Under the pieces are notes generated by a model. That model was not told the origin of the DNA and made no database searches. It saw only the letters and a list, made by a program, of their open reading frames with translations. The position numbers and the translations under genes are program-made. Source: Kiloniella litopenaei (GTDB taxonomy: Bacteria > Pseudomonadota > Alphaproteobacteria > Kiloniellales > Kiloniellaceae). Taken from it: DNA of 64,000 nucleotides. Shown here piece by piece: positions 1-64,000 of the stretch (position 1 is its first letter; every line of letters starts with the position of its first letter). Location of the stretch: NCBI RefSeq assembly GCF_000982415.1, contig NZ_LANI01000003.1, positions 372,001-436,000 of the forward strand, read 5' to 3'.

Positions 1-2
1 CA

Positions 3-2462
3 CCACCTTTCGAAGGCACCCCTCAATTTCAATATACACTTCAGGCCAAAGGCCGTCTGACAACAGTTGAAGAGTTTGAAAATATCGTCATTCGGGCAAA
101 TCAAGACGGATCCTTTGTAAGGCTAAAAGACATCGCAAGAATTGAGCTTGGTTCCCAAAGTTATTCTTCGGCCTCTAAACTTAACAACGCCCCCTCAGCA
201 GCCATAGCCGTCTATCAATCACCGGGTGCCAATGCTCTGGAAGTTGCCGATGCTATCTATGCAGAGCTTGACCGCCTGTCAGAGAACTTTCCGCAAGGCA
301 TGGAATATAAAATTCTCTATGACACGACAAACGCTGTACGGGCATCTGTTAAAGAAGTGATTGAAACACTGCTTATTACCTTTGCCCTTGTGGTCAGTGT
401 GACCTTTCTCTTTTTAAGTGACTGGCGCTCAACCCTGATCCCAAGCCTTGCAATCCCTGTGTCACTTGTCGGCACCTTCGCTGTTCTCTATGCCGTTGGC
501 TTTAGTGCCAACATGATCACGCTTTTTGCCATTATCCTCGCCATCGGCATTGTCGTAGACGACAGTATCGTCGTGGTCGAAAATGTGCAGCGAATTATGA
601 AAGAAACAGGAAAATCGGCCGCAGATGCAACCAAGTTGGCCATGAAAGAAGTTACCGGCCCTGTGGTTGCAACAACTTTAGTCCTCTTGGCTGTTTTTGT
701 ACCTGTATCCTTCATGCCCGGCATTACAGGGGAACTCTATAAACAATTCTCGCTAACCATCTGCGTAGCGGTTTCTCTTTCTTCGATAAATGCCTTAACA
801 CTGTCGCCTGCACTTTGCGCACTATTGTTAAAACCTGACAGCGGTGAGCCCAAAGGCCCATTGAAACTGTTTGCAAACCTTGTTGATCGTACCCGTAATG
901 GCTATGGCAAAGTCGTTGCCCTTATGATCAGACGCCTTGCTATTTCAATGGCCGTGCTTGGTATTTTCGCTGGTGTCACCGTCTATATGTTCCAGACAGT
1001 TCCGACTGGCTTTATCCCCATGGAAGATAAAGGTGTGTTCTTTGTGAACGTTCAGCTTCCCGACGGCGCATCACTGGAACGAACAAATGAGGTCACCGCC
1101 GATGTAACGGATATGCTGTTGGAAGAAGAGGGCGTCACAGACGTGATCTCTGTTTCCGGTTTCAGTTTACTTTCCGGTGCAGCATCAAATTCCTCACTGC
1201 TTATTCCCGTTTTGAGCGACTGGTCGGAAAGAACCGAATTTGACCTTCAATGGTACAATATTCTCGGACGCATAAACGGTAAACTCGCCGGATTAGCTTC
1301 GGCAGAATCGTTTGCCTTCCCCCTCCCCCCCATTATGGGGTTAGGCACAGGTGGCGGGGTTGAAGCCCAGGTTCAGGACTATCTTGGACGCACTCCCCAA
1401 GAGCTTGCCGCCGCAGTACGCAGCTTGGCCTTTGCCGCAAATCAACAGCCCGAGTTAACGTCGGTGTTCAGCACCTATTCCGCCAACATTCCCCAGCTTT
1501 TTCTGGAAGTGGATCGGGAAAAGGCCCTTGTACTCGGCGTAAAGATCTCGGATATCTTCTCAACTCTACAGGCAAATCTTGGGTCGTCCTATATCAATGA
1601 CTTTAACCTTTACGGAAAAGTTTATCGGGTCCAGATCCAGGCCGAGGCCCAATTCCGTGACGGGTTGGAAGATATCGATAACCTGCATGTGCGGAATGAT
1701 AACGGGGATATGATCCCTTTGCGGACCTTGATCGAGATTGAACCCATCTTAGGTCCCTTATCTGTCGAGCGTTATAATCAGTTTAAATCAGCGTCCATAA
1801 CAGGCTCCCCAGCAACAGGGTACAGTAGTGGTGATGCCATTGCCGCGCTGGAACGTGCTGCAGCAAGTGCCCTACCCGATGGCTATGGTATTGAATGGAC
1901 GGGAACCTCGAAACAGGAACAGGAAGCTGGTGGCTATATTGTTATTATCTTCTCTCTGGCTCTAATCTTCGCTTACCTTTTCCTTGTCGCCCAGTATGAA
2001 AGCTGGAGCGTCCCTCTATCTGTTATCGTATCGGTCATCCTTGCTGCTTTTGGTGCCTTGGTGCCCATGGCACTACTCCCCTTTCTCGACAATAATCTCT
2101 ACGCCCAGATCGGGATGGTGATGCTCATCGGACTCGCCAGTAAAAGTGCGATCCTCATTGTCGAGTTTGCCAAGGTCAGACGCGAAGAAGGACTTTCCAT
2201 CAAGGAAGCCGCCCTGGATGCTGCAAGCTTGCGCTTCAGAGCCGTGATGATGACAGCACTTTCGTTCATACTTGGCGTATTGCCCCTGATCTTCGCATCA
2301 GGTGCCGGGGCAGCCAGCCGTGTCGCGGTGGGTTTTGTTGTCTTTGGTGGCATGGTCGCCGCGACCTCCATCGGACTTCTTTTTATTCCACCACTGTATG
2401 TTGCTTTCCAATCCATGCGCGAAGCAACCAACAAAAAATTATGGAAAACTAAAGAAAGCTAG
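3..2462 (+). CDS. RND-family multidrug efflux permease (AcrB/HAE1 type), 5'-truncated by window edge
   Basis: This is the inner-membrane pump of a tripartite proton-driven efflux system. The frame is open from base 3, well before the first internal ATG at 300, so the gene starts outside the window and about 819 C-terminal residues are visible. The proton-relay motif [13 protein letters not shown] (two adjacent Asp of TM4) lies near base 545. The matching Lys of TM10, in [14 protein letters not shown], lies near base 2140. A periplasmic porter/docking region separates the two transmembrane blocks, and the C-terminus is a short basic tail. A membrane-fusion protein gene would be expected just upstream. 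Substrate cannot be told from sequence. The gene ends at a strong hairpin terminator shared with the convergent oxidase gene. Confidence 0.93.
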
Positions 2463-2489
2463 CAACAGCCCGCCAAAGAAAAACACTCT

Positions 2490-2534
2490 AATAAAGAAGA
2501 GCCGGGGGTATATTACCGTCGGCTCTTCTTTATT
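2490..2534. terminator. Bidirectional intrinsic terminator between RND pump and FAD oxidase
   Basis: A 15-bp perfect stem (AATAAAGAAGAGCCG-type left arm 2490-2504, right arm 2520-2534) encloses a 15-nt loop. The A-rich left flank and T-rich right flank give a U-tract in either direction. It ends one base before the stop codon of the convergent oxidase gene, so it can serve both genes. Confidence 0.8.
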
Positions 2535-3752
2535 CTATTTCGCTTTTCTCGCACGCGCCTGCGCACAAAGAAGCTGAAATTCCTTCGAACTAGGGTCAAC
2601 CTGCCCAAATCGATTAGGATCAAAAGCGTTTAAATCATAAGACGATTTATCTTCTGTCATCAATTCTGCCAGTGAATCCCCGATGCCCCCCGAAGCCATC
2701 ACCCCTGAACCACAACATCCGGCGGCCACAAACATCCCCTTAACAGCTTTGGTTTCACCCAGAAGAAAATGCCCGTCCGGGGTATAGGCCGAAAGCCCGG
2801 CCATATAGCTTTCGAAGCGCGCCCCTTCTAGTTTTGGGAAGAAACTGGACACCCGCTGTTCCGCCTCTATCAAAGCATCCCATTCGCCCCCTTCTTCCGT
2901 CACAGCGAAAGAGGTAATGTCATTGGGCAAGTCGCTATAGTCAAAGGTGCGAGAAGATTGTTCCTGAACACCCAGTACTAGACCACCCACTTCAGGTCGG
3001 GTGTAGGCCCCCGCATCGGCATGAACCATCATCGGCTGTTGATCACTGAAGTAACTTTCAGGCGCAGCGATCCAGAAATGGCTTCGGGTCGGGATCATGG
3101 GGAGCGCACAGCCCAGTGGCAGAGTTAAAAAATTGGACCAGCTCCCCGCTGCAACAATCACCTTCTCACAAGAGATAAAACCCTGATCAGTTTCAACACC
3201 AACGACAACGCCGTTAATTGCCTTAATAGCAGATACATTAACCCCAAGTTTGATTTGTGCACCAAAAGATTTGGCAGATTTTGCATAGGCATAGGTCAAA
3301 CGATAAGGATCAATATATCCCTCGTCACTGAAATGGACTGTAAGTGCATCCTCTTTAACCCTGAGCCAGGGCAGATGCTTGGATCTCCATCCGGCGTTTA
3401 CTTTCTGTGCCGCAATACCTTCGCTTACAGCGCGATTATATAGCCGCTCTAAACTGGCCTTACTTTCAAGGTTTTCTGCAACCCTCAACGTGCCCACTGC
3501 TTTAAAATCAAGCTGCTCGCCTGTGATCTTTTCCAGTTCGGGAAGTACCTTGAAAGTGCGACGGTTCAAAACATCGACGGCTGGCTTTGATGAAATCTGA
3601 AACATCAACCCCGCCGCCTGGCACGACGCAGCGGTAGCAAGATCCTGCCTCTCTAACAGCAAAACATCCTCTACGCCCCGTTTCGCAAGATGATAGGCGA
3701 CTGAACAGCCCAGAACACCACCACCAATAATAACAGTCGACGCGTGATCCAT
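2535..3752 (-). CDS. FAD-dependent oxidoreductase, DAO / sarcosine-dimethylglycine oxidase-like family
   Basis: About 405 residues. The N-terminus has a Rossmann FAD motif (VIIGGGVLGCSVAYHLAKRG, near residues 7-26), followed by the acidic ribose-binding Glu in LLLERQD. The segment ATAASCQAAGLMF resembles the flavin region of glycine/sarcosine/dimethylglycine oxidases, and a C-terminal DAO signature (AAGCCGSGVMASGGIGDSLAE) closes the FAD site. The substrate is probably an N-methylated or D-amino acid, but this is not determinable here. I chose ATG 3752, with AAAGGT seven bases upstream, over ATG 3767 or TTG 3779, which add residues not seen in the family. It lies downstream of the infC terminator, so it is probably transcribed separately. 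Confidence 0.8.
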   Translation of the reverse strand: MDHASTVIIGGGVLGCSVAYHLAKRGVEDVLLLERQDLATAASCQAAGLMFQISSKPAVDVLNRRTFKVLPELEKITGEQLDFKAVGTLRVAENLESKASLERLYNRAVSEGIAAQKVNAGWRSKHLPWLRVKEDALTVHFSDEGYIDPYRLTYAYAKSAKSFGAQIKLGVNVSAIKAINGVVVGVETDQGFISCEKVIVAAGSWSNFLTLPLGCALPMIPTRSHFWIAAPESYFSDQQPMMVHADAGAYTRPEVGGLVLGVQEQSSRTFDYSDLPNDITSFAVTEEGGEWDALIEAEQRVSSFFPKLEGARFESYMAGLSAYTPDGHFLLGETKAVKGMFVAAGCCGSGVMASGGIGDSLAELMTEDKSSYDLNAFDPNRFGQVDPSSKEFQLLCAQARARKAK

Positions 3753-3793
3753 AACTATACCTTTCATAGGCAAAAACAATAATAAACAGGCAA

Positions 3794-3825
3794 CAAAAAA
3801 GCCGCCCTGTTCAAGAGCGGCTTTT
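3794..3825 (-). terminator. Intrinsic terminator of infC
   Basis: Read on the minus strand, a GC-rich stem (AAAAGCCGC with GCGGCTTTT; arms 3797-3805 and 3817-3825) is followed by a six-base T run. It sits about 35 bases after the infC stop. This indicates that infC is the last gene of its transcript, with no rpmI-rplT following. Confidence 0.8.
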
Positions 3826-3858
3826 CATTACAGCTTTTCAGCTTCACGTTCAGCAGGC

Positions 3859-4395
3859 TTACTTTGGCGCCAAAATCATAATCATCTGGCGGCCTTCCAT
3901 TTTCGGCCTTAACTCTGTCTTTGCGATCTCTTCGAGATCGGTCTCAATGCGTTTGAGAACTTCCAGACCAACTTCCTGGTGGGTGATTTCACGTCCGCGA
4001 AAGCGCATAGTCACTTTCACCTTGTCACCAGCAGAAATAAACTTTTGTGCAGCCCGCATCTTCACGTCGTAATCATGTGTGTCGATATTTGGACGCACTT
4101 TAAGCTCTTTCAGATCAACGATCTTTTGCTTTTTACGAGCTTCATTTTTCTTTTTCTGCATTTCAAAACGATAACGGCCATAGTCCATAATCTTACAGAC
4201 AGGTGGCTCCGCATTCGGAGAAACCTCCACAAGGTCAAGACCTGCGTCATATGCACGTTTCAGTGCATCACGCGTTGGTACTACGCCAACCTGTTCGCCG
4301 TCTGCGTCGACAAGACGTACAGAGTTAATAGTGATCCGTTCGTTTACCCGCGGACCGTCGATGCGCGGGGGTGTCGTCATTGGTGCGCGTGCTAT
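3859..4395 (-). CDS. infC: Translation initiation factor IF-3, probable AUA start
   Basis: IF-3 binds the 30S subunit, blocks premature 50S joining and proofreads initiator codon pairing. The N-terminal domain is recognisable from [17 protein letters not shown] and the linker carries [20 protein letters not shown]. The C-terminal domain has the conserved [16 protein letters not shown]. From the first ATG (4380) the protein is 173 aa, but that ATG lacks a Shine-Dalgarno. An in-frame ATA at 4395 lies seven bases after GGGAG, so I take AUA as the start (178 aa). Rare AUU/AUA/AUC starts are a known feature of infC, used for autoregulation because IF-3 discriminates against them. thrS lies about 185 bases upstream; rpmI and rplT are absent. 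Confidence 0.95.
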
Positions 4396-4402
4396 TGTCG
4401 TG

Positions 4403-4407
4403 CTCCC
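4403..4407 (-). promoter_or_regulatory. Shine-Dalgarno selecting the AUA start of infC
   Basis: GGGAG on the minus strand, seven bases before ATA (4393-4395) and 22 bases before the first ATG (4380). The spacing fits only the AUA codon. Confidence 0.6.
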
Positions 4408-4477
4408 GTTTTTTCTGTTATCCCAAAATTACAGACCTTTTGATCTGCAATAGGCTGTTACTCTAAAATACCAACCG

Positions 4478-4505
4478 TTTATATTGCGTTTACGCCAATA
4501 ATCAA
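4478..4505 (-). promoter_or_regulatory. Candidate sigma-70 promoter for infC
   Basis: On the minus strand, TTGATT (4500-4505) is followed after 16 bases by TATAAA (4478-4483), giving a start near 4471 and a leader of about 75 bases to the AUA codon. A 7-bp inverted repeat (CAATGTG/CACATTG, 4503-4522) overlaps the -35 region and could be a regulatory site. This would allow infC to be transcribed independently of thrS. Confidence 0.35.
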
Positions 4506-4580
4506 TGTGGGTAAGCACATTGTGGCGCATAATGCCAATAACCAGTACCAGTCGGCAACCCGAAAGTTAATTTTTATCGC

Positions 4581-6500
4581 CTACTTTTCAGCAGGCGATT
4601 TTGCTTCTTCGGCTAAAGAACTAAGTGCTTCTTCCAAAGACATAATTTCCTGATTCTTACCGCCAAGACGACGCAGAGCAACTTTCCCTTCCTCTGCTTC
4701 CCGACGACCAACCACGGCAATTACCGGTGTTTTGCTCAGGCTGTGTTCGCGGATTTTATAGTTAATTTTCTCATTACGCAAATCAGCTTTCACCCGGAGT
4801 CCCGCCGCTTTCAACTTGTCACGAACTTCTTCTGCATAGTCATTAGCATCGGAAGTGATTGAGGCCACAACCACTTGCTGTGGGGACATCCACAAGGGGA
4901 ACTTACCGGCGTGTTGCTCAATAAGAATAGCAAGAAAACGTTCAAATGATCCCAGGATGGCACGATGCAACATCACAGGACGATGCCGCTTGTCATCCTC
5001 GCCGATATAGGATGCATCCAGACGTTCTGGCAGAACCACATCCACCTGAAGGGTTCCGCATTGCCAATCGCGCCCGATCGCATCTTTGAGCACGAATTCC
5101 AGCTTGGGACCATAGAATGCACCTTCGCCCGGGTTCATTGTGTATTCAAGCCCGGCTTCTTCAACGGCTTCTCTTAACGCGCCTTCGGCTTTATCCCAAG
5201 ATTCGTCGGTTCCCGCACGCCTTTCAGGACGATCCGAGAACTTTACAACGATCTCATCAAAGCCAAGATCCTTGTAAACTGTTTTCAGCAGATCACAGAA
5301 GATAACAGTTTCACTGTTGATCTGATCTTCGGTACAGAAAATATGGGCATCATCCTGTGTGAAGGCCCGCACACGCATCAGGCCATGTAACGCACCAGAT
5401 GGTTCATTGCGGTGACAGGCACCAAATTCAGCCATACGCAAGGGAAGGTCTCGATAGCTGGTCTGTCCCTGTTTGAAAATTTGAACGTGTCCGGGACAGT
5501 TCATAGGTTTCACTGCAAGGGTACGGTCATCTTCGGATGTCGCCACGAACATGTCTTCGCGGAATTTCTCCCAGTGACCGGAAGCTTCCCAGAGCGCGCG
5601 GTCAATCAACTGCGGCGTTTTCACTTCCTGATAACCACCAGCTTCAAGGCGCTTGCGCATATAATCTTCGAGTGAGCGATACAGGGCCCAACCTTTTGGG
5701 TGCCAGAAAACGGAACCTGTTGCTTCTTCTTGCAAGTGGAACAAGCCCAGCTCTTTTCCAAGACGACGGTGATCGCGTTTTTCAGCTTCTTCGAGCATCT
5801 GAAGATATTTTTTCAGTTGCTTCTCGTCAGACCAGCAAGTGCCGTAAATACGCTGTAGCTGATCATTGTCTTTATCTCCGCGCCAATAGGCACCGGAAAC
5901 CTTCATCAACTTGAAGCCTTTGCCAATCTTTCCGGTAGACGGCGCATGCGGCCCACGGCACAGATCAAGCCAGTCACCCTGACGATAGATTGTCAGATCT
6001 TCATCGCCGGGAATGTTATCAACGTGTTCGGCTTTGTACTTTTCACCCTTGGATGCGAAATGCTCTTTGGCCTTTTCACGATCCCAAACTTCACGAACAA
6101 AAGCTTCATCACGCGCAATGATCTCGTGCATTTTCGCTTCAATCTTCTCAAGATCATTTGTCGAAAACGGCTCATCACGCGCAAAGTCGTAATAAAAGCC
6201 AACGTCTGTTGATGGACCAAAGGTAACCTGAGTTCCGGGGAAGAGCTCTTGCACAGCTTCGGCCATCACGTGCGCACAGTCGTGGCGCAACAGATCAAGT
6301 GCCAGCGGGTGCTTGCGGGTCACAATTTCCAAGGTCGCATCCGTCGTGATTGGATAGGTCGTATCTCTCAACTCGCCATCTACCACCACAGCTAAAGCAT
6401 CTTTGGCCAAACGCGGACCAATAGATTCTGCTACCTCGTGCCCTGTTACAGGACCATCAAATTTGCGCTGACTTTCATCAGGCAATGTAATTGTGACCAT
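4581..6500 (-). CDS. thrS: Threonyl-tRNA synthetase
   Basis: Class II aminoacyl-tRNA synthetase, 639 aa, full length for the bacterial form. In order it shows an N-terminal TGS domain (residues 1-60), an editing domain with the HDCAH...zinc-type motif (near 73-77), and the catalytic core. The core has [10 protein letters not shown], motif 2 ([25 protein letters not shown]) and [12 protein letters not shown]-terminal anticodon-binding domain follows, ending in [14 protein letters not shown]. Zinc ligands Cys and His are present in MNCPGH and later positions. ATG at 6500 is used. It precedes infC on the same strand, the classical thrS-infC neighbourhood. A short hairpin spans its stop codon, but without a U-tract on this strand, so read-through into infC is possible. 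Confidence 0.97.
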
Positions 6501-6807
6501 CGGAAATCGTTCTCAGTTACTGTTCTATCATCTAGGAAAATTGACTCTTACAGAGTTCCAGCAATGTAAAAGGATTCCATCGCCTGTCAAGCACACCACC
6601 AAGGATTCCGCGCTTTTAATCAAAAGAATCTCTCTATTCATTTTTTAAACCACTCTACCAAGAGCCTTAAGAAGAATTCAGGCATCAAAAATCAGGGGAT
6701 CGCAGGATAAACAAGAGAGACTTTCCCGTCATAGAAATTAATGCTCAAATAACTGACAGACTTTCGAACAGAATTCATTGCACATCCGCCCCATCTTACC
6801 GAGTACA
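6501..6807. other. Intergenic region between divergent thrS and D-cysteine desulfhydrase-like gene
   Basis: About 300 bases, moderately AT-rich, which must hold both divergent promoters. I find no convincing -35/-10 pair or RNA. The only clear structure is a short inverted repeat ACTCT-TAC-AGAGT at 6544-6556, in the thrS leader. No T-box, consistent with a proteobacterium. Confidence 0.4.
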
Positions 6808-7869
6808 ATGATCATGCCCATGAAGACGACACCTGAAGACCTTATCCCCGAACTTAAACAGCATCGACGTATCATTCTCGGCCATGAACCAACGCCCATT
6901 GATCCCTTGCCAAAACTTGGCCAAGACCTTGGCATTACACTCTGGACCAAGCGGGATGATTGCAATGGTTTGGCCTTTGGCGGCAACAAGGTTCGACAGC
7001 TGGAATACTACCTTGGGCCAGGTGTCGAAGCGAATGCTGATACAGTCCTGATCACCGGCGCTCTACAGTCAAACTTTGTCCGCCTCACCGCCGCAGCAGC
7101 GGCCAAACTCGGCTGGCAAGCCCACGTTCAGCTTGAAGAACGGGTTCCGAGCCATGATCAGCTCTATCGAAAATCCGGCAACATCTTTTTAAACAACCTG
7201 CTCGGTGCAGAAATCAGCTATTTCCCCGAGGGAGAGGACGAAGCTGGCGCAGATAAGGCACTGGATGAGCGTGCAAAAGAACTCAAAAACCATGGTCGAC
7301 GTCCCTATGTTATTCATCTCGGATTAGGCTCACTGCCTTATGGTGGTCTTGGCTATATCAGGGCCGCGGCAGAGACTTACGCCCAAACCATCACATCCGG
7401 CGATAAACCTGACTATATTGTCATTCCATCCGGCAGCGGCCTGACACACGCTGGCTTCCTTGTTGGTGCCCGCGCTATCGGTTGGGATATTCCGATCATC
7501 GGTATCTGTGTCAGGCGGGGTAAAAAAAGCCAAATTGATCGTATCAAACAAAGATCAAGCGAACTGGCACAAATGATATCCCGTCCCGACCTGATAAGTG
7601 ATCAGGACATTATCCTATCAGACAAAGTGCTGGCGCCGGGTTACGGCAAAATGAACCATCAAGTAAAAGAAGCTATTGAAAAGGCGGCGCAGCTGGAAGC
7701 GATCCTTCTCGACCCGGTCTATACGGCCAGAACCATGGCAGGCCTGATTGATCAGGTTCGTACAAATGCCATCCCCCTGGGGTCAAAGGTTCTGTTTATA
7801 CACACAGGTGGAAACCCGGCACTATTCGCCTATCAGAATGCAATAGAAAACTTTTCCAGAGACAACTGA
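6808..7869 (+). CDS. PLP-dependent D-cysteine desulfhydrase / ACC deaminase family enzyme
   Basis: About 353 residues of fold-type II PLP enzyme. The lysine that would hold PLP is in FGGNKVRQLEYYLG (about residue 56 from this start), preceded by the family signature LWTKRDDCNGLAFGG. The glycine-rich phosphate cup appears as VIPSGSGLTHAGFLVGA. Members convert D-cysteine to pyruvate, H2S and ammonia, or deaminate other small amino acids; the sequence alone does not separate D-cysteine desulfhydrase from ACC deaminase. The frame could begin at TTG 6778, but the family starts near LIPELKQHRRIILGHEPTPI, so ATG 6808 (or 6820) is more likely. It stands alone, facing a convergent glycosyltransferase gene. 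Confidence 0.82.
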   Translation: MIMPMKTTPEDLIPELKQHRRIILGHEPTPIDPLPKLGQDLGITLWTKRDDCNGLAFGGNKVRQLEYYLGPGVEANADTVLITGALQSNFVRLTAAAAAKLGWQAHVQLEERVPSHDQLYRKSGNIFLNNLLGAEISYFPEGEDEAGADKALDERAKELKNHGRRPYVIHLGLGSLPYGGLGYIRAAAETYAQTITSGDKPDYIVIPSGSGLTHAGFLVGARAIGWDIPIIGICVRRGKKSQIDRIKQRSSELAQMISRPDLISDQDIILSDKVLAPGYGKMNHQVKEAIEKAAQLEAILLDPVYTARTMAGLIDQVRTNAIPLGSKVLFIHTGGNPALFAYQNAIENFSRDN

Positions 7870-7918
7870 AGCCGGGGATAATTTAGCTTTGCTCCGCTTA
7901 GTTTTACCCTGTTTAACC

Positions 7919-9145
7919 TTACCCGGTGATTGCCTTCTCAGAAATAAGTTCACGATAAATACCGACTGTCTTGGCACACATCAGTTTTTTCGTGAAAAAT
8001 TTCTGAACCCGTTCCTGCCCCTTGAGTGAGAGGATTTCTCGCTCTCTCGCATTCAGGCTCAATGCCCGGCGAATTGCACGCGCACAGCTTTCAGCATCAC
8101 CGTTTTCAAACAGGAAACCAGTCTCGTTTGGAACCAGCTGCTCCTTTGCACCACCGTGATCACTTGCCACAACGGGGCGCCCCATGGCCTGCCCTTCCGA
8201 CACAACCCGGCCAAAACCTTCGGGATCAGTAGAGGCAGAAACGACAACATCAGACAGCATATAGGCAGAAGGCATGTCATTGCAGTCGTCCATGATGAAA
8301 GCGCGACTCAAAAGATCATTATCCATAATCATCTTTTCCAACTCATCACGATAAGCTGTCCGCCCCTGATCAGACCCGACCAGTGCGCAACATAGATCAA
8401 TATCGCGAAGGTGCGTGAGCGCTTCGAGAAGAACTTTCTGACCTTTCCAGCGCGTCAAACGGCCGGGCAGCATGATAAGCGGAACCCCATCAGGCAAACG
8501 CCATTGCGTCGATAGCTGAATAACGCGCTCGGCACTGACAGCATGCGGCGAAAAGCTATCGGTATCCATGCCTCTGTGAACAATGCGAATTTTGCTTTCA
8601 TCTACCTGATAGTTCTTACGGATATAGTCTGCGACAAACTCTGATATAGAGATGACAACATCACCCTTGGTCATAATCGAATTGTAATATCGCTTAAGAC
8701 CATTGTTGATATTGTATGGCGCGTGGACCGTTGTCACGAAAGGCACCCCGACCTTGCGGGCAGCCCTGTGCGCCGGACGCGCGGGCGCACGAGATCTGGC
8801 GTGCACCAAATCAACACCTCTGTCTTTTATCAGGCGAACAAGACGCCCAGTGTTTCGCCACATCGTCCACGGATTCTTGGAATGTACCGGAAGTTCGACA
8901 TGCTCTGCCCCGGCAATCTTCAGGCGCGCGACCAGCTGTCCGCCACGGGACGCGACGATAGCCTTGCCGCCCGCTTCGATAATGGCCTTTGCCATATCCA
9001 GCGTGCCGCGCTCGACACCACCTGAATCCATAGCAGGTACGACCTGAAGCACCGTCATCGGTGTACCATCAGATTTCACAAGAGAAGGAAGCTCTGGGGT
9101 AGCGGCTTCAGATATCAAAGTGTTAAGGTGAGAAGCATCCGTCAT
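7919..9145 (-). CDS. Glycosyltransferase family 4 (GT-B fold)
   Basis: 408 aa, a retaining GT4-type nucleotide-sugar transferase. The N-terminal Rossmann domain contains VVPAMDSGGVERGTLDMAKAI, with the Gly-rich loop typical of GT4. The C-terminal donor-binding domain has PGRLTRWKGQKVLLEA and the E-x7-E motif in STDPEGFGRVVSEGQAMGRPVVA. No transmembrane segment, so it probably acts at the inner face of the membrane on a lipid-linked or LPS-type acceptor; the acceptor is unknown. ATG 9145 is used. It is divergent from a small hydrolase gene with only 32 bases between start codons, so their promoters overlap the coding starts. Confidence 0.85.
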   Translation of the reverse strand: MTDASHLNTLISEAATPELPSLVKSDGTPMTVLQVVPAMDSGGVERGTLDMAKAIIEAGGKAIVASRGGQLVARLKIAGAEHVELPVHSKNPWTMWRNTGRLVRLIKDRGVDLVHARSRAPARPAHRAARKVGVPFVTTVHAPYNINNGLKRYYNSIMTKGDVVISISEFVADYIRKNYQVDESKIRIVHRGMDTDSFSPHAVSAERVIQLSTQWRLPDGVPLIMLPGRLTRWKGQKVLLEALTHLRDIDLCCALVGSDQGRTAYRDELEKMIMDNDLLSRAFIMDDCNDMPSAYMLSDVVVSASTDPEGFGRVVSEGQAMGRPVVASDHGGAKEQLVPNETGFLFENGDAESCARAIRRALSLNAREREILSLKGQERVQKFFTKKLMCAKTVGIYRELISEKAITG

Positions 9146-9177
9146 GTGTCGGTACTACAAGGAGTCCTATTTAGTTC

Positions 9178-9975
9178 ATGTCCAATAATGATACAGCGCC
9201 CAATAGTGATACAGAGTTCACTTCACAAATTCCAGAATTTCTCGAACGCCCTAATGGGCAGCATATAGCCTATATAAAGACAGAAGGCGATAAGGATTTA
9301 CCGGGAATCGTCTTTCTGGGTGGCTATATGTCCGACATGACGGGTTCGAAAGCTACTGCGCTGGAAGAGTTTGCGAAATCCAGTAAGCAAAATTTTGTCC
9401 GTTTCGATTATATGGGGCATGGGCAATCGTCTGGCAAGTTCACAGATGGCACAATCGGGCAATGGACCGAAGATGCCATTGCCGTTATCGACGAACTGAC
9501 AAGTGGCCCCCAGATATTGGTCGGGTCATCCATGGGGGGCTGGATCATGCTTAATACCGCCCTGAAAAGACCAGAAAGAATCAAAGGTCTTGTCGGTATC
9601 GCTGCCGCCCCTGACTTCACCCAGGACCTAATGTGGGACACCTTTTCACAAGAAATCAAAGATACGCTGTTAAGCGAAGGGGTTTATTACGAACCAAGTG
9701 AATATGGTGACGAGCCCTATGCCATTACCCTGAAACTCATCGAAGAAGGCCGACAACACCTCTTGCTGGACAGGACGCAGCCCATCACTTGCCCCGTCCG
9801 TCTGATTCAAGGCATGAAGGACGTCGATGTACCCTGGAATATTGTCCCCAGAATTGTCGAGTCGCTTGAAACTGATGACATGGAAGTCGTTCTGGTAAAA
9901 ACTGGTGATCATCGCCTTTCTGAACCACAAGATATACAACGACTTAAGAAAATTGTTAAAGAGATCAGTCGTTAA
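9178..9975 (+). CDS. Alpha/beta hydrolase
   Basis: 265 aa alpha/beta hydrolase of the carboxylesterase/lysophospholipase-like type. The nucleophile elbow is GSSMGGW (Ser about residue 116). An acidic residue lies in QGMKDVDVPW and the catalytic His in KTGDHRLSE near residue 243, so the triad is complete. The oxyanion-loop region is FLGGYMSDMTGSKA. No signal peptide, so it is cytosolic. A clear AAGGAG lies 13 bases before ATG 9178. Terminates at a hairpin about 35 bases downstream. Substrate unknown. Confidence 0.8.
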   Translation: MSNNDTAPNSDTEFTSQIPEFLERPNGQHIAYIKTEGDKDLPGIVFLGGYMSDMTGSKATALEEFAKSSKQNFVRFDYMGHGQSSGKFTDGTIGQWTEDAIAVIDELTSGPQILVGSSMGGWIMLNTALKRPERIKGLVGIAAAPDFTQDLMWDTFSQEIKDTLLSEGVYYEPSEYGDEPYAITLKLIEEGRQHLLLDRTQPITCPVRLIQGMKDVDVPWNIVPRIVESLETDDMEVVLVKTGDHRLSEPQDIQRLKKIVKEISR

Positions 9976-10006
9976 GCCAGACACCTAACCTTTTTTGCTC
10001 TCAATC

Positions 10007-10039
10007 GAAAGCAGCCGATTTAATCCCGGCTGCTTTTTC
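10007..10039 (+). terminator. Intrinsic terminator after the alpha/beta hydrolase
   Basis: Stem AGCAGCCG/CGGCTGCT (10010-10017 with 10027-10034), a 9-base loop, then a T run. Confidence 0.75.
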
Positions 10040-10102
10040 TTCTTTTCCAAAACGGGTCTATTTGATAAAATAATATGTAACCAGTTACGTAATAGGTTTA
10101 TT

Positions 10103-11065
10103 ATGAATTTTCTCGCCTCACTCGGAAGCCTTACACTAGCAAGTCGCCTCAAACGCCTGAGCGATACGCTTTTTAATGAGGTCAACATAATCTACGAGAA
10201 AACCGGCCTAACCATTCAGGCTGGTTATTTTCCGCTCTTTTACCTTCTGTACAAAGAGGGTGCGGTTTCTGTGTCTGACTGCGCTATCGCCACAGGCGTC
10301 AGCCACCCCGCAATCAGTAAAATGGCACGGAAAATGATTGAAGAAGGCTGGATAGAGAAAAAACCCTCCCCCAAAGATGAACGCACACAGTTACTGACCC
10401 TGTCAGATCAGGCAAAACACGCTTTACCAAAACTTATTCCCGTTTGGGACGAGATTAAACGCTCACTGGACAGTATGTTAGCCGATACAGAACCGAATAA
10501 TCTGCTTAATCAGCTTCTAAACCTCGAAAAACTTAATGGTGAAACACCGCTCAACCAAAGAGTTCTCAATAATTTGGCAGACCCCTATCTGTCCGGAGAC
10601 ATCGAGATCATCAATTGGGATCCACAATATGCAGGCTCATTCAAAGAACTGAACAAAGAATGGCTGGATTACTACTTCCTCAACCTTCAAGAGGAATGGG
10701 ATAAAGAGTCTCTGGACAATCCCGGCGGCTATTATCTTTCCCGTGGCGGCACAATATTCTTCGGCCTTTGCGGTGGTGCTCCGGTCGGGACTTGTGCTCT
10801 CGCCCGGGTAACAGACGATCTCTACGAAGTTTCGAAGGTAGGGGTCACCCCTGCGGCCCAATCCAGAGGCATAGGACGTCGCCTAGTGGTTGCCGCATTG
10901 AATGAAGCACGACGCCTTGGTGCAAAACAGGTATTTCTGGAAAGTAATCGCAAGCTGGTTAATGCCCAAAAACTTTATAGAAAACTGGGTTTCTGTGAAG
11001 TTCCGCACCCAAATGGAAAATCAAAATACAGACGCTCTGATATCTATATGACTGTAACACTATGA
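10103..11065 (+). CDS. MarR-family regulator fused to a GNAT acetyltransferase
   Basis: About 320 aa, two domains. Residues about 10-145 are a MarR winged helix (VSDCAIATGVSHPAISKMAR recognition helix; wing IEKKPSPKDERTQL). Residues about 165-320 are a GNAT fold, with acetyl-CoA loop GVTPAAQSRGIGRRLVVAAL and the late motif NAQKLYRKLGF. Such proteins are usually annotated as bifunctional HTH regulator/GNAT N-acetyltransferase; the regulated genes and acetylated substrate are not known from sequence. The frame opens at TTG 9995, but that extension overlaps the preceding terminator hairpin. ATG 10103 begins the real domain. It lies 10 bases ahead of azlC and probably heads that operon, so it may control the exporter. 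Confidence 0.85.
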   Translation: MNFLASLGSLTLASRLKRLSDTLFNEVNIIYEKTGLTIQAGYFPLFYLLYKEGAVSVSDCAIATGVSHPAISKMARKMIEEGWIEKKPSPKDERTQLLTLSDQAKHALPKLIPVWDEIKRSLDSMLADTEPNNLLNQLLNLEKLNGETPLNQRVLNNLADPYLSGDIEIINWDPQYAGSFKELNKEWLDYYFLNLQEEWDKESLDNPGGYYLSRGGTIFFGLCGGAPVGTCALARVTDDLYEVSKVGVTPAAQSRGIGRRLVVAALNEARRLGAKQVFLESNRKLVNAQKLYRKLGFCEVPHPNGKSKYRRSDIYMTVTL

Positions 11066-11074
11066 GTATGAATA

Positions 11075-11890
11075 ATGAGTAACGCACCCAATACTGACAA
11101 CTGTGCGACAATATCTATGGGCACACAGCCGATAAATACCAGTGACATAGCAACAGTCGACGATCAAAAACTCTCGCGGAAAGAGATTCTCAGAGAAGTC
11201 TTTGCCGGATCTCGCGCAACCATTCCCATGATTGTCGGCGCCATTCCCTTCGGCATAATCTTTGGTACACTTGCAGAACAAAGCGGGCTTTCCCCTCTTG
11301 GGGCAGTCGCGATGTCAATTTTTGTGTTTGCCGGTTCATCCCAGTTTATTGCGCTGGGGTTGCTTGCGGCCGGAACCGGACCGCTCATGATCATAGCAAC
11401 AACCTTCATCGTGAATCTGCGTCACCTACTCTATTCAGCGGCATTGGTGGACGATGTAAAACATCTGTCCGGGCCTTGGCGAGCCTTGATTGCCTTTGGC
11501 CTGACTGACGAAAGTTTTGCAACAATTGCAGACAAAATCCGTAAATCTGACAACATCTGGCGCAAAAGGTATGTCCAATGGTTCTACCTTGGATCTTTCT
11601 CGGCGATGTATGGCAACTGGATACTCTGTACTGTCATCGGCATTACCCTCGGCGAACTTTTTCCCGACATCGGAAACTGGGGTCTGGACTTTGCCATGTC
11701 CGCAACCTTTATCGGGATGGTTCTTCCCTACCTCACAACCCGTCCAATGCTGGCCTGTGTTCTTGTTGCAGGCGCCATGTCATTGGGAACAGCCGATATG
11801 CCGCATAAACTCGGTTTGATGATCTCTGCCCTCAGCGCCTTGGCTGTTGGCCTGTCCTATCACCTCTTAAGCCGGAGTAAAAAACAATGA
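11075..11890 (+). CDS. azlC: AzlC family branched-chain amino acid exporter, large subunit
   Basis: 271 aa, hydrophobic, with about six to seven predicted transmembrane segments after a soluble N-terminus of about 45 residues. The family core is visible as GAIPFGIIFGTLAEQSGLSP, FAGSSQFIALGLL and FIVNLRHLLYSAAL. AzlC with AzlD forms an exporter of branched-chain amino acids and analogues. The stop codon overlaps the azlD start in an ATGA arrangement, indicating translational coupling. It is preceded by the MarR-GNAT gene, 9 bases upstream. Confidence 0.92.
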   Translation: MSNAPNTDNCATISMGTQPINTSDIATVDDQKLSRKEILREVFAGSRATIPMIVGAIPFGIIFGTLAEQSGLSPLGAVAMSIFVFAGSSQFIALGLLAAGTGPLMIIATTFIVNLRHLLYSAALVDDVKHLSGPWRALIAFGLTDESFATIADKIRKSDNIWRKRYVQWFYLGSFSAMYGNWILCTVIGITLGELFPDIGNWGLDFAMSATFIGMVLPYLTTRPMLACVLVAGAMSLGTADMPHKLGLMISALSALAVGLSYHLLSRSKKQ

Positions 11891-12204
11891 CCGAAGCCCT
11901 TATGATCGCTGGCATGGCCATTGTGACTTTCGGGATACGATATGTGCTTCTTGCTTCAGCAGGTCACTTTACCTTTCCGGGCTGGGCAAAAATCGCCCTG
12001 GATTTTGTTCCACCTGCCGTTCTCACAGCCATCATTGTCCCTGCCGTTTTAATGCCCAATGGCGATAACATCGAATTCAATCTGCAGAATGCGTCCCTGC
12101 TCGCAGCCTGCGTTGCTGTGGTCGTCGGTTTGATTCGCAAGGATCTGCTGACGACCATTGTCATCGGCATGATAGCCTTTGGCCTTTTCAAATGGCTTCT
12201 CTGA
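11887..12204 (+). CDS. azlD: AzlD family branched-chain amino acid transport protein, small subunit
   Basis: 105 aa with about four hydrophobic segments. The family pattern FGIRYVLLASAG is followed by a proline-bearing helix (ALDFVPPAVLTAIIVPAVL). It overlaps the end of azlC by four bases and is the obligate partner of that protein. Confidence 0.92.
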   Translation: MTEALMIAGMAIVTFGIRYVLLASAGHFTFPGWAKIALDFVPPAVLTAIIVPAVLMPNGDNIEFNLQNASLLAACVAVVVGLIRKDLLTTIVIGMIAFGLFKWLL

Positions 12205-12270
12205 CCACGTCTTATTGGAAATCATTTTCTTAATCTCCCCTGATTAAGCAATCAAGGAAACTCACCTAAT

Positions 12271-12645
12271 ATGTCAGATAGAAATGTTGTAAACTTGCCC
12301 GGCGCTCTTGACCAGGTTACGGCCCACTGGTCACCCAAAGTGCTCGCTCGAGTTAATGATCAGTTTGTGAAAATTGCCAAGATCAAAAATGAACTTGTCT
12401 GGCACAAGCATGATAACGAAGACGAATTGTTTTACATTATCAAGGGGCAACTCCTCATGCAGTATGAGGACAAAACCATAGAGCTTAACGAAGGCGACAT
12501 GCACGTTGTCCCCAAAGGCGTTATGCATAATCCTGTCGCCAAAGAAGAGTGCTGGATCATGTTGGTTGAACCCGTCACGACAGCACATACAGGAGACGTC
12601 ATTACCGACAGAACACGCAGTCTTGAAGACCAGATGCAAACCTGA
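12271..12645 (+). CDS. Cupin-domain protein
   Basis: 124 aa single-domain cupin. Motif 1 is WHKHDNEDELFYIIKG (metal ligands His, His, Glu) and motif 2 is PKGVMHNP (final His), so a metal site appears intact. Small cupins of this type occur as sugar-binding or dioxygenase-like proteins; no function can be fixed. It follows azlD by 66 bases on the same strand and may belong to the same transcript. Confidence 0.8.
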   Translation: MSDRNVVNLPGALDQVTAHWSPKVLARVNDQFVKIAKIKNELVWHKHDNEDELFYIIKGQLLMQYEDKTIELNEGDMHVVPKGVMHNPVAKEECWIMLVEPVTTAHTGDVITDRTRSLEDQMQT

Positions 12646-12656
12646 TCACGCTGCCT

Positions 12657-13544
12657 CTAAAGCAGGCTTTTTAATCCAGATTGATAGTCGGGGTAATCAA
12701 GTTTAACACCTAGCTCGTTTATTATCCGGCTATTATCTACCCGCTTGTTATCCAGCCAAAAGGTCTTTGCCATAGGACTCATTTCCGCATCATCAAATGA
12801 AACAAGCGGAGGCGGATCAATGCCCAGTAACTGACTGGCATAGGTAGTGACTTTAGACGGTTCTTCCGGCGCGTTGTCACATACATTGTAAATGCGTCCA
12901 GCTCGGGGATGATTAACAGATGCCTCTAGAACGTTTGCAATGTCTTCGACATGAATTCGACTGAAAATATGCCCCGGCTTATCTATGCGTTGCTTTACCC
13001 TGCCGGATTTAAGGGAATCCAACGGGTTGCGCCCCGGGCCGTATATGCCTGCCAACCTGAAAATATGCACAGGGATATCGTGTGCATCGACAAGTGCCAG
13101 CCACTCTTTTTCAGCCTGCGCACGTTGCTTGCTTCGCGGGCTTGACGGGCTTAACGGGTCATCTTCAAAGACAACACCGCCATCACGATTTCCATAAACC
13201 CCCGTCGTAGAGAGATACCCAACCCATTCGAGTTTTTCACACGCGGTAATTTCTGTGGCATGTAACTGCAGAACACAGTCCCCTTCCTTGCCCGGCGGAA
13301 CGGACGAAAGAATATGGGTTACATCACACAGCACAGTCGAGGCTTCGGCCAGAGGCACAGAGCGATCAAAGTTGTGCACAACAATACCTTCGCTCTCCAG
13401 CCGCTCTTTCTTGCCCTGATCTTTATCCGAATCTGGCCGGATTGTGCCCGATACCTTCCAGCCAAGAGCCATCATCCTTCTGGCAAAAACCAGGGCGGAA
13501 AACCCCAGGCCAAAACAGAACAAATGCTTAGAATGATGTGACAT
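12657..13544 (-). CDS. NAD(P)-dependent epimerase/dehydratase-like SDR protein (YeeZ-like)
   Basis: About 295 aa. Nucleotide-binding motif FCFGLGFSALVFARRM at the N-terminus (a modified GxGxxG), YLSTTGVYGNRDGG in the active-site region where atypical extended SDRs often lack the standard Tyr-x3-Lys, and FRLAGIYGPGRNPLDSL further on. The open frame extends upstream to 13859, but that part is low-quality sequence overlapping the divergent TPR gene. ATG 13544 has GAGGA seven bases upstream and starts exactly at the Rossmann fold. Role unknown. Confidence 0.8.
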   Translation of the reverse strand: MSHHSKHLFCFGLGFSALVFARRMMALGWKVSGTIRPDSDKDQGKKERLESEGIVVHNFDRSVPLAEASTVLCDVTHILSSVPPGKEGDCVLQLHATEITACEKLEWVGYLSTTGVYGNRDGGVVFEDDPLSPSSPRSKQRAQAEKEWLALVDAHDIPVHIFRLAGIYGPGRNPLDSLKSGRVKQRIDKPGHIFSRIHVEDIANVLEASVNHPRAGRIYNVCDNAPEEPSKVTTYASQLLGIDPPPLVSFDDAEMSPMAKTFWLDNKRVDNSRIINELGVKLDYPDYQSGLKSLL

Positions 13545-13646
13545 AGCTTCCTCAATCTCGAAATTGCCTAATTTCTTATATAGGGTCCCGTAACAAACTG
13601 AAAAGCAAAGCTTGCAAAGTAATTCATTTATGGTCCAAATGCGCCT

Positions 13647-14426
13647 ATGACACAAAAAAACAAACTCTTCGCATCTCTTCTTATGCTGCCGATAGCTGCT
13701 GGCTTCTCTATATCGAGTGAAGCAGCCGGACGCAAAGAGCCGATCAATCACGAAGAACAGTATATCGCCTGTATAAAGCTGGTTGAACGCCGCCCTGATG
13801 CCGCGTTTGAATCCGCCCTGTCCTGGGCATCGCAAGGTGGAGGCTTCCCGGCCGAACACTGTGCAACACAGGCGCTCTACGCCCTAAAGATATACGACGC
13901 AGCGGCGACACGCCTGGAAAAGCTGGCGAATGTTATGAAAACAGACAATGTTGAACTCCGTTCACAGCTGCTTCACCAAGCCGGGCGCGCCTGGTATGAC
14001 CATGGCGATCTGGAACGTGCCTTTGCTGTGCAAAGTACGGCAATTACCCTCTTCCCAGATGGCACGGAATACTACATCGATCGCGCCGAAATTCTGGCTG
14101 AACTCGGTCGGTTTGACGAAGCCTTGATTGATCTTGAAGTTGCCCACAGTCTGGAGCCGGAACGCGCGGATATTCTCGCCTTGCGCGGAACAGCAAAACG
14201 TTTTCTGGGCAACGATGTAGAAGCCCTGCAAGATATCACCCTTGCTCTGGATCTGGAGCCCGATAATCTGGAAGCCTTGCTTGAACGTGGGATATTAAAA
14301 CGCCTCGCGGGGGATAATAACGGCGCACGAGAAGATTGGCTCAGAATCGTCAATATTGCTTTGGGGACCCCTGCTGCAGACGCGGCACAACTAAACCTCG
14401 AGAAGCTTGATGTAACTGTCGAGTAA
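13647..14426 (+). CDS. Periplasmic tetratricopeptide-repeat protein
   Basis: 259 aa. An N-terminal signal peptide (KLFASLLMLPIAAGFSISSEAAG) is followed by at least four TPR-like helical pairs between residues about 110 and 245 (for example GTEYYIDRAEILAELGRFDEALIDLE and DNLEALLERGILKRLAGDNNGAREDW). A Cys pair in the N-terminal third may form a disulphide. TPRs mediate protein-protein contact; the partner is unknown. Monocistronic, divergent from the SDR gene and convergent with fzlA. Confidence 0.78.
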   Translation: MTQKNKLFASLLMLPIAAGFSISSEAAGRKEPINHEEQYIACIKLVERRPDAAFESALSWASQGGGFPAEHCATQALYALKIYDAAATRLEKLANVMKTDNVELRSQLLHQAGRAWYDHGDLERAFAVQSTAITLFPDGTEYYIDRAEILAELGRFDEALIDLEVAHSLEPERADILALRGTAKRFLGNDVEALQDITLALDLEPDNLEALLERGILKRLAGDNNGAREDWLRIVNIALGTPAADAAQLNLEKLDVTVE

Positions 14427-14454
14427 TTTTTGAAATCTGGATTTCTGTAGCTAC

Positions 14455-15126
14455 CTAGAAATCCAGATCTGCATAGTGTTTGGGCGGTGGCACCCCCGGT
14501 ATCAAATCGGTCAAAACCCCGCGCATACAAGGGCGCGATTTCACACGCGCATACCAGTCTTTGGCCCCCTGATGCTCTTTCCAGGGAACATCCCCGATAT
14601 AATCAAGGGACGAGATATGTGATGCAGCTGTGATATCTGCCAGTGAGAAGTCATCCCCGGCCAACCATGTTCTTCGGTCTGTCAGCCAACTAATGTATTC
14701 CAGATGATAGTGAATATTCGCATGCCCGGCCCGTATGGCCTGAGAGTTTGGTTCTCCCAGCCCCAGAAAACGCTTTAGCATCTTCTCTTCAACCAGATTA
14801 GCGGTGACTTCACGCCTGAATTTATCATCAAACCATGAAATCAAACGCCTGACCTCAGCACGACACAAAGGGTTATCACCCAACAGACTCTGATCGGGAT
14901 AAGCTTCTTCCAGATATTCCGAAATTACCTGTGCACCGCCTGTTATGCTTGTTCCGTCATCTTCAACAAGCACAGGCACTTCACCAGCCGGATTAAGCGC
15001 CAAAAACGCTTCCCGGCGTTCCCAGACTTTCTCTGCATGCAATTCAAACTCGAGCTTTTTCTCTCGCAGCAACATACGAATTTTGCGGCAACCAGAATCG
15101 AGTGGAAGATGGTGAAGCTTTCTCAT
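14455..15126 (-). CDS. fzlA: GST-fold protein of the FtsZ-binding FzlA type
   Basis: 223 aa with a thioredoxin-like N-terminal domain (LDSGCRKIRMLLREKKLEFEL, ALNPAGEVPVLVEDDG) and an all-helical GST C-terminal domain (WLAGDDFSLADITAASHISSLDYIGDVPW). The very C-terminal PPPKHYADLDF is the hallmark tail of FzlA, an essential alphaproteobacterial division protein that binds FtsZ and promotes constriction. Recognition rests on this tail and length. A plain glutathione S-transferase is the alternative. ATG 15126 is used. It is divergent from an ArsR-type regulator. Confidence 0.72.
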   Translation of the reverse strand: MRKLHHLPLDSGCRKIRMLLREKKLEFELHAEKVWERREAFLALNPAGEVPVLVEDDGTSITGGAQVISEYLEEAYPDQSLLGDNPLCRAEVRRLISWFDDKFRREVTANLVEEKMLKRFLGLGEPNSQAIRAGHANIHYHLEYISWLTDRRTWLAGDDFSLADITAASHISSLDYIGDVPWKEHQGAKDWYARVKSRPCMRGVLTDLIPGVPPPKHYADLDF

Positions 15127-15265
15127 TTTCTGGACTATAACCCTACTGAGCGAATGAGAAAACCACGTAAAACAAGTTTAGGCAAAAGATCTGACACAGA
15201 ATAGTAAAGAATAAAACACATTGTTTTTAAATAAAAAATTATAAATCTACTTTAATTTTGTCGAA

Positions 15266-15296
15266 AAAATGACGCACCTACTAAAATTGTCATTTT
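15266..15296. promoter_or_regulatory. Inverted repeat, candidate operator of the adjacent ArsR-type regulator
   Basis: Perfect 8-bp arms AAAATGAC (15266-15273) and GTCATTTT (15289-15296) with a 15-base spacer, about two helical turns centre to centre. It lies 47 bases before the regulator's ATG, in the 216-base divergent region with fzlA. The assignment is by position and symmetry only. Confidence 0.4.
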
Positions 15297-15342
15297 AAAG
15301 CGTATTCTTTACACCAATACATAGTTCGCCTAATATCGAAGC

Positions 15343-16050
15343 ATGAAAGAAGGTCCAGACATCACCCTTATCGGCTCCCTTATCGGGGACCCCACCCGTG
15401 CAAACATGCTCTCTGCTTTAATTAGTGGAAAAGCCCTTACGGCCAGTGAACTTGCCAATGAAGCAGGCATAACCCTACAGACGACCAGTGCCCATCTCAA
15501 AAAACTTGAGGCTGGTGGCCTGATCCGTCAACGCAAGCAGGGCCGCCATCGCTACTTCAATCTCGCTGATGAAGACGTGGCAACACTACTCGAAACCATG
15601 ATGGGTTTAGCTGCGAAAAAGGGACACATCCGAACCCGCACTGGCCCGAAAGCCCCGGAAATGCGGAAAGCACGTGTCTGCTACAATCATCTTGCCGGTG
15701 AATTCGGTGTTCAGATGTTTGACAGTTTGGTGGGCAGAGGGTTTCTTCTCGAAGACAGGAATGAGGTTGTCATAACTGATTCTGGACGTGATTTTATAAA
15801 AGCTCTCGGCATTGATCTCGATCCCTTGCAAAAAGCCAAGCGTCCCCTATGCAAATCCTGTTTGGACTGGAGCGCACGCAGAAGCCACCTCGCAGGATCG
15901 CTTGGTACAGCTTTACTCGATCATATCTATGAAAAAGGTTGGGCAAAACGCCTCGAAGATGTGCGAGTTGTTCAATTCTCGCGCCGTGGCGAAGCCGCTT
16001 TTCACGAGCATTTTCCATTACTCGCCGACCAAAAACACGCCAGCTTATAA
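15343..16050 (+). CDS. ArsR-family winged-helix transcriptional regulator
   Basis: 235 aa. The HTH is in residues about 10-90: SLIGDPTRANMLSALISG, SELANEAGITLQTTSAHLKKLEAGGLI and wing RKQGRHRYFNL. The C-terminal 140 residues contain Cys-rich stretches (CYNHLAGEFG, LCKSCLDWSARRSHLAG) that could bind metal or sense thiols. This long two-part architecture occurs in ArsR-like regulators of unknown signal. It probably autoregulates through the inverted repeat just upstream. A small open frame follows it closely. Confidence 0.85.
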   Translation: MKEGPDITLIGSLIGDPTRANMLSALISGKALTASELANEAGITLQTTSAHLKKLEAGGLIRQRKQGRHRYFNLADEDVATLLETMMGLAAKKGHIRTRTGPKAPEMRKARVCYNHLAGEFGVQMFDSLVGRGFLLEDRNEVVITDSGRDFIKALGIDLDPLQKAKRPLCKSCLDWSARRSHLAGSLGTALLDHIYEKGWAKRLEDVRVVQFSRRGEAAFHEHFPLLADQKHASL

Positions 16051-16080
16051 TTCAGGCCTAATAATTCAGGACGGACCAAT

Positions 16081-16413
16081 TTGGATACGCCACTTTTTCA
16101 GACTCTTTTTTATTTCTCCAGTAAAGATATAAATATCATTGAAATCAAACGCTTGGGTTTGTCCGCTACGGCGACAAAATCAGAGATCTTTCACTGGATT
16201 TTGATCGACAGAGACCAGTCGGTTCAAAAGCTTACCTTTGTCTCCATGGGCGAAGAAAATGGCTTTCAAACAAGGGAATTTAAAGAAGGGAAGCTCCGCT
16301 TTAATAAAGAGCAGGGCTTTTATAACACTGACACTTCTCACTCGCTAAAATGCCTCTCGCCAAACGACTTACCAGATGCTTTAGCATCATTGCTGGAAAA
16401 CTATCTAACCTAA
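16081..16413 (+). CDS. Hypothetical 110-residue protein
   Basis: A TTG-start frame 30 bases after the ArsR gene and on the same strand; it ends before the glutamate synthase terminator region. The composition is protein-like and no domain is recognised. The Shine-Dalgarno is weak. It could be a cotranscribed accessory of the regulator or a spurious frame. No function proposed. Confidence 0.4.
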   Translation: MDTPLFQTLFYFSSKDINIIEIKRLGLSATATKSEIFHWILIDRDQSVQKLTFVSMGEENGFQTREFKEGKLRFNKEQGFYNTDTSHSLKCLSPNDLPDALASLLENYLT

Positions 16414-16495
16414 AACTCTCTACACCTTATAGCAGATAAAAAACAAGGAGCTGCGATAAACACAGCCCCTTGATTTATCTACTACATTTAAGATC

Positions 16496-19400
16496 TTAAG
16501 CCGATTTAAGTTCGGCAGAATCAGTTACAGGGTGCTCAAGCAACGCCAGCATTTCCTTTGGAACCACCTGCCAGAAATCACCTTTGATTTGCGCCCAGTC
16601 ATTCAACAGGCGCTCGGTATAAACTGATTGTGTCTCTGCATGGTGCTCCTTCACCAAGCCCAGCAGCACCTGTTCCCAGTGATCTGTCTCAATTCGTTGA
16701 TAGATAACGCTCTCGTCATTGATACGACTTGGCAGGATACCGCTCGGGTCATACACAAAGGCCATTCCGCCGGACATTCCGGCAGCAAAGTTCATGCCCA
16801 CATTCCCAAGAATGACAGCCGTTCCGCCCGTCATATATTCACAGCCGTTTGAGCCACAGCCCTCTACCACAACCTGAGCACCCGAATTGCGCACGGCAAA
16901 CCGTTCACCTGCCTGCCCTGCGGCAAACAGCTTACCTGCCGTCGCGCCATAGAGAACCGTATTCCCGATAATCGTATTGTGTTGGGTGGCAAGCTTGCTC
17001 GACGCCAAAGGCCGCACCACGATCTCGCCACCGGAAAGCCCCTTGCCAACATAATCATTGGCATCACCAAAGACCTCCAGCTTCATACCCTGAACAGCAA
17101 AGGCACCCAACGACTGTCCGGCAGAACCACGCAACCGAACAGTTATATGCCCCGGCTGTAATTCTTTCATCCCAAAACGAGTTGTAATTTTTGAAGCCAA
17201 ACGTGTTCCAACAGCACGGTGCGTGTTGCGCACGTTGTATTGTAGCTGCATCTTTTCACCCACCTCAAAGAAGGGGTTTGCATCTTTGATAATCTGGGCA
17301 TCAAGCGTATCAGGTACTGCATTACGACCTTCAAGTGTGCAATAACGCTCTGACGTTCCGCTATCAGCCAAAGCAAGTAAGGGATTGAGATCCAGATCAT
17401 CAAGATGTGGCGCACCACGACTGACCTGTTTCAGCAAATCAGTTCGACCAATAATTTCATTCAGTGTTTTATAGCCAAGTGACGCAAGGATCTCGCGCAC
17501 TTCTTCGGCAATAAAGCTAAAGAGGTTCACGACCTTTTCAGGTGTACCATCAAACTTCGCCCGCAGATCATCATCTTGCGTACAAACCCCGACAGGGCAG
17601 GTGTTGGAATGACATTGGCGCACCATAATGCAGCCCATCGCAACCAGCGACGCCGTTCCCACGCCGTATTCTTCCGCCCCCAGCAGAGCGGCAATCACGA
17701 TATCGCGTCCGGTTTTCAAACCACCATCTGTGCGAAGCGTCACATTGTTCCGCAACCCGTTAAGGGTGAGAACCTGCTGAACCTCACTCAAACCGATTTC
17801 CCATGGCACGCCTGCAAACTTGACCGATGTTTGCGGCGACGCACCAGTCCCGCCAACGTTACCGGAAATGAGAATAATATCGGCCTTGGCCTTGGCCACA
17901 CCCGCGGCAATCGTTCCGATACCGGACCGGGCAACAAGCTTCACACATACCTTGGCTTTGGGATTGATCTGCTTGAGGTCATAGATAAGCTGCGCCAAAT
18001 CCTCGATAGAATAGATATCGTGATGCGGCGGTGGCGAAATCAACGTGACCCCAGGCGTCGAATGACGCAAACGCGCGATCAGCTTTGTGACCTTAAAGCC
18101 CGGAAGCTGGCCACCTTCACCCGGTTTCGCACCCTGGGCAACTTTGATCTCGATTTCACGACATTTGTTCAAATATTCTGCTGTTACGCCAAAACGGCCC
18201 GATGCCACCTGTTTAATAGCCGAGTTTTCATTATCACCGTTTGGATGCGGCACATAGCGCTCAGGCACTTCACCACCTTCACCTGAATCAGACTTCGCGC
18301 CAATCCGGTTCATCGCAATATTAAGCGTTCCGTGCGCTTCCGGGCTTAACGCCCCCAAAGACATCGCAGGCGTGATAAAGCGCTTTCGCAGGGATGTGAT
18401 AGATTCCGTATCTTCAACATCAAGGCCGCCATCTGTCGCCCGCTTGAAATCCAGAAGATCTCTCAGGTTAATTGGTCGGCGACTTTCCAGCCCCTTGGTA
18501 TATTTTTTAAAGAGCGAATAAGACCCCTTGGTGACAGCTGTCTGCATCGTATGGATTAACTGCCCTTCCCATGCATGCTCTTCACCGCCAGCACGATAGC
18601 GATAAAAGCCACCAATCGGCAGAGCCGTGGAATCAGATTCCCACGCTTTTTCGTGGAGTTCGAGGGCTTTTTCTTCCAGACCGGTCATTCCGATCCCGGA
18701 AATCCGGCTTGGCATACCAGGGAAAAATTCATCGACCAGCGTACGGGACAAGCCAAGAGCTTCAAAATTATAGCCACCACGATAAGAGGAAATGACAGAG
18801 ATTCCCATCTTACCCATGATCTTGAGCAAGCCATCATCAACAGCTTTCGTATATCGTTCCATACAATCATCAAACGATAGATCGCCGAACAAACCACGGC
18901 GGTGACGATCTGCGATAGCTTCTTCAGTTAGATAAGCATTGACCGTTGTCGCACCAACACCGATCAAAACTGCGAAATAATGAACATCCAGACATTCAGC
19001 ACTGCGCACGTTGATAGAACAGAATGACCGAAGTTTATGTTCAACCAAATGCGTATGAACAGCACCGGTTGCCAGGATCATTGGAATGGAAACCCGCTCA
19101 GCGGACTGCGCTTCATCTGTCAGCACAACATGCTCAAAGCCTTCGCGCACCAACTCTTCTGCTTCCCTGCGAATTCGACGCAGAGCATGTCGAAGCGCAC
19201 CAGGCTTGCCGTTCGCCTCAAAGGTACAGTCAACCACCCCAACTGTACGCCCCATGTGCTTGGATAACGCGACAAATTCCGAGTTTGTCAGAACAGGTGA
19301 ATCAAGCTGAAGGATTGTCACCTGACCTTCTTCTTCGTCCAGAACATTGCCCAGATTGCCAATACGGGTGATCAGGGACATGACCTGCTTTTCACGCAAA

Positions 19401-21037
19401 CTATCAATCGGCGGATTTGTTACCTGGCTAAAGTTCTGGCGAAAGAAGTGGTGCATTGGTCGCACATTATCGGACAAGACTGCCAAGGGAGTATCATCCC
19501 CCATTGACCCCATAGCCTCTTTCGCCGTTTCGACCATTGGATGCAGAATAAGCTCCATATCTTCGATGGTCAGCCCAAAATCCAACTGGCGTCGACGCAG
19601 TTCGTCTTTTGAAAGAGGCTCTCGGCTGTACTTGTGCCTCTTAACCAGATCATCGATCACAAGAATGTTTTTCAGCCAATCCCCATAGGGCTGTTGGGCG
19701 GCCAAACGATCCTTGATTTCTTTATCTTTGTAAATTTTACCTTCTTCAAAGTTGACCGCAATCATTTGCCCGGGACCAAGCCGCCCCTTCTCGATGACCC
19801 GTTCAACATCAATATGCACCATACCGGTTTCTGATCCGGCAAAAAGCAGACCATCACGGGTGATGGCATACCGCATCGGACGTAAGCCATTCCGGTCAGT
19901 TCCGGCCAATGCCCATGGCCCGGAAAATCCGCACACCGCGGCAGGACCGTCCCAAGGTTCCATCACCGCGTTACAATAGGCATAAAGCTCTTTGTGATGC
20001 TGAGGCACAGCGTCGTTTTTACTCCATGATTCAGGCACAAGAAGTGTCTTGGCCATAGGAAGAGTACGATCCGACCTAATCATCAGCTCAAACACCGCAT
20101 CCAAAGCGGCAGAATCAGAACTGCCCGGCTGAATCACTGGCTTCAGGTCTTCAACATGTGACCCAAATTTCGGGTGATCAATGCGGCATTCATGAGATTT
20201 CATCCAATTGACATTCCCCCGCAGCGTATTGATTTCACCGTTATGGGCAATAACACGGAAAGGCTGGGCCAAATGCCATGTCGGAAAGGTATTGGTAGAA
20301 AAACGCTGATGGAAGATCGCAAAGCTTGAAACAAAACGCTCATCCAGCAAATCCGGGTAAAAATCAGCCAGATTTTCGGCCAGAACCATGCCCTTATAGA
20401 TGATTGAACGGCAACTGAGAGAACAGATATAGAAATCCTTGATCGAATCCCGCTCTACCGCGGCTTCGATCCGGCGCCGAATAATATAAAGATCTGTTTC
20501 AAACCGCTCGGCATCAACACCCTTGCTGTTGGCGATCATGATCTGTTCAATTTCAGGACGACTCAGGCTCGCTTTTTCTCCACAAATCGCCGTATTAACC
20601 GGAACCTGTCGCCAGCCATAAATCGAATAGCCAAAGTTCAGGATTTCACGCTCAACAATGACGCGACAACGCTCTTGTGATCCAAAATCTGTCCGTGGCA
20701 AAAAAACCATACCAATGGCAAGATCGTCATTTTTGAGATGATGTCCAAGATGCTCGATCTGTTCCTGAAAGAAGCTTTTTGGAATTTCGACGTGAATGCC
20801 GCAACCATCACCCGTCTTCCCATCAGCATCCACAGCACCACGGTGCCACACAGCCTTCAACGCCTCAACACCCGCCTCGACAACAGAACGCCGTGGTTTT
20901 CCATCGATGGCCGCGACCAAACCAACCCCACAGGACGAATGCTCATCTTCCGGATTGTACAAACCATGTTTCTGGAAATGCGCCGCCTTTTGCTCCCATT
21001 GAGCAATCGGGTTCAGAGTTTTTTCGTTATGTTCCAT
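16496..21037 (-). CDS. gltB: Glutamate synthase (NADPH), large (alpha) subunit
   Basis: 1513 aa, full length. GltB converts glutamine plus 2-oxoglutarate to two glutamates. The N-terminal Ntn amidotransferase domain has its nucleophile in SSCGVGL (Cys 36; propeptide removed). A central domain is followed by the FMN/synthase domain with TPGVTLISPPPHHDIYS and ISGNVGGTGASP. The 3Fe-4S cluster motif is CIMVRQCHSNTCPVGVC. The C-terminal beta-helix domain carries VVEGCGSNGCEYMTGG. It lies 11 bases downstream of gltD. The order gltD-gltB is the reverse of the enterobacterial one but is seen in alphaproteobacteria. A short imperfect stem-loop follows the gene near 16444-16472. Confidence 0.98.
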   Translation of the reverse strand: MEHNEKTLNPIAQWEQKAAHFQKHGLYNPEDEHSSCGVGLVAAIDGKPRRSVVEAGVEALKAVWHRGAVDADGKTGDGCGIHVEIPKSFFQEQIEHLGHHLKNDDLAIGMVFLPRTDFGSQERCRVIVEREILNFGYSIYGWRQVPVNTAICGEKASLSRPEIEQIMIANSKGVDAERFETDLYIIRRRIEAAVERDSIKDFYICSLSCRSIIYKGMVLAENLADFYPDLLDERFVSSFAIFHQRFSTNTFPTWHLAQPFRVIAHNGEINTLRGNVNWMKSHECRIDHPKFGSHVEDLKPVIQPGSSDSAALDAVFELMIRSDRTLPMAKTLLVPESWSKNDAVPQHHKELYAYCNAVMEPWDGPAAVCGFSGPWALAGTDRNGLRPMRYAITRDGLLFAGSETGMVHIDVERVIEKGRLGPGQMIAVNFEEGKIYKDKEIKDRLAAQQPYGDWLKNILVIDDLVKRHKYSREPLSKDELRRRQLDFGLTIEDMELILHPMVETAKEAMGSMGDDTPLAVLSDNVRPMHHFFRQNFSQVTNPPIDSLREKQVMSLITRIGNLGNVLDEEEGQVTILQLDSPVLTNSEFVALSKHMGRTVGVVDCTFEANGKPGALRHALRRIRREAEELVREGFEHVVLTDEAQSAERVSIPMILATGAVHTHLVEHKLRSFCSINVRSAECLDVHYFAVLIGVGATTVNAYLTEEAIADRHRRGLFGDLSFDDCMERYTKAVDDGLLKIMGKMGISVISSYRGGYNFEALGLSRTLVDEFFPGMPSRISGIGMTGLEEKALELHEKAWESDSTALPIGGFYRYRAGGEEHAWEGQLIHTMQTAVTKGSYSLFKKYTKGLESRRPINLRDLLDFKRATDGGLDVEDTESITSLRKRFITPAMSLGALSPEAHGTLNIAMNRIGAKSDSGEGGEVPERYVPHPNGDNENSAIKQVASGRFGVTAEYLNKCREIEIKVAQGAKPGEGGQLPGFKVTKLIARLRHSTPGVTLISPPPHHDIYSIEDLAQLIYDLKQINPKAKVCVKLVARSGIGTIAAGVAKAKADIILISGNVGGTGASPQTSVKFAGVPWEIGLSEVQQVLTLNGLRNNVTLRTDGGLKTGRDIVIAALLGAEEYGVGTASLVAMGCIMVRQCHSNTCPVGVCTQDDDLRAKFDGTPEKVVNLFSFIAEEVREILASLGYKTLNEIIGRTDLLKQVSRGAPHLDDLDLNPLLALADSGTSERYCTLEGRNAVPDTLDAQIIKDANPFFEVGEKMQLQYNVRNTHRAVGTRLASKITTRFGMKELQPGHITVRLRGSAGQSLGAFAVQGMKLEVFGDANDYVGKGLSGGEIVVRPLASSKLATQHNTIIGNTVLYGATAGKLFAAGQAGERFAVRNSGAQVVVEGCGSNGCEYMTGGTAVILGNVGMNFAAGMSGGMAFVYDPSGILPSRINDESVIYQRIETDHWEQVLLGLVKEHHAETQSVYTERLLNDWAQIKGDFWQVVPKEMLALLEHPVTDSAELKSA

Positions 21038-21048
21038 TTGCTCTCTCC

Positions 21049-22476
21049 TCAGGCGGCGGCAGTTTTTCTGCGCTCGATATAACTATGTATTTGTTCAGCG
21101 GCATCACGGGCATCCTTGATCGCCCAGACCACCAATGACGCACCACGCACAATATCACCCGCGGCAAAAACACCATCCAGTGCCGTCATCATGGTCGTAT
21201 TATCGACCCTTAACGTACCATAGCTGCTAACTTCCAACCCTTGCTCATTAAATAGCTGGGGCAGATTCTCCGGCGAAAACCCAAGCGCCTTGATCACCAG
21301 ATCAGCAGGAATAGCTTCGCGAGAATCAGGCACGATCTGAGGCACCTGTCGGCCCGATGAATCCGGCATCCCTAGGTGCACTTTTGACACAAGAACTTCG
21401 CGAACGTTTTCGTCACCAACGAAGGCATCCGGTGATGACAGCCACACAAACTCGACACCCTCTTCTTCAGCATTCCTCACTTCACGCTCTGAGCCCGGCA
21501 TATTTTCTTTATCGCGTCGATAAAGACATTTGACTGATTTTGCCCCCTGACGAACAGCTGTTCGGACGCAGTCCATGGCCGTATCACCACCGCCAATAAC
21601 AACAACATCCTTATCCTTCGCGTTCAAACCGTCACTCATGTGATCGGATTTCATGCCAAGATCGTTCCGGTTTGCTTCTGTCAGATAGTAAAGCGCAGGC
21701 AGAATATTACCAAGCTCGCTTCCCGGCAGACGAAGATCCCGCGCCTGATACACACCCGTTGCAATCAAAAGAGCATCATACTTGTCACGAATTTCTGCAA
21801 AAGAGGTTGAACCACCAATATCAATGCCAAGATGGAAAACTATTCCAGCGTCTTCCAACAGCTTGATCCGGCGATCAACAACATATTTTTCCAGCTTAAA
21901 CCCGGGAATACCATAGGACAGCAAACCACCGGCCCGATCATAACGATCATAAACATGAACTTGATACCCCTTGCGTCGAAGCTGCTCAGCAGCCGCAAGG
22001 CCACCCGGACCAGCACCAATTATACCAACACTTGCAGCGCGTTCGCGCACAGGCTTTACAGGTTGAACCCAACCCTTTTCCCATGCGGTATCGGTTATAT
22101 ACTTCTCTACCGCACCAATCGTAACGGTTTCATGCCCGGATTGCTGGATAACACACGACCCTTCGCACAATCTGTCTTGCGGGCAAATACGTCCACAGAT
22201 TTCTGGAAAATTATTTGTCGCCTGAGAGACTTCATAGGCTTCTTCCAAACGACCATTGGCCGTCAGCATCAACCAGTCCGGGATGTTGTTAGAGACGGGA
22301 CAATGAATTTGACAAAAGGGCACACCACATTGTGAACAACGGCTCGCCTGAATTTGCGCTGCAGCTTCCGAGAAAGAATCGTAAATTTCACGAAAATCTT
22401 CGTTCCGCTGATCCGCAGGTCTCTTTTCAGGCATCTCCCTGCCTTGCTGAACAAACTTCAGCATCTTTTCAGACAT
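21049..22476 (-). CDS. gltD: Glutamate synthase, small (beta) subunit
   Basis: 475 aa. GltD supplies electrons from NADPH through FAD and two [4Fe-4S] clusters to GltB. The N-terminal cysteines are in CSQCGVPFCQIHCP and CGRICPQDRLCEGSC. The FAD motif is IIGAGPGGLAAAEQLRRKG, the NADPH motif VVIGGGDTAMDCVRTA, and a terminal FAD-contact motif is VFAAGDIVRGASLVVWAI. ATG 22476 is preceded by AGGAGAG. It begins the gltD-gltB operon. The upstream region holds three GTCAA/TTGAC half-sites that may be regulatory. Confidence 0.97.
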   Translation of the reverse strand: MSEKMLKFVQQGREMPEKRPADQRNEDFREIYDSFSEAAAQIQASRCSQCGVPFCQIHCPVSNNIPDWLMLTANGRLEEAYEVSQATNNFPEICGRICPQDRLCEGSCVIQQSGHETVTIGAVEKYITDTAWEKGWVQPVKPVRERAASVGIIGAGPGGLAAAEQLRRKGYQVHVYDRYDRAGGLLSYGIPGFKLEKYVVDRRIKLLEDAGIVFHLGIDIGGSTSFAEIRDKYDALLIATGVYQARDLRLPGSELGNILPALYYLTEANRNDLGMKSDHMSDGLNAKDKDVVVIGGGDTAMDCVRTAVRQGAKSVKCLYRRDKENMPGSEREVRNAEEEGVEFVWLSSPDAFVGDENVREVLVSKVHLGMPDSSGRQVPQIVPDSREAIPADLVIKALGFSPENLPQLFNEQGLEVSSYGTLRVDNTTMMTALDGVFAAGDIVRGASLVVWAIKDARDAAEQIHSYIERRKTAAA

Positions 22477-22581
22477 TGTCTCTCTCCTAATCGGGCAACT
22501 ATTTTATTTTTATTTACAGAAGCTTGCTGGCTACTTCATTGGAGTCTGGGCCGCACCCGTAATTCATCGCAATGATCAATA

Positions 22582-22617
22582 GTCAATATAGGTAACTATA
22601 TTTGACCTATTTGTCAA
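22582..22617. promoter_or_regulatory. Three GTCAA/TTGAC half-sites upstream of gltD
   Basis: GTCAA at 22582-22586, TTGAC at 22602-22606 and GTCAA at 22613-22617 form two overlapping inverted repeats about 105-140 bases before the gltD start codon. They could be operator half-sites or part of the promoter: read on the minus strand the last includes a perfect TTGACA, but I find no good -10. Confidence 0.3.
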
Positions 22618-22700
22618 ATCACACGACAGAACGCAGGCCAAAAAACAAAACCTACGCCTTAACTATAAAAATATAGTTCCGATTTGAGACTAAATAACTA

Positions 22701-23630
22701 TCACTCTCTCGAATACATTTTTAAATATGTCGGCAAGACAACCTCAACATCGACAGGGGAAATATTAAACTCATCAAATCCAAGAGCTGTACTTGCAACT
22801 ACATTATCCTTCTTGAGCATCTTTAATTGATCCCGTGTCAAAGGTGGTTGAGGCAGGAGCTCCATAAAAAGAGCCTGCACATATGCAACAGGAAACGGCA
22901 AAGCAAGATAAGATCGAGAACACCCGGTATACTTTTGCAAAAGATCCAGACAATCTCGGAAAGAGAGAACCCTGGGACCGCCAAGTTCGTATATCTTCCC
23001 CCCGTATTCTTCAGGCCGCTCAACACTCCTGAAAACGGCTTCCGCCACATCACCAACATAGACAGGCTGGAACTTGGCGACACCCCCACCCACCAGCGGC
23101 AAAAAGGGACTCACAGCAGCCATGCGGGCAAAACGATTAAAAAAATCATCCTCCGGCCCAAAAACAATACTTGGCCGCAAAACACTCGCAGACGGGAAAG
23201 ACTTCAAAACAGCAGCTTCTCCCTCACCTTTACTGCGCCCATAGGCAGAGGGGGACGAAACATCTGCGCCAATTGCTGAAATTTGCACAAAAGCCGAAAC
23301 TTCATTTTTTTGCGAAATCTCGGCTAGCATGCCCGGCAAGACAGAATGCAAATTGTCGAAACGCTGCCTTCCACCTTCAAACAAAATACCGATCAGGTTA
23401 ACAACAGCGGCAGAACCCGATATTACCTGTGCCAAGGCGTCCTTATTGGTCACATCAACATAAACAGAAGTCACACTTCCGACATCACCGCAACAAGACA
23501 AAAAAGATGACTGCGTACGATCACGAACGGCGATACGTACGTGCCAACCAGCTTTTGCCAACCGCGCCACGACATACCGACCGACAAAACCTGTGCCACC
23601 GAAAACAGTTACAATCTTTGAAGAATTCAT
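22701..23630 (-). CDS. NAD(P)H-binding atypical SDR protein, complex I NDUFA9-like
   Basis: 309 aa. Rossmann motif VTVFGGTGFVGRYVVARLAKAGWHV at the N-terminus, DVTNKDAL and AVVNLIGILFEGG typical of the NDUFA9/atypical SDR group, then FVQISAIGADVSSPSAYGRSKGEGE with a Tyr-x3-Lys, and VLRPSIVFGPEDDFFNRFA. In mitochondria the homologue is a complex I accessory subunit; in alphaproteobacteria stand-alone copies are common and possibly assist complex I. Complex I genes are not in the window. Start at ATG 23630. Confidence 0.85.
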   Translation of the reverse strand: MNSSKIVTVFGGTGFVGRYVVARLAKAGWHVRIAVRDRTQSSFLSCCGDVGSVTSVYVDVTNKDALAQVISGSAAVVNLIGILFEGGRQRFDNLHSVLPGMLAEISQKNEVSAFVQISAIGADVSSPSAYGRSKGEGEAAVLKSFPSASVLRPSIVFGPEDDFFNRFARMAAVSPFLPLVGGGVAKFQPVYVGDVAEAVFRSVERPEEYGGKIYELGGPRVLSFRDCLDLLQKYTGCSRSYLALPFPVAYVQALFMELLPQPPLTRDQLKMLKKDNVVASTALGFDEFNISPVDVEVVLPTYLKMYSRE

Positions 23631-23848
23631 TTTCCACCCTTATCTGAACAGAGATTTGGTATTAGGACGACGCATTTCGCGACAGCAACAGAAACCAGCA
23701 ATCACGCTTGACAGAAGAAACTTTGCAGCGAGAATGCCGAGATTAACACAAAGTCGACGTTTTATTACTAGACTATACGTCTTATTGTCAGACCAACCAC
23801 CTTGTTACAGCCTAACCATTAGGCACAATATAGATCAGGAGCCACATT

Positions 23849-24472
23849 GTGAGCGATGTAAAAATTCACCTACACCAAACAGACCTGCCAGACGACATAG
23901 ATTTCGGCACGTCCGTGGCCGTTGATTCAGAAACCATGGGCCTCAATCTCTCCCGAGATCGTCTTTGCCTTATCCAACTCTCGGCAGGTGATGGTGTCTG
24001 CCACCTGGTCCAGTTCAAAGATGGAAACTTTGACGCCCCAAACCTGAGAGCCCTTTTCACGAATCAAGATGTTACAAAGATCTTCCACTTTGCTCGATTT
24101 GATCTGGCTGCAATCGAACGATACCTCGGCGTCACCTGTAACCCTGTCTACTGTACAAAGATTGCTTCCAAGCTGATCAGAACCTACACTGATCGCCATG
24201 GACTGAAAGAACTGTGCAAAGAGCTCTTAAGTGTCGATATTTCAAAACAGCAACAGTCCTCTGACTGGGGCTCCCCTGATTTAAGCGAAGATCAGCTTCG
24301 CTATGCAGCTTCTGACGTCCTGTATCTTCACCGTATGGTAAAAATTCTGGATGAACGACTTGCCAGAGAAGGTCGCAGCGAAATGGCAAAGGCATGCTTT
24401 GACTTTCTGCCTTGGAGAGCAAAATTGGATATTGCCGGGTGGGATGAAACAGACATTTTCGCGCATTCATGA
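23849..24472 (+). CDS. rnd: Ribonuclease D, short alphaproteobacterial form
   Basis: 207 aa DEDDy 3'-5' exoribonuclease. Exo I is AVDSETMGLN (Asp, Glu), Exo II is FHFARFDLAAIE (Asp) and Exo III is YAASDVLYLHRM (Tyr and Asp), so all catalytic residues are present. It lacks the HRDC domains of longer RNase D, which is usual for this lineage. GTG start with CAGGAG seven bases upstream. Role: tRNA 3' trimming and RNA turnover. Followed by a strong terminator. Confidence 0.9.
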   Translation: MSDVKIHLHQTDLPDDIDFGTSVAVDSETMGLNLSRDRLCLIQLSAGDGVCHLVQFKDGNFDAPNLRALFTNQDVTKIFHFARFDLAAIERYLGVTCNPVYCTKIASKLIRTYTDRHGLKELCKELLSVDISKQQQSSDWGSPDLSEDQLRYAASDVLYLHRMVKILDERLAREGRSEMAKACFDFLPWRAKLDIAGWDETDIFAHS

Positions 24473-24561
24473 ACACGCGCCATCTTGACGCCATTATTAA
24501 TGCCCATTTTACGATCTACATAGGTGACTAGGTTTTCTGACCAAGTATCCGAGCTTAAATC

Positions 24562-24590
24562 CCGGCACTTTTTTAAAGTGCCGGTTTTAC
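24562..24590 (+). terminator. Intrinsic terminator of rnd
   Basis: 10-bp perfect stem CCGGCACTTT/AAAGTGCCGG (24562-24571, 24575-24584), 3-base loop, then TTTT. Confidence 0.8.
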
Positions 24591-24609
24591 TTCACAGCAA
24601 ATAAGGTGT

Positions 24610-24638
24610 ACCAATTGTGCATGGCATGCACCATTGGT
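24610..24638. promoter_or_regulatory. 29-base near-perfect palindrome upstream of kdsD
   Basis: Arms of 14 bases (ACCAATTGTGCATG and its partner CATGCACCATTGGT) pair with one mismatch around a single central G. It lies between the rnd terminator and kdsD, 60-88 bases before the kdsD start. There is no T run, so it looks like an operator or leader hairpin rather than a terminator. The regulator is not identifiable. Confidence 0.4.
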
Positions 24639-24697
24639 GCCAGTTTGCATTTTATCCGGGATATAAATCCAGGAAATGGGATATTAAGTCTAAATAA

Positions 24698-25702
24698 ATG
24701 GCCAATGTAGTTCATAATTCCGAGCCGGACATGACAACAACACCAACCAACGCGACACAAGCAATTGAAACGGCGCGTCGGGTTCTTGATTTAGAGGCCA
24801 AGGGCCTTCAACAATTAAGCACTGAACTTAACGGCAGCTTTACCGAAGCCTTGAACATTCTGGCCAATGTGACAGGACGTGTCATTATATCCGGCATGGG
24901 GAAAAGCGGCCACATCGCCAAAAAAATTGCTGCAACACTGGCCTCAACGGGAACCCCCGCTTACTGCGTTCATCCAGGCGAAGCCAGTCACGGCGACCTC
25001 GGCATGATCACCCGCAATGACGCTGTGCTCGCCATGTCGAATTCAGGGAACACATCAGAACTAAGTGACCTGATCACCTATACAAGGCGCTTTGGCATTC
25101 CGCTTATTGCAATGACCAGCCGAAAGACTTCTACTTTGGCCGAAGCCGCAGACGTTGCCCTTATATTACCATCACTGCCTGAAGCATGCCCCCATGGTCT
25201 CGCACCGACAACGTCAACAACCATGTCCCTTGCATTGGGCGACGCACTCGCCGTTGCCCTTATGGAACAAAAGAATTTTCAGCCACAGGACTTCAAAGTA
25301 TTTCACCCCGGTGGAGCACTTGGGAATCAGCTTCTGAGAGTATCGGACATTATGCATAGTAGTGAGCTTCCCCTCTGCGCAGGAAGCACCTCTATGACAG
25401 AAACCATTCTGATCATGACGCAACGCTCTTTTGGATGTATCGGCGTTACAAATATTGATGGCCAGCTTACAGGTATTATTACTGATGGCGATTTAAGGCG
25501 GCATATGGATACGGATATATTATCAATGACGGCAGAAAGCGTTATGACGCCAGCCCCAAGAACCATTCGCCCTTCGGCTCTTGCCGCAGAAGCACTGGGG
25601 CAAATGAACGAAAGCTCAATCACAAGTCTCTTTGTCACCGAGGACGAAATGCCCGTTGGCATAATCCATATTCACGACTGCCTCCGCGCAGGAATCGCCT
25701 GA
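24698..25702 (+). CDS. kdsD: D-arabinose-5-phosphate isomerase (KpsF/GutQ family)
   Basis: 334 aa. Converts ribulose-5-phosphate to arabinose-5-phosphate, the first step to KDO for lipopolysaccharide. The SIS domain (residues about 35-200) shows VIISGMGKSGHIAKKIAATLASTGTPA, FVHPGEASHGD-like YCVHPGEASHGDLG and MSNSGNTSEL. Two CBS domains follow (DIMHSSELPLC... and ESVMTPAPRTIRP...). ATG 24698 may be replaced by the internal ATG of MTTTPTNA, 11 codons later. It heads the lptC-lptA-lptB block, linking KDO supply to LPS export. Confidence 0.93.
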   Translation: MANVVHNSEPDMTTTPTNATQAIETARRVLDLEAKGLQQLSTELNGSFTEALNILANVTGRVIISGMGKSGHIAKKIAATLASTGTPAYCVHPGEASHGDLGMITRNDAVLAMSNSGNTSELSDLITYTRRFGIPLIAMTSRKTSTLAEAADVALILPSLPEACPHGLAPTTSTTMSLALGDALAVALMEQKNFQPQDFKVFHPGGALGNQLLRVSDIMHSSELPLCAGSTSMTETILIMTQRSFGCIGVTNIDGQLTGIITDGDLRRHMDTDILSMTAESVMTPAPRTIRPSALAAEALGQMNESSITSLFVTEDEMPVGIIHIHDCLRAGIA

Positions 25703-25715
25703 GGTCTTGAACCGG

Positions 25716-26420
25716 ATGAGCTCACCTGCCAGATCCAACAAAGATAATAACTCTGCTTCCACAAACGAAACGGAACTTGCGACACCTGTAAAGCCGCCTC
25801 GTTTTTCCGGTGGCAACGCGTACAGTGTTTTTGTCAGTATCGCGAAAGTAACGCTCCCCTTCTTTGCTGTTGTCCTGATTCTTCTGGTTGTTGTCTGGCC
25901 TCAATTGGAAGAACAAGTCATTACCGAAGGAACCGCTATTGGTAACAGCATTCTGGAATCAAGTACTCCAGACACATTAAGTGCCCTGAATCCCAAGTAT
26001 CTGGGACTTGATGAGAAGAATCAGCCCTACACAATTATTGCCGACCTTGCGGAACAATCCAGTGAACGTGAAAACGAAATTTTCCTAACTCTCCCCAAGG
26101 CAGATATCACACTTGAAGACGGCACATGGCTTGCCCTTTCGGCACAAACAGGCTTGTATGACAGGGATGCAAAATATCTGAATCTGAACGGACAGGTAAA
26201 CATTTTTCAGGACCAAGGCTTTGAGATCGTAACTGAAGAAGCAATGTTTGACGCAAAAGCAGGATCTGCTTATGGGCAGCTACCAGTGCAAGGCCACGGG
26301 CCAGCTGGCACAATAAATGCCGAGGGCTTTATCATCACGGATCGTGGCAAACGCATAACCTTTACAGGCAAAAGCAAGCTGATCATCCTTCCTGGGGCTC
26401 AGGAGGCCCTGAAACAATGA
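25716..26420 (+). CDS. lptC: LPS export ABC transporter periplasmic protein LptC
   Basis: About 234 aa. One N-terminal transmembrane anchor (VTLPFFAVVLILLVVVWP) is followed by the periplasmic OstA/LptC-like beta domain (ALNPKYLGLDEKNQPYTIIAD, LNLNGQVNIF, VQGHGPAGTINAEGF). LptC receives LPS from LptBFG and passes it to LptA. ATG 25716 is preferred over TTG 25707 because a GAGG lies 11 bases upstream. The stop overlaps the lptA start (ATGA). Confidence 0.88.
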   Translation: MSSPARSNKDNNSASTNETELATPVKPPRFSGGNAYSVFVSIAKVTLPFFAVVLILLVVVWPQLEEQVITEGTAIGNSILESSTPDTLSALNPKYLGLDEKNQPYTIIADLAEQSSERENEIFLTLPKADITLEDGTWLALSAQTGLYDRDAKYLNLNGQVNIFQDQGFEIVTEEAMFDAKAGSAYGQLPVQGHGPAGTINAEGFIITDRGKRITFTGKSKLIILPGAQEALKQ

Positions 26421-27229
26421 CCCGTTTATTCGCAATTCTGGCTTTGGTTTTCAGCATAGCAACAACACAAAGCAAGCTCGCATTAAGTCAAGGCCTGACA
26501 GAAGGCTTGGGCGAAAGCAACGTTCCCCTTGAAATTAATGCCGACGAAGGTATTGAATGGCGCAGAGATCTGAATCAATACGTCGCAAGCGGAAATGCCC
26601 GTGCTGCGCAGGGTGAGCTTGAAGTTTTTGGCGATCAACTCATTGCACATTACCGCGAAGGCGCTGAAGGTGGAACCGAAATCTACCGCGTCGATGCTGT
26701 TGGAAACGTTAAAATTGTTTCTCCAGGCGAAACAGCTTATGGCGACAACGGTGTTTATGACATAGACAAACAGGTAATGGTTCTTACCGGACAAAACCTG
26801 CGCATGGTCAGTGGCGCAGACACTATTACAGCCCGTGACAGCCTTGAATACTGGGAAGCAAAACAGCTTGCCGTAGCCCGTGGCAATGCAATTGCCGTTC
26901 GCGAAGATAAACGCGTCCATGGCAACGTCCTAACAGCTCACTTCGTTCGCGATGCCGATAACCAGCTAGAGATAGAGCGTATTGACGCACATGGCGATGT
27001 TCGGGTTGCAACTAAAACAGAGTATGCTACTGGTGATAAAGGCATATATTTTGTTAAACGAGAACTTGCCAATCTCATCGGAAATGTAAAAATCACACAG
27101 GGTGAAAACCAAATGAATGGGGATGAAGCACAGTTCAATCTGGCAACCGGTGTCAGTAAGCTTGTCAGCAAAAGCGGTAAACCTGTTCAAGGCCTCATTC
27201 TGCCATCCAGTAAAAAGAAAAAACCATGA
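26417..27229 (+). CDS. lptA: LPS transport periplasmic protein LptA
   Basis: 270 aa. Signal peptide ([21 protein letters not shown]) and an OstA/LptA repeat domain: [66 protein letters not shown]. The protein polymerises into the periplasmic LPS bridge. It overlaps lptC by four bases upstream and lptB by four bases downstream, so the three are translationally coupled. Confidence 0.9.
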
Positions 27230-28011
27230 CCGAAAAGCACCCCCCTGCCCAGACAGAAAGCGGCACCAAACCATCACTTGTCGCTGACAATCAGGGCCTG
27301 ATGGCAACCAATATTGGCAAAAGCTTCAAAAAACGCCCGGTTCTTCGTGCTGTGACCATGCGCGTTCAACGGGGTGAAGTTGTTGGTCTTCTTGGCCCAA
27401 ACGGTGCTGGTAAAACCACAAGCTTCTATATTATCACAGGCTTGCTTTCCCCTGATTCAGGCTGGGTTACCCTGGACAATCAAGACATTACCGACCTTCC
27501 TATGTACCGTAGATCGCGCATGGGCATTGGCTATCTTCCACAAGAAGCTTCTATTTTCAGGGGCCTGACCGTTGAGCAAAATATTCGCGGCGTGCTTGAA
27601 GTTGTTGAATCGGTCCGCAGCAAGAGAGAAGCAAAACTGGACAGTCTGCTTGCTGAATTTTCAATCACCCATCTGCGGAATACACCTGCAATCGCCTTGT
27701 CTGGTGGTGAGAGAAGACGTGTCGAGATCGCCCGTGCCCTTGCTTCTGATCCGAGTTTTATTTTGCTGGATGAACCACTCGCTGGTATTGATCCGATTGC
27801 TGTCGGTGACATCCGCGATCTGGTTATGCACCTCAAAGATCGTGGTATCGGGGTTTTGATCACAGACCACAATGTTCGAGAAACCCTTGATATTGTTGAT
27901 AGAGCTTACATTATTCACGATGGCATGGTGCTGATGGAAGGCACGCCGAGTGAAATTGTAAATAATGATGATGTGCGTCGCGTTTACCTAGGAGAAAGGT
28001 TTAGCCTTTAA
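27226..28011 (+). CDS. lptB: LPS export ABC transporter ATP-binding protein LptB
   Basis: 261 aa ABC ATPase. Walker [11 protein letters not shown]-loop [12 protein letters not shown], signature [15 protein letters not shown], Walker [14 protein letters not shown] and switch His in [10 protein letters not shown], all typical of LptB. It powers LPS extraction with LptFG, which are not in the window. Followed 12 bases later by rpoN, the classical lptB-rpoN junction. Confidence 0.96.
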
Positions 28012-28022
28012 GGGTTATACCT

Positions 28023-29552
28023 ATGGCAATTTCGCAAAGATTAGAGCTGAGGCAAAGTCAAAGCCTCGTCATGACCCCGCAGTTACAGCAAGCAATCAAG
28101 CTACTGCAACTGTCCAACATAGAGCTCGCTGACTACGTCCAACAAGAGATCGAACAAAACCCTCTTTTGGACCGGGATGACGGCACCCAAAATTCCACTC
28201 TTGTCGATACTGATACTAATGACCTGCACTCTGCAGCCGCAGCCCCGTCAGAGAATGAAAACCAGCAACCGGACTCGTTAGAATTATCAAACGCAGATAC
28301 TTTGCCTGACAATAACCAGACACCCCTCGATAACGATTACGATAATTATTACGACAGCAGTCCGGACAATCAGTGGAATGACCAGGATACAGCATTTTCC
28401 AGCTGGGGTGCAGGGGGAAACACCCGCTTTGATGACGCAGAATATTCGCTGGAAAATCGATTACGCGACACGATTACTCTTCGTGACCATCTTCGCGAAC
28501 AGTTACAAATGGAAGTCGACGAACCAACAGAACGCTTGATTGGTGTTCACCTCATCGATCATGTTGATGAAGCTGGCTATATGAAAGCCCCGCTCGATGA
28601 AATTGCAGATCAATTAGGGTGCCCCTTGGACCTGGTTGCATCTGTACTCAAAACCCTGCAGTCATTTGACCCCGCAGGCATCTGCGCACGTGATCTCGGT
28701 GAATGTCTCGCCATTCAATTAGCCGAAAAAAACCGTCTAGACCCTGCAATACAAGCATTGCTCGATAATTTAGAGCTACTCGCGAAACGCGATCTAAAAG
28801 CTTTAAAAGAAGTCTGTGGAGTCGACGAAGAAGACATAACGGACATGATCGCGGAAATTCGCGCTCTTAATCCACGACCAGCCGCGACCTTTGATACCAG
28901 TGATGTAGAGACTGTAATCCCAGAGGTTATTATTAAATCTGATAATGCTGGCGGGTGGCGTATAGAGCTCAATAACGATGCATTGCCGAAAGTTCTAATC
29001 AATAATAAATACCACGGAACTGTTTCAGATCTGGCACGAACTAAGGAAGATAAGTCGTACATCTCTGAACAGTTGCAATCGGCAAACTGGCTCATCAAAG
29101 CTTTACATCAACGTGCAACAACCGTCCTCAAAGTCGCAACAGAAATTGTACGTCAACAGGATGGTTTTTTCCAAAAAGGAGTACAGGCCCTAAAGCCTCT
29201 TACTCTGAAGGATATTGCCGAAGTCATTGAAATGCATGAATCAACGGTCAGTCGTGTGACCTCTAACAAATATATGGTCACACCGCGCGGCACCTTTGAA
29301 ATGAAGTATTTTTTCACCTCTTCTATTAGCGGAGGGGACGGTGACGCCCATTCATCAGAAGCCGTTCGAGACCGCATCAAGAACCTTATAGATCAAGAAG
29401 ATCCAAAGAAAATTCTGTCCGATGATGCCCTGGTGACCAAACTTAAGGCAGAAGGAATCGACATTGCGCGACGTACTGTCGCAAAATATCGCGAAGCCTT
29501 GGGAATCCCTTCATCGGTACAAAGAAGACGCGAAAAAAAGCTCTCTTTTTAA
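28023..29552 (+). CDS. rpoN: RNA polymerase sigma-54 factor
   Basis: 509 aa. Region I is Gln/Leu-rich (LELRQSQSLVMTPQLQQAIKLLQ), region II is acidic (residues about 55-130), and region III includes the core-binding domain and the HTH that reads the -12 element. The RpoN box ARRTVAKYRE lies near the C-terminus, reading the -24 element. Follows lptB immediately. A small AT-rich hairpin overlaps the stop, but a separate promoter for hpf follows. Confidence 0.97.
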   Translation: MAISQRLELRQSQSLVMTPQLQQAIKLLQLSNIELADYVQQEIEQNPLLDRDDGTQNSTLVDTDTNDLHSAAAAPSENENQQPDSLELSNADTLPDNNQTPLDNDYDNYYDSSPDNQWNDQDTAFSSWGAGGNTRFDDAEYSLENRLRDTITLRDHLREQLQMEVDEPTERLIGVHLIDHVDEAGYMKAPLDEIADQLGCPLDLVASVLKTLQSFDPAGICARDLGECLAIQLAEKNRLDPAIQALLDNLELLAKRDLKALKEVCGVDEEDITDMIAEIRALNPRPAATFDTSDVETVIPEVIIKSDNAGGWRIELNNDALPKVLINNKYHGTVSDLARTKEDKSYISEQLQSANWLIKALHQRATTVLKVATEIVRQQDGFFQKGVQALKPLTLKDIAEVIEMHESTVSRVTSNKYMVTPRGTFEMKYFFTSSISGGDGDAHSSEAVRDRIKNLIDQEDPKKILSDDALVTKLKAEGIDIARRTVAKYREALGIPSSVQRRREKKLSF

Positions 29553-29571
29553 ATTTTTTCACGTAACAAAA

Positions 29572-29600
29572 TCGACTTATTCCAAAAGACTATGTATACT
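29572..29600 (+). promoter_or_regulatory. Sigma-70-like promoter upstream of the small ORF and hpf
   Basis: TCGACT (29572-29577), a 17-base spacer and TATACT (29595-29600) give a start near 29607, between rpoN and hpf. It would let the ribosome-hibernation factor and PtsN be expressed separately from rpoN. Confidence 0.5.
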
Positions 29601-29632
29601 ACCTATGTCGTGTATCACTACGGGAGGAAAAC

Positions 29633-29704
29633 ATGGTTCAACCTACTATCCTTGACTCCGATAAACGACGTCACTATGGTGCCGCCCCAGATAGCGGGGC
29701 TTGA
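29633..29704 (+). CDS. 23-residue small ORF (possible leader peptide) upstream of hpf
   Basis: ATG 29633 is preceded at five bases by GGGAGG, one of the strongest Shine-Dalgarno sites in the window, and by a promoter 33 bases earlier. The peptide is short and charged (MVQPTILDSDKRRHYGAAP...). Its last codons are in a GC-rich hairpin (GCCCC-AGATAGC-GGGGC, 29685-29701). It ends 56 bases before hpf. Either a leader peptide or a small protein; function unknown. Confidence 0.5.
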   Translation: MVQPTILDSDKRRHYGAAPDSGA

Positions 29705-29759
29705 CTGGCACATATGGCCATTACGCTAACCCCCTTAACAATTCAGAGAATTTGTTCAC

Positions 29760-30329
29760 ATGCAGCTTTCCGTTAAAGGCAAGCAGCTCGACGTTGGCGA
29801 CGCGCTGCGCACTCATATAGAAGACAATCTTTCCGCTACTTTGGATAAGTATTTTGGTGATGCCATTGATGTAAATGTCACCATGTCCAAAAATGCCTAC
29901 CTCTACCGTGCAACTGTCGTTGCACATGTAGGTAAAAACATTCGCCTAGAAGCAAATGGCGAAGCAGGTGAACCATATCCTGCATTTGATCTGGCTGCTG
30001 AGCGCTTATCCAAGCGTCTGCGCCGTCATAAACGCAAACTTCGTGATGATCATGCTGAAGGCGGCAAAGAAGCAACTCACGCTCAGCATTACATCCTATC
30101 GGGCGAAGAAGAAAAAGATGATCAGAAAGAGGAAGTCGAAGACAGTCCTTTGATCGTTGCAGAGATGGCAACTGAAATCCCCACGTTAACAGCTGGTTTG
30201 GCTGTTATGCGTATGGATCTGGAAGATCTTCCAGCCATGATGTTCCGCAATAGCAAACACGGGGGTCTAAACATGATCTACCGTCGTGCAGATGGAAACA
30301 TCGGGTGGGTTGACCCATCAACAAGCTAA
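29760..30329 (+). CDS. hpf: Ribosome hibernation-promoting factor, long form
   Basis: 189 aa. The N-terminal S30AE domain (residues 1-105: MQLSVKGKQLDVGDALRTHIEDNL, ANGEAGEPYPAFDLAAERLSKRLRRHKRKL) binds the 30S decoding site. A linker leads to the C-terminal dimerisation domain (residues about 130-189, LPAMMFRNSKHGGLNMIYRRADGNIGWVD), which makes this the long HPF that forms 100S ribosomes by itself. Precedes ptsN by 27 bases, the usual rpoN-hpf-ptsN order. Confidence 0.95.
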   Translation: MQLSVKGKQLDVGDALRTHIEDNLSATLDKYFGDAIDVNVTMSKNAYLYRATVVAHVGKNIRLEANGEAGEPYPAFDLAAERLSKRLRRHKRKLRDDHAEGGKEATHAQHYILSGEEEKDDQKEEVEDSPLIVAEMATEIPTLTAGLAVMRMDLEDLPAMMFRNSKHGGLNMIYRRADGNIGWVDPSTS

Positions 30330-30356
30330 GACGCGAATAAATAAAGACTACATGTA

Positions 30357-30821
30357 ATGGAACTAACTGACCTTATCGGCCCAGATGCCGTAGCTGCTGA
30401 CATGAAAGTCAACAGCAAGAAGCAATTTCTACAAGAAATTGCGAAACGTGCATCTGAGATCACCGGAACAGAAGAACGAGATATTTTCGAAGTTCTCATC
30501 GAAAGAGAGAAACTCGGCACGACTGGTATTGGTCAAGGTATTGCTATTCCACATGGCAAACTACCAAACCTCGACAGACTTTACGGTTTTTTCGTTAAGC
30601 TAGAGCGGCCGATTGATTTCGATTCAATCGACGAACAACCCGTAGATCTTATCTGCCTACTTCTTGCCCCGGAAACAGCTGGTGCTGATCACCTCAAAGC
30701 TCTTGCACGGGTATCCCGTTTCTTACGGAATGCATCAACATGCGAAAAGCTTCGGGGAACAGAAAGTGATGATGGCATTTATGCCCTTTTAAGTGCCACA
30801 GCCACAAGCCATGCGGCCTGA
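30357..30821 (+). CDS. ptsN: Nitrogen-regulatory phosphotransferase EIIA (PtsN)
   Basis: 154 aa PTS EIIA fructose/mannitol-type domain. The phosphorylated His is in GIGQGIAIPHGKLPNLDRLYG (about residue 66). PtsN is the terminal phosphate acceptor of the nitrogen PTS and regulates potassium transport, LPS balance and stringent signalling in other proteobacteria. ATG 30357. Ends at a strong terminator. Confidence 0.95.
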   Translation: MELTDLIGPDAVAADMKVNSKKQFLQEIAKRASEITGTEERDIFEVLIEREKLGTTGIGQGIAIPHGKLPNLDRLYGFFVKLERPIDFDSIDEQPVDLICLLLAPETAGADHLKALARVSRFLRNASTCEKLRGTESDDGIYALLSATATSHAA

Positions 30822-30850
30822 TAAGTACAAGTTCTGAATACACAATAGAA

Positions 30851-30877
30851 AAGGCCCCGAATTTCGGGGCTTTTTTT
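30851..30877 (+). terminator. Intrinsic terminator of the hpf-ptsN transcript
   Basis: Stem GGCCCCGA/TCGGGGCT (30853-30860, 30864-30871) with a 3-base loop, followed by TTTTTTT. Confidence 0.85.
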
Positions 30878-30900
30878 CAACTTCATTTCAACTTTTGGTC

Positions 30901-31122
30901 TTAGTGTACGCTTAAAGGCTCTAGGTCCTGTTGACGAACAGCAGCAAAGGCAACATCTCGGTCGCTTACGACTGTTATCTCAGTTCCATCAGCAGCATAA
31001 ATACCAAAGCAAGCATCACCCTCGACTTCAACGGGCTTCACATAGGCCACAATTTCCAGCCCCAATGCAGTCATATCCTGATCTGTCATTAATTCCGATA
31101 TTACTTGCTTAATCATCATCAC
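30901..31122 (-). CDS. DUF1150 family protein
   Basis: 73 aa small protein of the alphaproteobacterial DUF1150 family (ALGLEIVAYVKPVEVEGDACFGIYAADGTEI... pattern). Function unknown; it is characteristically next to an Hsp20 gene, as here (124 bases downstream of hsp20 on the same strand), which suggests a shared heat-stress role. ATG 31122 is followed by alternative in-frame ATGs. Confidence 0.85.
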   Translation of the reverse strand: MMMIKQVISELMTDQDMTALGLEIVAYVKPVEVEGDACFGIYAADGTEITVVSDRDVAFAAVRQQDLEPLSVH

Positions 31123-31246
31123 TCTTTTCCAGCTTTAACAGCAACAGTTCGCTAAACGACCTGCAAAATTATTCTTACTATAGTTCCCTATTCTTAAGGA
31201 ACCATCAATCAGTAATATTTCTTACGGACTTTATTCTTCCAGAAAT

Positions 31247-31699
31247 CTAACTTTTTTTATCTTCAATTACCGTCGCCGATGATTTTTCGCTGCTTGTTTG
31301 TATTTCGATACTACGAATAGCGATATTTTGAAGGGGCTGTTCCAAGTCAACATGCAAAAGGCCATTTTCCAACTTCGCATCCAAGACTTCTATTCCTTCG
31401 GCCAAAACAAAAGCACGTCTAAACTGTCGGGCTGCTATCCCGCGATGGAGGTATTCTTTATCATCATCTGACTTTGCCTTTCCCTTGATAACAAGTTGAT
31501 TATTCTCAATCTGAACCTGCATATCTTCTTGGGAAAACCCGGCAACAGCTAACGTAATACGTATTTTATTTTCGCTAACTTTTTCAACGTTATACGGGGG
31601 ATATCCATCTGAAGCAGTTTTGGAAATCATATCCACGGCCTGCTCAAACTGTTCAAATCCAAGCATGAGCGGGCTATTAAATAAAGACAATCTTGACAA
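31247..31699 (-). CDS. Small heat-shock protein, Hsp20/alpha-crystallin family
   Basis: 150 aa. The alpha-crystallin domain spans residues about 35-130 (YPPYNVEKVSENKIRITLAVAGFSQEDMQV..., with the conserved A-x-x-x-N-G-L-L in AKLENGLLHVDLE). The C-terminus carries the I-x-I motif (SIEI) used for oligomer formation. ATP-independent holdase. It starts with TTG 31699, six bases after a near-perfect AGGAGGT. I see no convincing sigma-32 promoter or ROSE thermometer in its leader. Confidence 0.93.
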   Translation of the reverse strand: MSRLSLFNSPLMLGFEQFEQAVDMISKTASDGYPPYNVEKVSENKIRITLAVAGFSQEDMQVQIENNQLVIKGKAKSDDDKEYLHRGIAARQFRRAFVLAEGIEVLDAKLENGLLHVDLEQPLQNIAIRSIEIQTSSEKSSATVIEDKKS

Positions 31700-31945
31700 C
31701 TATACCTCCTCGAAAGAGCAAGGGTCATTCCTATTACGGCCCCAAATGGCAGCCAGTAAATACATGTGTAACCTGCCTATGCAGCGCCACAAGCCTATAA
31801 TTGGGGGCTACATACCCAGAGGTCAAGACCGACTAGCCACATTGGCACCTTTTGAAGCCCAAAACACACATAAATACACTCAAAAAGTATAAATACAGCA
31901 AAAACAACTACTCAAGATTTAATTTCTTTCCAAATCACTGTAAAT

Positions 31946-31999
31946 TGTGTATATCTAATCAGGATCAACACCACATGTTGTGGAAAACTCTGTGGATAA
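31946..31999 (+). promoter_or_regulatory. Cluster of DnaA-box-like sites
   Basis: TGTGGATAA at 31991-31999 is a perfect DnaA box (TTATCCACA on the other strand). TGTGGAAAA at 31979-31987 differs at one base and lies 12 bases earlier in the same orientation. TGTGTATAT at 31946-31954 is a third weaker match. About 100 bases of AT-rich DNA lie just upstream. The arrangement resembles DnaA-binding regions in replication origins or DnaA-regulated promoters, but no origin-linked gene is nearby. Confidence 0.5.
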
Positions 32000-32000
32000 C

Positions 32001-32168
32001 ATGATGAAAAGCTCGTTGTCAGTTGCCTCAAGCCCTTATTTAGCCAAGCCGTTACGTTCAATTGCACAAGCAAAAGCCGAACAAGACGAAAAAAGAAGAC
32101 TAGAAGCAATAAAGAATCAAAAGCTGCAATCTAAAATATCTGATGCCGCTCGCAAGAAAGAGCATTAA
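32001..32168 (+). CDS. Hypothetical small Lys/Arg-rich protein
   Basis: 55 aa from ATG 32001 (62 from GTG 31980). C-terminal half is helical and strongly charged (QAKAEQDEKRRLEAIKNQKLQSK). No Shine-Dalgarno is clear, and the start abuts the DnaA box. The gene is convergent with the histidine kinase gene. May be spurious. Confidence 0.35.
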   Translation: MMKSSLSVASSPYLAKPLRSIAQAKAEQDEKRRLEAIKNQKLQSKISDAARKKEH

Positions 32169-32173
32169 CAAAA

Positions 32174-33421
32174 CTACTTCGTCACAACCAGATCTGGTGG
32201 GAATCGTAGTGTTATTGCTGTACCAAGACCAGGTTCACTCGTGATTGAAAAATCCCCCCCCAACGCTTCAATAGACCTTTTTGAAACAGGCAACCCTAAA
32301 CCTGTTCCACGTACATGAGTATGAGTTTGCGCTTCGAGTACCTGTCCATATGGTGACAAGGCCAAAGCTAATTCTTCTGGGGACATGCCGACACCGTTAT
32401 CACGGATAACCATCAAAACGGCCCCGTTATCAGTATCATATTGCCCTTCAACACTAACGCGCCCACCCCTTCTGGTAAATTTAACAGCATTAGATACCAA
32501 ATTTGTCAGAACTTGTTTAAAACGGCGTTCATCCGTTTTCAAATTCGGAAATTCGTCGGGAATGTTCGCTGAGAGCTCAATCCCAGATTCTTCAGCCAGT
32601 AAAGCCATTAGACGCAAAGTTTCATTCACTGCATCACGCGCAGAAACCTCTGTAATCACAAGATTCTCTTCGCTTGATTCTGTTTTAGCAAGATCCAGAA
32701 CATCATTCACGATACCTAACAAATGCCTGCTTGCATTATGAATATCATCAGCATATCCCAGATATTTTTCATGCCCAAGAGACCCAAATCTCTCTTGCTT
32801 CATGATTTCAGAGAACCCTAGTATTGCATTTAAAGGCGTTCGCAGTTCGTGACTCATATCTGCGATAATATTTTGGTTTTCTTTGTTTTTTTCAGGAAGA
32901 GCCGGATTTTGCTCTAATATTTTTTTCTCGGCCTGTTTCAATAAAACAAGAGCAAGGTCAGCTTTTTGTGTTTTCTTTGCCAGCTCAGCTTCTAACCTTG
33001 ATCGTTCATTTGAAATGCTCAGCAATGTTTGGCAACTCAATCCCAAACGATCAATATCTCTGGGGAAAACGACCAAGTCATCGAATAAAGCTGTGGTTTC
33101 CGGCCCTACAGCATTCAAATTGTCATCAGAGATGCAAATGATTGGGCACCGTTGAGCCCAAGGCAATGATTTAAACTGAGAGACATCTTGTGTTAATTTG
33201 CGGCCCAATGAACTTGCTGAAATCAAAAAGAGATCAGGTTTAATCTGGGCATCCGGCTCAAAGACCTCAGAAATGATGACGGTCGAAAAGCCGGCATCAC
33301 TAAGCGAAATGCAAATATCTTTGCAAAAGGCTTCATCATCACCAACGATAATAATTCGTGATTTTTTTATATCTTGATGCAATACAAGGTCTTTCTGAAC
33401 CACAATATCACTAACTACCAT
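32174..33421 (-). CDS. Cytosolic histidine kinase with a degenerate N-terminal receiver domain
   Basis: 415 aa, no transmembrane segment. Residues about 20-135 look like a receiver domain (SRIIIVGDDEAFCKDICISL), but the phospho-acceptor Asp position at the end of strand 3 reads KPDLFLISASS, with Ser in place of Asp. A coiled coil (residues about 140-185) leads to HisKA with DMSHELRTPLNAILGFSEIM. HATPase_c follows, with N box LVSNAVKFT, G1 IRDNGVGMSPEEL and G2 VRGTGLGLPVSKRSIEALGG. The kinase core is intact. No cognate response regulator gene is adjacent. Confidence 0.88.
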   Translation of the reverse strand: MVVSDIVVQKDLVLHQDIKKSRIIIVGDDEAFCKDICISLSDAGFSTVIISEVFEPDAQIKPDLFLISASSLGRKLTQDVSQFKSLPWAQRCPIICISDDNLNAVGPETTALFDDLVVFPRDIDRLGLSCQTLLSISNERSRLEAELAKKTQKADLALVLLKQAEKKILEQNPALPEKNKENQNIIADMSHELRTPLNAILGFSEIMKQERFGSLGHEKYLGYADDIHNASRHLLGIVNDVLDLAKTESSEENLVITEVSARDAVNETLRLMALLAEESGIELSANIPDEFPNLKTDERRFKQVLTNLVSNAVKFTRRGGRVSVEGQYDTDNGAVLMVIRDNGVGMSPEELALALSPYGQVLEAQTHTHVRGTGLGLPVSKRSIEALGGDFSITSEPGLGTAITLRFPPDLVVTK

Positions 33422-33731
33422 TTTTCAGGATAGAAAGCACAACTACCTTGCGAATAACGATATGCCCTGAGGGTTAGAAAACCATTAAAAAATATGTATT
33501 TTTATCGGATCAGACCATACAACTGATGATTCAGCCCCCATACACTTACAATGACAGCAAAGAATTCACCCCAGATCGATAAAAATAAAAACCATGCTGC
33601 CTATCTAAGATCAAGCAAAGCTTGGACAAGTATAAAGAAAACGTCCAATCAACGGTGAACACTATCCATATAAACAAAATTACCCATCTTATAGTTGTTG
33701 ATGTTATCCTTTCTGAAAAATGGAGACCCGC
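33422..33731. other. Intergenic region between the histidine kinase and the metallo-hydrolase genes
   Basis: About 310 AT-rich bases holding two divergent promoters that I cannot place with confidence. It contains an inverted repeat TTGGAC (33622-33627) and GTCCAA (33643-33648) with a 15-base spacer, possibly an operator for the metallo-hydrolase gene 84 bases downstream. No RNA gene seen. Confidence 0.35.
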
Positions 33732-34592
33732 ATGCAGGTAAAGATCAAAGCTTTCTTTCATGATGAAAGCAATACAATTTCCTATGTGGTTTGGGACAAT
33801 CAGGCCAAGAAATGTGCTGTAATAGATTCTGTACTTGATTTCGACGCAAGTTCAGGCCGGACGTCAACACAGAGTGCACAGGAAATCATTGAGTTTATCC
33901 ACAAAGAAAGCCTTACCTGCCAATGGGTTCTTGAAACCCACGTACACGCCGATCATCTCAGTGCAGCCCCATTTATCAAGAAAAGTGTTGGCGGAAAGAC
34001 AGCCGTTGGAAACCACATCCCCGAAATTCAAAAAACGTTCAAGACAATTTACAATGCAGAACCAGGCTTCAACACAGAAGGACAACAATTTGACCACCTG
34101 TTAGAAGATGGTGAAGAATTCCAGATTGGCAACACGACCTGTAAGGTTATCCATACTCCGGGGCACACACCTGCTTGCGTAACTTACTTAATAGATGGAA
34201 ATGCCTTTGTTGGGGATACTCTTTTCATGCCTGACTTTGGTACAGCACGCACGGACTTTCCGGGCGGAGATGCCGGACAACTATACGATTCAATCGGAAA
34301 AATTTTGGCCCTGGATGAAAACACAAAGCTTTACACCTGCCATGATTATGCACCCAACGGCCGCCAGATTGCCTGGGAAAGTACCGTTCAGGAACAGCGG
34401 GATAGCAACCTGCACGCACACAACGGCGTAACAAGAGATGAATTTATCAAAATGCGAACAGAGCGAGACAAACAACTCGCGATGCCAGCCCTTTTGATTC
34501 CTTCAATTCAGGTGAATATGCGTGCTGGCGACCTTCCCCCAAAAGAAGAAGATGGCGACAGGTATTTGAAAATTCCCCTCAATAAACTTTAA
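33732..34592 (+). CDS. MBL-fold metallo-hydrolase, persulfide dioxygenase/Blh-like
   Basis: About 286 aa. Metal site motifs: THVHADHLSAA (H-x-H-x-D-H), HTPGHTPACV and FVGDTLFMPDFGTARTDFPGGDA. The metal ligand pattern and the FPGGDA segment match glyoxalase II-like ETHE1/Blh proteins, which oxidise glutathione persulfide. Related hydrolases cannot be excluded. ATG 33732 has GGAG six bases upstream, which is better supported than ATG 33720. Monocistronic, with a strong terminator after it. Confidence 0.85.
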   Translation: MQVKIKAFFHDESNTISYVVWDNQAKKCAVIDSVLDFDASSGRTSTQSAQEIIEFIHKESLTCQWVLETHVHADHLSAAPFIKKSVGGKTAVGNHIPEIQKTFKTIYNAEPGFNTEGQQFDHLLEDGEEFQIGNTTCKVIHTPGHTPACVTYLIDGNAFVGDTLFMPDFGTARTDFPGGDAGQLYDSIGKILALDENTKLYTCHDYAPNGRQIAWESTVQEQRDSNLHAHNGVTRDEFIKMRTERDKQLAMPALLIPSIQVNMRAGDLPPKEEDGDRYLKIPLNKL

Positions 34593-34638
34593 AGCCGATA
34601 AAATCTGGCCATTTAACTATGTGGCGTTCCATTAGCCA

Positions 34639-34674
34639 TACTAAAAAAGCAGCCTTTAGGCTGCTTTTTTAGTA
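34639..34674. terminator. Bidirectional terminator between metallo-hydrolase and pyk
   Basis: A 16-bp perfect stem (34639-34654 with 34659-34674) and TTTA loop: A-rich left arm and T-rich right arm flank a GCAGCC/GGCTGC core. It serves the plus-strand hydrolase and the minus-strand pyruvate kinase gene. Confidence 0.85.
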
Positions 34675-34691
34675 TTTGTTTCAGATCGAGA

Positions 34692-36134
34692 TTACGAAAT
34701 TGGATCAGGCTTTTCGTGCTGACCAACCGTAGCAATGCGAAGATTATTTGTCGCGCCCGGTGTACCAAACGGAACCCCTGCCGTTACAACGACCTTATCG
34801 CCGTTTTCACAGAAACCTTCGCGGCGAGCAATACGCGTTGATTTACCGACCATTTCACCAAAGCTGCTGACATCCCGTGTGTTTACAGAGTGAACGCCCC
34901 AAACCAGAGACATCTTTCTTGCGACACGTAAATCAGGTGTCAATCCAAGCAATGGTGTATTGGGGCGCCCCCGTGCAGCCCTAAAGGCCGTACTGCCAGT
35001 CGTCGTGAAGGTCACAATCGCTTTTGCATTGACCAAATCAGCAACATGACGCGCCGCATCACTAATCGCATCAGCTTCTGTCGGATTTGGCAAAATTTCA
35101 TCCGCGTGTACCAGCTTGAGATAGAGCGGATCTTTTTCGATGGTTTCTATAATCCGGTTCATCATCGTCACAGCTTCGAAAGGATAGGCACCACTGGCAG
35201 ATTCAGCCGATAACATCACAGCATCAGCGCCATCATAAACGGCTGTGGCAACATCAGATGCTTCTGCTCTCGTCGGCGTTGGCGCGGAAACCATGGTTTC
35301 CAGCATCTGTGTTGCCACAATCACGGGTTTTCCATGTTCGCGGCAGGTGCCAATAATTCGTTTTTGCAATACAGGTACATTTTCCGGCGGCAACTCAACG
35401 CCCAAGTCACCACGGGCGACCATAACCGCATCGGTCAACTCAACAATGGCTTCAAGCTGTTCTATAGCGGACGGCTTTTCCAGCTTGGCCATGACACCAG
35501 CACGCCCGTTAACAAGCTTGCGCGCTTCCATGACATCTTCCGGGCGTTGAACAAATGACAACGCGCACCAGTCACAACCGAGCTCAAGGCCAAATTCCAT
35601 GTCCAGCAAATCTTTTTCAGTCAAAGCTGACAAAGGCAGGACAACGCCCGGAACATTAACCCCTTTGTTGTTGGACAGTACACCACCAACCACAACTTCG
35701 GTCGTGGCTTCTGTTCCGTTTATAGCGGTGACACGTAAACGGATACGACCATCATCCAGCAACAGGTCAGTTCCAATTTCAAGCGCATCAAAAATTTCTT
35801 TGTGTGGCAATGTTGCCCGGGTTGCATCACCGAGCTCATCCTTCATATCCAGCTTGAAGGTTGCGCCATTTGCCAACTCTGCCGAATCATTAACAAAGCG
35901 GCCCACACGTAACTTGGGTCCCTGTAAGTCCATCAAGACCGCAATAGGACGGCCAGCTTCTTTTTCGACTTCACGGATCAGATCATAGCGCTCTTTGTGA
36001 TCTGCGTGGGTTCCATGGCTGAAATTAAGACGGAAAGTATCGACACCCGCTTCGAACAGCGCCGTAATAGTCTCCTTATCCGAACTGGCCGGGCCAAGTG
36101 TCGCCACAATCTTACAAAGACGCTTACGTTTCAT
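34692..36134 (-). CDS. pyk: Pyruvate kinase
   Basis: 480 aa. Converts PEP and ADP to pyruvate and ATP. Conserved features: IVATLGPASSDKETI, FRLNFSHG, LMDLQGPKLRVG, the active-site region VMAKLEKPSAIEQLEAIV with VARGDLGVELP, and ATQMLETM with TRAEASDVATAVYDGADAVMLSAE. Full length for the family, ending with a C-terminal allosteric domain. A sigma-70-like promoter is seen at 36167-36195. Confidence 0.97.
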   Translation of the reverse strand: MKRKRLCKIVATLGPASSDKETITALFEAGVDTFRLNFSHGTHADHKERYDLIREVEKEAGRPIAVLMDLQGPKLRVGRFVNDSAELANGATFKLDMKDELGDATRATLPHKEIFDALEIGTDLLLDDGRIRLRVTAINGTEATTEVVVGGVLSNNKGVNVPGVVLPLSALTEKDLLDMEFGLELGCDWCALSFVQRPEDVMEARKLVNGRAGVMAKLEKPSAIEQLEAIVELTDAVMVARGDLGVELPPENVPVLQKRIIGTCREHGKPVIVATQMLETMVSAPTPTRAEASDVATAVYDGADAVMLSAESASGAYPFEAVTMMNRIIETIEKDPLYLKLVHADEILPNPTEADAISDAARHVADLVNAKAIVTFTTTGSTAFRAARGRPNTPLLGLTPDLRVARKMSLVWGVHSVNTRDVSSFGEMVGKSTRIARREGFCENGDKVVVTAGVPFGTPGATNNLRIATVGQHEKPDPIS

Positions 36135-36166
36135 TTCAGGAACCTTTTCAGTATGTTTATTTCAGG

Positions 36167-36195
36167 ATTATATCCTGTTTTATCTGTCTTATCAG
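36167..36195 (-). promoter_or_regulatory. Sigma-70-like promoter of pyk
   Basis: On the minus strand, CTGATA (36190-36195), a 17-base spacer and a perfect TATAAT (36167-36172), 33 bases before the pyk start codon. Confidence 0.5.
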
Positions 36196-36299
36196 TTTTC
36201 TATTACAAAAGCTTGGCTCAACGACGACAGTTTTGTCTCGATCAACGAAACTCTTGGATTGTACTCCAAAATCCGAGCTCAGAATTAGAATACAGAAAA

Positions 36300-36326
36300 C
36301 GGCACGCGAACTCGTGCCGATTTTTT
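36300..36326. terminator. Hairpin with T-run between gap and pyk; no plus-strand gene upstream
   Basis: Stem CGGCACG/CGTGCCG (36300-36306, 36313-36319) followed by six T on the plus strand and by TTTTC on the minus strand. No plus-strand protein gene precedes it. It may be a second terminator for gap or the end of an unannotated plus-strand small RNA. The rest of 36135-36380 holds only the pyk promoter. Confidence 0.5.
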
Positions 36327-36380
36327 ACTTTTATAGCGCTTCTCAATAAAACACTGCCTTTATTTCCATCAATAAAGATC

Positions 36381-36421
36381 GAAAAAAAGATCAGGAGAGA
36401 GCCCTCTACTCTCTCCTGATC
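36381..36421 (-). terminator. Intrinsic terminator of gap
   Basis: 12-bp perfect stem GATCAGGAGAGA/TCTCTCCTGATC (36389-36400, 36410-36421) followed on the minus strand by TTTTTTTC. Confidence 0.85.
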
Positions 36422-36429
36422 AAGTAGAC

Positions 36430-37437
36430 CTAGAGGCTAAGCCCCAGGGCGACAGCAGTGTCAACCATACGGTTGGAGAACCCCCACTCGTTATCATACC
36501 AGCTCAAGACACGAACCAGACGATCACCAACAAGTTGGGTTTGCGTCAGATCAAAGGTCGAACTGGCAGGGGAGTGGTTAAAATCTATTGAAACCAGGGG
36601 CTCATCATTGATGTCGAGAACACCTTTGAGCGCACCTTCGGACGCAGCCACCATTGCTGCATTAATTTCTTCGGCGGTTGTTTTTCTCCCTGCGGTAAAG
36701 ACAAGATCAATCATGGAAACATTTGCTGTTGGGACACGAACAGCCGTTCCATCTAACTTGCCATCAAGTTCTGGCAGCACAAGACCAACGGCACGGGCCG
36801 CACCCGTAGATGTTGGAATCATTGAAAGTGCAGCGGCTCTGGCACGGCGCAGATCAGAATGCATTGTATCAACTGTGTTCTGGTCACCAGTATAGGCGTG
36901 AACCGTTGTGACAAAACCTTCTTCCAGGCCAACCAGTTCGTTAAGAACGTGTGCAACAGGGGCCAGACAGTTTGTTGTACAGGACGCATTGGAAACGATC
37001 GTGTGTTCAGGCGCGATCTTGTGGTGGTTCACACCGTAAACGACGGTTAGATCAGCGTTTTTACCCGGTGCAGAGATCAACACTTTCTTTGCCCCTGCTT
37101 CAAGATGCAGAGAGGCTTTTTCGCGATCGGTGAACAGTCCGGTGCATTCCAGTGCAACATCAACCCCCAACTCGCCCCAGGGCAAATCAGCGGGGTTACG
37201 TTCTGACAAGGCTGCAATGCGTTTGCCTTCAATAATCAAGGCCTTGTCGTCAGCTTTGATATCTTTACGGAGCGTGCCATGCACTGAATCGTACTTGAGA
37301 AGGTGGGCATTGGCCTGCGCAGACGCCAAGTCGTTGATAGCAACAACTTCGATATCGTCACGACCGGATTCAATAATGGCCCTCAACACAAGTCGGCCAA
37401 TACGACCAAAACCATTAATTGCTACGCGAACCGCCAT
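36430..37437 (-). CDS. gap: Glyceraldehyde-3-phosphate dehydrogenase, type I
   Basis: 335 aa. NAD-binding [14 protein letters not shown] at the N-terminus, catalytic Cys in [13 protein letters not shown] (near residue 152), and the C-terminal [15 protein letters not shown]. Catalyses the phosphorylating oxidation of G3P. ATG 37437 has GAGGAG upstream. A GlpR-like operator (37480-37499) lies 43 bases before the start and probably overlaps its promoter, and glpR is the next gene upstream. No pgk-fba follows. Confidence 0.97.
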
Positions 37438-37479
37438 AATCTGCTCCTCAGGGACTTAATTTGTAATTCTTGATGACAA

Positions 37480-37499
37480 AATGTTCATTTTTGAACATA
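37480..37499. promoter_or_regulatory. GlpR operator upstream of gap
   Basis: Perfect palindrome ATGTTCA-TTTT-TGAACAT (37481-37498). Against the Escherichia coli GlpR consensus WATKTTCGWTAWCGAACATW it matches 17 of 20 positions. It lies 43 bases ahead of the gap start codon. The rest of the 300-base region 37438-37744 is AT-rich and holds a further ATGTTCA half-site at 37699-37705. Confidence 0.6.
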
Positions 37500-37744
37500 A
37501 ACGCAAGTCATATTTTTCTAAAGTGAATATTTTATGACAAAAAAGCCGAATAAAAAGGAATGATCTCAAAGCTGTTTTAAGAGTCAAATTTCAAAAAAAT
37601 CAATTTAAAACAAAAAGTTAAAAAAACAGATCCACAAATAATATCAAACTAAAGTCAATATTAAAAAATGATCACAGTAAATCGATCAATGAATATGAAT
37701 GTTCAGTTACAAAAAATTATCAGAATCCGAGCTGAAATCGAGGC

Positions 37745-38509
37745 CTAGCAGAGAACTTCAAGATCCAGTGACTTGATGATAGAAGACAGAGGTTCAGTCG
37801 GCATACTATCCGTAACCAATGTATCGATCTGAGATAAATGCCCCAAGCGCACCAATGCGTTTCGACCGTATTTACTACTGTCAGCAACAAGCAGTGTGTG
37901 GCGGGCGTTTTCTATAATAGTTTGGGAAACCCGGACACCGCCATAGTCATAATCAAGAAGGCTGCCGTCTTCATCAATACCACCAACGGCGATCACACCA
38001 TAATCGGCACGGAATTGACGGAAAAAATCAATTGTCGCTTCACCAATAATACTGCGATCAACATTGCGAACAACACCGCCAGCCACAATAATTTCAAAGC
38101 TGGGGTTCGGACTCATAATGTGGGCAACACTCAGGCTGTTTGTAATGACGCGCAGGCCCGTATGCCCCATCAAAGCCTGTGCAACACTTTCGTTTGTCGT
38201 ACCCATATTGATAAATAGCGACGCATTGTTTGGAATTTCACGCGCGACAAGCTGGGCAATGCCCTCTTTTTCCTGCGCGTTGATACCCTGACGTTGCGTA
38301 TAGTCGAGATTAAGAACAGAAGAGCTGAAGCTGGCCCCACCGTGAAAGCGGTTGAGCAATTTGGCGTCACAAAGTTCGTTTATATCCCGACGGATGGTTT
38401 GTGTTGTTACAGAGAAATCCTGTGCCATTGAATCAATGGATACGAAGCCATTATTCTTCGCCAATTCAAGAATCTGTCTTTGACGACGACTAAGTTTTTC
38501 CAGATTCAT
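37745..38509 (-). CDS. glpR: DeoR-family repressor, glycerol-3-phosphate regulon (GlpR-like)
   Basis: 254 aa. N-terminal DeoR HTH (RRQRQILELAKNNGFVSIDSMAQDFSVTTQTIRRDINEL) and a sugar-phosphate-binding domain (LFINMGTTNESVAQALMGH, ITNSLSVAHIM, GGVVRNVDRSIIGEATIDFF, LLVADSSKYGRNALVR). Length and sequence fit GlpR, which senses glycerol-3-phosphate. Divergent from glpK. Its operator consensus occurs both before glpK and before gap. Confidence 0.9.
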   Translation of the reverse strand: MNLEKLSRRQRQILELAKNNGFVSIDSMAQDFSVTTQTIRRDINELCDAKLLNRFHGGASFSSSVLNLDYTQRQGINAQEKEGIAQLVAREIPNNASLFINMGTTNESVAQALMGHTGLRVITNSLSVAHIMSPNPSFEIIVAGGVVRNVDRSIIGEATIDFFRQFRADYGVIAVGGIDEDGSLLDYDYGGVRVSQTIIENARHTLLVADSSKYGRNALVRLGHLSQIDTLVTDSMPTEPLSSIIKSLDLEVLC

Positions 38510-38598
38510 CTGTATTCCCCACTAACAAATTCGCGCTTTTTATCAGCACTTGGCCCCTTTTACTCAATTTCTAACAAAAAAGGAACCGATGTTCACTT

Positions 38599-38618
38599 TA
38601 CTTTCATAAACGAACATA
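38599..38618. promoter_or_regulatory. GlpR operator upstream of glpK
   Basis: The site around TTTCATAAACGAACAT (38603-38618, full 20-mer 38599-38618) matches 17 of 20 positions of the Escherichia coli GlpR consensus. An extra half-site ATGTTCA is at 38589-38595. It lies in the glpR-glpK divergent region, 47 bases before the glpK start. Confidence 0.6.
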
Positions 38619-38664
38619 CGAAAGTAAAGATCAAATTCCAAGGGGAGTCAAAAGGGAAGCCGGA

Positions 38665-40152
38665 ATGAGCGAAAACCAACACATTCTTTCAATTGATCAG
38701 GGCACAACAAGCAGCCGGGCAATTATCTTTGATGTCAAGGGCAACAACATTGCAACATCCCAACAAGAGTTTCCACAGATCTTCCCAGAAGATGGATGGG
38801 TTGAACATGATCCCGAGGCCATCTGGTCATCAACACTTGAAGTATCCCGCGAAGCCCTGAAAGCAGCACAAGCCAAAGGCGCAAACATCGTCACCATTGG
38901 CATTACCAATCAACGGGAAACAACCGTAATCTGGGATAGGTCGACCGGATTACCGATCTACAACGCAATTGTCTGGCAAGACCGGCGTACAGCGGAACTA
39001 TGTTCAAAACTGAAAGAGCAAAATCAGGAAGACAAAGTCACAGCCAAAACAGGCCTGTTACTTGACCCTTATTTCTCAGCAACAAAAGTTGCCTGGATTC
39101 TCGATAATGTTGATGGTGCACGCGAAAAAGCTGAACGTGGCGAACTTGCCTTTGGCACCATCGATAGCTTCCTGCTTTGGCGTTTGACCGATGGCCAGGT
39201 CCACGCAACAGATGCAACCAATGCGTCCAGGACCATGCTCTATAACATCCATGATCTCCAATGGGATAATGATCTTCTGGAACTGTTTAATATTCCCGCA
39301 TCTCTTTTGCCCGAGGTAAAAGACTCTGCCGCTGATTTTGGCACAACCAGTGCCGATATATTTGGGGCACCGATTCCCATTCAGGGCATCGCAGGCGATC
39401 AACAGGCGGCAAGTTTTGGCCAAACCTGTTATGACGCAGGCGACATCAAGAGCACCTATGGCACAGGGTGCTTTGTCCTGCTCAATACAGGTGAAAAACC
39501 TCTGGCATCAAAAAACCGATTGCTCACCACCATCGGCTATCGAATTAATGGTAAAACATCTTATGCACTGGAAGGGGCTATTTTTGTATCCGGCGCCGCC
39601 GTCCAATGGCTGCGCGACGGTCTTAAGATAATTAAATCGGCCTCAGAGACCGAAGCGATGGCCCGAAATCTTCCGGACAATAAAGGCGTATACCTTGTCC
39701 CCGCCTTTACGGGTCTCGGCGCTCCGTTCTGGGATCCGCATGCCCGTGGCTCGATCTACGGGTTAACAAGAGACAGTGGCCCGGAAGAAATCGTCCGCGC
39801 GACACTGGAAGCCGTTTGTTATCAAACCAGAGACCTCTTTGAAGCTATGGTAGACGATGGCATTGAGCCAAAGGCACTAAAAGTTGATGGCGGCATGGTC
39901 GCCAATAACTGGGTCATGCAATTTCTTTCCGATACGCTAAACCTTGAAGTTGATCGCCCGGCTGTCGCAGAGACCACCGCACTGGGCGCAGCCTATCTGG
40001 CGGGTCTTCAGCACGGAATTTATAAATCGCTCGACGATATTAAAGAAAACTGGAAACTGGATAGAAGCTTTACGCCCGTAATGGATGAAGCAACCAGAAA
40101 ACAAAATCTTGCGGGTTGGGATCTGGCAATCAAGAGAACTCAATACCAGTAA
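38665..40152 (+). CDS. glpK: Glycerol kinase
   Basis: 495 aa FGGY-family kinase. N-terminal ATP-binding [15 protein letters not shown] and the FGGY signature region [17 protein letters not shown]. Core residues include WQDRRTAEL, a later ATPase phosphate loop [13 protein letters not shown] and [15 protein letters not shown]. Phosphorylates glycerol to G3P. ATG 38665. No glpF or glpD is adjacent. Shares a terminator with the convergent ppk. Confidence 0.97.
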
Positions 40153-40209
40153 AAGGTGCCATTGCAGTACGGGCCATTGCGGTTTCTGCAGAAGCCCGTC
40201 ATTTAAGAA

Positions 40210-40253
40210 ATAACAAAAAAGCCGAAACCCACTGGTTCCGGCTTTTTTGTTAT
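40210..40253. terminator. Bidirectional terminator between glpK and ppk
   Basis: 20-base arms (40210-40229, 40234-40253) with one mismatch and a 4-base loop: an A-rich left flank, AAGCCG core and T-rich right flank. Confidence 0.85.
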
Positions 40254-40293
40254 CGCTGCGACAGCACGTAAAATACAAACCGTCTTAATCATA

Positions 40294-42480
40294 CTATTTC
40301 TTGCGCCGCTTTTTGTTCATACTCTTTTTGAGGGCTTTGCCGCGCCCGGATAAGCTTGGGTTCGTCATAAAGAAGTTATGGGCATTAAAACCGACACCAA
40401 TCGGCTCCATACGCTTAAAGGTCGTGTCTTCCTGCATAATCCAGCTCTGCGCTTCGTCCTGTAAATTGGCAAACATAACCTGGTCCAGAACCTGACGCTT
40501 TACGGTATCATTTTCAATCGGCACCATAACCTCTACCCGGCGATCGAGATTTCGGGGCATTAAATCTGCTGACGAAATGTACACCTTGGCATCTGGCGAT
40601 GGCAGATCGTGACCATTACCGAAACAAAAAATGCGACTGTGCTCCAAAAAGCGCCCAACAACACTGCGTACCTGTATGTTTTCTGACAAGCCTGCGATGC
40701 CTGCTTTCAGACAACAAATTCCTCTGGCCACTATTTCAATCTGCACTCCGGCATTACTGGCCTCATAAAGCGCATCAATGATATCGGCATCGACCAGGCT
40801 GTTGACCTTGATCCAGATTGCCGCCGGCTTGCCCGCATTGGCGTGTTTGATTTCGGCTTCAATCTCTTTTTTAATCCGCTGACGCAGGGTGTTTGGCGCA
40901 TATTCCAGCTTTTCCATCCCCTTGGGTGCCGCCGATCCGGTCGTGAAGTTAAAGAGGCAGGCCGCGTCCCGCGCCAGTTTCTCATCACAGGTAAAGAAAC
41001 TGAGATCTGTATAGATCTTGGCGTTGATCGGGTGATAATTACCAGTTCCAAAATGAACGTAGGTTTTCATCCCGTCACCATCCCGTCGCACCACCATAGA
41101 CAGTTTGGAATGGGTTTTCAGATCAACAAAACCATAGACGACCTGAACGCCAGCACGTTCCAGATCACGTGCCCAACGAATATTAGCAGCCTCGTCAAAT
41201 CGTGCCTTCAATTCAACCAGCGCCGTCACTGACTTTCCTGCTTCTGCAGCGTCAATTAACGCCCGCACGATCGGTGACTGATTTGATGTACGATAGAGCG
41301 TTTGCTTAATTGCAACAACCTTTGGATCACGGGCGGCCTGTTTCACAAACTGCACGACAACGTCAAAGCTTTCGTAAGGGTGGTGAACAATAAAATCCTT
41401 GGCCCGGATGGCTGCGAAACAATCCCCGCCAAAATCTTTGATTCGTTCCGGAAAACGTGGCGTATAACTTTCAAATAGCAGCTCGTGCCGCGACGACACA
41501 ATCATCTGGGACACGTCAGAAATACCCAACATACCCGCCAAAACAAAAACATCGTTCTCATTCACCAGATGATGTTTAGTGACAAAGGCCCGCAAGCTTT
41601 CCGGCATAGACGCATCAATCTGTAACCTGATCACAGATCCCCGACGCCGACGCCGCAGCATGGTTTCAAAGGTTCGAACCAGATCCTCCGCCTCTTCATC
41701 AACCTCAACATCCGAATCTCGCAAGATGCGGAAGAGACCATCCCCCAGAAGCTCAAAGCCCGGAAACAGTGTATCCATAAACATGCGGATAACATTCTCC
41801 AGCGCAATAAAACGGTCTTGATTGCCCGGCAACTTAACAAAGCGTTTGATGTTATGGGGAATGGGCACAAGTCCATTGATCAGGCGATTATCCTGATTAC
41901 GAGACAATTCCAGCGCCAGAACCAATCCTTTATTGGGAATAAAAGGGAAGGGATGGGCCGGATCAACCGCCAGAGGCGTCAGGGCCGGGAAAACCTGGGT
42001 TTGAAACCAGGATGTCAGCCACTCTATTTCATCGGGGTTCAATTCATCCGGGCTTAAAAGGAAAACATTCTTGGCCCGAAGCTTGGCAAACACATCCTGC
42101 AAAGCAATCTGCTGTTGCTGCATCAGGCGCCCAGCCTGAATTGAAATTTCCTGTAGCTGTTCCGCTGGTGTCAGGCCATCCTGACTGAGTCTGGTGATAC
42201 CGGCCGCAACCTGCCCCATCAGCCCGGCAACACGAACCATGTAGAATTCATCAAGGTTGCTGGCAGAAATCGATGCGAAACGCAGGCGCTCTAACAAGGG
42301 GTGTTGCGGGTTACTGGCCTCTTCCAATACTCTGAAGTTAAACGCCAGCCACGATAGTTCCCGATTGATAAAACGCTTGGGTGATTTCGTCGCCAGCCAG
42401 TCACAATCAGGATGATCAATTTCCTTTTCACAATCTTCAGCCCCCTCATCCGGAAGCTCAACAGCCAGATCATCCATCAT
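40294..42480 (-). CDS. ppk: Polyphosphate kinase 1
   Basis: 728 aa. Catalyses reversible transfer of ATP phosphate to polyphosphate. N-terminal [19 protein letters not shown] and [13 protein letters not shown]. The catalytic His residues are in [12 protein letters not shown] and in [30 protein letters not shown] follows. C-terminal tail is Lys/Arg-rich. ATG 42480 (second ATG at 42477). Upstream an inverted repeat may be an operator. ppx is absent. Confidence 0.97.
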
Positions 42481-42542
42481 AAATTCCTCACCATATACAC
42501 AATCAGATGGATTGCATTAACAAGGTCAGGTTTCATTTTCAT

Positions 42543-42567
42543 GTCAGATTAACCAAAGGAATCTGAC
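42543..42567. promoter_or_regulatory. Inverted repeat upstream of ppk
   Basis: Perfect arms GTCAGATT (42543-42550) and AATCTGAC (42560-42567), 9-base spacer, about 63 bases before the ppk start. A related GTCAGGTT half-site lies at 42525-42532. Candidate operator; regulator unknown. Confidence 0.35.
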
Positions 42568-42582
42568 AATCCATATACAAAG

Positions 42583-42611
42583 AAAAACCCCGCTGAATGA
42601 GCGGGGTTTTA
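42583..42611 (-). terminator. Intrinsic terminator of ydbL
   Basis: AAACCCCGCT/AGCGGGGTTTT stem with a 5-base loop and a T run on the minus strand, about 40 bases after the ydbL stop. Confidence 0.8.
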
Positions 42612-42651
42612 TACTGTTCTTAAAAAGAGGTTTATCTAAGCAAGACCAACT

Positions 42652-42987
42652 CTATTTCTGTACCCAGGAACCGTCTTCGGCCTGGAACCAAGTTCCGCTT
42701 GGCGCTTTGCTCATAATCTGTTTGGCGTAAACCATACCAACCTGCTTGACACTCACACCCTCTTTATTCGCCCGTTCCTGATAAATCTGGGTGCGTTTTG
42801 CATTTGTCGTTGAGACAAAATCAGATGCAGAGCTGTCGCGAGCCACCGCCAAACCGTCATAGCGTTCACCGACCGCGCCGGAACTGCGAAGACTATCCAG
42901 ATCAGCGGCCCAGGCTGTTGGAATGACGGATACAAATGCAAACGCCACGAACAGAACTCTCAACATTTTCATGCTTTTAAAAACCAT
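42652..42987 (-). CDS. ydbL: YdbL family (DUF1318) periplasmic protein
   Basis: About 111 aa. A signal peptide (MKMLRVLFVAFAFVSVIPTAWA) precedes a small DUF1318 domain (LDSLRSSGAVGERYDGLAVA ... GVSVKQVGMVYAKQI, ending in GTWFQAEDGSWVQK). The frame is open to 43044, but that part overlaps ynbE; ATG 42987 has GGAGG about 10 bases upstream and starts near the signal peptide. It belongs to the ydbH-ynbE-ydbL cluster; in Escherichia coli YdbL affects the YdbH-YnbE intermembrane bridge. Confidence 0.88.
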   Translation of the reverse strand: MVFKSMKMLRVLFVAFAFVSVIPTAWAADLDSLRSSGAVGERYDGLAVARDSSASDFVSTTNAKRTQIYQERANKEGVSVKQVGMVYAKQIMSKAPSGTWFQAEDGSWVQK

Positions 42988-43012
42988 TGTTTCAGTTTCC
43001 TCCACCGACAAT

Positions 43013-43243
43013 CTAGAAGAGATCTGGGTTGTTATTGATGTCATCTTTCGCCTGATCTTCTAGGCGAACGCGTACTTCGGCATCCAGCTTGATATTGAGG
43101 TTGATTGTAATCGGCTCTTTTGGTGCCTCAACCTTAACCGTTGGTGTACAGGCCTGAAGCCCCATTACAACCGCGGTAACAAGAACAAGCTGCTTGTTTA
43201 TATTTTCATTCAGAAGGCCACCCAAGGCGTTATCCTCTGTCAT
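43013..43243 (-). CDS. ynbE: YnbE-like outer-membrane lipoprotein
   Basis: 76 aa. Lipobox LQAC at residues about 29-32, then a short domain with parallel-strand-like pattern VEAPKEPITINLNIKLDAEVRVRLEDQ. In Escherichia coli YnbE is the outer-membrane partner of YdbH in a lipid-transport bridge. Lies between ydbH and ydbL on the same strand, ending 26 bases before the ydbL start. Confidence 0.88.
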   Translation of the reverse strand: MTEDNALGGLLNENINKQLVLVTAVVMGLQACTPTVKVEAPKEPITINLNIKLDAEVRVRLEDQAKDDINNNPDLF

Positions 43244-43345
43244 TAGTCATTAAATTCTTTGAAGAATAGTCATCGAAATAAGGCAAGGGAAAGGCATTTT
43301 TGCGCTTCCCTACGATTTCGACCCCATTACTGGCATTATTATTAC

Positions 43346-46333
43346 CTATTTATTCAACAGCCCTGAAACCAAGCCTTGTGAAAGTTTTTGCCCTTGCAGA
43401 AGAACTTCAAGCAAAGGTTCTACCTTGGTTTCAAGATTAATATTCAATCGAAAAGGATGTCCGTCGAGAACATCTTTATTGGCCCCGCTAATCCCCAAAC
43501 TCACCTGCGCCGCAGAATTAATTGGCTTATCAATATCCAGAGTGAGTTCCGTATATTCAAAATTATGCAAAGCTTTCACCAAAAGTTCGACCTGTTCGCC
43601 CCCCGCTGCCAAGGCATCCGCAATCAATTGCGAACGAATTTGTAAAACGCCCGGCCCTTCCGTCGCCAGAGCTCCTTTTTCAATGATAATTTGCTCCCCT
43701 ACAAATTTAATCGGGATCTCGCCGGTTAGTTGACCTGTGCCGCTTAGGTCCTCGCGGCCAATAAGGGTAAAGAGCTCTTTCAAATCCAGCTTCTCAACTT
43801 GTAGAAGGATCGATTTCTTATCAGCCAAAACCGGAATTTTTTGCGGTTTGAAACCAAGATTACCGCCCGCAATTTTCAAATCAGCGTTACGAAGATCAAC
43901 AATAAAATCGTCCGCTTCCGGCACAACACCAAACATTAAATCTATATCAGAAATTGGAACGCCAGCATCAAAAGAGGCAATCTCAAGCTTCTGACCGGGC
44001 GGCAAAACCGGTTCGGTTATGCCCTGAAAGAAAAACCGTCCCACCAAATCCTTAAAAGGAAGTTCATTAATCTCAGCATCGGGCAGATCCACATTCAAAT
44101 ACCCGTGCCCATCAGGAACCCCTTTATCAAGAGATATCTCAACACGCCCGGAAACCGAGCCATCACGAACTTTCAGATCAGCTAAATGCGGCGTAAATAC
44201 CTTTGGCTGTACGCCACCTTCACTAAACATAATCGAAGGAATAACCGCTTCAATCTGTCCATCCAGTGCAATCAAATCCATCTCCCCTGTAAGGTTCAAT
44301 AACGGTACTCCCTCTAGAAGCGTTACATCCGCAGATAAATCTGTCTTTCGGATCGGCCCAGATGACTGGCCCTTGAACACAAATGGCGGCAATCCAAGTT
44401 CGGGATCATCCAGTTTGATCGTCGCCTCTGATCGGCTCGCAAGAACAAGTGAATTAACATCAACATCATTTACAGGTTGGAAAAAGGGTGTCGAGACATC
44501 ATTCCGAGCAGAGCTGATCTTTAGTTTCTGATCTGGCACCTGAATTTCAGAAACTGTTGTCCCGATCTGCCATTTATCCCCCTCACGGCCTCGAATCTTG
44601 CTGGAAACATCAGTAATAATGACATCTCTTTTTTCTTTAATCAGATGGAGTTTCAGGGATTTAACATGCAAATCGCCAGAAACATTTTTTAGTTCCGCAG
44701 CATTTCCAGTTGTATCCAGAGGAAGGTGGAATTCACTCTCGATATTTGTAAATGTGATGTTCTCGTTGCTCTGGGTTCGAATTACATCTGGAACTTCCAG
44801 CTTCGTCAGTTCAATCTGTCCCAAATCACCTGTGAAGCTCACCTTGTTTCGATCTAAATTAAAGCTCCCTTGTGCAGTTCCCTGTCTAATCCTGAGCAGA
44901 TAATCCGGTTGTTCATTAGCCCCGGTATTATCAACCCCCTCTATCTTTGCTTTCCAGTCGCCTTCCCAACTCTCAGAAGTCTCTTTTGAAATAGTTGCTG
45001 CCAATGCACCACCAGATACTTTGTGCCCGGCAAGCTCCAGTGTTTGCCCTCTGACATCAAGAATCACATTTTCAAGCTCTACTTGATCATACTCCTGACT
45101 AAGACCTCCCGTTATCTCGACAAAAGACGTTATCTCTGCAGGTGTTTCGCCACGGAGTTTCATTCCTATCTTTCCCGCGACGGGACGTGCATCGTTTAAT
45201 GTAAAAGTGGCTGTTGTCTCTACTGGGTCTATTTCCCCCGACAGGGACGGGCCAAACACCTGCCTGATCACAGGAGGAAGCATGGCATCAGCAGGCAAAT
45301 TCGTCACATTAAATTGCCCTGCCGCCTCAAGTCCCACTTTTGTTTCCGGACCTTTTTGCGTAAGTGCCAAAGGGAACTGCCCATCAAAGCGAGCACCGGA
45401 AGTCAACTGTCCATCAACCGCAAGGGTTGCTGCCAAATTCGCGGTCGCTTGCCCCAAATGAAGCATTAAAGGACTGATTGCCTCGCGCCATTTAGAAGGC
45501 GGCCTCTCGCCCAAATCTATTTGCCCGACACCATCCAGATTGAGCTTCACCCGTGTAGCTTCTATATTCCGGGGCAAAAAGGCCTTGGGGATGTTCCCGG
45601 TTATATCCCCGAAAACGTTCCAGTTCAGCCCCGGATTATCCAGAAAAAACGATGCTGCACCTTCCCCGGAAACGCCGACTTTCTGCCACTTGATATCCCA
45701 GTCGATCTGCAAGTCAGAGCTTGAAAAGATGGCCCCGAGGTAAAATTCTTCCGGCTCATAGTCCACCAAGTGACCGCCTTCAAAGCTCACCCATCCCTGC
45801 ACATCATCTTCCGAATGGCCCCGAACCTCGACAGCAAAGGGCAACTGTGCCGCCCCAAGATCAGTCATAATTTGAAGGTTACTATTATTGATTTTAAGAG
45901 CAGGCCTGAAGGGAAGCACAGGAAAAGATGATTGCGTCTTGTTTTGCTCGTCGGACATGAACAAACTGTCCAAAGATCCCAAAACAGGCCCTTGTCCAGT
46001 CACGTCAAGCGACAAGGCCAAACGATCCAGATCGACCGTCAGTGTACCACCTTGCCACAAATCCATCAGATCGTAAGTTAAAACAAGGCGATCAAGAGCA
46101 ATCTCGCGTGCATCCCCGACGCTTATGTCCTGAACAACAACTTCACGGTGTGATATCTCGGAAACTTCCGCAGAAAATCCAGGCAATGCCATGTCCTCTG
46201 CGATCTGATCCAATAGATACTGGGCAAGCGAGACGCGGTAATAAACAGTGACGCCACCAATCAAAAGCATCACGGCCCCGCACCACAAGAGCCTACGCCC
46301 CCACTTTTTCAAGCTATTTTTTCCTGCGCTCAT
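43346..46333 (-). CDS. ydbH: YdbH-like AsmA/TamB-family intermembrane lipid transport protein
   Basis: 995 aa. An N-terminal transmembrane anchor (WCGAVMLLIGGVTVYYRVSL, residues about 18-38) is followed by a long beta-rich periplasmic domain of the AsmA-like/bridge-like lipid-transfer type. The C-terminus includes SGTGQLTGEIPIKFVGEQIIIEKGALATEGPGVLQI, the conserved part of the family that meets YnbE. ATG 46333. First gene of ydbH-ynbE-ydbL. Confidence 0.88.
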   Translation of the reverse strand: MSAGKNSLKKWGRRLLWCGAVMLLIGGVTVYYRVSLAQYLLDQIAEDMALPGFSAEVSEISHREVVVQDISVGDAREIALDRLVLTYDLMDLWQGGTLTVDLDRLALSLDVTGQGPVLGSLDSLFMSDEQNKTQSSFPVLPFRPALKINNSNLQIMTDLGAAQLPFAVEVRGHSEDDVQGWVSFEGGHLVDYEPEEFYLGAIFSSSDLQIDWDIKWQKVGVSGEGAASFFLDNPGLNWNVFGDITGNIPKAFLPRNIEATRVKLNLDGVGQIDLGERPPSKWREAISPLMLHLGQATANLAATLAVDGQLTSGARFDGQFPLALTQKGPETKVGLEAAGQFNVTNLPADAMLPPVIRQVFGPSLSGEIDPVETTATFTLNDARPVAGKIGMKLRGETPAEITSFVEITGGLSQEYDQVELENVILDVRGQTLELAGHKVSGGALAATISKETSESWEGDWKAKIEGVDNTGANEQPDYLLRIRQGTAQGSFNLDRNKVSFTGDLGQIELTKLEVPDVIRTQSNENITFTNIESEFHLPLDTTGNAAELKNVSGDLHVKSLKLHLIKEKRDVIITDVSSKIRGREGDKWQIGTTVSEIQVPDQKLKISSARNDVSTPFFQPVNDVDVNSLVLASRSEATIKLDDPELGLPPFVFKGQSSGPIRKTDLSADVTLLEGVPLLNLTGEMDLIALDGQIEAVIPSIMFSEGGVQPKVFTPHLADLKVRDGSVSGRVEISLDKGVPDGHGYLNVDLPDAEINELPFKDLVGRFFFQGITEPVLPPGQKLEIASFDAGVPISDIDLMFGVVPEADDFIVDLRNADLKIAGGNLGFKPQKIPVLADKKSILLQVEKLDLKELFTLIGREDLSGTGQLTGEIPIKFVGEQIIIEKGALATEGPGVLQIRSQLIADALAAGGEQVELLVKALHNFEYTELTLDIDKPINSAAQVSLGISGANKDVLDGHPFRLNINLETKVEPLLEVLLQGQKLSQGLVSGLLNK

Positions 46334-46534
46334 TTCGTCAGACTACCACAGGTAGCGTCGGAAAAAAGGGTCTATTCATTTTGCCCCCAAGAATAATCAA
46401 GTGGATAATTGATTATGGAAACAAATACTTAATCGAGAACACTTTGTGGCAAACTGATGCCGCATATTGTACTTTGTTTCATCAAGGCACACCTAATAAG
46501 GCAAAGAGATAATATTTCGGGAGCAGATAAGATC

Positions 46535-47491
46535 ATGTCACAGAGGATCAAGGTTCTTATTAATGCAATCAAGGATCAAGCCCTCAATATCAAGACCTAT
46601 GAACTTGTTAGTCCTGACGGCACCCCACTTCCCTCTTTTACCCCCGGGGCTCATATTGACTTCTTTCTAAGCAATGATCTGATCAGGCAATATTCCCTGT
46701 CCAATTCTGCCGATGAGAGAAACAGATATGTAGTTGGTATCCAAAAAGAAGAACAAGGCCGTGGCGGATCACGTCTTATCCACGATCAATTCAAGGTTGG
46801 TGACGAAATCGAAATTTCCTCCCCTAGAAATAACTTCGAGCTGGATGAGACAGCCCAACGCTATAAACTGATTGCGGGGGGAATTGGCATTACACCTATT
46901 ATGTCTATGGCCCGTCGATTAAAAGCTATCGGCAAACCCTTTCAGCTCTATTACGCCTGTCGTAATGAACAGCGGGCCGCTTTCATCGAAGAACTGAGAT
47001 CAACTGAACTCTCAAAGCATGTGGTGCTGTCTTATGATGATGTTCACGGACCTCTCAACACCCTGGCTCTCTTCGGGCGCCCTGAACCAAACGTACAGAT
47101 ATATTGCTGTGGCCCGACGGGGTTGATGGATGCCGTTAAATCAGCGACCGTTTCCTGGCCAGAAGAAAGTGTTCGGTTTGAACATTTCTCTGCTGGCGAA
47201 GACACTGGCTCGCGAAAAGATGATGGCAGTTTCGATGTCGTTATCCAAAGTACGGGGCGTGTTTTACAAATACCAGCAGATAAAAGCATACTGAGCGTTC
47301 TGGAAGAAAATGGCATCTTTATCGATCATGCCTGTTGCGAAGGAATCTGTGGCACATGTGAAACAGGCCTTATTGACGGAGAGGCTGACCACAGGGACAT
47401 GATTTTAACCGAAGCAGAAAAAGAGAAGAATCAACAGATCATGGTTTGTTGTTCCAGAGCAAAAACACCTATACTAACACTCGATCTCTAA
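46535..47491 (+). CDS. PDR/VanB family ferredoxin-linked oxidoreductase (FMN/FAD-NAD-2Fe2S)
   Basis: About 318 aa. In order: flavin domain (RQYSLSNSADERNRYVVGIQ), NAD domain (KLIAGGIGITPIMSMA and IYCCGPTGLMDAV) and a C-terminal 2Fe-2S ferredoxin with ligands in DHACCEGICGTCETG and a later Cys near IMVCCSRAK. The DHRD stretch is typical of VanB-type reductases that serve Rieske oxygenases. ATG 46535 has GGGAG upstream; the earlier start at 46457 adds unrelated residues. No oxygenase gene is directly adjacent; the gbcA-like gene is 3.5 kb downstream, with its own reductase. Confidence 0.9.
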   Translation: MSQRIKVLINAIKDQALNIKTYELVSPDGTPLPSFTPGAHIDFFLSNDLIRQYSLSNSADERNRYVVGIQKEEQGRGGSRLIHDQFKVGDEIEISSPRNNFELDETAQRYKLIAGGIGITPIMSMARRLKAIGKPFQLYYACRNEQRAAFIEELRSTELSKHVVLSYDDVHGPLNTLALFGRPEPNVQIYCCGPTGLMDAVKSATVSWPEESVRFEHFSAGEDTGSRKDDGSFDVVIQSTGRVLQIPADKSILSVLEENGIFIDHACCEGICGTCETGLIDGEADHRDMILTEAEKEKNQQIMVCCSRAKTPILTLDL

Positions 47492-47635
47492 TACCTATTC
47501 GTCAACATACCATACTGTAAAAAAACACTCTTTTCAGCTTACGTATAAACACGTGGTAGCATCGAACTCTTTTCTGATTTATCATGCACGCAGTTTAATT
47601 CTTTTTCAGTTACCGATCCAATTCAGGGGAAATTT

Positions 47636-47800
47636 ATGACCTATTTCAAACTTGTACTTGCAGCTCTTTTCATTACTGGCCTCAGTGCCTGCTCACCAGA
47701 AGTTGGCAGTCAGGAATGGTGTGATGCATTGAAAGAAAAACCCAAAGGCGATTGGTCAGCCAATGAAGCTACTGATTTTGCAAAACACTGTATTCTATAA
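47636..47800 (+). CDS. DUF3012 family small lipoprotein
   Basis: 54 aa. Signal sequence with lipobox LSAC (residues 16-19), followed by the DUF3012 pattern PEVGSQEWCDALKEKPKGDW and ATDFAKHCIL. AGGGGAAA lies just upstream of ATG 47636. Too short for most ORF cutoffs. Function unknown; two conserved Cys besides the lipid-bearing one. It lies 28 bases before the esterase gene. Confidence 0.88.
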   Translation: MTYFKLVLAALFITGLSACSPEVGSQEWCDALKEKPKGDWSANEATDFAKHCIL

Positions 47801-47827
47801 AGCACTTCATTTTTAAAGGGTATATCT

Positions 47828-48823
47828 ATGAGTGAGGGGCTGGATAAAGAACTTCAGGAATTTGTCTCTGTATCAGAAAGCTTTTCCACACCGGGAACAA
47901 GTGATCTGAACGATATCAGAGCCAGCTATAACCTGATGTGTCAGCATTACAACACCCCTCACCCCAAGGATATCAAGGTTCTGGAAGGTGCCGTCGAAGG
48001 CCCGGAAGGTGACATACCGATCCGGGTTTATCGTCCTGTCGAGGCAACGTCGACAGAAACGATCGGTGATATCCCCCAAAACACATTAATTAAACTGCCA
48101 ACTCTCTTGTATTTTCATGGCGGTGGCTGGGTTTTGGGTGATCTGGACAGTCATGATGCCATTACGGCTGACCTTGCCAGTCAGGCAAAGGTACAGGTCA
48201 TCGCTGTCGATTACCGTTTAGCACCCGAACACGTGTATCCCGCCGCCTTGGATGATTGTTGGGCCGTTTATCAGGCCATTACAGAAAACCCGGATATCTT
48301 CGGGGCCGACAGTGAACGTTTAGTCATTGGTGGCGATTCAGCTGGCGCTTCATTGGCCGCAAGCGTTGCCCTTATTGCACGGGACATAAACCTGCTGGGC
48401 TTTAACGCCCCGTCACTCAAGGGTCAGTTATTAATCTATCCTGCCCTGACAAGTGAAGACCTCCCCTCTCGGACCACACAGGCACAGGCACCTCTATTCA
48501 GTACGCCCGATTTGGATAACTTCATCGACTATTATCTCGGACATCAAGCCACCGAAGAAAACAGGCAGGATTTTAAAGTTTTCCCGGCACAAGCTGACGA
48601 TTTTTCAAAGCTTCCAGCCACCTTCATCACTGCGGCAGAGCTTGATCCTCTGGCTGATGACGGCCCTGATTACGCGGACAAACTAAAAGCGGCCGATGTT
48701 CAGGTAAAATCCCTTGTTGAACCCGGTTTGATGCATGGCTGGCTTCGCGCCCGTAACAGCAGCCCAAGAGCCGCACAGGCCTTTTCCAGAATTGTGCTGG
48801 CCCTCAAAGATTTATCAACGTGA
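47828..48823 (+). CDS. Alpha/beta hydrolase, hormone-sensitive-lipase-like esterase
   Basis: 331 aa. HSL family: oxyanion motif FHGGGWVLGDLDSHD and nucleophile elbow GGDSAGASLA (Ser near residue 170). The Asp is in AELDPLADDGPDY and the His in LMHGWLRA. ATG 47828. Acts on short acyl esters in related proteins; natural substrate unknown. Confidence 0.88.
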   Translation: MSEGLDKELQEFVSVSESFSTPGTSDLNDIRASYNLMCQHYNTPHPKDIKVLEGAVEGPEGDIPIRVYRPVEATSTETIGDIPQNTLIKLPTLLYFHGGGWVLGDLDSHDAITADLASQAKVQVIAVDYRLAPEHVYPAALDDCWAVYQAITENPDIFGADSERLVIGGDSAGASLAASVALIARDINLLGFNAPSLKGQLLIYPALTSEDLPSRTTQAQAPLFSTPDLDNFIDYYLGHQATEENRQDFKVFPAQADDFSKLPATFITAAELDPLADDGPDYADKLKAADVQVKSLVEPGLMHGWLRARNSSPRAAQAFSRIVLALKDLST

Positions 48824-48825
48824 AC

Positions 48826-48859
48826 ACCTGATCCCTATTTAGACCTGATCCCTATATAG
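48826..48859. repeat. Tandem 17-bp duplication after the esterase gene
   Basis: ACCTGATCCCTATTTAG (48826-48842) followed directly by ACCTGATCCCTATATAG (48843-48859), one base different. Intergenic, 3' of the esterase gene, which shares this space with a convergent O-methyltransferase. Confidence 0.7.
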
Positions 48860-48889
48860 AACTGCCTGGTACTTGCTGCCTTTTCACGC

Positions 48890-49552
48890 TCAACTGTGCT
48901 TTTTCCGAACCAGCGTCATGCCGTCTGAAAAGGGAAGTGTCACCATTTCCACCCGTTCGTCTTTGACAATGGTTTGATTCAATCGGCGAATGGCATCAGT
49001 AATCGGTTCGCTCACAGACGGCTTGGCGACGTTTCCATACCAAAGAACATTATCAATCACCAGCAAGCCATCCGGCATTAGAATTTTCAGACAAGCTTCG
49101 TAATATTCAGGATAACGCTCTTTATCCGCATCAAGAAAAATCAGATCAAATTCAAGTCCCTTGTCCTGCAGTCTGGCAACCTCTGCCAAGGCATCACACA
49201 GACGGAGTTCTATTTTATCCTCGACACCGGCCTCCAGCCAAAAGGTCTCGGCAATATCGGTGAACTTCTTTTGATTATCCAACCCCAGCAGCACACCATC
49301 ATCAGGTAATGCCCTGGCCATACACAAACTGCTGTAGCCGGTAAACACGCCAATTTCCAAAACTGACCTTGCCTTGAGCATCTTGACCAGAAAGAACAGA
49401 AACTGTCCCTGTTCCGGACACACCTGCATATGGCCGAATCTCATTTGCAGCGTTTCTTCTCGCAATCGAGCCAAAAGCGGATCTTCGCGCCCTCCGAAGC
49501 GTATGAGATACTCCTGAAGTTCATCCGTAATAGAAACATGTCGAGAATTCAT
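48890..49552 (-). CDS. Class I SAM-dependent O-methyltransferase (caffeoyl-CoA type)
   Basis: 220 aa. SAM-binding motif VLEIGVFTGYSSLCMARALP, metal/substrate segment FDLIFLDADKERYPEYYEACL and LLVIDNVLWYGNV match the bacterial O-methyltransferase family (catechol/caffeoyl-CoA-like). ATG 49552. It is divergent from the cobalamin-riboswitch transcript. Substrate unknown. Confidence 0.88.
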   Translation of the reverse strand: MNSRHVSITDELQEYLIRFGGREDPLLARLREETLQMRFGHMQVCPEQGQFLFFLVKMLKARSVLEIGVFTGYSSLCMARALPDDGVLLGLDNQKKFTDIAETFWLEAGVEDKIELRLCDALAEVARLQDKGLEFDLIFLDADKERYPEYYEACLKILMPDGLLVIDNVLWYGNVAKPSVSEPITDAIRRLNQTIVKDERVEMVTLPFSDGMTLVRKKHS

Positions 49553-49732
49553 AAAAAAAATTCCATGATTTTCAAATATTCACGACATCTTTTACCATAG
49601 TAACGACCTATTTCGACAAGCATAATTGACAGTGTCGCAAACGTCGGTCTCGTTGTCGTTTTTCAAGGCGACCACGCGACATGCTTTCATAAAATTAGCT
49701 ATAGAAATAAATTTAATAATGACAACTCCTAC

Positions 49733-49975
49733 AGGTGTTTCATGGAATTAAAGGTTTGATTTCATGAAAATAATTGGGAAGTCGGTCCGCGCAAATTCAC
49801 GTCCCACAGCGCAAACCCGACGCTGCCCCCGCAACGGTAGGAGAGGAATAGAGACCACACGGTATCCACTGGATTAACTCTGGGAAGGATGTGATCTCTG
49901 CCATAATTTATGGCCCTCTCGAGCCCGGAAACCAGCCTGAGGCAAGTCTAGTAGTCGCGGTGGGCGATTGGAACG
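49733..49975 (+). ncRNA. Cobalamin (B12) riboswitch
   Basis: Aptamer segments seen in order: GGGAAGTCGGT (49776-49786), CCGAC (49817-49821) pairing with GTCGG, the highly conserved core GCTGCCCCCGCAACGGTA (49822-49839), CCACTGG and TGGGAAGG (49881-49888), and a B12-box region GAGCCCGGAAACCAGCCTGA (49921-49940). This is a near-textbook cobalamin aptamer. It is followed by about 130 bases of expression platform before the Rieske gene. Boundaries are approximate; the aptamer likely ends near 49960. Most of the 552-base gap 49553-50104 is this leader. Confidence 0.93.
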
Positions 49976-50104
49976 ACCTGTTGATCTTTGCACAGCATAG
50001 AAGCGTGCCAAAGACACTGCTGTTCCTTATCCCCGTCGCTCGTCAGAATTTACCACTCAGAGAACAATATCTGAGAAACGCTTGTTGCTGGATAGGACCG
50101 AGAG

Positions 50105-51355
50105 ATGACTGTATCAGCCCACGACACAATGTTTGACCTGCTTCGCAGTAAAAAACAGAACTACAGCCTACCGCGAGAATTCTATAACGATCCGGATTTC
50201 TTCAAGCTCGATATGGAACACGTCTTCGGGAAATCATGGATTTTTGCCGGTCTGGTTTGCGACATCCCCAAGCCGGGAAACTTCTTTACCCTGTCAATTG
50301 GTGATGATCCCCTGGTGATTGTCAGAGACGACAACAGCGAAATCCACGCAATCTATAACACCTGTCGCCATCGGGGTTCCAAAGTCTGCCTGGAAGAAAA
50401 GGGACACACTGCAAAACTGGTTTGTCCCTATCACCAATGGACCTACAATCTAGATGGCAACCTGCTTTTTGCCGGTAACATGGGCGAAGGTTTCAATCCT
50501 GCCGATTTCCCCTTGAGAAAAGCGAACATTGGCATTGCTGGCGGTATGATCTTTGTCTGCCTTGACGAAAATCCCCCGGCATTTGCCCCCTTTAAAGAAG
50601 CGGTTGAGCCTTTCTTGAAGCCACATGCATTGGACAGGGCAAAAGTAGCCCATGAGATCACAATCAGTGAAAAGGCTAACTGGAAGCTGGTGATCGAAAA
50701 CAATCGCGAATGTTATCACTGCAATGGCTCACACCCCGAGCTTCTGAATTCACTGCTCGAATTCGACAATACAGATGATCCCCGCGCCACCCCCGAGTTC
50801 AAAGCACTGGTCGCGAAAAAAGCAAGTGACTGGGATGCCCTGGGCATCGCCCATGAAAGTACCCCGCACAATCTGGAATTCCGCGCTGTGCGCATGCCGT
50901 TGGCTGAGGGCATTCATTCCATGACCATGGATGGAAGCGTCGCCTGTCAGAAGCTGATGGGGGATCTTACCGACCCTGATATGGGGTCAATGCGGTTATT
51001 GCACCTGCCCAATACCTGGAACCATTTCATGGGGGATCATTCCATTGTCTTTCGCGTGATGCCCGTTGGTCCGCAAGAGACATTGGTGACAACCAAATGG
51101 ATTGTCCACGAAGGTGCCGTAGAAGGCGTCGATTATGATCTGGAAAAAATGGTCAAGGTCTGGAACGCCACAAATCATCAGGACAGAGAGCTGGCGGAAA
51201 ACAATCAACTGGGTATTAATTCGAAAGCATACCAGCCCGGTCCTTATGCTGAAGGTGCCGAGTTTGGCGTTATCAACTTCATTAACTGGTATAGCGCCCA
51301 TATGCTCGGAAAACTGTTTGACCCGGCCAAAATTCAACTCGCTGCTGGCGAATAA
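50105..51355 (+). CDS. gbcA: Rieske [2Fe-2S] aromatic-ring-type oxygenase, glycine-betaine-demethylase-like (alpha subunit)
   Basis: 416 aa. The Rieske cluster ligands are in CRHRGSK and CPYHQW (C-x-H, then C-x2-H). The mononuclear iron site is in ENNRECYHCNGSHPE (two His). Size and overall sequence fit GbcA, which oxidatively demethylates glycine betaine to dimethylglycine, and related quaternary-amine Rieske enzymes (carnitine and stachydrine demethylases). The substrate assignment is by similarity and by the gbcB partner. ATG 50105 is preceded by GAG; the gene is downstream of a B12 riboswitch. Confidence 0.85.
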   Translation: MTVSAHDTMFDLLRSKKQNYSLPREFYNDPDFFKLDMEHVFGKSWIFAGLVCDIPKPGNFFTLSIGDDPLVIVRDDNSEIHAIYNTCRHRGSKVCLEEKGHTAKLVCPYHQWTYNLDGNLLFAGNMGEGFNPADFPLRKANIGIAGGMIFVCLDENPPAFAPFKEAVEPFLKPHALDRAKVAHEITISEKANWKLVIENNRECYHCNGSHPELLNSLLEFDNTDDPRATPEFKALVAKKASDWDALGIAHESTPHNLEFRAVRMPLAEGIHSMTMDGSVACQKLMGDLTDPDMGSMRLLHLPNTWNHFMGDHSIVFRVMPVGPQETLVTTKWIVHEGAVEGVDYDLEKMVKVWNATNHQDRELAENNQLGINSKAYQPGPYAEGAEFGVINFINWYSAHMLGKLFDPAKIQLAAGE

Positions 51356-51449
51356 ATATTTCTATCAACACAGTAAATCTAAGAGGGCGCAAAGCTGCGT
51401 CCTCAATAATCAAAAAGCCCAAAAGGGCGACTAATTGGGGAACTCTACA

Positions 51450-52547
51450 ATGGCTGAACTAGCTGTTAAGCAGGCTATCAGAGATTTGAACACAACAACG
51501 CCGTGGGATAGCCACTCGCAGATGTTAGAGTGCGTGATGATCCTTCAGGATACACATGACGTCAAAACTTTTTGCTTTCAAACCACAGACAACAGCTGGT
51601 TCCGTTACCTACCCGGACAGTTCATTACCATTGAACTGGAAATTGACGGCAAACCCGTTCTACGAACCTACACCCTGTCTTCCAGTCCATCCCGCCCCTT
51701 GTCTATTTCCATCACCGTTAAGGCAAACAAAGATGGTTACGCATCTCGCTGGTTACACGAAAACCTGAAAGAGGGGGATAAAATCAAGGCTCATGGCCCC
51801 GCAGGTCTCTTTACTCTGCACAACCACATGGCAGATAAATATCTCTTCATTTCAGGCGGGGCAGGCATTACACCGACACTTTCCATGACGCGCTGGCTTT
51901 TTGATTATGGTATCCACACAGATGTGCATTTCATTCACTGCGCGCGCACACCTTCGGACATTATCGCCCGCCGAGAACTGGAAAGCATGAGCGCACGTGT
52001 CAGCGACATTAAGGTTGCCTTCGCCTGTGAAGAACCCGATCCATACGGTGCCTGGACTGGCTATACCGGCCGCCTCAATCAATTGATGCTGGAACTGATT
52101 TCACCGGATTATCAGGATCGGGAAATCTTCTGTTGTGGGCCTGCCCCCTTTATGCAGGCCGTGCGAGATATTCTGAATGCCGCGGGCTTTAACATGGACC
52201 AATACCATGAAGAAAGTTTTGACGCGCCGATCATCGAAGAAGAAGATCGTCCAGATCATGATGACGTTATCATTGATGACGATGCCAAATCCTCTGTAAC
52301 CTTCACAAAGTCCAAAAAAGATACTCGCGTTCAGGAATCAGACACAATTCTGGCCGCTGCCAAGAAAACAGGTCTTCATATTCCAAGTGCCTGTCAGTTT
52401 GGTGTTTGTGGAACCTGTAAGGTTAAAAAGATTTCCGGCGAGGTCCACATGGTCCATAACGGTGGCATTACCCAGGAACAGATCGACGATGGTTATGTTC
52501 TGGCCTGCTGTTCCAATCCGTTAGGGGATGTCGTTATCGACTTCTAA
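51450..52547 (+). CDS. gbcB: Ferredoxin reductase partner of GbcA (GbcB-like)
   Basis: About 365 aa. FAD (RTYTLSSSPSRPLSISITVK) and NAD domains (SGGAGITPTLSMTRW and FCCGPAPFMQAV), then a C-terminal 2Fe-2S ferredoxin, ligands in CQFGVCGTC and a fourth Cys in LACCSN. Layout is that of the GbcB type. TTG 51435 precedes, but ATG 51450 has GGGGA upstream and fits the family start. 94 bases after gbcA, likely cotranscribed and under the same B12 riboswitch. Confidence 0.88.
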   Translation: MAELAVKQAIRDLNTTTPWDSHSQMLECVMILQDTHDVKTFCFQTTDNSWFRYLPGQFITIELEIDGKPVLRTYTLSSSPSRPLSISITVKANKDGYASRWLHENLKEGDKIKAHGPAGLFTLHNHMADKYLFISGGAGITPTLSMTRWLFDYGIHTDVHFIHCARTPSDIIARRELESMSARVSDIKVAFACEEPDPYGAWTGYTGRLNQLMLELISPDYQDREIFCCGPAPFMQAVRDILNAAGFNMDQYHEESFDAPIIEEEDRPDHDDVIIDDDAKSSVTFTKSKKDTRVQESDTILAAAKKTGLHIPSACQFGVCGTCKVKKISGEVHMVHNGGITQEQIDDGYVLACCSNPLGDVVIDF

Positions 52548-52723
52548 AACACGTTTGTCGCAGAGATGATTACGCACCGGGTCATCTCTGCACAACCAAT
52601 GCCCCCTGTAAAACGCCCTTGTGCCTAATGGTCACAAATCTTTTCCCAACTTTCCTGTCGTCTCTTCAAATTTCTGACGCTATTGTTGATCACAAACAAA
52701 CGAAAACAGGGAAGCAAGAGATC

Positions 52724-53569
52724 ATGAAATTACTGCGATACGGCCCTATTGATCAGGAAAAACCCGGATTATTGGACCATCAAGGGCAAATCCGTGATCT
52801 TTCCGGGATCATTGACGACATCAATGGTAAAAACCTTAATTCCCAAACCCTTGCAAAGATACAGGAACTGGACCCTGTGACATTACCATTGGTCGAGGGC
52901 ACACCAAGAATAGGCCCTTGTATAACAAATGTGGGAAAAGTCATCTGTATCGGCCTGAATTATCACGACCACGCCAAGGAAGTCGGGGCAAAACCAACCC
53001 CGGAACCGCGTATCTTTATGAAGGCGACATCCTCAATTTCCGGCCCCTATGATGATGTTGAAATCCCAAGGGGATCAGAAAAAACGGACTGGGAAGTCGA
53101 GCTAGGCGTCGTCATCGGAAAAAAAGCCAAATACATCGAAATTGATCAGGCAATGGACTATGTAGCGGGTTACTGCCTTGCCAACGATGTATCAGAGCGT
53201 GATTTTCAAATGCATCGGTCTGGACAATGGGTAAAGGGCAAAAGCCATGACACCTTTTGTCCTCTTGGTCCATGGTTGGTCTCCCAAGATGAAATTAAAG
53301 ATCCGCATCAGCTCTCGATTTGGCTGGAAGTTGATGGCAAACGTTATCAAGACAGCTCGACAAGCAACCTTGTCCATCGTATCCCGGAGACAATCGCACA
53401 TCTCAGTCATTTCATGACACTTTTACCCGGTGATGTAATTTTAACGGGAACACCATCCGGTGTGGGCATGGGCATAAAACCAGATCCACTTTTCCTTAAA
53501 CCGGGCATGACAATGGAGCTGGGTATAGAAGGGCTTGGCACACAGAAGCAACTTGCTGTACTGGCTTGA
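52724..53569 (+). CDS. Fumarylacetoacetate hydrolase family protein
   Basis: About 281 aa. FAH fold with VICIGLNYHDHAKEVG, FMKATSSISGP and metal-binding Glu pair in TDWEVELGVVIG, then GYCLANDVSERDFQ and ILTGTPSGVGMG. Length and motifs fit the 2,4-diketo-3-deoxy acid/fumarylpyruvate hydrolase subfamily. The earlier start at 52619 is unlikely; ATG 52724 begins the family homology (MKLLRYG). 176 bases after gbcB, relation to that operon uncertain. Confidence 0.88.
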   Translation: MKLLRYGPIDQEKPGLLDHQGQIRDLSGIIDDINGKNLNSQTLAKIQELDPVTLPLVEGTPRIGPCITNVGKVICIGLNYHDHAKEVGAKPTPEPRIFMKATSSISGPYDDVEIPRGSEKTDWEVELGVVIGKKAKYIEIDQAMDYVAGYCLANDVSERDFQMHRSGQWVKGKSHDTFCPLGPWLVSQDEIKDPHQLSIWLEVDGKRYQDSSTSNLVHRIPETIAHLSHFMTLLPGDVILTGTPSGVGMGIKPDPLFLKPGMTMELGIEGLGTQKQLAVLA

Positions 53570-53747
53570 GTCATATCACAAAAAGCACCACCCTTTGCAT
53601 CTGAATATTTTTACATACAAAAAAAGAGTGTTAATTGAAATTTTATGCTTCCGTTTACGATAAATTATAGAAATACTGTCACCAACTATTAAAAAATGAA
53701 CAAATCTAGGCGCGGCAGGAAATTGAGCCAACTAATAGGACACAGTA

Positions 53748-54284
53748 TTGATAGCAAATTTAAAGAAGCTTCATAGCTATTGGAGTCAGAAGAAAAAACA
53801 CCGGCCCTTTCCTTCCAGAGAAGATCTAGACCCCGTTGATTTCCATTACGCCCTTGGTGATGTTTCTCTAATCGACGTTGATCAACCAGACAACGCCGAT
53901 AACCCTATTTATAAAATTCGTTTGTTGGGCAGTAACATTCAAGAACGCATTGGCAGTTCCTTTACCAACCGCAATCTGGAAGAGTTTCCCGAGGTCGGGT
54001 CTTTGCGGAAAATGCTTGTCGCCTACCGAGAAGTATTAAAAACCAAAGAGCCTTTGGCCTATACCAGCTTTTTTGAAACCGATGAAAAAAAACAGCCATT
54101 CATATGTTGTATATGGCCACTTTCCACGGATGGAGAAAAAATTAACATGCTGCTCTGCTGTCGCGAACACATTATCGATCACTCGCTCTTACCAGATCAG
54201 TCATCTCAATTTTGTACGTCAAAAACCTGGCCTTATAGCGAGTGGAGTAGTTCGCCACTGTTTTCGGCCCTGACTCAAGAGTAA
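53748..54284 (+). CDS. PAS_5-domain protein
   Basis: 178 aa. Pattern HSYWSQKKKHRPFPSREDLDPVDFHYALGDVSLIDV followed by YKIRLLGSNIQERIGSSFTNRNLEEFP matches the PAS_5 (DUF1332-like) alphaproteobacterial family. No output domain, so a stand-alone sensor or regulatory module. TTG 53748 has AGGA eight bases before it and no ATG lies nearby. Role unknown. Confidence 0.75.
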   Translation: MIANLKKLHSYWSQKKKHRPFPSREDLDPVDFHYALGDVSLIDVDQPDNADNPIYKIRLLGSNIQERIGSSFTNRNLEEFPEVGSLRKMLVAYREVLKTKEPLAYTSFFETDEKKQPFICCIWPLSTDGEKINMLLCCREHIIDHSLLPDQSSQFCTSKTWPYSEWSSSPLFSALTQE

Positions 54285-54358
54285 CGAAACAATATCATTG
54301 TAAATAAGGCCCTGTACAAAGAGTACAGAGCCTATAGATACGGATTATTGATCCCTGT

Positions 54359-54826
54359 CTATCCACGACCACGGTATGGCGGAACTCCCTGATCCGGAAT
54401 CCAGATACCTTCTGGCGCCGGGCCTGACTGGTAGAAAACATCAATCGGAATACCGCCACGTGGATACCAATAACCGCCGATCCGCAGCCACTTTGGTTCC
54501 AAAAGCTCTTCGATACGTTTCCCGATAGAAACAGTGCAATCTTCGTGGAAAGCGCCGTGGTTCCGGAAAGACCCCAAAAACAGCTTGAGCGATTTACTTT
54601 CGACGAGCCAATCACCCGGTACGTAGTCGATCATCAGATGCGCAAAGTCCGGTTGCCCTGTTATAGGGCAAAGAGATGTGAATTCCGGCGCTGTAAAACG
54701 TACAACATAGCCAGATCCCTTTTGTGGATTGGCAACACGTTCCATCACAGCTTCTTCAGGGCTATCCGGTAATTTGCTATCGCCGCCAAGTTGGGTCAGA
54801 TTTGAATAGATGCTTTCTTCTGTCAT
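54359..54826 (-). CDS. queF: NADPH-dependent 7-cyano-7-deazaguanine reductase (QueF, short type)
   Basis: 155 aa unimodular QueF. Catalytic Cys in [19 protein letters not shown] and the QueF signature [23 protein letters not shown]. Reduces preQ0 to preQ1 in queuosine biosynthesis. ATG 54826. Lies 87 bases after queE on the same strand, completing the preQ1 route. Confidence 0.95.
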
Positions 54827-54913
54827 TTCTTTCTAAGCTCCAATGCTCAAAAGCAGCCACCGTTTTTGGTTATGGGCAGCCAAAATCATAATATTAAAAG
54901 GGCCTCTGCCGGT

Positions 54914-55702
54914 CTAAACACCGCGTTCATTGCCCCATATTAAAACATGCAATTGCGGTAAAACCGTCGCGTCGTACCATTCGTCATCAACCACTTTGTC
55001 GATAAGCCATCGCATTCGGTCCATAACACCCGACATATCAATCGTGGGTTCCGTTTCTTCCACTGTACCCGGCGTATGATTTCCGGGTTGCAGATACATT
55101 CTTAACCCCGGGAACCGTCGATGCACTTCTTTTGCATAGGCATAGTCGCGATCATCAAAAACAACCACCTTCATAATGGTTTCTGTATCAGATCCAGCAG
55201 TAGCCACACAGTTCGCCAATAAATCCCAATCAGTTTCCATGTCCGACGACGGCGGTTTGGGGCTTAATGTCAGATTGTCCAGCTTTGAAAACCAGTCTTT
55301 GACCACACTGCCCTGTGTTTCCAAAGCAAAGCGATAGCCCTGTTCATGCCCCAGATCAATCAAGGCACCAAGCGGTTGAATGGCCGGATTCCCCCCGGAC
55401 AGAGACACAAGCAATGGCTTGCCACCGGAAAGCGAGGCAACTTCGGACATAATCGCAGCCGGAGACATGGGCTTCCACTGATCCCGAAAGCTTGAATCCA
55501 CCGCATAGAGCGTATCGCACCAACTACACCGGTAATCACACCCGCCCATACGCACAAAAACAGTTGGCAGGCCCGTTAAAGCCCCTTCCCCCTGTATGGT
55601 CGGGCCAAAGATTTCACTCACCTTTATAGTGCGCGCGTTCGGCGGTGCATCGGCAAACATTTTCATGCCCGATGTGTTGTCATTTGATGTGCCGGTAATC
55701 AT
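54914..55702 (-). CDS. queE: 7-carboxy-7-deazaguanine synthase (QueE, radical SAM)
   Basis: 262 aa. Radical SAM cluster motif C-x3-C-x2-C in [11 protein letters not shown], near residue 53. N-terminal [24 protein letters not shown] is typical. [15 protein letters not shown] is the SAM/substrate region. Converts CPH4 to CDG. Overlaps queD by four bases. Confidence 0.94.
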
Positions 55703-56055
55703 GGTCTGTACTCGGCCCAGGTTTTGGGCGTTTCACTCACCCGCAGGGCTGTAACCTCTGGCCAGCGTTCAAATGCCCAGTCGAACAGATGCTTGGACAG
55801 CCGTTCTGCTGTAACATTATCATCCCCCAGGACTTCATTAAGGTGACGGTGATCCAGAACATCATCGATGTATTGTTTCAACTCGCTCAGCTCGAGATAA
55901 TCTCGAACAAAACCAGCTGAATTCAAATCTTCACCAGAGAGTTCGATCTCAACAATGTAGTTATGACCGTGCAACCGTGAACAGGGATGTCCTTCGGGAA
56001 CTCCCATCAACTGATGCGACGCAGAAAAAGTAAATTGCTTTGATATGCGGTACAT
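55699..56055 (-). CDS. queD: 6-carboxytetrahydropterin synthase (QueD)
   Basis: 118 aa. Zn site His residues in FSASHQL and [38 protein letters not shown] carries the catalytic His and the T-x-E motif. ATG 56055 is three bases after queC. Converts dihydroneopterin triphosphate to CPH4. Confidence 0.95.
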
Positions 56056-56058
56056 CCA

Positions 56059-56760
56059 TCAAACTCCCTTGGCCTTCTCAACGGCCTCAAGCCAATAGTC
56101 AGGGTCTTGATAGATTGTCGGGTCTTCCACCTTAGCAACATGAAAGGCTTCGCGACGCTCTACGCAGGTGCCGCAGCGCCCACAGTGATGTTCATAGCCT
56201 TTATAACAAGACCACGTTTCCTCAAAAGGCACCTTCAGGCGACTGCCTTCGGCCGCAATGTCACTTTTGGGAAGATGTACAAAGGGCGTATAGAGCTTGA
56301 CTGACGCGTAACCATCCAGCGCATGACGCTGCATTTCTTCGAAGGAATCAATAAAGGTCGGGCGACAGTCCGGATAGATAAAGTGGTCTCCACCATGTAC
56401 AGCAGCAGCGACAGCATCTGCCTTTTCGGCAGCCGCGGCACCAAAAGCAATTGCCAACATGATGGCATTGCGGTTCGGGACAACCGTAACCTTCATGGTT
56501 TCTTCTTCATAATGCCCGTCCGGCACATCGACATCGTCAGTAAGGGCAGAGCCGGACAGCAAAGCGCCTACATTGGCAATATCGATAATATTGTGCGGAA
56601 CCCCAAGACGTTCTGCACAGCGGCGGGCATAATCCAGTTCTTTCTTGTGACGTTGACCGTAGTCGAAAGAAATCAGGCGCGTCAACTCGGCCTCCGCAGC
56701 AACCTTGTGCGCAAGCGTGACCGAGTCCAAGCCACCTGAACAGATGACGAGTGTTTTCAT
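56059..56760 (-). CDS. queC: 7-cyano-7-deazaguanine synthase (QueC)
   Basis: About 233 aa. PP-loop motif CSGGLDSVTLAHK (residues about 6-18) and C-terminal zinc motif CGRCGTCVERREAF (with an earlier Cys in SCYKGYEHHCGRC). Converts CDG to preQ0. The frame extends to 56814, but ATG 56760 is the real start, downstream of a preQ1 riboswitch whose tail is the Shine-Dalgarno AAGGA. First gene of the queC-queD-queE(-queF) run. Confidence 0.95.
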   Translation of the reverse strand: MKTLVICSGGLDSVTLAHKVAAEAELTRLISFDYGQRHKKELDYARRCAERLGVPHNIIDIANVGALLSGSALTDDVDVPDGHYEEETMKVTVVPNRNAIMLAIAFGAAAAEKADAVAAAVHGGDHFIYPDCRPTFIDSFEEMQRHALDGYASVKLYTPFVHLPKSDIAAEGSRLKVPFEETWSCYKGYEHHCGRCGTCVERREAFHVAKVEDPTIYQDPDYWLEAVEKAKGV

Positions 56761-56770
56761 TCGTTCCAAT

Positions 56771-56802
56771 CCTTGTTTTTCTACCGGGTAGGCTGCGACC
56801 GG
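56771..56802 (-). ncRNA. preQ1-I riboswitch (type 2 architecture)
   Basis: Minus strand: P1 CCGG, loop UCGCAG-CCUA, preQ1-binding C, P1 CCGG, then UAGAAAAACAAGG tail. Compared with the Thermoanaerobacter tengcongensis aptamer (GGGUCGCAG...CCCAGUU...ACAAGG) the loop UCGCAG and the tail ACAAGG match exactly and only the loop segment between is one base longer. The tail holds the queC Shine-Dalgarno, as in translational preQ1 switches. 10 bases before ATG 56760. Confidence 0.85.
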
Positions 56803-57150
56803 GGAGCCCGACATTGCGCGGATGGCTCCAGTTTCGATTTAAATCGCGCACCCCGATATACCCCAGAAGAAGCAAAAAGCAAAGGGCAAGAGCAATTCCC
56901 TAATCGAAGACCACCTATGCGAAGGCAGTAGGAACTAACAAGCCACCTATAATAACAGAGTAAAATCACGCATCCGCAAGGAATATAACTGACCATTAAA
57001 CTGACGATACACTCAGCTGCCCTCCCAAACGGGGCATCCCGAACTGTGGCCCTAAACATAATTTCGCTCTGGGCCGTTGTCCTGTCATAATGCCTGTGGT
57101 TATGATGCTTTTTTGCTTATCTATCCTCCCCTTCAATCCTAGAGGCCATT
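56803..57150. other. Intergenic region between queC leader and gabD
   Basis: Rest of the 390-base divergent gap. On the gabD side a TCATAA/TTATGA inverted repeat (57085-57105, 9-base spacer) is followed by TTTTTT, so it could be an operator or a weak hairpin. On the queC side a CGATTTAAATCG palindrome (56834-56845) is present. No other gene is seen. Confidence 0.35.
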
Positions 57151-58602
57151 ATGGAACTTAAAGACCCTTCTTTGTTACGTGATAAATGCTACATCAATGG
57201 CGCATGGGCTGATGCTGACAGCGGTGAAACCTTTGCTGTGACCAACCCGGCAAACGGTGATGTTCTGGCATCGGTCCCCAAGATGGGAGAAACAGAAACC
57301 CTTCGCGCCATCCAAGCTGCTGAAGACGCCTTTGGTCCCTGGAAAGACAAAACGGCCAAAGAACGGGCGCAGATTATGCGCAAATGGTTTGAACTAATCA
57401 TGGAAAACCAGAGCGACCTTGCATTATTGATGACCCTTGAACAGGGAAAGCCGTTAGCAGAAGCAATGGGTGAGGTGGCCTATGGCGCAAGCTTCGTCGA
57501 ATGGTTTGCCGAAGAGTGTAAACGTATTTATGGCGACACCATCCCGGAACACCTGCCCGGCAGACGACTTGTTGTCACAAAAGAGCCCATCGGTGTTGTC
57601 GCCGCCATTACCCCTTGGAACTTCCCCATTGCCATGATCACCCGCAAATGTGCCCCGGCGATTGCCGCAGGCTGTACCGTCGTGATCAAACCGGCCGAGG
57701 ACACACCGTTAAGTGCTTTCGCCTTGGCAGAACTTGCCGAGCGCGCAGGTATTCCCAAAGGCGTTATGAACATCGTCTCCGGTATTCCACAGCAAATCGG
57801 CAAGGCATTAACAGAAAGCAAAGCCGTCAGAAAGCTCACCTTTACCGGTTCGACACCTGTCGGCAAACTTCTTATGAAACAGTGTGCCGATACGGTCAAA
57901 AAGACCTCTATGGAACTCGGCGGCAACGCACCCTTTATTGTTTTCGATGACGCGGATCTGGATGCTGCTGTCGAAGGTGCGATGATGAGCAAGTTTCGCA
58001 ATGCAGGGCAGACGTGTGTTTGCTCTAACCGGATACTGGTTCAAGAAGGGATTTATGATGCCTTTGCGAAAAAGCTTGTCGAAAAAACCGCGGCACTAAA
58101 GGTTGCCCCCGGTACTGAAGACGGTGCCCAACAGGGACCACTTATTAATGCAGCAGCTTCTGCCAAAGTCAGTGAGCTTATTAAAGATGCCGTCAGCAAA
58201 GGTGCCAAAACTGAAATCGGTGGAAACCCGCATGATCTCGGCGGAACCTTCTTTGAACCGACAGTGATTACTGGCGTGACCGATGACATGCGCATTTTCA
58301 GCGAAGAAATCTTCGGACCTGTGGCCCCGCTCTATAAGTTCAAGACCGAAGAGGAAGCCGTGCAGATGGCAAACGACACACCCTTTGGTCTCGCCGCATA
58401 TTTTTACAGTCGGGATATCGGGCGGGTATGGCGTGTATCTCGCGCACTTGAATATGGTATTGTCGGCATTAACGAAGGCATCATTTCAAACGAAGTTGCC
58501 CCCTTTGGCGGCGTCAAGGAAAGCGGCGTGGGCCGCGAAGGCTCTAAATATGGCATGGAAGATTTTCTGGAGATCAAGTACCTCTGTATAGGCGGTATTT
58601 AA
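57151..58602 (+). CDS. gabD: Succinate-semialdehyde dehydrogenase (GabD-like ALDH)
   Basis: 483 aa aldehyde dehydrogenase. NAD-binding/phosphate loop FTGSTPVGK, catalytic Glu in MELGGNAPFIVFDDAD and nucleophile Cys in NAGQTCVCSNRI. The residues WNFPIAMITRKCAPAIAAGCTVVIKPAEDTPLSA are the GabD signature. Oxidises succinate semialdehyde to succinate, probably with NADP. ATG 57151. No gabT adjacent. Confidence 0.92.
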   Translation: MELKDPSLLRDKCYINGAWADADSGETFAVTNPANGDVLASVPKMGETETLRAIQAAEDAFGPWKDKTAKERAQIMRKWFELIMENQSDLALLMTLEQGKPLAEAMGEVAYGASFVEWFAEECKRIYGDTIPEHLPGRRLVVTKEPIGVVAAITPWNFPIAMITRKCAPAIAAGCTVVIKPAEDTPLSAFALAELAERAGIPKGVMNIVSGIPQQIGKALTESKAVRKLTFTGSTPVGKLLMKQCADTVKKTSMELGGNAPFIVFDDADLDAAVEGAMMSKFRNAGQTCVCSNRILVQEGIYDAFAKKLVEKTAALKVAPGTEDGAQQGPLINAAASAKVSELIKDAVSKGAKTEIGGNPHDLGGTFFEPTVITGVTDDMRIFSEEIFGPVAPLYKFKTEEEAVQMANDTPFGLAAYFYSRDIGRVWRVSRALEYGIVGINEGIISNEVAPFGGVKESGVGREGSKYGMEDFLEIKYLCIGGI

Positions 58603-58619
58603 GACCCCCGAGATCCATT

Positions 58620-58656
58620 AAATGAAAAAGGAGCTTTTATAGCTCCTTTTTCATTT
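58620..58656. terminator. Bidirectional terminator after gabD, overlapping the ceramidase-like stop codon
   Basis: 16-bp perfect stem (58620-58635 with 58641-58656), 5-base loop: AAATGAAAAAGGAGCT with its complement. Its right arm includes the stop codon of the convergent minus-strand gene. Confidence 0.85.
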
Positions 58657-59439
58657 CAGTACTTTGTTTCGCTTATCATTCAACATCAGAACAACCATAT
58701 AAACGGCCATTGCAGCAGCCATGTGCTTCAAACTGTGACCACTGATTAGGTTATCCAGCAAGTCATAACCCCCTGCATCAAAGTACTCCAAAGTCTTTGC
58801 CAAGGCGTACCATACATACATCCAGACAAGGTATTTCGCAGGCGTATGCCTTGCGACAGGATACATCCAGCATACCAGAGGAAGCGCGATTAACGGGTAG
58901 AACTGGACAAGGATATAAGGCCGGAGATCACCATTTCCGATGCTTTCTGTCTGCTGCCAGTAAACCAATGATGCCAGCCCCAGAAAAATGAGTAGTGTCA
59001 TGAGCTTTCCGGCTAATTTTCGCGCCGAAAATATAGTCACTCTATCAATCAGGATTGCCCCAAATAGAGATGTGAAAGCCACTGTCATCGGCAAGCGATC
59101 CCAAAAGAGGCGATCATTATCCGGGTTTTCGTGATAATAGGCAGAGCCGGGCGCAACAAAGGCAACCGACAGAAAAAAGATAATGAAAGGCGAAACCTCA
59201 CCAAGGCTTTGAAATTTTCTCGCTTTATAAAGGTTTTTTAGGTGGAATAGACCGAGGGCACCAACGATCAAAAATCCGAAGTTCGACACAACGTCGCCAA
59301 AATTTGCAACTCCCAAACAACTGCGTGTATCAGCAAACAAATGGTAGAGCTGATCCTGTGGCAGTTTGGGCAGGAAAAACGTACCTAACAAAGAAAGAAG
59401 AAAACTTAGACCCAGAACAAAGTCTCTTCTCTCCATCAT
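58651..59439 (-). CDS. Alkaline ceramidase-like (CREST family) membrane protein
   Basis: 262 aa with about seven transmembrane helices. CREST-family residues: DVVSNFGFLIVG (Ser/Asn), GSAYYHENPDNDRLFWDRLPMT (catalytic His and Asp) and ISGHSLKH (second His pair), the layout of alkaline ceramidase and related zinc hydrolases. Not a proven ceramidase; other amidase activity is possible. ATG 59439, overlapping the stop of the lipase-like gene by 4 bases, so cotranslated. Third gene of the tetR operon. Confidence 0.8.
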   Translation of the reverse strand: MMERRDFVLGLSFLLSLLGTFFLPKLPQDQLYHLFADTRSCLGVANFGDVVSNFGFLIVGALGLFHLKNLYKARKFQSLGEVSPFIIFFLSVAFVAPGSAYYHENPDNDRLFWDRLPMTVAFTSLFGAILIDRVTIFSARKLAGKLMTLLIFLGLASLVYWQQTESIGNGDLRPYILVQFYPLIALPLVCWMYPVARHTPAKYLVWMYVWYALAKTLEYFDAGGYDLLDNLISGHSLKHMAAAMAVYMVVLMLNDKRNKVLK

Positions 59440-60401
59440 CCCTTAATTCCTTCCCCGTTATCAGCAAACAGCCTTCCTGATCTAAAATAGTTAAGTGTGG
59501 CATCAACAACAGTGTCTTTGTTACACAATGACGAGTGCAATCCAGGTAACACCAGTACCTGATCACACCCCAACAAGCGAGCCTCTGCAACCGACACCAC
59601 TCCATCGTCATCACCGGGCAGAAAAGGGTTATAGCCTTCGCCATCTGATTTACCCCCGGCAATAATCGCAGTTTCGCATTCAGGCATTGGTATTTTTCGG
59701 ACAAAATCAGGCACAAGTTCCTGCCCCGATTTTCCATAGATGAGTTTATACAAAGCGAGTTGTTTGACCCATTCAGCGATCGCCGATCCCTGATTGGGCG
59801 GGGCAACCATCAACAGGCGACCAATGTTAATCCGGGCTTTCCAGGATGTCAGATTTGCCAGAAGCTGCCTGACAACCAGTCCCCCCATCGAATGGGTAAT
59901 AAACGAGACCATTTTAATGTCATTTCGACGCGATAAAATACGCGCCAATTGATCGGCATGTTCATGAATAAACGCTCTGGTCGAGGGATAGGTGATGGCT
60001 GCGACTTCAAAGCCTTCATCCGCAAAGACACGTTTCATTTTCTGAAAAGTATCACCTGAACGGGTTATACCGTGAACCATCACCAGCAAATGTATACCAT
60101 CTGTTTCCGGATGAAGAGGAGGTGTAATCTGTTTTTGAACCTTATAGTGCTCAAAAACAGCAAAACAGTCTTCGAAGCTGCCCCATGCCTGACGTTTGTC
60201 ATCGGGATCAAGTAGTCGAAAATGTCCGCTATAGAGATTGAACTGTATGCGCCAACTGGCATAGATGAATTCATCACGCCAGAACTGCTTCCCCCCCAAA
60301 GTTGGCATTTGAATATTAAGGGGCGCACCGCTAGCTGTCCGCAAATTCTCTGTCGCGAATTCCATTCCCTGGCGCAAATATTTTTCGATGTTGTCAATCA
60401 T
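59436..60401 (-). CDS. Alpha/beta hydrolase, PGAP1/lipase-like
   Basis: About 321 aa. MVHGITRSGDTFQKM (oxyanion loop), FITHSMGGLVVRQLL (nucleophile Ser, near residue 167 from this start), AIIAGGKSDGEGYNPFLPGDDDGVVSV (acid) and VLPGLHSSL (His): a lipase or esterase with a GPI-inositol-deacylase-like core. ATG 60401 overlaps the tetR stop by eight bases and has GGGGGCG upstream; the longer start at 60425 is not needed. Second gene of the operon. Substrate unknown, probably lipid. Confidence 0.8.
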   Translation of the reverse strand: MIDNIEKYLRQGMEFATENLRTASGAPLNIQMPTLGGKQFWRDEFIYASWRIQFNLYSGHFRLLDPDDKRQAWGSFEDCFAVFEHYKVQKQITPPLHPETDGIHLLVMVHGITRSGDTFQKMKRVFADEGFEVAAITYPSTRAFIHEHADQLARILSRRNDIKMVSFITHSMGGLVVRQLLANLTSWKARINIGRLLMVAPPNQGSAIAEWVKQLALYKLIYGKSGQELVPDFVRKIPMPECETAIIAGGKSDGEGYNPFLPGDDDGVVSVAEARLLGCDQVLVLPGLHSSLCNKDTVVDATLNYFRSGRLFADNGEGIKG

Positions 60402-61035
60402 GCGACGCCCCCGCGAAAATCGCATGATCTTTTAGTCCGCTTAGGAATGTTGTGATCAACAAACTGCAAACCTCGTGCGAAGACTGGTTTATGACAACAT
60501 TCAACTTCTTTTTATCGGCGAGAGAGATAATCCCATGCAAGCTCGCCCAAAGCGTTGCCGAAAGCCGCCGTAACTCTATAGGATCAATTCCCGGCAAGAC
60601 AGGCACCAAGGCTTGATCAATTACGCTCAACAACGTGGAAACACGTTGGTCATACCATTCAGGTAAATTTTCATCTTCCGCAGGTACATGATCAAAAAGC
60701 AAACGCCACAGGCTTTTATTGTCGTCAATAAAGCTCAAATAATCGATCAGCAGTTTTTCCAGGTTTCGTTTAACAGCGCCAATCTCCGTTACAGCATCCA
60801 AACGGGTTTTGGATAGATGATCATGTAACCGTTCCAGCGTCCTGCCATTCAATGTCAGAACAAGTGCATCAATATTGGCATATACGTTATAAATCGTCCC
60901 GGGCGCATAGCCGATTTTTTGTGCCACCTTTCGGGCCGAAAGCTCTGATACGCCGCCAGCTACGACCAGTTCTTCAGCCGCATCAAGTATCATCACTCTC
61001 AATTCATCCGGACTATGATCAACACGTCGCGCCAT
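60394..61035 (-). CDS. TetR-family transcriptional regulator
   Basis: 213 aa. N-terminal HTH ILDAAEELVVAGGVSELSARKVAQKIGYAPGTIYNVYANIDAL and a C-terminal ligand-binding domain of the WHG type (SATLWASLHGIISLADKKKL). ATG 61035. A palindrome (61082-61094) just upstream is a candidate operator. First gene of a tetR-lipase-ceramidase operon, so it likely autoregulates the operon. Confidence 0.9.
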   Translation of the reverse strand: MARRVDHSPDELRVMILDAAEELVVAGGVSELSARKVAQKIGYAPGTIYNVYANIDALVLTLNGRTLERLHDHLSKTRLDAVTEIGAVKRNLEKLLIDYLSFIDDNKSLWRLLFDHVPAEDENLPEWYDQRVSTLLSVIDQALVPVLPGIDPIELRRLSATLWASLHGIISLADKKKLNVVINQSSHEVCSLLITTFLSGLKDHAIFAGASHD

Positions 61036-61081
61036 TGGTAAAAGCCTTGCCTGTCTGATTTAAGCTACAAATACAAAATAA

Positions 61082-61094
61082 TGAACACTGTTCA
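61082..61094. promoter_or_regulatory. Palindrome, candidate operator of the TetR regulator
   Basis: TGAAC-ACT-GTTCA, a perfect 13-base inverted repeat 47-59 bases before the TetR start codon. Position suits autoregulation. Confidence 0.45.
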
Positions 61095-61104
61095 AAATTC
61101 AATA

Positions 61105-61150
61105 AAAAAATAACGCCACACATCAATTAAGACACATGGCGCTATTCTTT
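61105..61150 (-). terminator. Probable terminator of psuG
   Basis: Stem around CGCCA/TGGCG (arms near 61117-61122 and 61135-61141) followed on the minus strand by a T-rich run TTTTTTTATT. The loop is long (about 15 bases). Confidence 0.5.
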
Positions 61151-61164
61151 TTACGCGAAACCAA

Positions 61165-62091
61165 TTAACCTAACGTACTCAAATCCTTCGCAATATTTGC
61201 CGCCAAAACGGCATTATTTTTCACCAGTGCGATATTGGATTCCAGGCTACGCCCCTTGGTCAGTTCAACGATCTTACCGAGAAGATAGGGGGTAATTGCC
61301 TTCCCAAAAATACCGTCCTTGGTCGCGCTGCCCAGTGCAGATGCAATGACACCATCCATTTCTGCTCTATCCATGGCATGGCTTTCAGGAATTGGGTTCG
61401 CAATCACAGCACCGCCCTGATACCCAAGATCCTGTTGCACTGCCAGCATACCGGCAATTTCAGTGGCCGTATCTGCCGTTAAGGGAGCATCCAAACCGGA
61501 ATCACGACAATAGAAAGCAGGGAATTTGTCCGTTTGATAACCAACAACGGGAACCCCTCTGGTTTCCAGAAATTCGAGTGTCTTTGGCAAGTCCAGAATG
61601 GATTTTGCACCGGCACAAACAACCGCGACAGGCGTCTTTGCCAACTCTTCCAAATCAGCAGAGATATCAAAGTCATTTTCTGCGCCGCGATGAACGCCGC
61701 CAATGCCACCTGTGGCAAAAACAGAAATACCAGCCATGGCCGCACAAATCATTGTCGCCGCAACAGTCGTAGCGCCATCGCCCTTTTGGGCAACGATCAA
61801 GGGCAGATCCCGGCGGGATAGTTTCGCAACATTGTCCGCCTTACCCAGCTTTTCCAACGCGGCTTCGTCCAGGCCAATACGGATAACACCGTCCAGTACT
61901 GCAATTGTTGCCGGAACCGCGCCCTGAGCACGAATAAGATCTTCAACTTCGCGGGCTGTTTCCACATTCTTTGGATAGGGCATACCGTGCGCAATAATCG
62001 TAGATTCCAAGGCGACGACAGCTTTTCCCTCGGCCAGCGCCTTCGCTACTTCAGGGGCAATATTCAGGTGTTTTTCCAGTTTAAGATTCAT
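61165..62091 (-). CDS. psuG: Pseudouridine-5'-phosphate glycosidase
   Basis: 308 aa. ALESTIIAHGMPYPKNVETA, AVLDGVIRIGLDE, TGGIGGVHRGAENDFDISADL and VVCAGAKSILDLPKTLEFLE (catalytic Lys) are PsuG family. Cleaves the C-glycosidic bond of pseudouridine 5'-phosphate to uracil and ribose 5-phosphate. ATG 62091. Adjacent to psuK. Confidence 0.95.
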   Translation of the reverse strand: MNLKLEKHLNIAPEVAKALAEGKAVVALESTIIAHGMPYPKNVETAREVEDLIRAQGAVPATIAVLDGVIRIGLDEAALEKLGKADNVAKLSRRDLPLIVAQKGDGATTVAATMICAAMAGISVFATGGIGGVHRGAENDFDISADLEELAKTPVAVVCAGAKSILDLPKTLEFLETRGVPVVGYQTDKFPAFYCRDSGLDAPLTADTATEIAGMLAVQQDLGYQGGAVIANPIPESHAMDRAEMDGVIASALGSATKDGIFGKAITPYLLGKIVELTKGRSLESNIALVKNNAVLAANIAKDLSTLG

Positions 62092-62120
62092 GCTTTTACC
62101 AATAGTTTATTTTTAAGAGT

Positions 62121-63113
62121 TCAAGAGCCAATAACGCCCAAAGAAAGATCCCGCAAGTTCTCAGATGTCGCGCCCTGATCTTTTACGGTAATACTTGCCG
62201 CATTAATGCCCCGTTTCAGGGCAACATCCGGCTTATATCCTTCGGCGATGCCGCTAAGGGTACCGGCGATCAACGAATCACCCGCCCCTGTCACATCCGT
62301 AATTTCGACCTCAATCGCCGGAAAATGCTTAAAGTCTTCAGCTTCGAATATATAAGCACCTTTCATTCCCGCCGAGATCACAACGGCTTTTGCCCCTTTG
62401 TTCACAAGTGCAAAACCCGCTTTAACAATGTCCTCTTCTGAAACAATCGTTTGTCCGACCAACTCACTTGCTTCATCCACATTACAGAACAGAATATCCA
62501 AATACTTCAGAATAGAATTAAGCTTGGACGCCTTTGCAACAGAAACAGCATCAGCCGCCAGAAACGGGTCAGAACCACATTGACGGGAAAGAGCCTCTAA
62601 AACAGAAACAGGCATGTTCGTGTCGATGAACCAGATCGGATAGGAAGCCAAACGCTCCTCTAGTCCGGCAAACATCGCTGGACTGACATGGTCATAGATT
62701 TCCATATCAGCCAGACCAAAAGCCAATTCGCCGCCGGGCTGTAAAACAGCAGTATAGGTTGCTGTCGAAAAGGTTTCCGATCTGGGTAAGGTCAGGATAT
62801 CAAGACCTTGCGCAACAAACTGCTGCTCCAAGGCATCGCCGGCCACATCCTGACCCCAATAACTCAGCAATCCGGCCTTTACACCAAGTCTGTTGAGGTT
62901 CATCGCGACATTATGCGCAACCCCACCGGGGTAACGTGAAACAGTGACCGGGTTTGACGTCCCCTGTCGAACGGTTGTGTGACATTCAGAGCGCACATCC
63001 CAGTGGGCCGCGCCAATGCAAAGCACCGACTTAGTATTCTTTTCCAACAAATTTACTCGCGAAATAGGCTTACGGACAGTTAGGGCAATCGTTTTACGCA
63101 GAAACATCCCCAT
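62121..63113 (-). CDS. psuK: Pseudouridine kinase (PfkB family)
   Basis: About 330 aa. PfkB sugar-kinase motifs: PGGVAHNVAMNLNRLG and the C-terminal DVTGAGDSLIAGTLSGIAEG (catalytic Asp). The kinase domain begins near SVLCIGAAHWDVRSE. ATG 63113 (or 63107); GTG 63134 is less likely. Phosphorylates pseudouridine for PsuG, with which it is in an operon 29 bases upstream. No transporter gene is adjacent. Confidence 0.9.
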   Translation of the reverse strand: MGMFLRKTIALTVRKPISRVNLLEKNTKSVLCIGAAHWDVRSECHTTVRQGTSNPVTVSRYPGGVAHNVAMNLNRLGVKAGLLSYWGQDVAGDALEQQFVAQGLDILTLPRSETFSTATYTAVLQPGGELAFGLADMEIYDHVSPAMFAGLEERLASYPIWFIDTNMPVSVLEALSRQCGSDPFLAADAVSVAKASKLNSILKYLDILFCNVDEASELVGQTIVSEEDIVKAGFALVNKGAKAVVISAGMKGAYIFEAEDFKHFPAIEVEITDVTGAGDSLIAGTLSGIAEGYKPDVALKRGINAASITVKDQGATSENLRDLSLGVIGS

Positions 63114-63255
63114 AATACCAGAAGATGTTCGCACATTTGATCAATATCAATGTTTGTTACGCGATGTTGAGTAAAATCTTACGTGAAAATGATTGGAAGG
63201 TCTTTTCTTTATCATTTTCAATCGTAACAACGACACGAAAAGCATAGAGCATCAC

Positions 63256-63732
63256 GTGAAAAGAAACGTTAAAAGAGCGACACAAAAAAAGAGCGGCCTC
63301 TCACCCCGCTTTTTGTCTCGTCGTGCATTTTTTGCGTTCACGGCAATTGTATCTCTATGCTTGCAAATCCTTATTCCGCTGGAACAGAGTTGGGCTAACC
63401 CGCCACAAAATCCGGATATCAATTCAGAAGATGTTTTTGTTATCTGTACACCAACCGGGCTCAGAGTTCTTTCATTAAACTCTGGAGATGATGGCGAACC
63501 AATTGAAAGTACGCTGGATATTTCCTGTCCTGCTTGCTCATTGGCTTCGGTAACCCTTGCTCCTCTACCTGTCGATGATCCCCTTCTATACCAAACAAGC
63601 TTTGCTATAGCGGGGAATTGGGTTGAGCTATCAGAAATATCCCACGATCGACCAGCGCCGCCACCCCCAGCCCGGGCACCACCTGTCACGTTCAAACCGA
63701 AAAAACATACTGAAGTCCTAATAAGATCATAG
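63256..63732 (+). CDS. DUF2946-like secreted protein
   Basis: About 158 aa from GTG 63256. N-terminal basic part and signal-like helix (FFAFTAIVSLCLQILIPLEQSWA), then FVICTPTGLRVL and DISCPACSLAS (Cys pattern of DUF2946, often associated with metal), and a Pro-rich tail. The longer TTG start (63193) has no Shine-Dalgarno. Function unknown. Confidence 0.65.
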   Translation: MKRNVKRATQKKSGLSPRFLSRRAFFAFTAIVSLCLQILIPLEQSWANPPQNPDINSEDVFVICTPTGLRVLSLNSGDDGEPIESTLDISCPACSLASVTLAPLPVDDPLLYQTSFAIAGNWVELSEISHDRPAPPPPARAPPVTFKPKKHTEVLIRS

Positions 63733-63769
63733 ACTGTGCAAACATACCGTTTCACAGTCTATGATTTTT
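63726..63769 (+). terminator. Intrinsic terminator of the DUF2946-like gene
   Basis: 13-bp perfect stem ATCATAGACTGTG/CACAGTCTATGAT (63726-63738, 63753-63765) followed by TTTT. Also positioned to stop the convergent gene. Confidence 0.75.
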
Positions 63770-63793
63770 GAATTATTCTTATGGTCAGCTTTC

Positions 63794-64000
63794 TCAAGCG
63801 TATGCTTGGCTCATTAACGACCAATATCGTTCACGACAACCAGGAAAAACATTCTGGTGACGGATCATCGCGGGTGGATTAGCGATCAGCTTAAAGCCCA
63901 ATAAAGGAAGCTGCTTATGTAGATCTTCTTGTCGCTCTGGAACATCAATGCGCAATTCTTTATCAGACCGTTCTGCCATATACCTAATCATAGCCAAGGC
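63794..64000 (-). CDS. C-terminal fragment of a GNAT-type acetyltransferase (partial at window edge)
   Basis: Only about 68 C-terminal codons lie in the window; the frame is open at 64000. The sequence (RIDVPERQEDLHKQLPLLGFKLIANPPAMI...) resembles the C-terminal acetyltransferase domain of two-part GNAT proteins. Low evidence because of length. Confidence 0.5.
   Translation of the reverse strand, partial: ALAMIRYMAERSDKELRIDVPERQEDLHKQLPLLGFKLIANPPAMIRHQNVFPGCRERYWSLMSQAYA

Follow-up and report, generated by a model that had tools for sequence, protein, structure and literature searches.

A putative cobalamin riboswitch of a distinct subtype may place betaine demethylation by GbcAB under B12 control in Kiloniella litopenaei

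In Kiloniella litopenaei, a cobalamin riboswitch of a distinct subtype appears to control gbcAB, a B12-free, oxygen-dependent alternative to MtgBCD, in such a way that B12 represses it; we give this reading a probability of about 0.7. Since an oxygen-dependent enzyme led by the switch and a B12-dependent route coexist in this bacterium, the cell probably swaps between its two betaine routes according to the supply of B12. Glycine betaine is of major importance both as an osmolyte and as a nutrient. Should the supply of B12 or cobalt pick the route, B12 would shape the fate of methyl carbon, methionine synthesis would be protected in times of shortage, and the isozyme rule of B12 switches would be extended from biosynthesis to catabolism. 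Corrinoid-dependent betaine breakdown in aerobes was first shown in 2025 (PMC12478193). The proposal is built from sequence: an aptamer, the genes behind it, both routes in one genome and a one-way co-occurrence of the switch with MttB.

Across the window, the whole stretch of 64,000 nucleotides that was analysed, a cmscan search with Rfam returned a single match, to RF00174 at 49716-49954 on the + strand (95.6 bits against a gathering cut-off of 31.5, E 1.5e-22), covering the full model from 1 to 189. The sequence-only reading had placed a B12 aptamer in the leader of a Rieske gene, and this match confirms it; the core, GCTGCCCCCGCAAC, does begin at 49822, and the B12 box, at about 49919-49937, lies where that reading had put it (49921-49940). 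From the 3' end of the aptamer it is 150 nt to the start of the gbcA-type gene, with the reductase gene further downstream. The leader is predicted to bind a corrinoid and to control expression. The features are as follows.

49716..49954, + strand: cobalamin riboswitch aptamer of the gbc subtype (RF00174; kept at each of the 11 homologue loci in the order; subtype letters)
49826..49831, + strand: L5 loop (CCCCCG), which would take part in the proposed kissing loop; the name L5 follows our own mapping of the Rfam structure line
49952..49970, + strand: hairpin TAGTC-GCGGTGGGC-GATTG, proposed P13/L13, conserved directly 3' of the aptamer
50105..51355, + strand: GbcA-type Rieske oxygenase (NCBIfam GbcA, 655 bits; start ATG 50105)
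51450..52547, + strand: GbcB-type reductase with FAD, NAD and 2Fe-2S domains (NCBIfam GbcB, 446 bits; three Pfam domains)
52560..52591, + strand: perfect inverted repeat of 10 bp 3' of gbcB, seen in sequence and fold, with no T run; possibly the operon end

The hairpin is kept right behind the aptamer in the six leaders of the genus and, variants included, in 23 of 23 leaders with search patterns that were picked by eye. Its GCGG could form a short pairing with the CCGC of L5, and PMC9600662 describes a kissing loop between L5 and L13 as generally present in cobalamin riboswitches. Against the main reading we count the distance of more than 100 nt that separates P13 from the start codon, and the lack of any terminator. 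A scan of 49553-50160 found neither promoter-like nor terminator-like sites, and the minimum-energy fold of the whole leader contains no pairing that clearly occludes the ribosome site. In 20 of 23 leaders the stretch from hairpin to start codon has more C than G, in one the two are equal and in two C is the lower, a bias judged too weak an argument for Rho-based control. CCCAC in the extended loop of the K. litopenaei leader could match GTGGG of the hairpin, but the G047 leader has no CCCAC, and this pairing was dropped for that reason.

The sequence-only reading had named the gene pair gbcA-gbcB, of which a GbcA-type oxygenase and a GbcB-like reductase stand, while certification as GbcA does not. 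The best family of the oxygenase is NCBIfam GbcA (NF058607), but its score falls slightly short of the curated cut-off of 670 bits, and we therefore write 'GbcA-type'; the reductase likewise stays below the GbcB cut-off of 500. Pfam cut-offs are exceeded by the Rieske and Ring_hydroxyl_A domains of the former and by all three domains of the latter, and the GbcA cut-off is also missed by the alphaproteobacterial homologue L125 (635 bits) and by that of Rhodoferax (626 bits). In two quick trees, the second with 15 distant rows (L148 included) removed, the oxygenase clusters with gammaproteobacterial GbcA and outside the Stc2 clade (SH-aLRT 95 and 93), and it probably demethylates glycine betaine. 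For the reductase, a start at ATG 51450 is more likely than one at TTG 51435.

A B12-dependent alternative to this step, which the sequence-only reading had raised as a possibility beyond its view, is by homology encoded in the same genome. Five genes of the MttB superfamily exceed the PF06253 cut-off; the C21 copy is 71-72% identical to that of the Sinorhizobium meliloti mtg cluster, and one of the five adjoins a GbdR-like regulator and an FAD-oxidoreductase/GcvT-type protein of the dimethylglycine/sarcosine-dehydrogenase kind. A cluster of MtgC, DUF1638, Virulence_fact, an MTHFR-like protein and MtgD has the same gene order as in S. meliloti. Its MtgC-like corrinoid protein shares 83-86% identity with the S. 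meliloti counterpart and misses the NCBI MtgC models, which are anaerobic (201 bits against 370); aerobic MtgC is described as distinct from the anaerobic protein (PMC12478193). Only the first 93 aa of MtgD are present, at the end of contig C33, with 65% identity to the S. meliloti methyltetrahydrofolate cobalamin methyltransferase, and the MtgE/bmt model is passed. No RF00174 match was found in the mtg region of S. meliloti.

GbcAB would take the first methyl group off glycine betaine in an O2-dependent reaction. With ample cobalamin, the aptamer would bind it, the L5-L13 kissing loop would form and gbcAB would be turned off, leaving methyl groups to travel from MtgB by way of MtgC and MtgD to tetrahydrofolate. 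Under a shortage of cobalamin or cobalt, gbcAB would be made and betaine use would continue, with dimethylglycine and formaldehyde as products. This would free MtgC, the shared corrinoid protein, for methionine synthesis. In this scheme we infer the ligand, the direction of control, the substrate and how the aptamer acts on the gene. Comparison among genomes speaks for the sequence-only reading's suggestion that the oxygenase is off when B12 permits the corrinoid route.

That reading had also proposed looking for the leader before gbcA in relatives, where it is kept in all six genomes of the genus with a copy of the gene and at all homologue loci of the order, as listed above. Among 51 alphaproteobacterial loci, 50 are assessable (L148 has no upstream DNA); the riboswitch stands at 17 of these, all in genomes with MttB, and at 0 of 17 loci in genomes without it. 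Two loci of MttB-negative genomes inside the riboswitch-bearing clade, L128 and L136, gave no RF00174 match even at E up to 1. Counting against the main reading, the riboswitch is missing at 16 of 33 assessable loci in MttB-positive alphaproteobacterial genomes, two of which (L129 and L141) fall in the Stc2-type clade, and Nitrincola likewise has MttB and no riboswitch. Of the gamma- and betaproteobacterial gbcA loci, 79 of 80 showed no riboswitch, one of them (L082) with just 339 nt upstream, and 48 of the 50 genomes tested for MttB out of these 80 have neither MttB nor switch. Switch and MttB occur together in the betaproteobacterium Rhodoferax, in S. meliloti Ak57 and in Shinella PSBB067; in S. 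meliloti, riboswitch, Rieske gene and mtg cluster occur in a single record. Among 399 Burkholderiales genomes, the 16 homologue loci besides Rhodoferax all lack the switch; 15 lie in a separate clade and L185 groups with the Stc2-type, and these loci carry little weight in the comparison. MttB was present in each of the 20 riboswitch-bearing genomes that were checked for it; in this comparison the co-occurrence runs one way, from switch to MttB and not the converse. MttB absence in drafts may reflect assembly gaps, completeness reaching down to 74% among homologue-bearing genomes.

It is quite improbable that this pattern is a by-product of alphaproteobacterial ancestry, with the switch as old baggage that has no tie to a corrinoid route. 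MttB is common (32 of 46 homologue-bearing alphaproteobacterial genomes), half the loci of these genomes are switch-less, and a tree-aware test on independent pairs is not significant: from four pairs, two to three agree and none disagree (median p 0.25), a sample too small for significance, once the 15 distant rows (incl. L148), rows of unknown MttB state and two PDB rows had been excluded. Fisher tests (p 0.0003 for alphaproteobacteria, 2e-10 combined) were not relied on, as they treat kin loci as independent and L148 as a negative. Shared ancestry nevertheless sits poorly with a betaproteobacterium that has both switch and MttB, with the silence of L128 and L136, and with the presence of the subtype on fdhA.

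Just as improbable is a role for GbcAB in B12 supply, in which B12 would feed back on gbcAB as it does on cob genes because the glycine from betaine breakdown would feed 5-aminolevulinate formation and its methyl groups would feed corrin synthesis. Betaine increases B12 yield in fermentation, and four of the other five riboswitches of the genome precede transport or B12-related genes; against this, the subtype also occurs on fdhA and on Stc2-type genes, some of whose relatives lie in proline-betaine contexts with hpbD or pyrroline-5-carboxylate reductase genes, a route that yields no glycine, and it is carried by Rhodoferax, which we take to be a C5-pathway organism. The switch might instead activate, or sense a B12 form that is not AdoCbl; gbcAB would then go up with some corrinoid state and would not fall with AdoCbl. 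We hold this unlikely, though a little less so: most known cobalamin riboswitches repress, and co-occurrence with MttB and fdhA fits repression by B12. In its favour, all 12 other aptamers compared have different core letters at GGA[A]ACC and the next position, and two papers report that a few binding-site residues can convert ligand preference (PMC9600662) and that an activating corrinoid riboswitch exists (PMC10653944).

The aptamers ahead of these genes form, by their letters, a distinct subtype: GGA[A]ACC followed by A occurs in 28 of 28 gbc-subtype aptamers and in 0 of 12 others. CAAC[G]GT was weakened as a further mark by two cob-gene riboswitches (Sphaerotilus and Vitreoscilla) that also have the G. 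The subtype also precedes fdhA, for formaldehyde dehydrogenase, in three rhizobial records, and it offers a handle for locating more genes of the regulon. Formaldehyde is the product released by the Rieske route. The fdhA leaders of R. leguminosarum and R. beringeri, the Rieske-gene leader of Rhizobium sp. CB3090 and an S. sojae stretch with no recognised gene scored only 43-61 bits (model R1) without the box letters and were not counted as riboswitches. A bolder and doubtful extension is that the subtype is tuned to another corrinoid state, for example the methyl or the aquo form used by MtgC, and governs a small regulon of Rieske N-demethylases and formaldehyde dehydrogenase, the half of a two-route methylamine economy that uses O2 and needs no B12; if true, soil and marine bacteria would shift the fate of methyl groups between formaldehyde and methyl-folate with B12 supply.

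Several known systems resemble parts of this arrangement. The cobalamin switches of metE and class I nrdAB share its RNA family and presumed logic, MetE standing in for MetH and NrdAB for NrdJ; here the gene encodes a catabolic oxygenase and its B12-dependent partner is an unrelated three-part methyltransferase. The GbcAB of Pseudomonas and Chromohalobacter match in protein clade and two-gene layout, and differ in the near-absence of the riboswitch from gamma- and betaproteobacterial loci noted above. Stc2 stachydrine demethylase is a related Rieske N-demethylase, and several relatives in its clade carry the same leader; the K. litopenaei protein falls outside that clade, and the S. meliloti stc locus (L213) has no riboswitch. 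With the aerobic MtgBCDE of Ruegeria pomeroyi (PMC12478193) and S. meliloti, the genome shares homologues of MtgB, MtgC, MtgE and part of MtgD, plus DUF1638. Bacteria with GbcAB have been described as having MetH and no MtgBCDE (PMC12478193); here, mtg homologues and gbcAB coexist, and the genome gave no PF01717 match for MetE and no B12-binding frame of MetH size. It holds six RF00174 matches in total, the other five preceding a BtuFCD-like transporter, class I NrdAB, a DUF4198/cobalt-transport operon, a DUF4198 gene, and a small ORF followed by a MATE transporter, some of these names being our reading of translations. The B12-dependent counterpart of the riboswitch-led NrdAB, NrdJ, is encoded elsewhere in the same genome.

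A cobalamin riboswitch stands ahead of the Rieske oxygenase gene in the window, as the sequence-only reading had proposed, and it was the sole Rfam match at the gathering cut-off when the window was scanned. The locus comprises:

49716-49954, + strand: cobalamin riboswitch aptamer (RF00174, 95.6 bits, entire model covered)
50105-51355, + strand: GbcA-type Rieske oxygenase (NCBIfam GbcA, 655 bits, cut-off 670)
51450-52547, + strand: GbcB-type flavin/2Fe-2S reductase (NCBIfam GbcB, 446 bits, cut-off 500)
52560-52591, + strand: perfect inverted repeat lacking a T run, seen in the sequence

Oxygenase and reductase are likely to form an operon behind the aptamer. Their proposed identity as gbcA-gbcB held in part: GbcA and GbcB were the best NCBIfam models, and the oxygenase clusters with gammaproteobacterial GbcA, apart from Stc2 (SH-aLRT 95 and 93 in two quick trees), but both curated cut-offs were narrowly missed, and the proteins are therefore named GbcA-type and GbcB-type. 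Clade and family score together suggest glycine betaine as the substrate. A second FAD/NAD/2Fe-2S-type reductase, below every NCBIfam cut-off and with no adjoining oxygenase seen, lies at 46457-47491.

The attraction of such an arrangement lies in the idea that the switch turns the oxygenase off when B12 permits a corrinoid (MttB/MtgB) route, a proposal that genome comparison supports well. The Kiloniella litopenaei assembly (4.31 Mb, 85 contigs) contains one GbcA homologue and five MttB-superfamily genes. The MttB copy on contig C21, which shares 71% identity with the corresponding MttB protein in the Sinorhizobium meliloti mtg cluster, adjoins a GbdR-like regulator (408 bits, cut-off 480) and a FAD-oxidoreductase/GcvT-type protein, read as a relative of dimethylglycine or sarcosine dehydrogenase. 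On contig C33 a corrinoid protein containing both B12-binding domains is followed in turn by DUF1638, Virulence_fact, an MTHFR-like protein and a pterin-type methyltransferase, of which only the first 93 aa precede the contig end. The S. meliloti cluster has the same gene order, with bmt and an ASKHA protein in addition; identities to it are 83% (corrinoid protein), 48% (DUF1638), 52% (Virulence_fact) and 65% (pterin-type methyltransferase), and the MTHFR-like protein had no match in that cluster at 1e-10. A bmt/MtgE homologue scores above its cut-off (498 vs 338), and the corrinoid protein stays below the cut-off of models made from anaerobic MtgC (201 vs 370). Judged by homology, oxygenase and corrinoid routes coexist in one genome, where gbcAB would be repressed by a cobalamin and the oxygenase route would be of benefit under B12 shortage. 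The genome has no match to MetE (PF01717), and its three PF02310 matches fall in reading frames of 234, 701 and 714 aa, none of which has the size of MetH. Mutants in PMC12478193 show that MtgC and MtgD serve betaine demethylation and methionine synthesis alike in Ruegeria pomeroyi, and the paper places MtgBCDE together in S. meliloti.

RF00174 matches the genome six times, the other five riboswitches leading a BtuFCD-like transporter, class I NrdAB (PRK07207, 1676 bits), a DUF4198/cobalt-transport operon, a DUF4198 gene, and a small ORF upstream of a MATE transporter (contig C23, 13329-13545; 9329-9545 of fetched locus L017; the ORF without any family match). B12-dependent NrdJ is also encoded (572 bits across the frame, cut-off 400), so that a pairing of a B12-free enzyme behind a riboswitch with a B12-dependent one already exists in this genome.

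The same leader precedes gbcA in relatives. Within the order, homologues at E<=1e-80 occur in 11 of 61 genomes, six of them from the same genus (88-100% identity), and RF00174 scored above cut-off at all 11 loci. Three of the nine genus genomes (G045, G046 and G048; completeness 77, 99 and 97%) yielded no GbcA homologue at this threshold; the operon is therefore not universal in the genus. A class-wide sample gave homologues in 37/385 genomes (42 matches, two in common with the order set), making 51 distinct alphaproteobacterial loci, 50 of them assessable since L148 has no upstream DNA. The riboswitch occurs at 17 of the 50, divided on the tree between the GbcA-type clade (8/8 alphaproteobacterial rows) and the clade around Stc2 and 3n0q (nine riboswitch-bearing rows). 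From 336 plasmid records with a match, 14 were fetched; five carry the switch (Shinella PSBB067, S. meliloti Ak57, Phaeobacter gallaeciensis, Ruegeria TM1040, Gemmobacter fulvus) and nine do not (Ancylobacter, Paracoccus denitrificans, P. yeei, P. pantotrophus, an Agrobacterium plasmid, Cereibacter sphaeroides, Sagittula, Roseivivax, the S. meliloti stc locus). Aptamer similarity added Rieske loci in Tritonibacter scottomollicae and Cereibacter azotoformans. Among 80 gamma-/betaproteobacterial GbcA loci, one negative (L082) having only 339 nt upstream, the switch appears solely in Rhodoferax lacus (110.7 bits). Genome G436 has divergent cobalamin riboswitches back to back (locus L166, 9200-9347, +, and 8858-8993, -), one leading a Stc2-type Rieske gene and the other a class I ribonucleotide reductase large subunit (PRK09102, 1017 vs 620 bits). 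Cobalamin riboswitches at two other loci (L169, 14849-14998, -; L174, 11902-12046, -) precede genes starting with a DUF1289 domain, that of L169 being DUF1289 + DUF6925 by Pfam and that of L174 similar by eye.

MttB is present in 32/46 alphaproteobacterial homologue-bearing genomes, and the switch at 17/33 assessable loci of MttB-positive against 0/17 of MttB-negative ones. Every riboswitch-bearing genome tested has MttB (20/20, a count that leaves out Phaeobacter, TM1040, Gemmobacter, Tritonibacter and Cereibacter azotoformans), and MttB accompanies the switch in the S. meliloti Ak57 and Shinella PSBB067 records. Exceptions run in one direction, some MttB-positive genomes being without the switch; loci L129 and L141 (Stc2-type clade) show no RF00174 match even at E up to 1. 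Of 50 gamma-/betaproteobacterial genomes tested (of 80), only Rhodoferax, with five genes, and Nitrincola, with one, have MttB. Nitrincola alkalilacustris, the sole tested gammaproteobacterium with GbcA and MttB, is a counter-case, its gbcA being without a riboswitch. In a tree-aware test with four independent pairs, random pairings gave 2-3 agreeing and 0 disagreeing (median p 0.25). The riboswitch-MttB association, as read from genome content, is suggestive, not proven.

These aptamers share a distinctive core, CAAC[G]GT and C[C]GGA[A]ACC[A]GCC, in 23/23 Rieske-locus examples checked and in five further ones (two Rieske, three fdhA). Ten comparison aptamers (five from K. litopenaei, four second riboswitches of relatives, one before nrdHIE) have T at the CAAC[G]GT position and A/G/T at the other three; two before cob genes have G, then C/G/G. 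When the letters are mapped by us onto the Rfam structure line, the U-A to G-C and A-U to U-A changes are compensatory, and the altered letter of GGA[A]ACC sits in J6/3. A hairpin directly 3' of the aptamer, with the letters GGTGGG in 14/23 leaders (search patterns picked by eye), can pair partly with L5; cobalamin riboswitches are known to contain an L5-L13 kissing loop (PMC9600662). The Rfam match ends 98-197 nt before the start codon.

Reached through aptamer similarity, the same subtype lies 5' of fdhA, a glutathione-independent formaldehyde dehydrogenase gene (TIGR02819, 715 vs cut-off 637), in three records:

L220, 2458-2658; L224, 2458-2659; L219, 2496-2695: fdhA-leading aptamers of two Shinella records (WSC3-e and PSBB067) and one Sinorhizobium record (RAC02)

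On the Agrobacterium plasmid without the switch, fdhA (98.5% identical) lies directly 3' of the Rieske-reductase pair. Because GbcAB releases formaldehyde, whereas the Mtg route places the methyl group on folate (PMC12478193), the subtype on fdhA fits a switch belonging to the oxygenase route. Decayed-looking relatives with altered box letters (43-61 bits, model R1; L227 2507-2641, L228 2507-2639, L230 2505-2639, L229 2508-2635) precede fdhA in R. leguminosarum and R. beringeri and a Rieske gene in Rhizobium sp. CB3090; in S. sojae no recognised gene follows. They may be remnants, or else a derived RNA that binds a different ligand.

Placing a B12-free alternative enzyme under a B12 switch is an already known kind of control, and the regulon survey PMC3766115 names isozymes of B12-dependent enzymes as a class; its main text lacks the words betaine, Rieske and dioxygenase. 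Among the open-licence PMC papers listed, no title or abstract start links a cobalamin riboswitch to glycine betaine, gbcA, Rieske or ring-hydroxylating genes, or a riboswitch to stachydrine, and the only open-licence PMC paper with both gbcA and riboswitch, PMC12478193, has the latter word once, in a reference title. New here are the gene behind the switch, a partner route that is not homologous to it, and the subtype of the aptamer.

On contig C23 (L014, 1514-6572) an MttB-type gene accompanies genes of the enolase superfamily and the OYE family, which may together form a corrinoid route for proline betaine. The OYE-family protein is 77% identical to the OYE that Roseivivax encodes directly upstream of a Stc2-type Rieske gene, as though either kind of demethylase could stand in for the other in that pathway.
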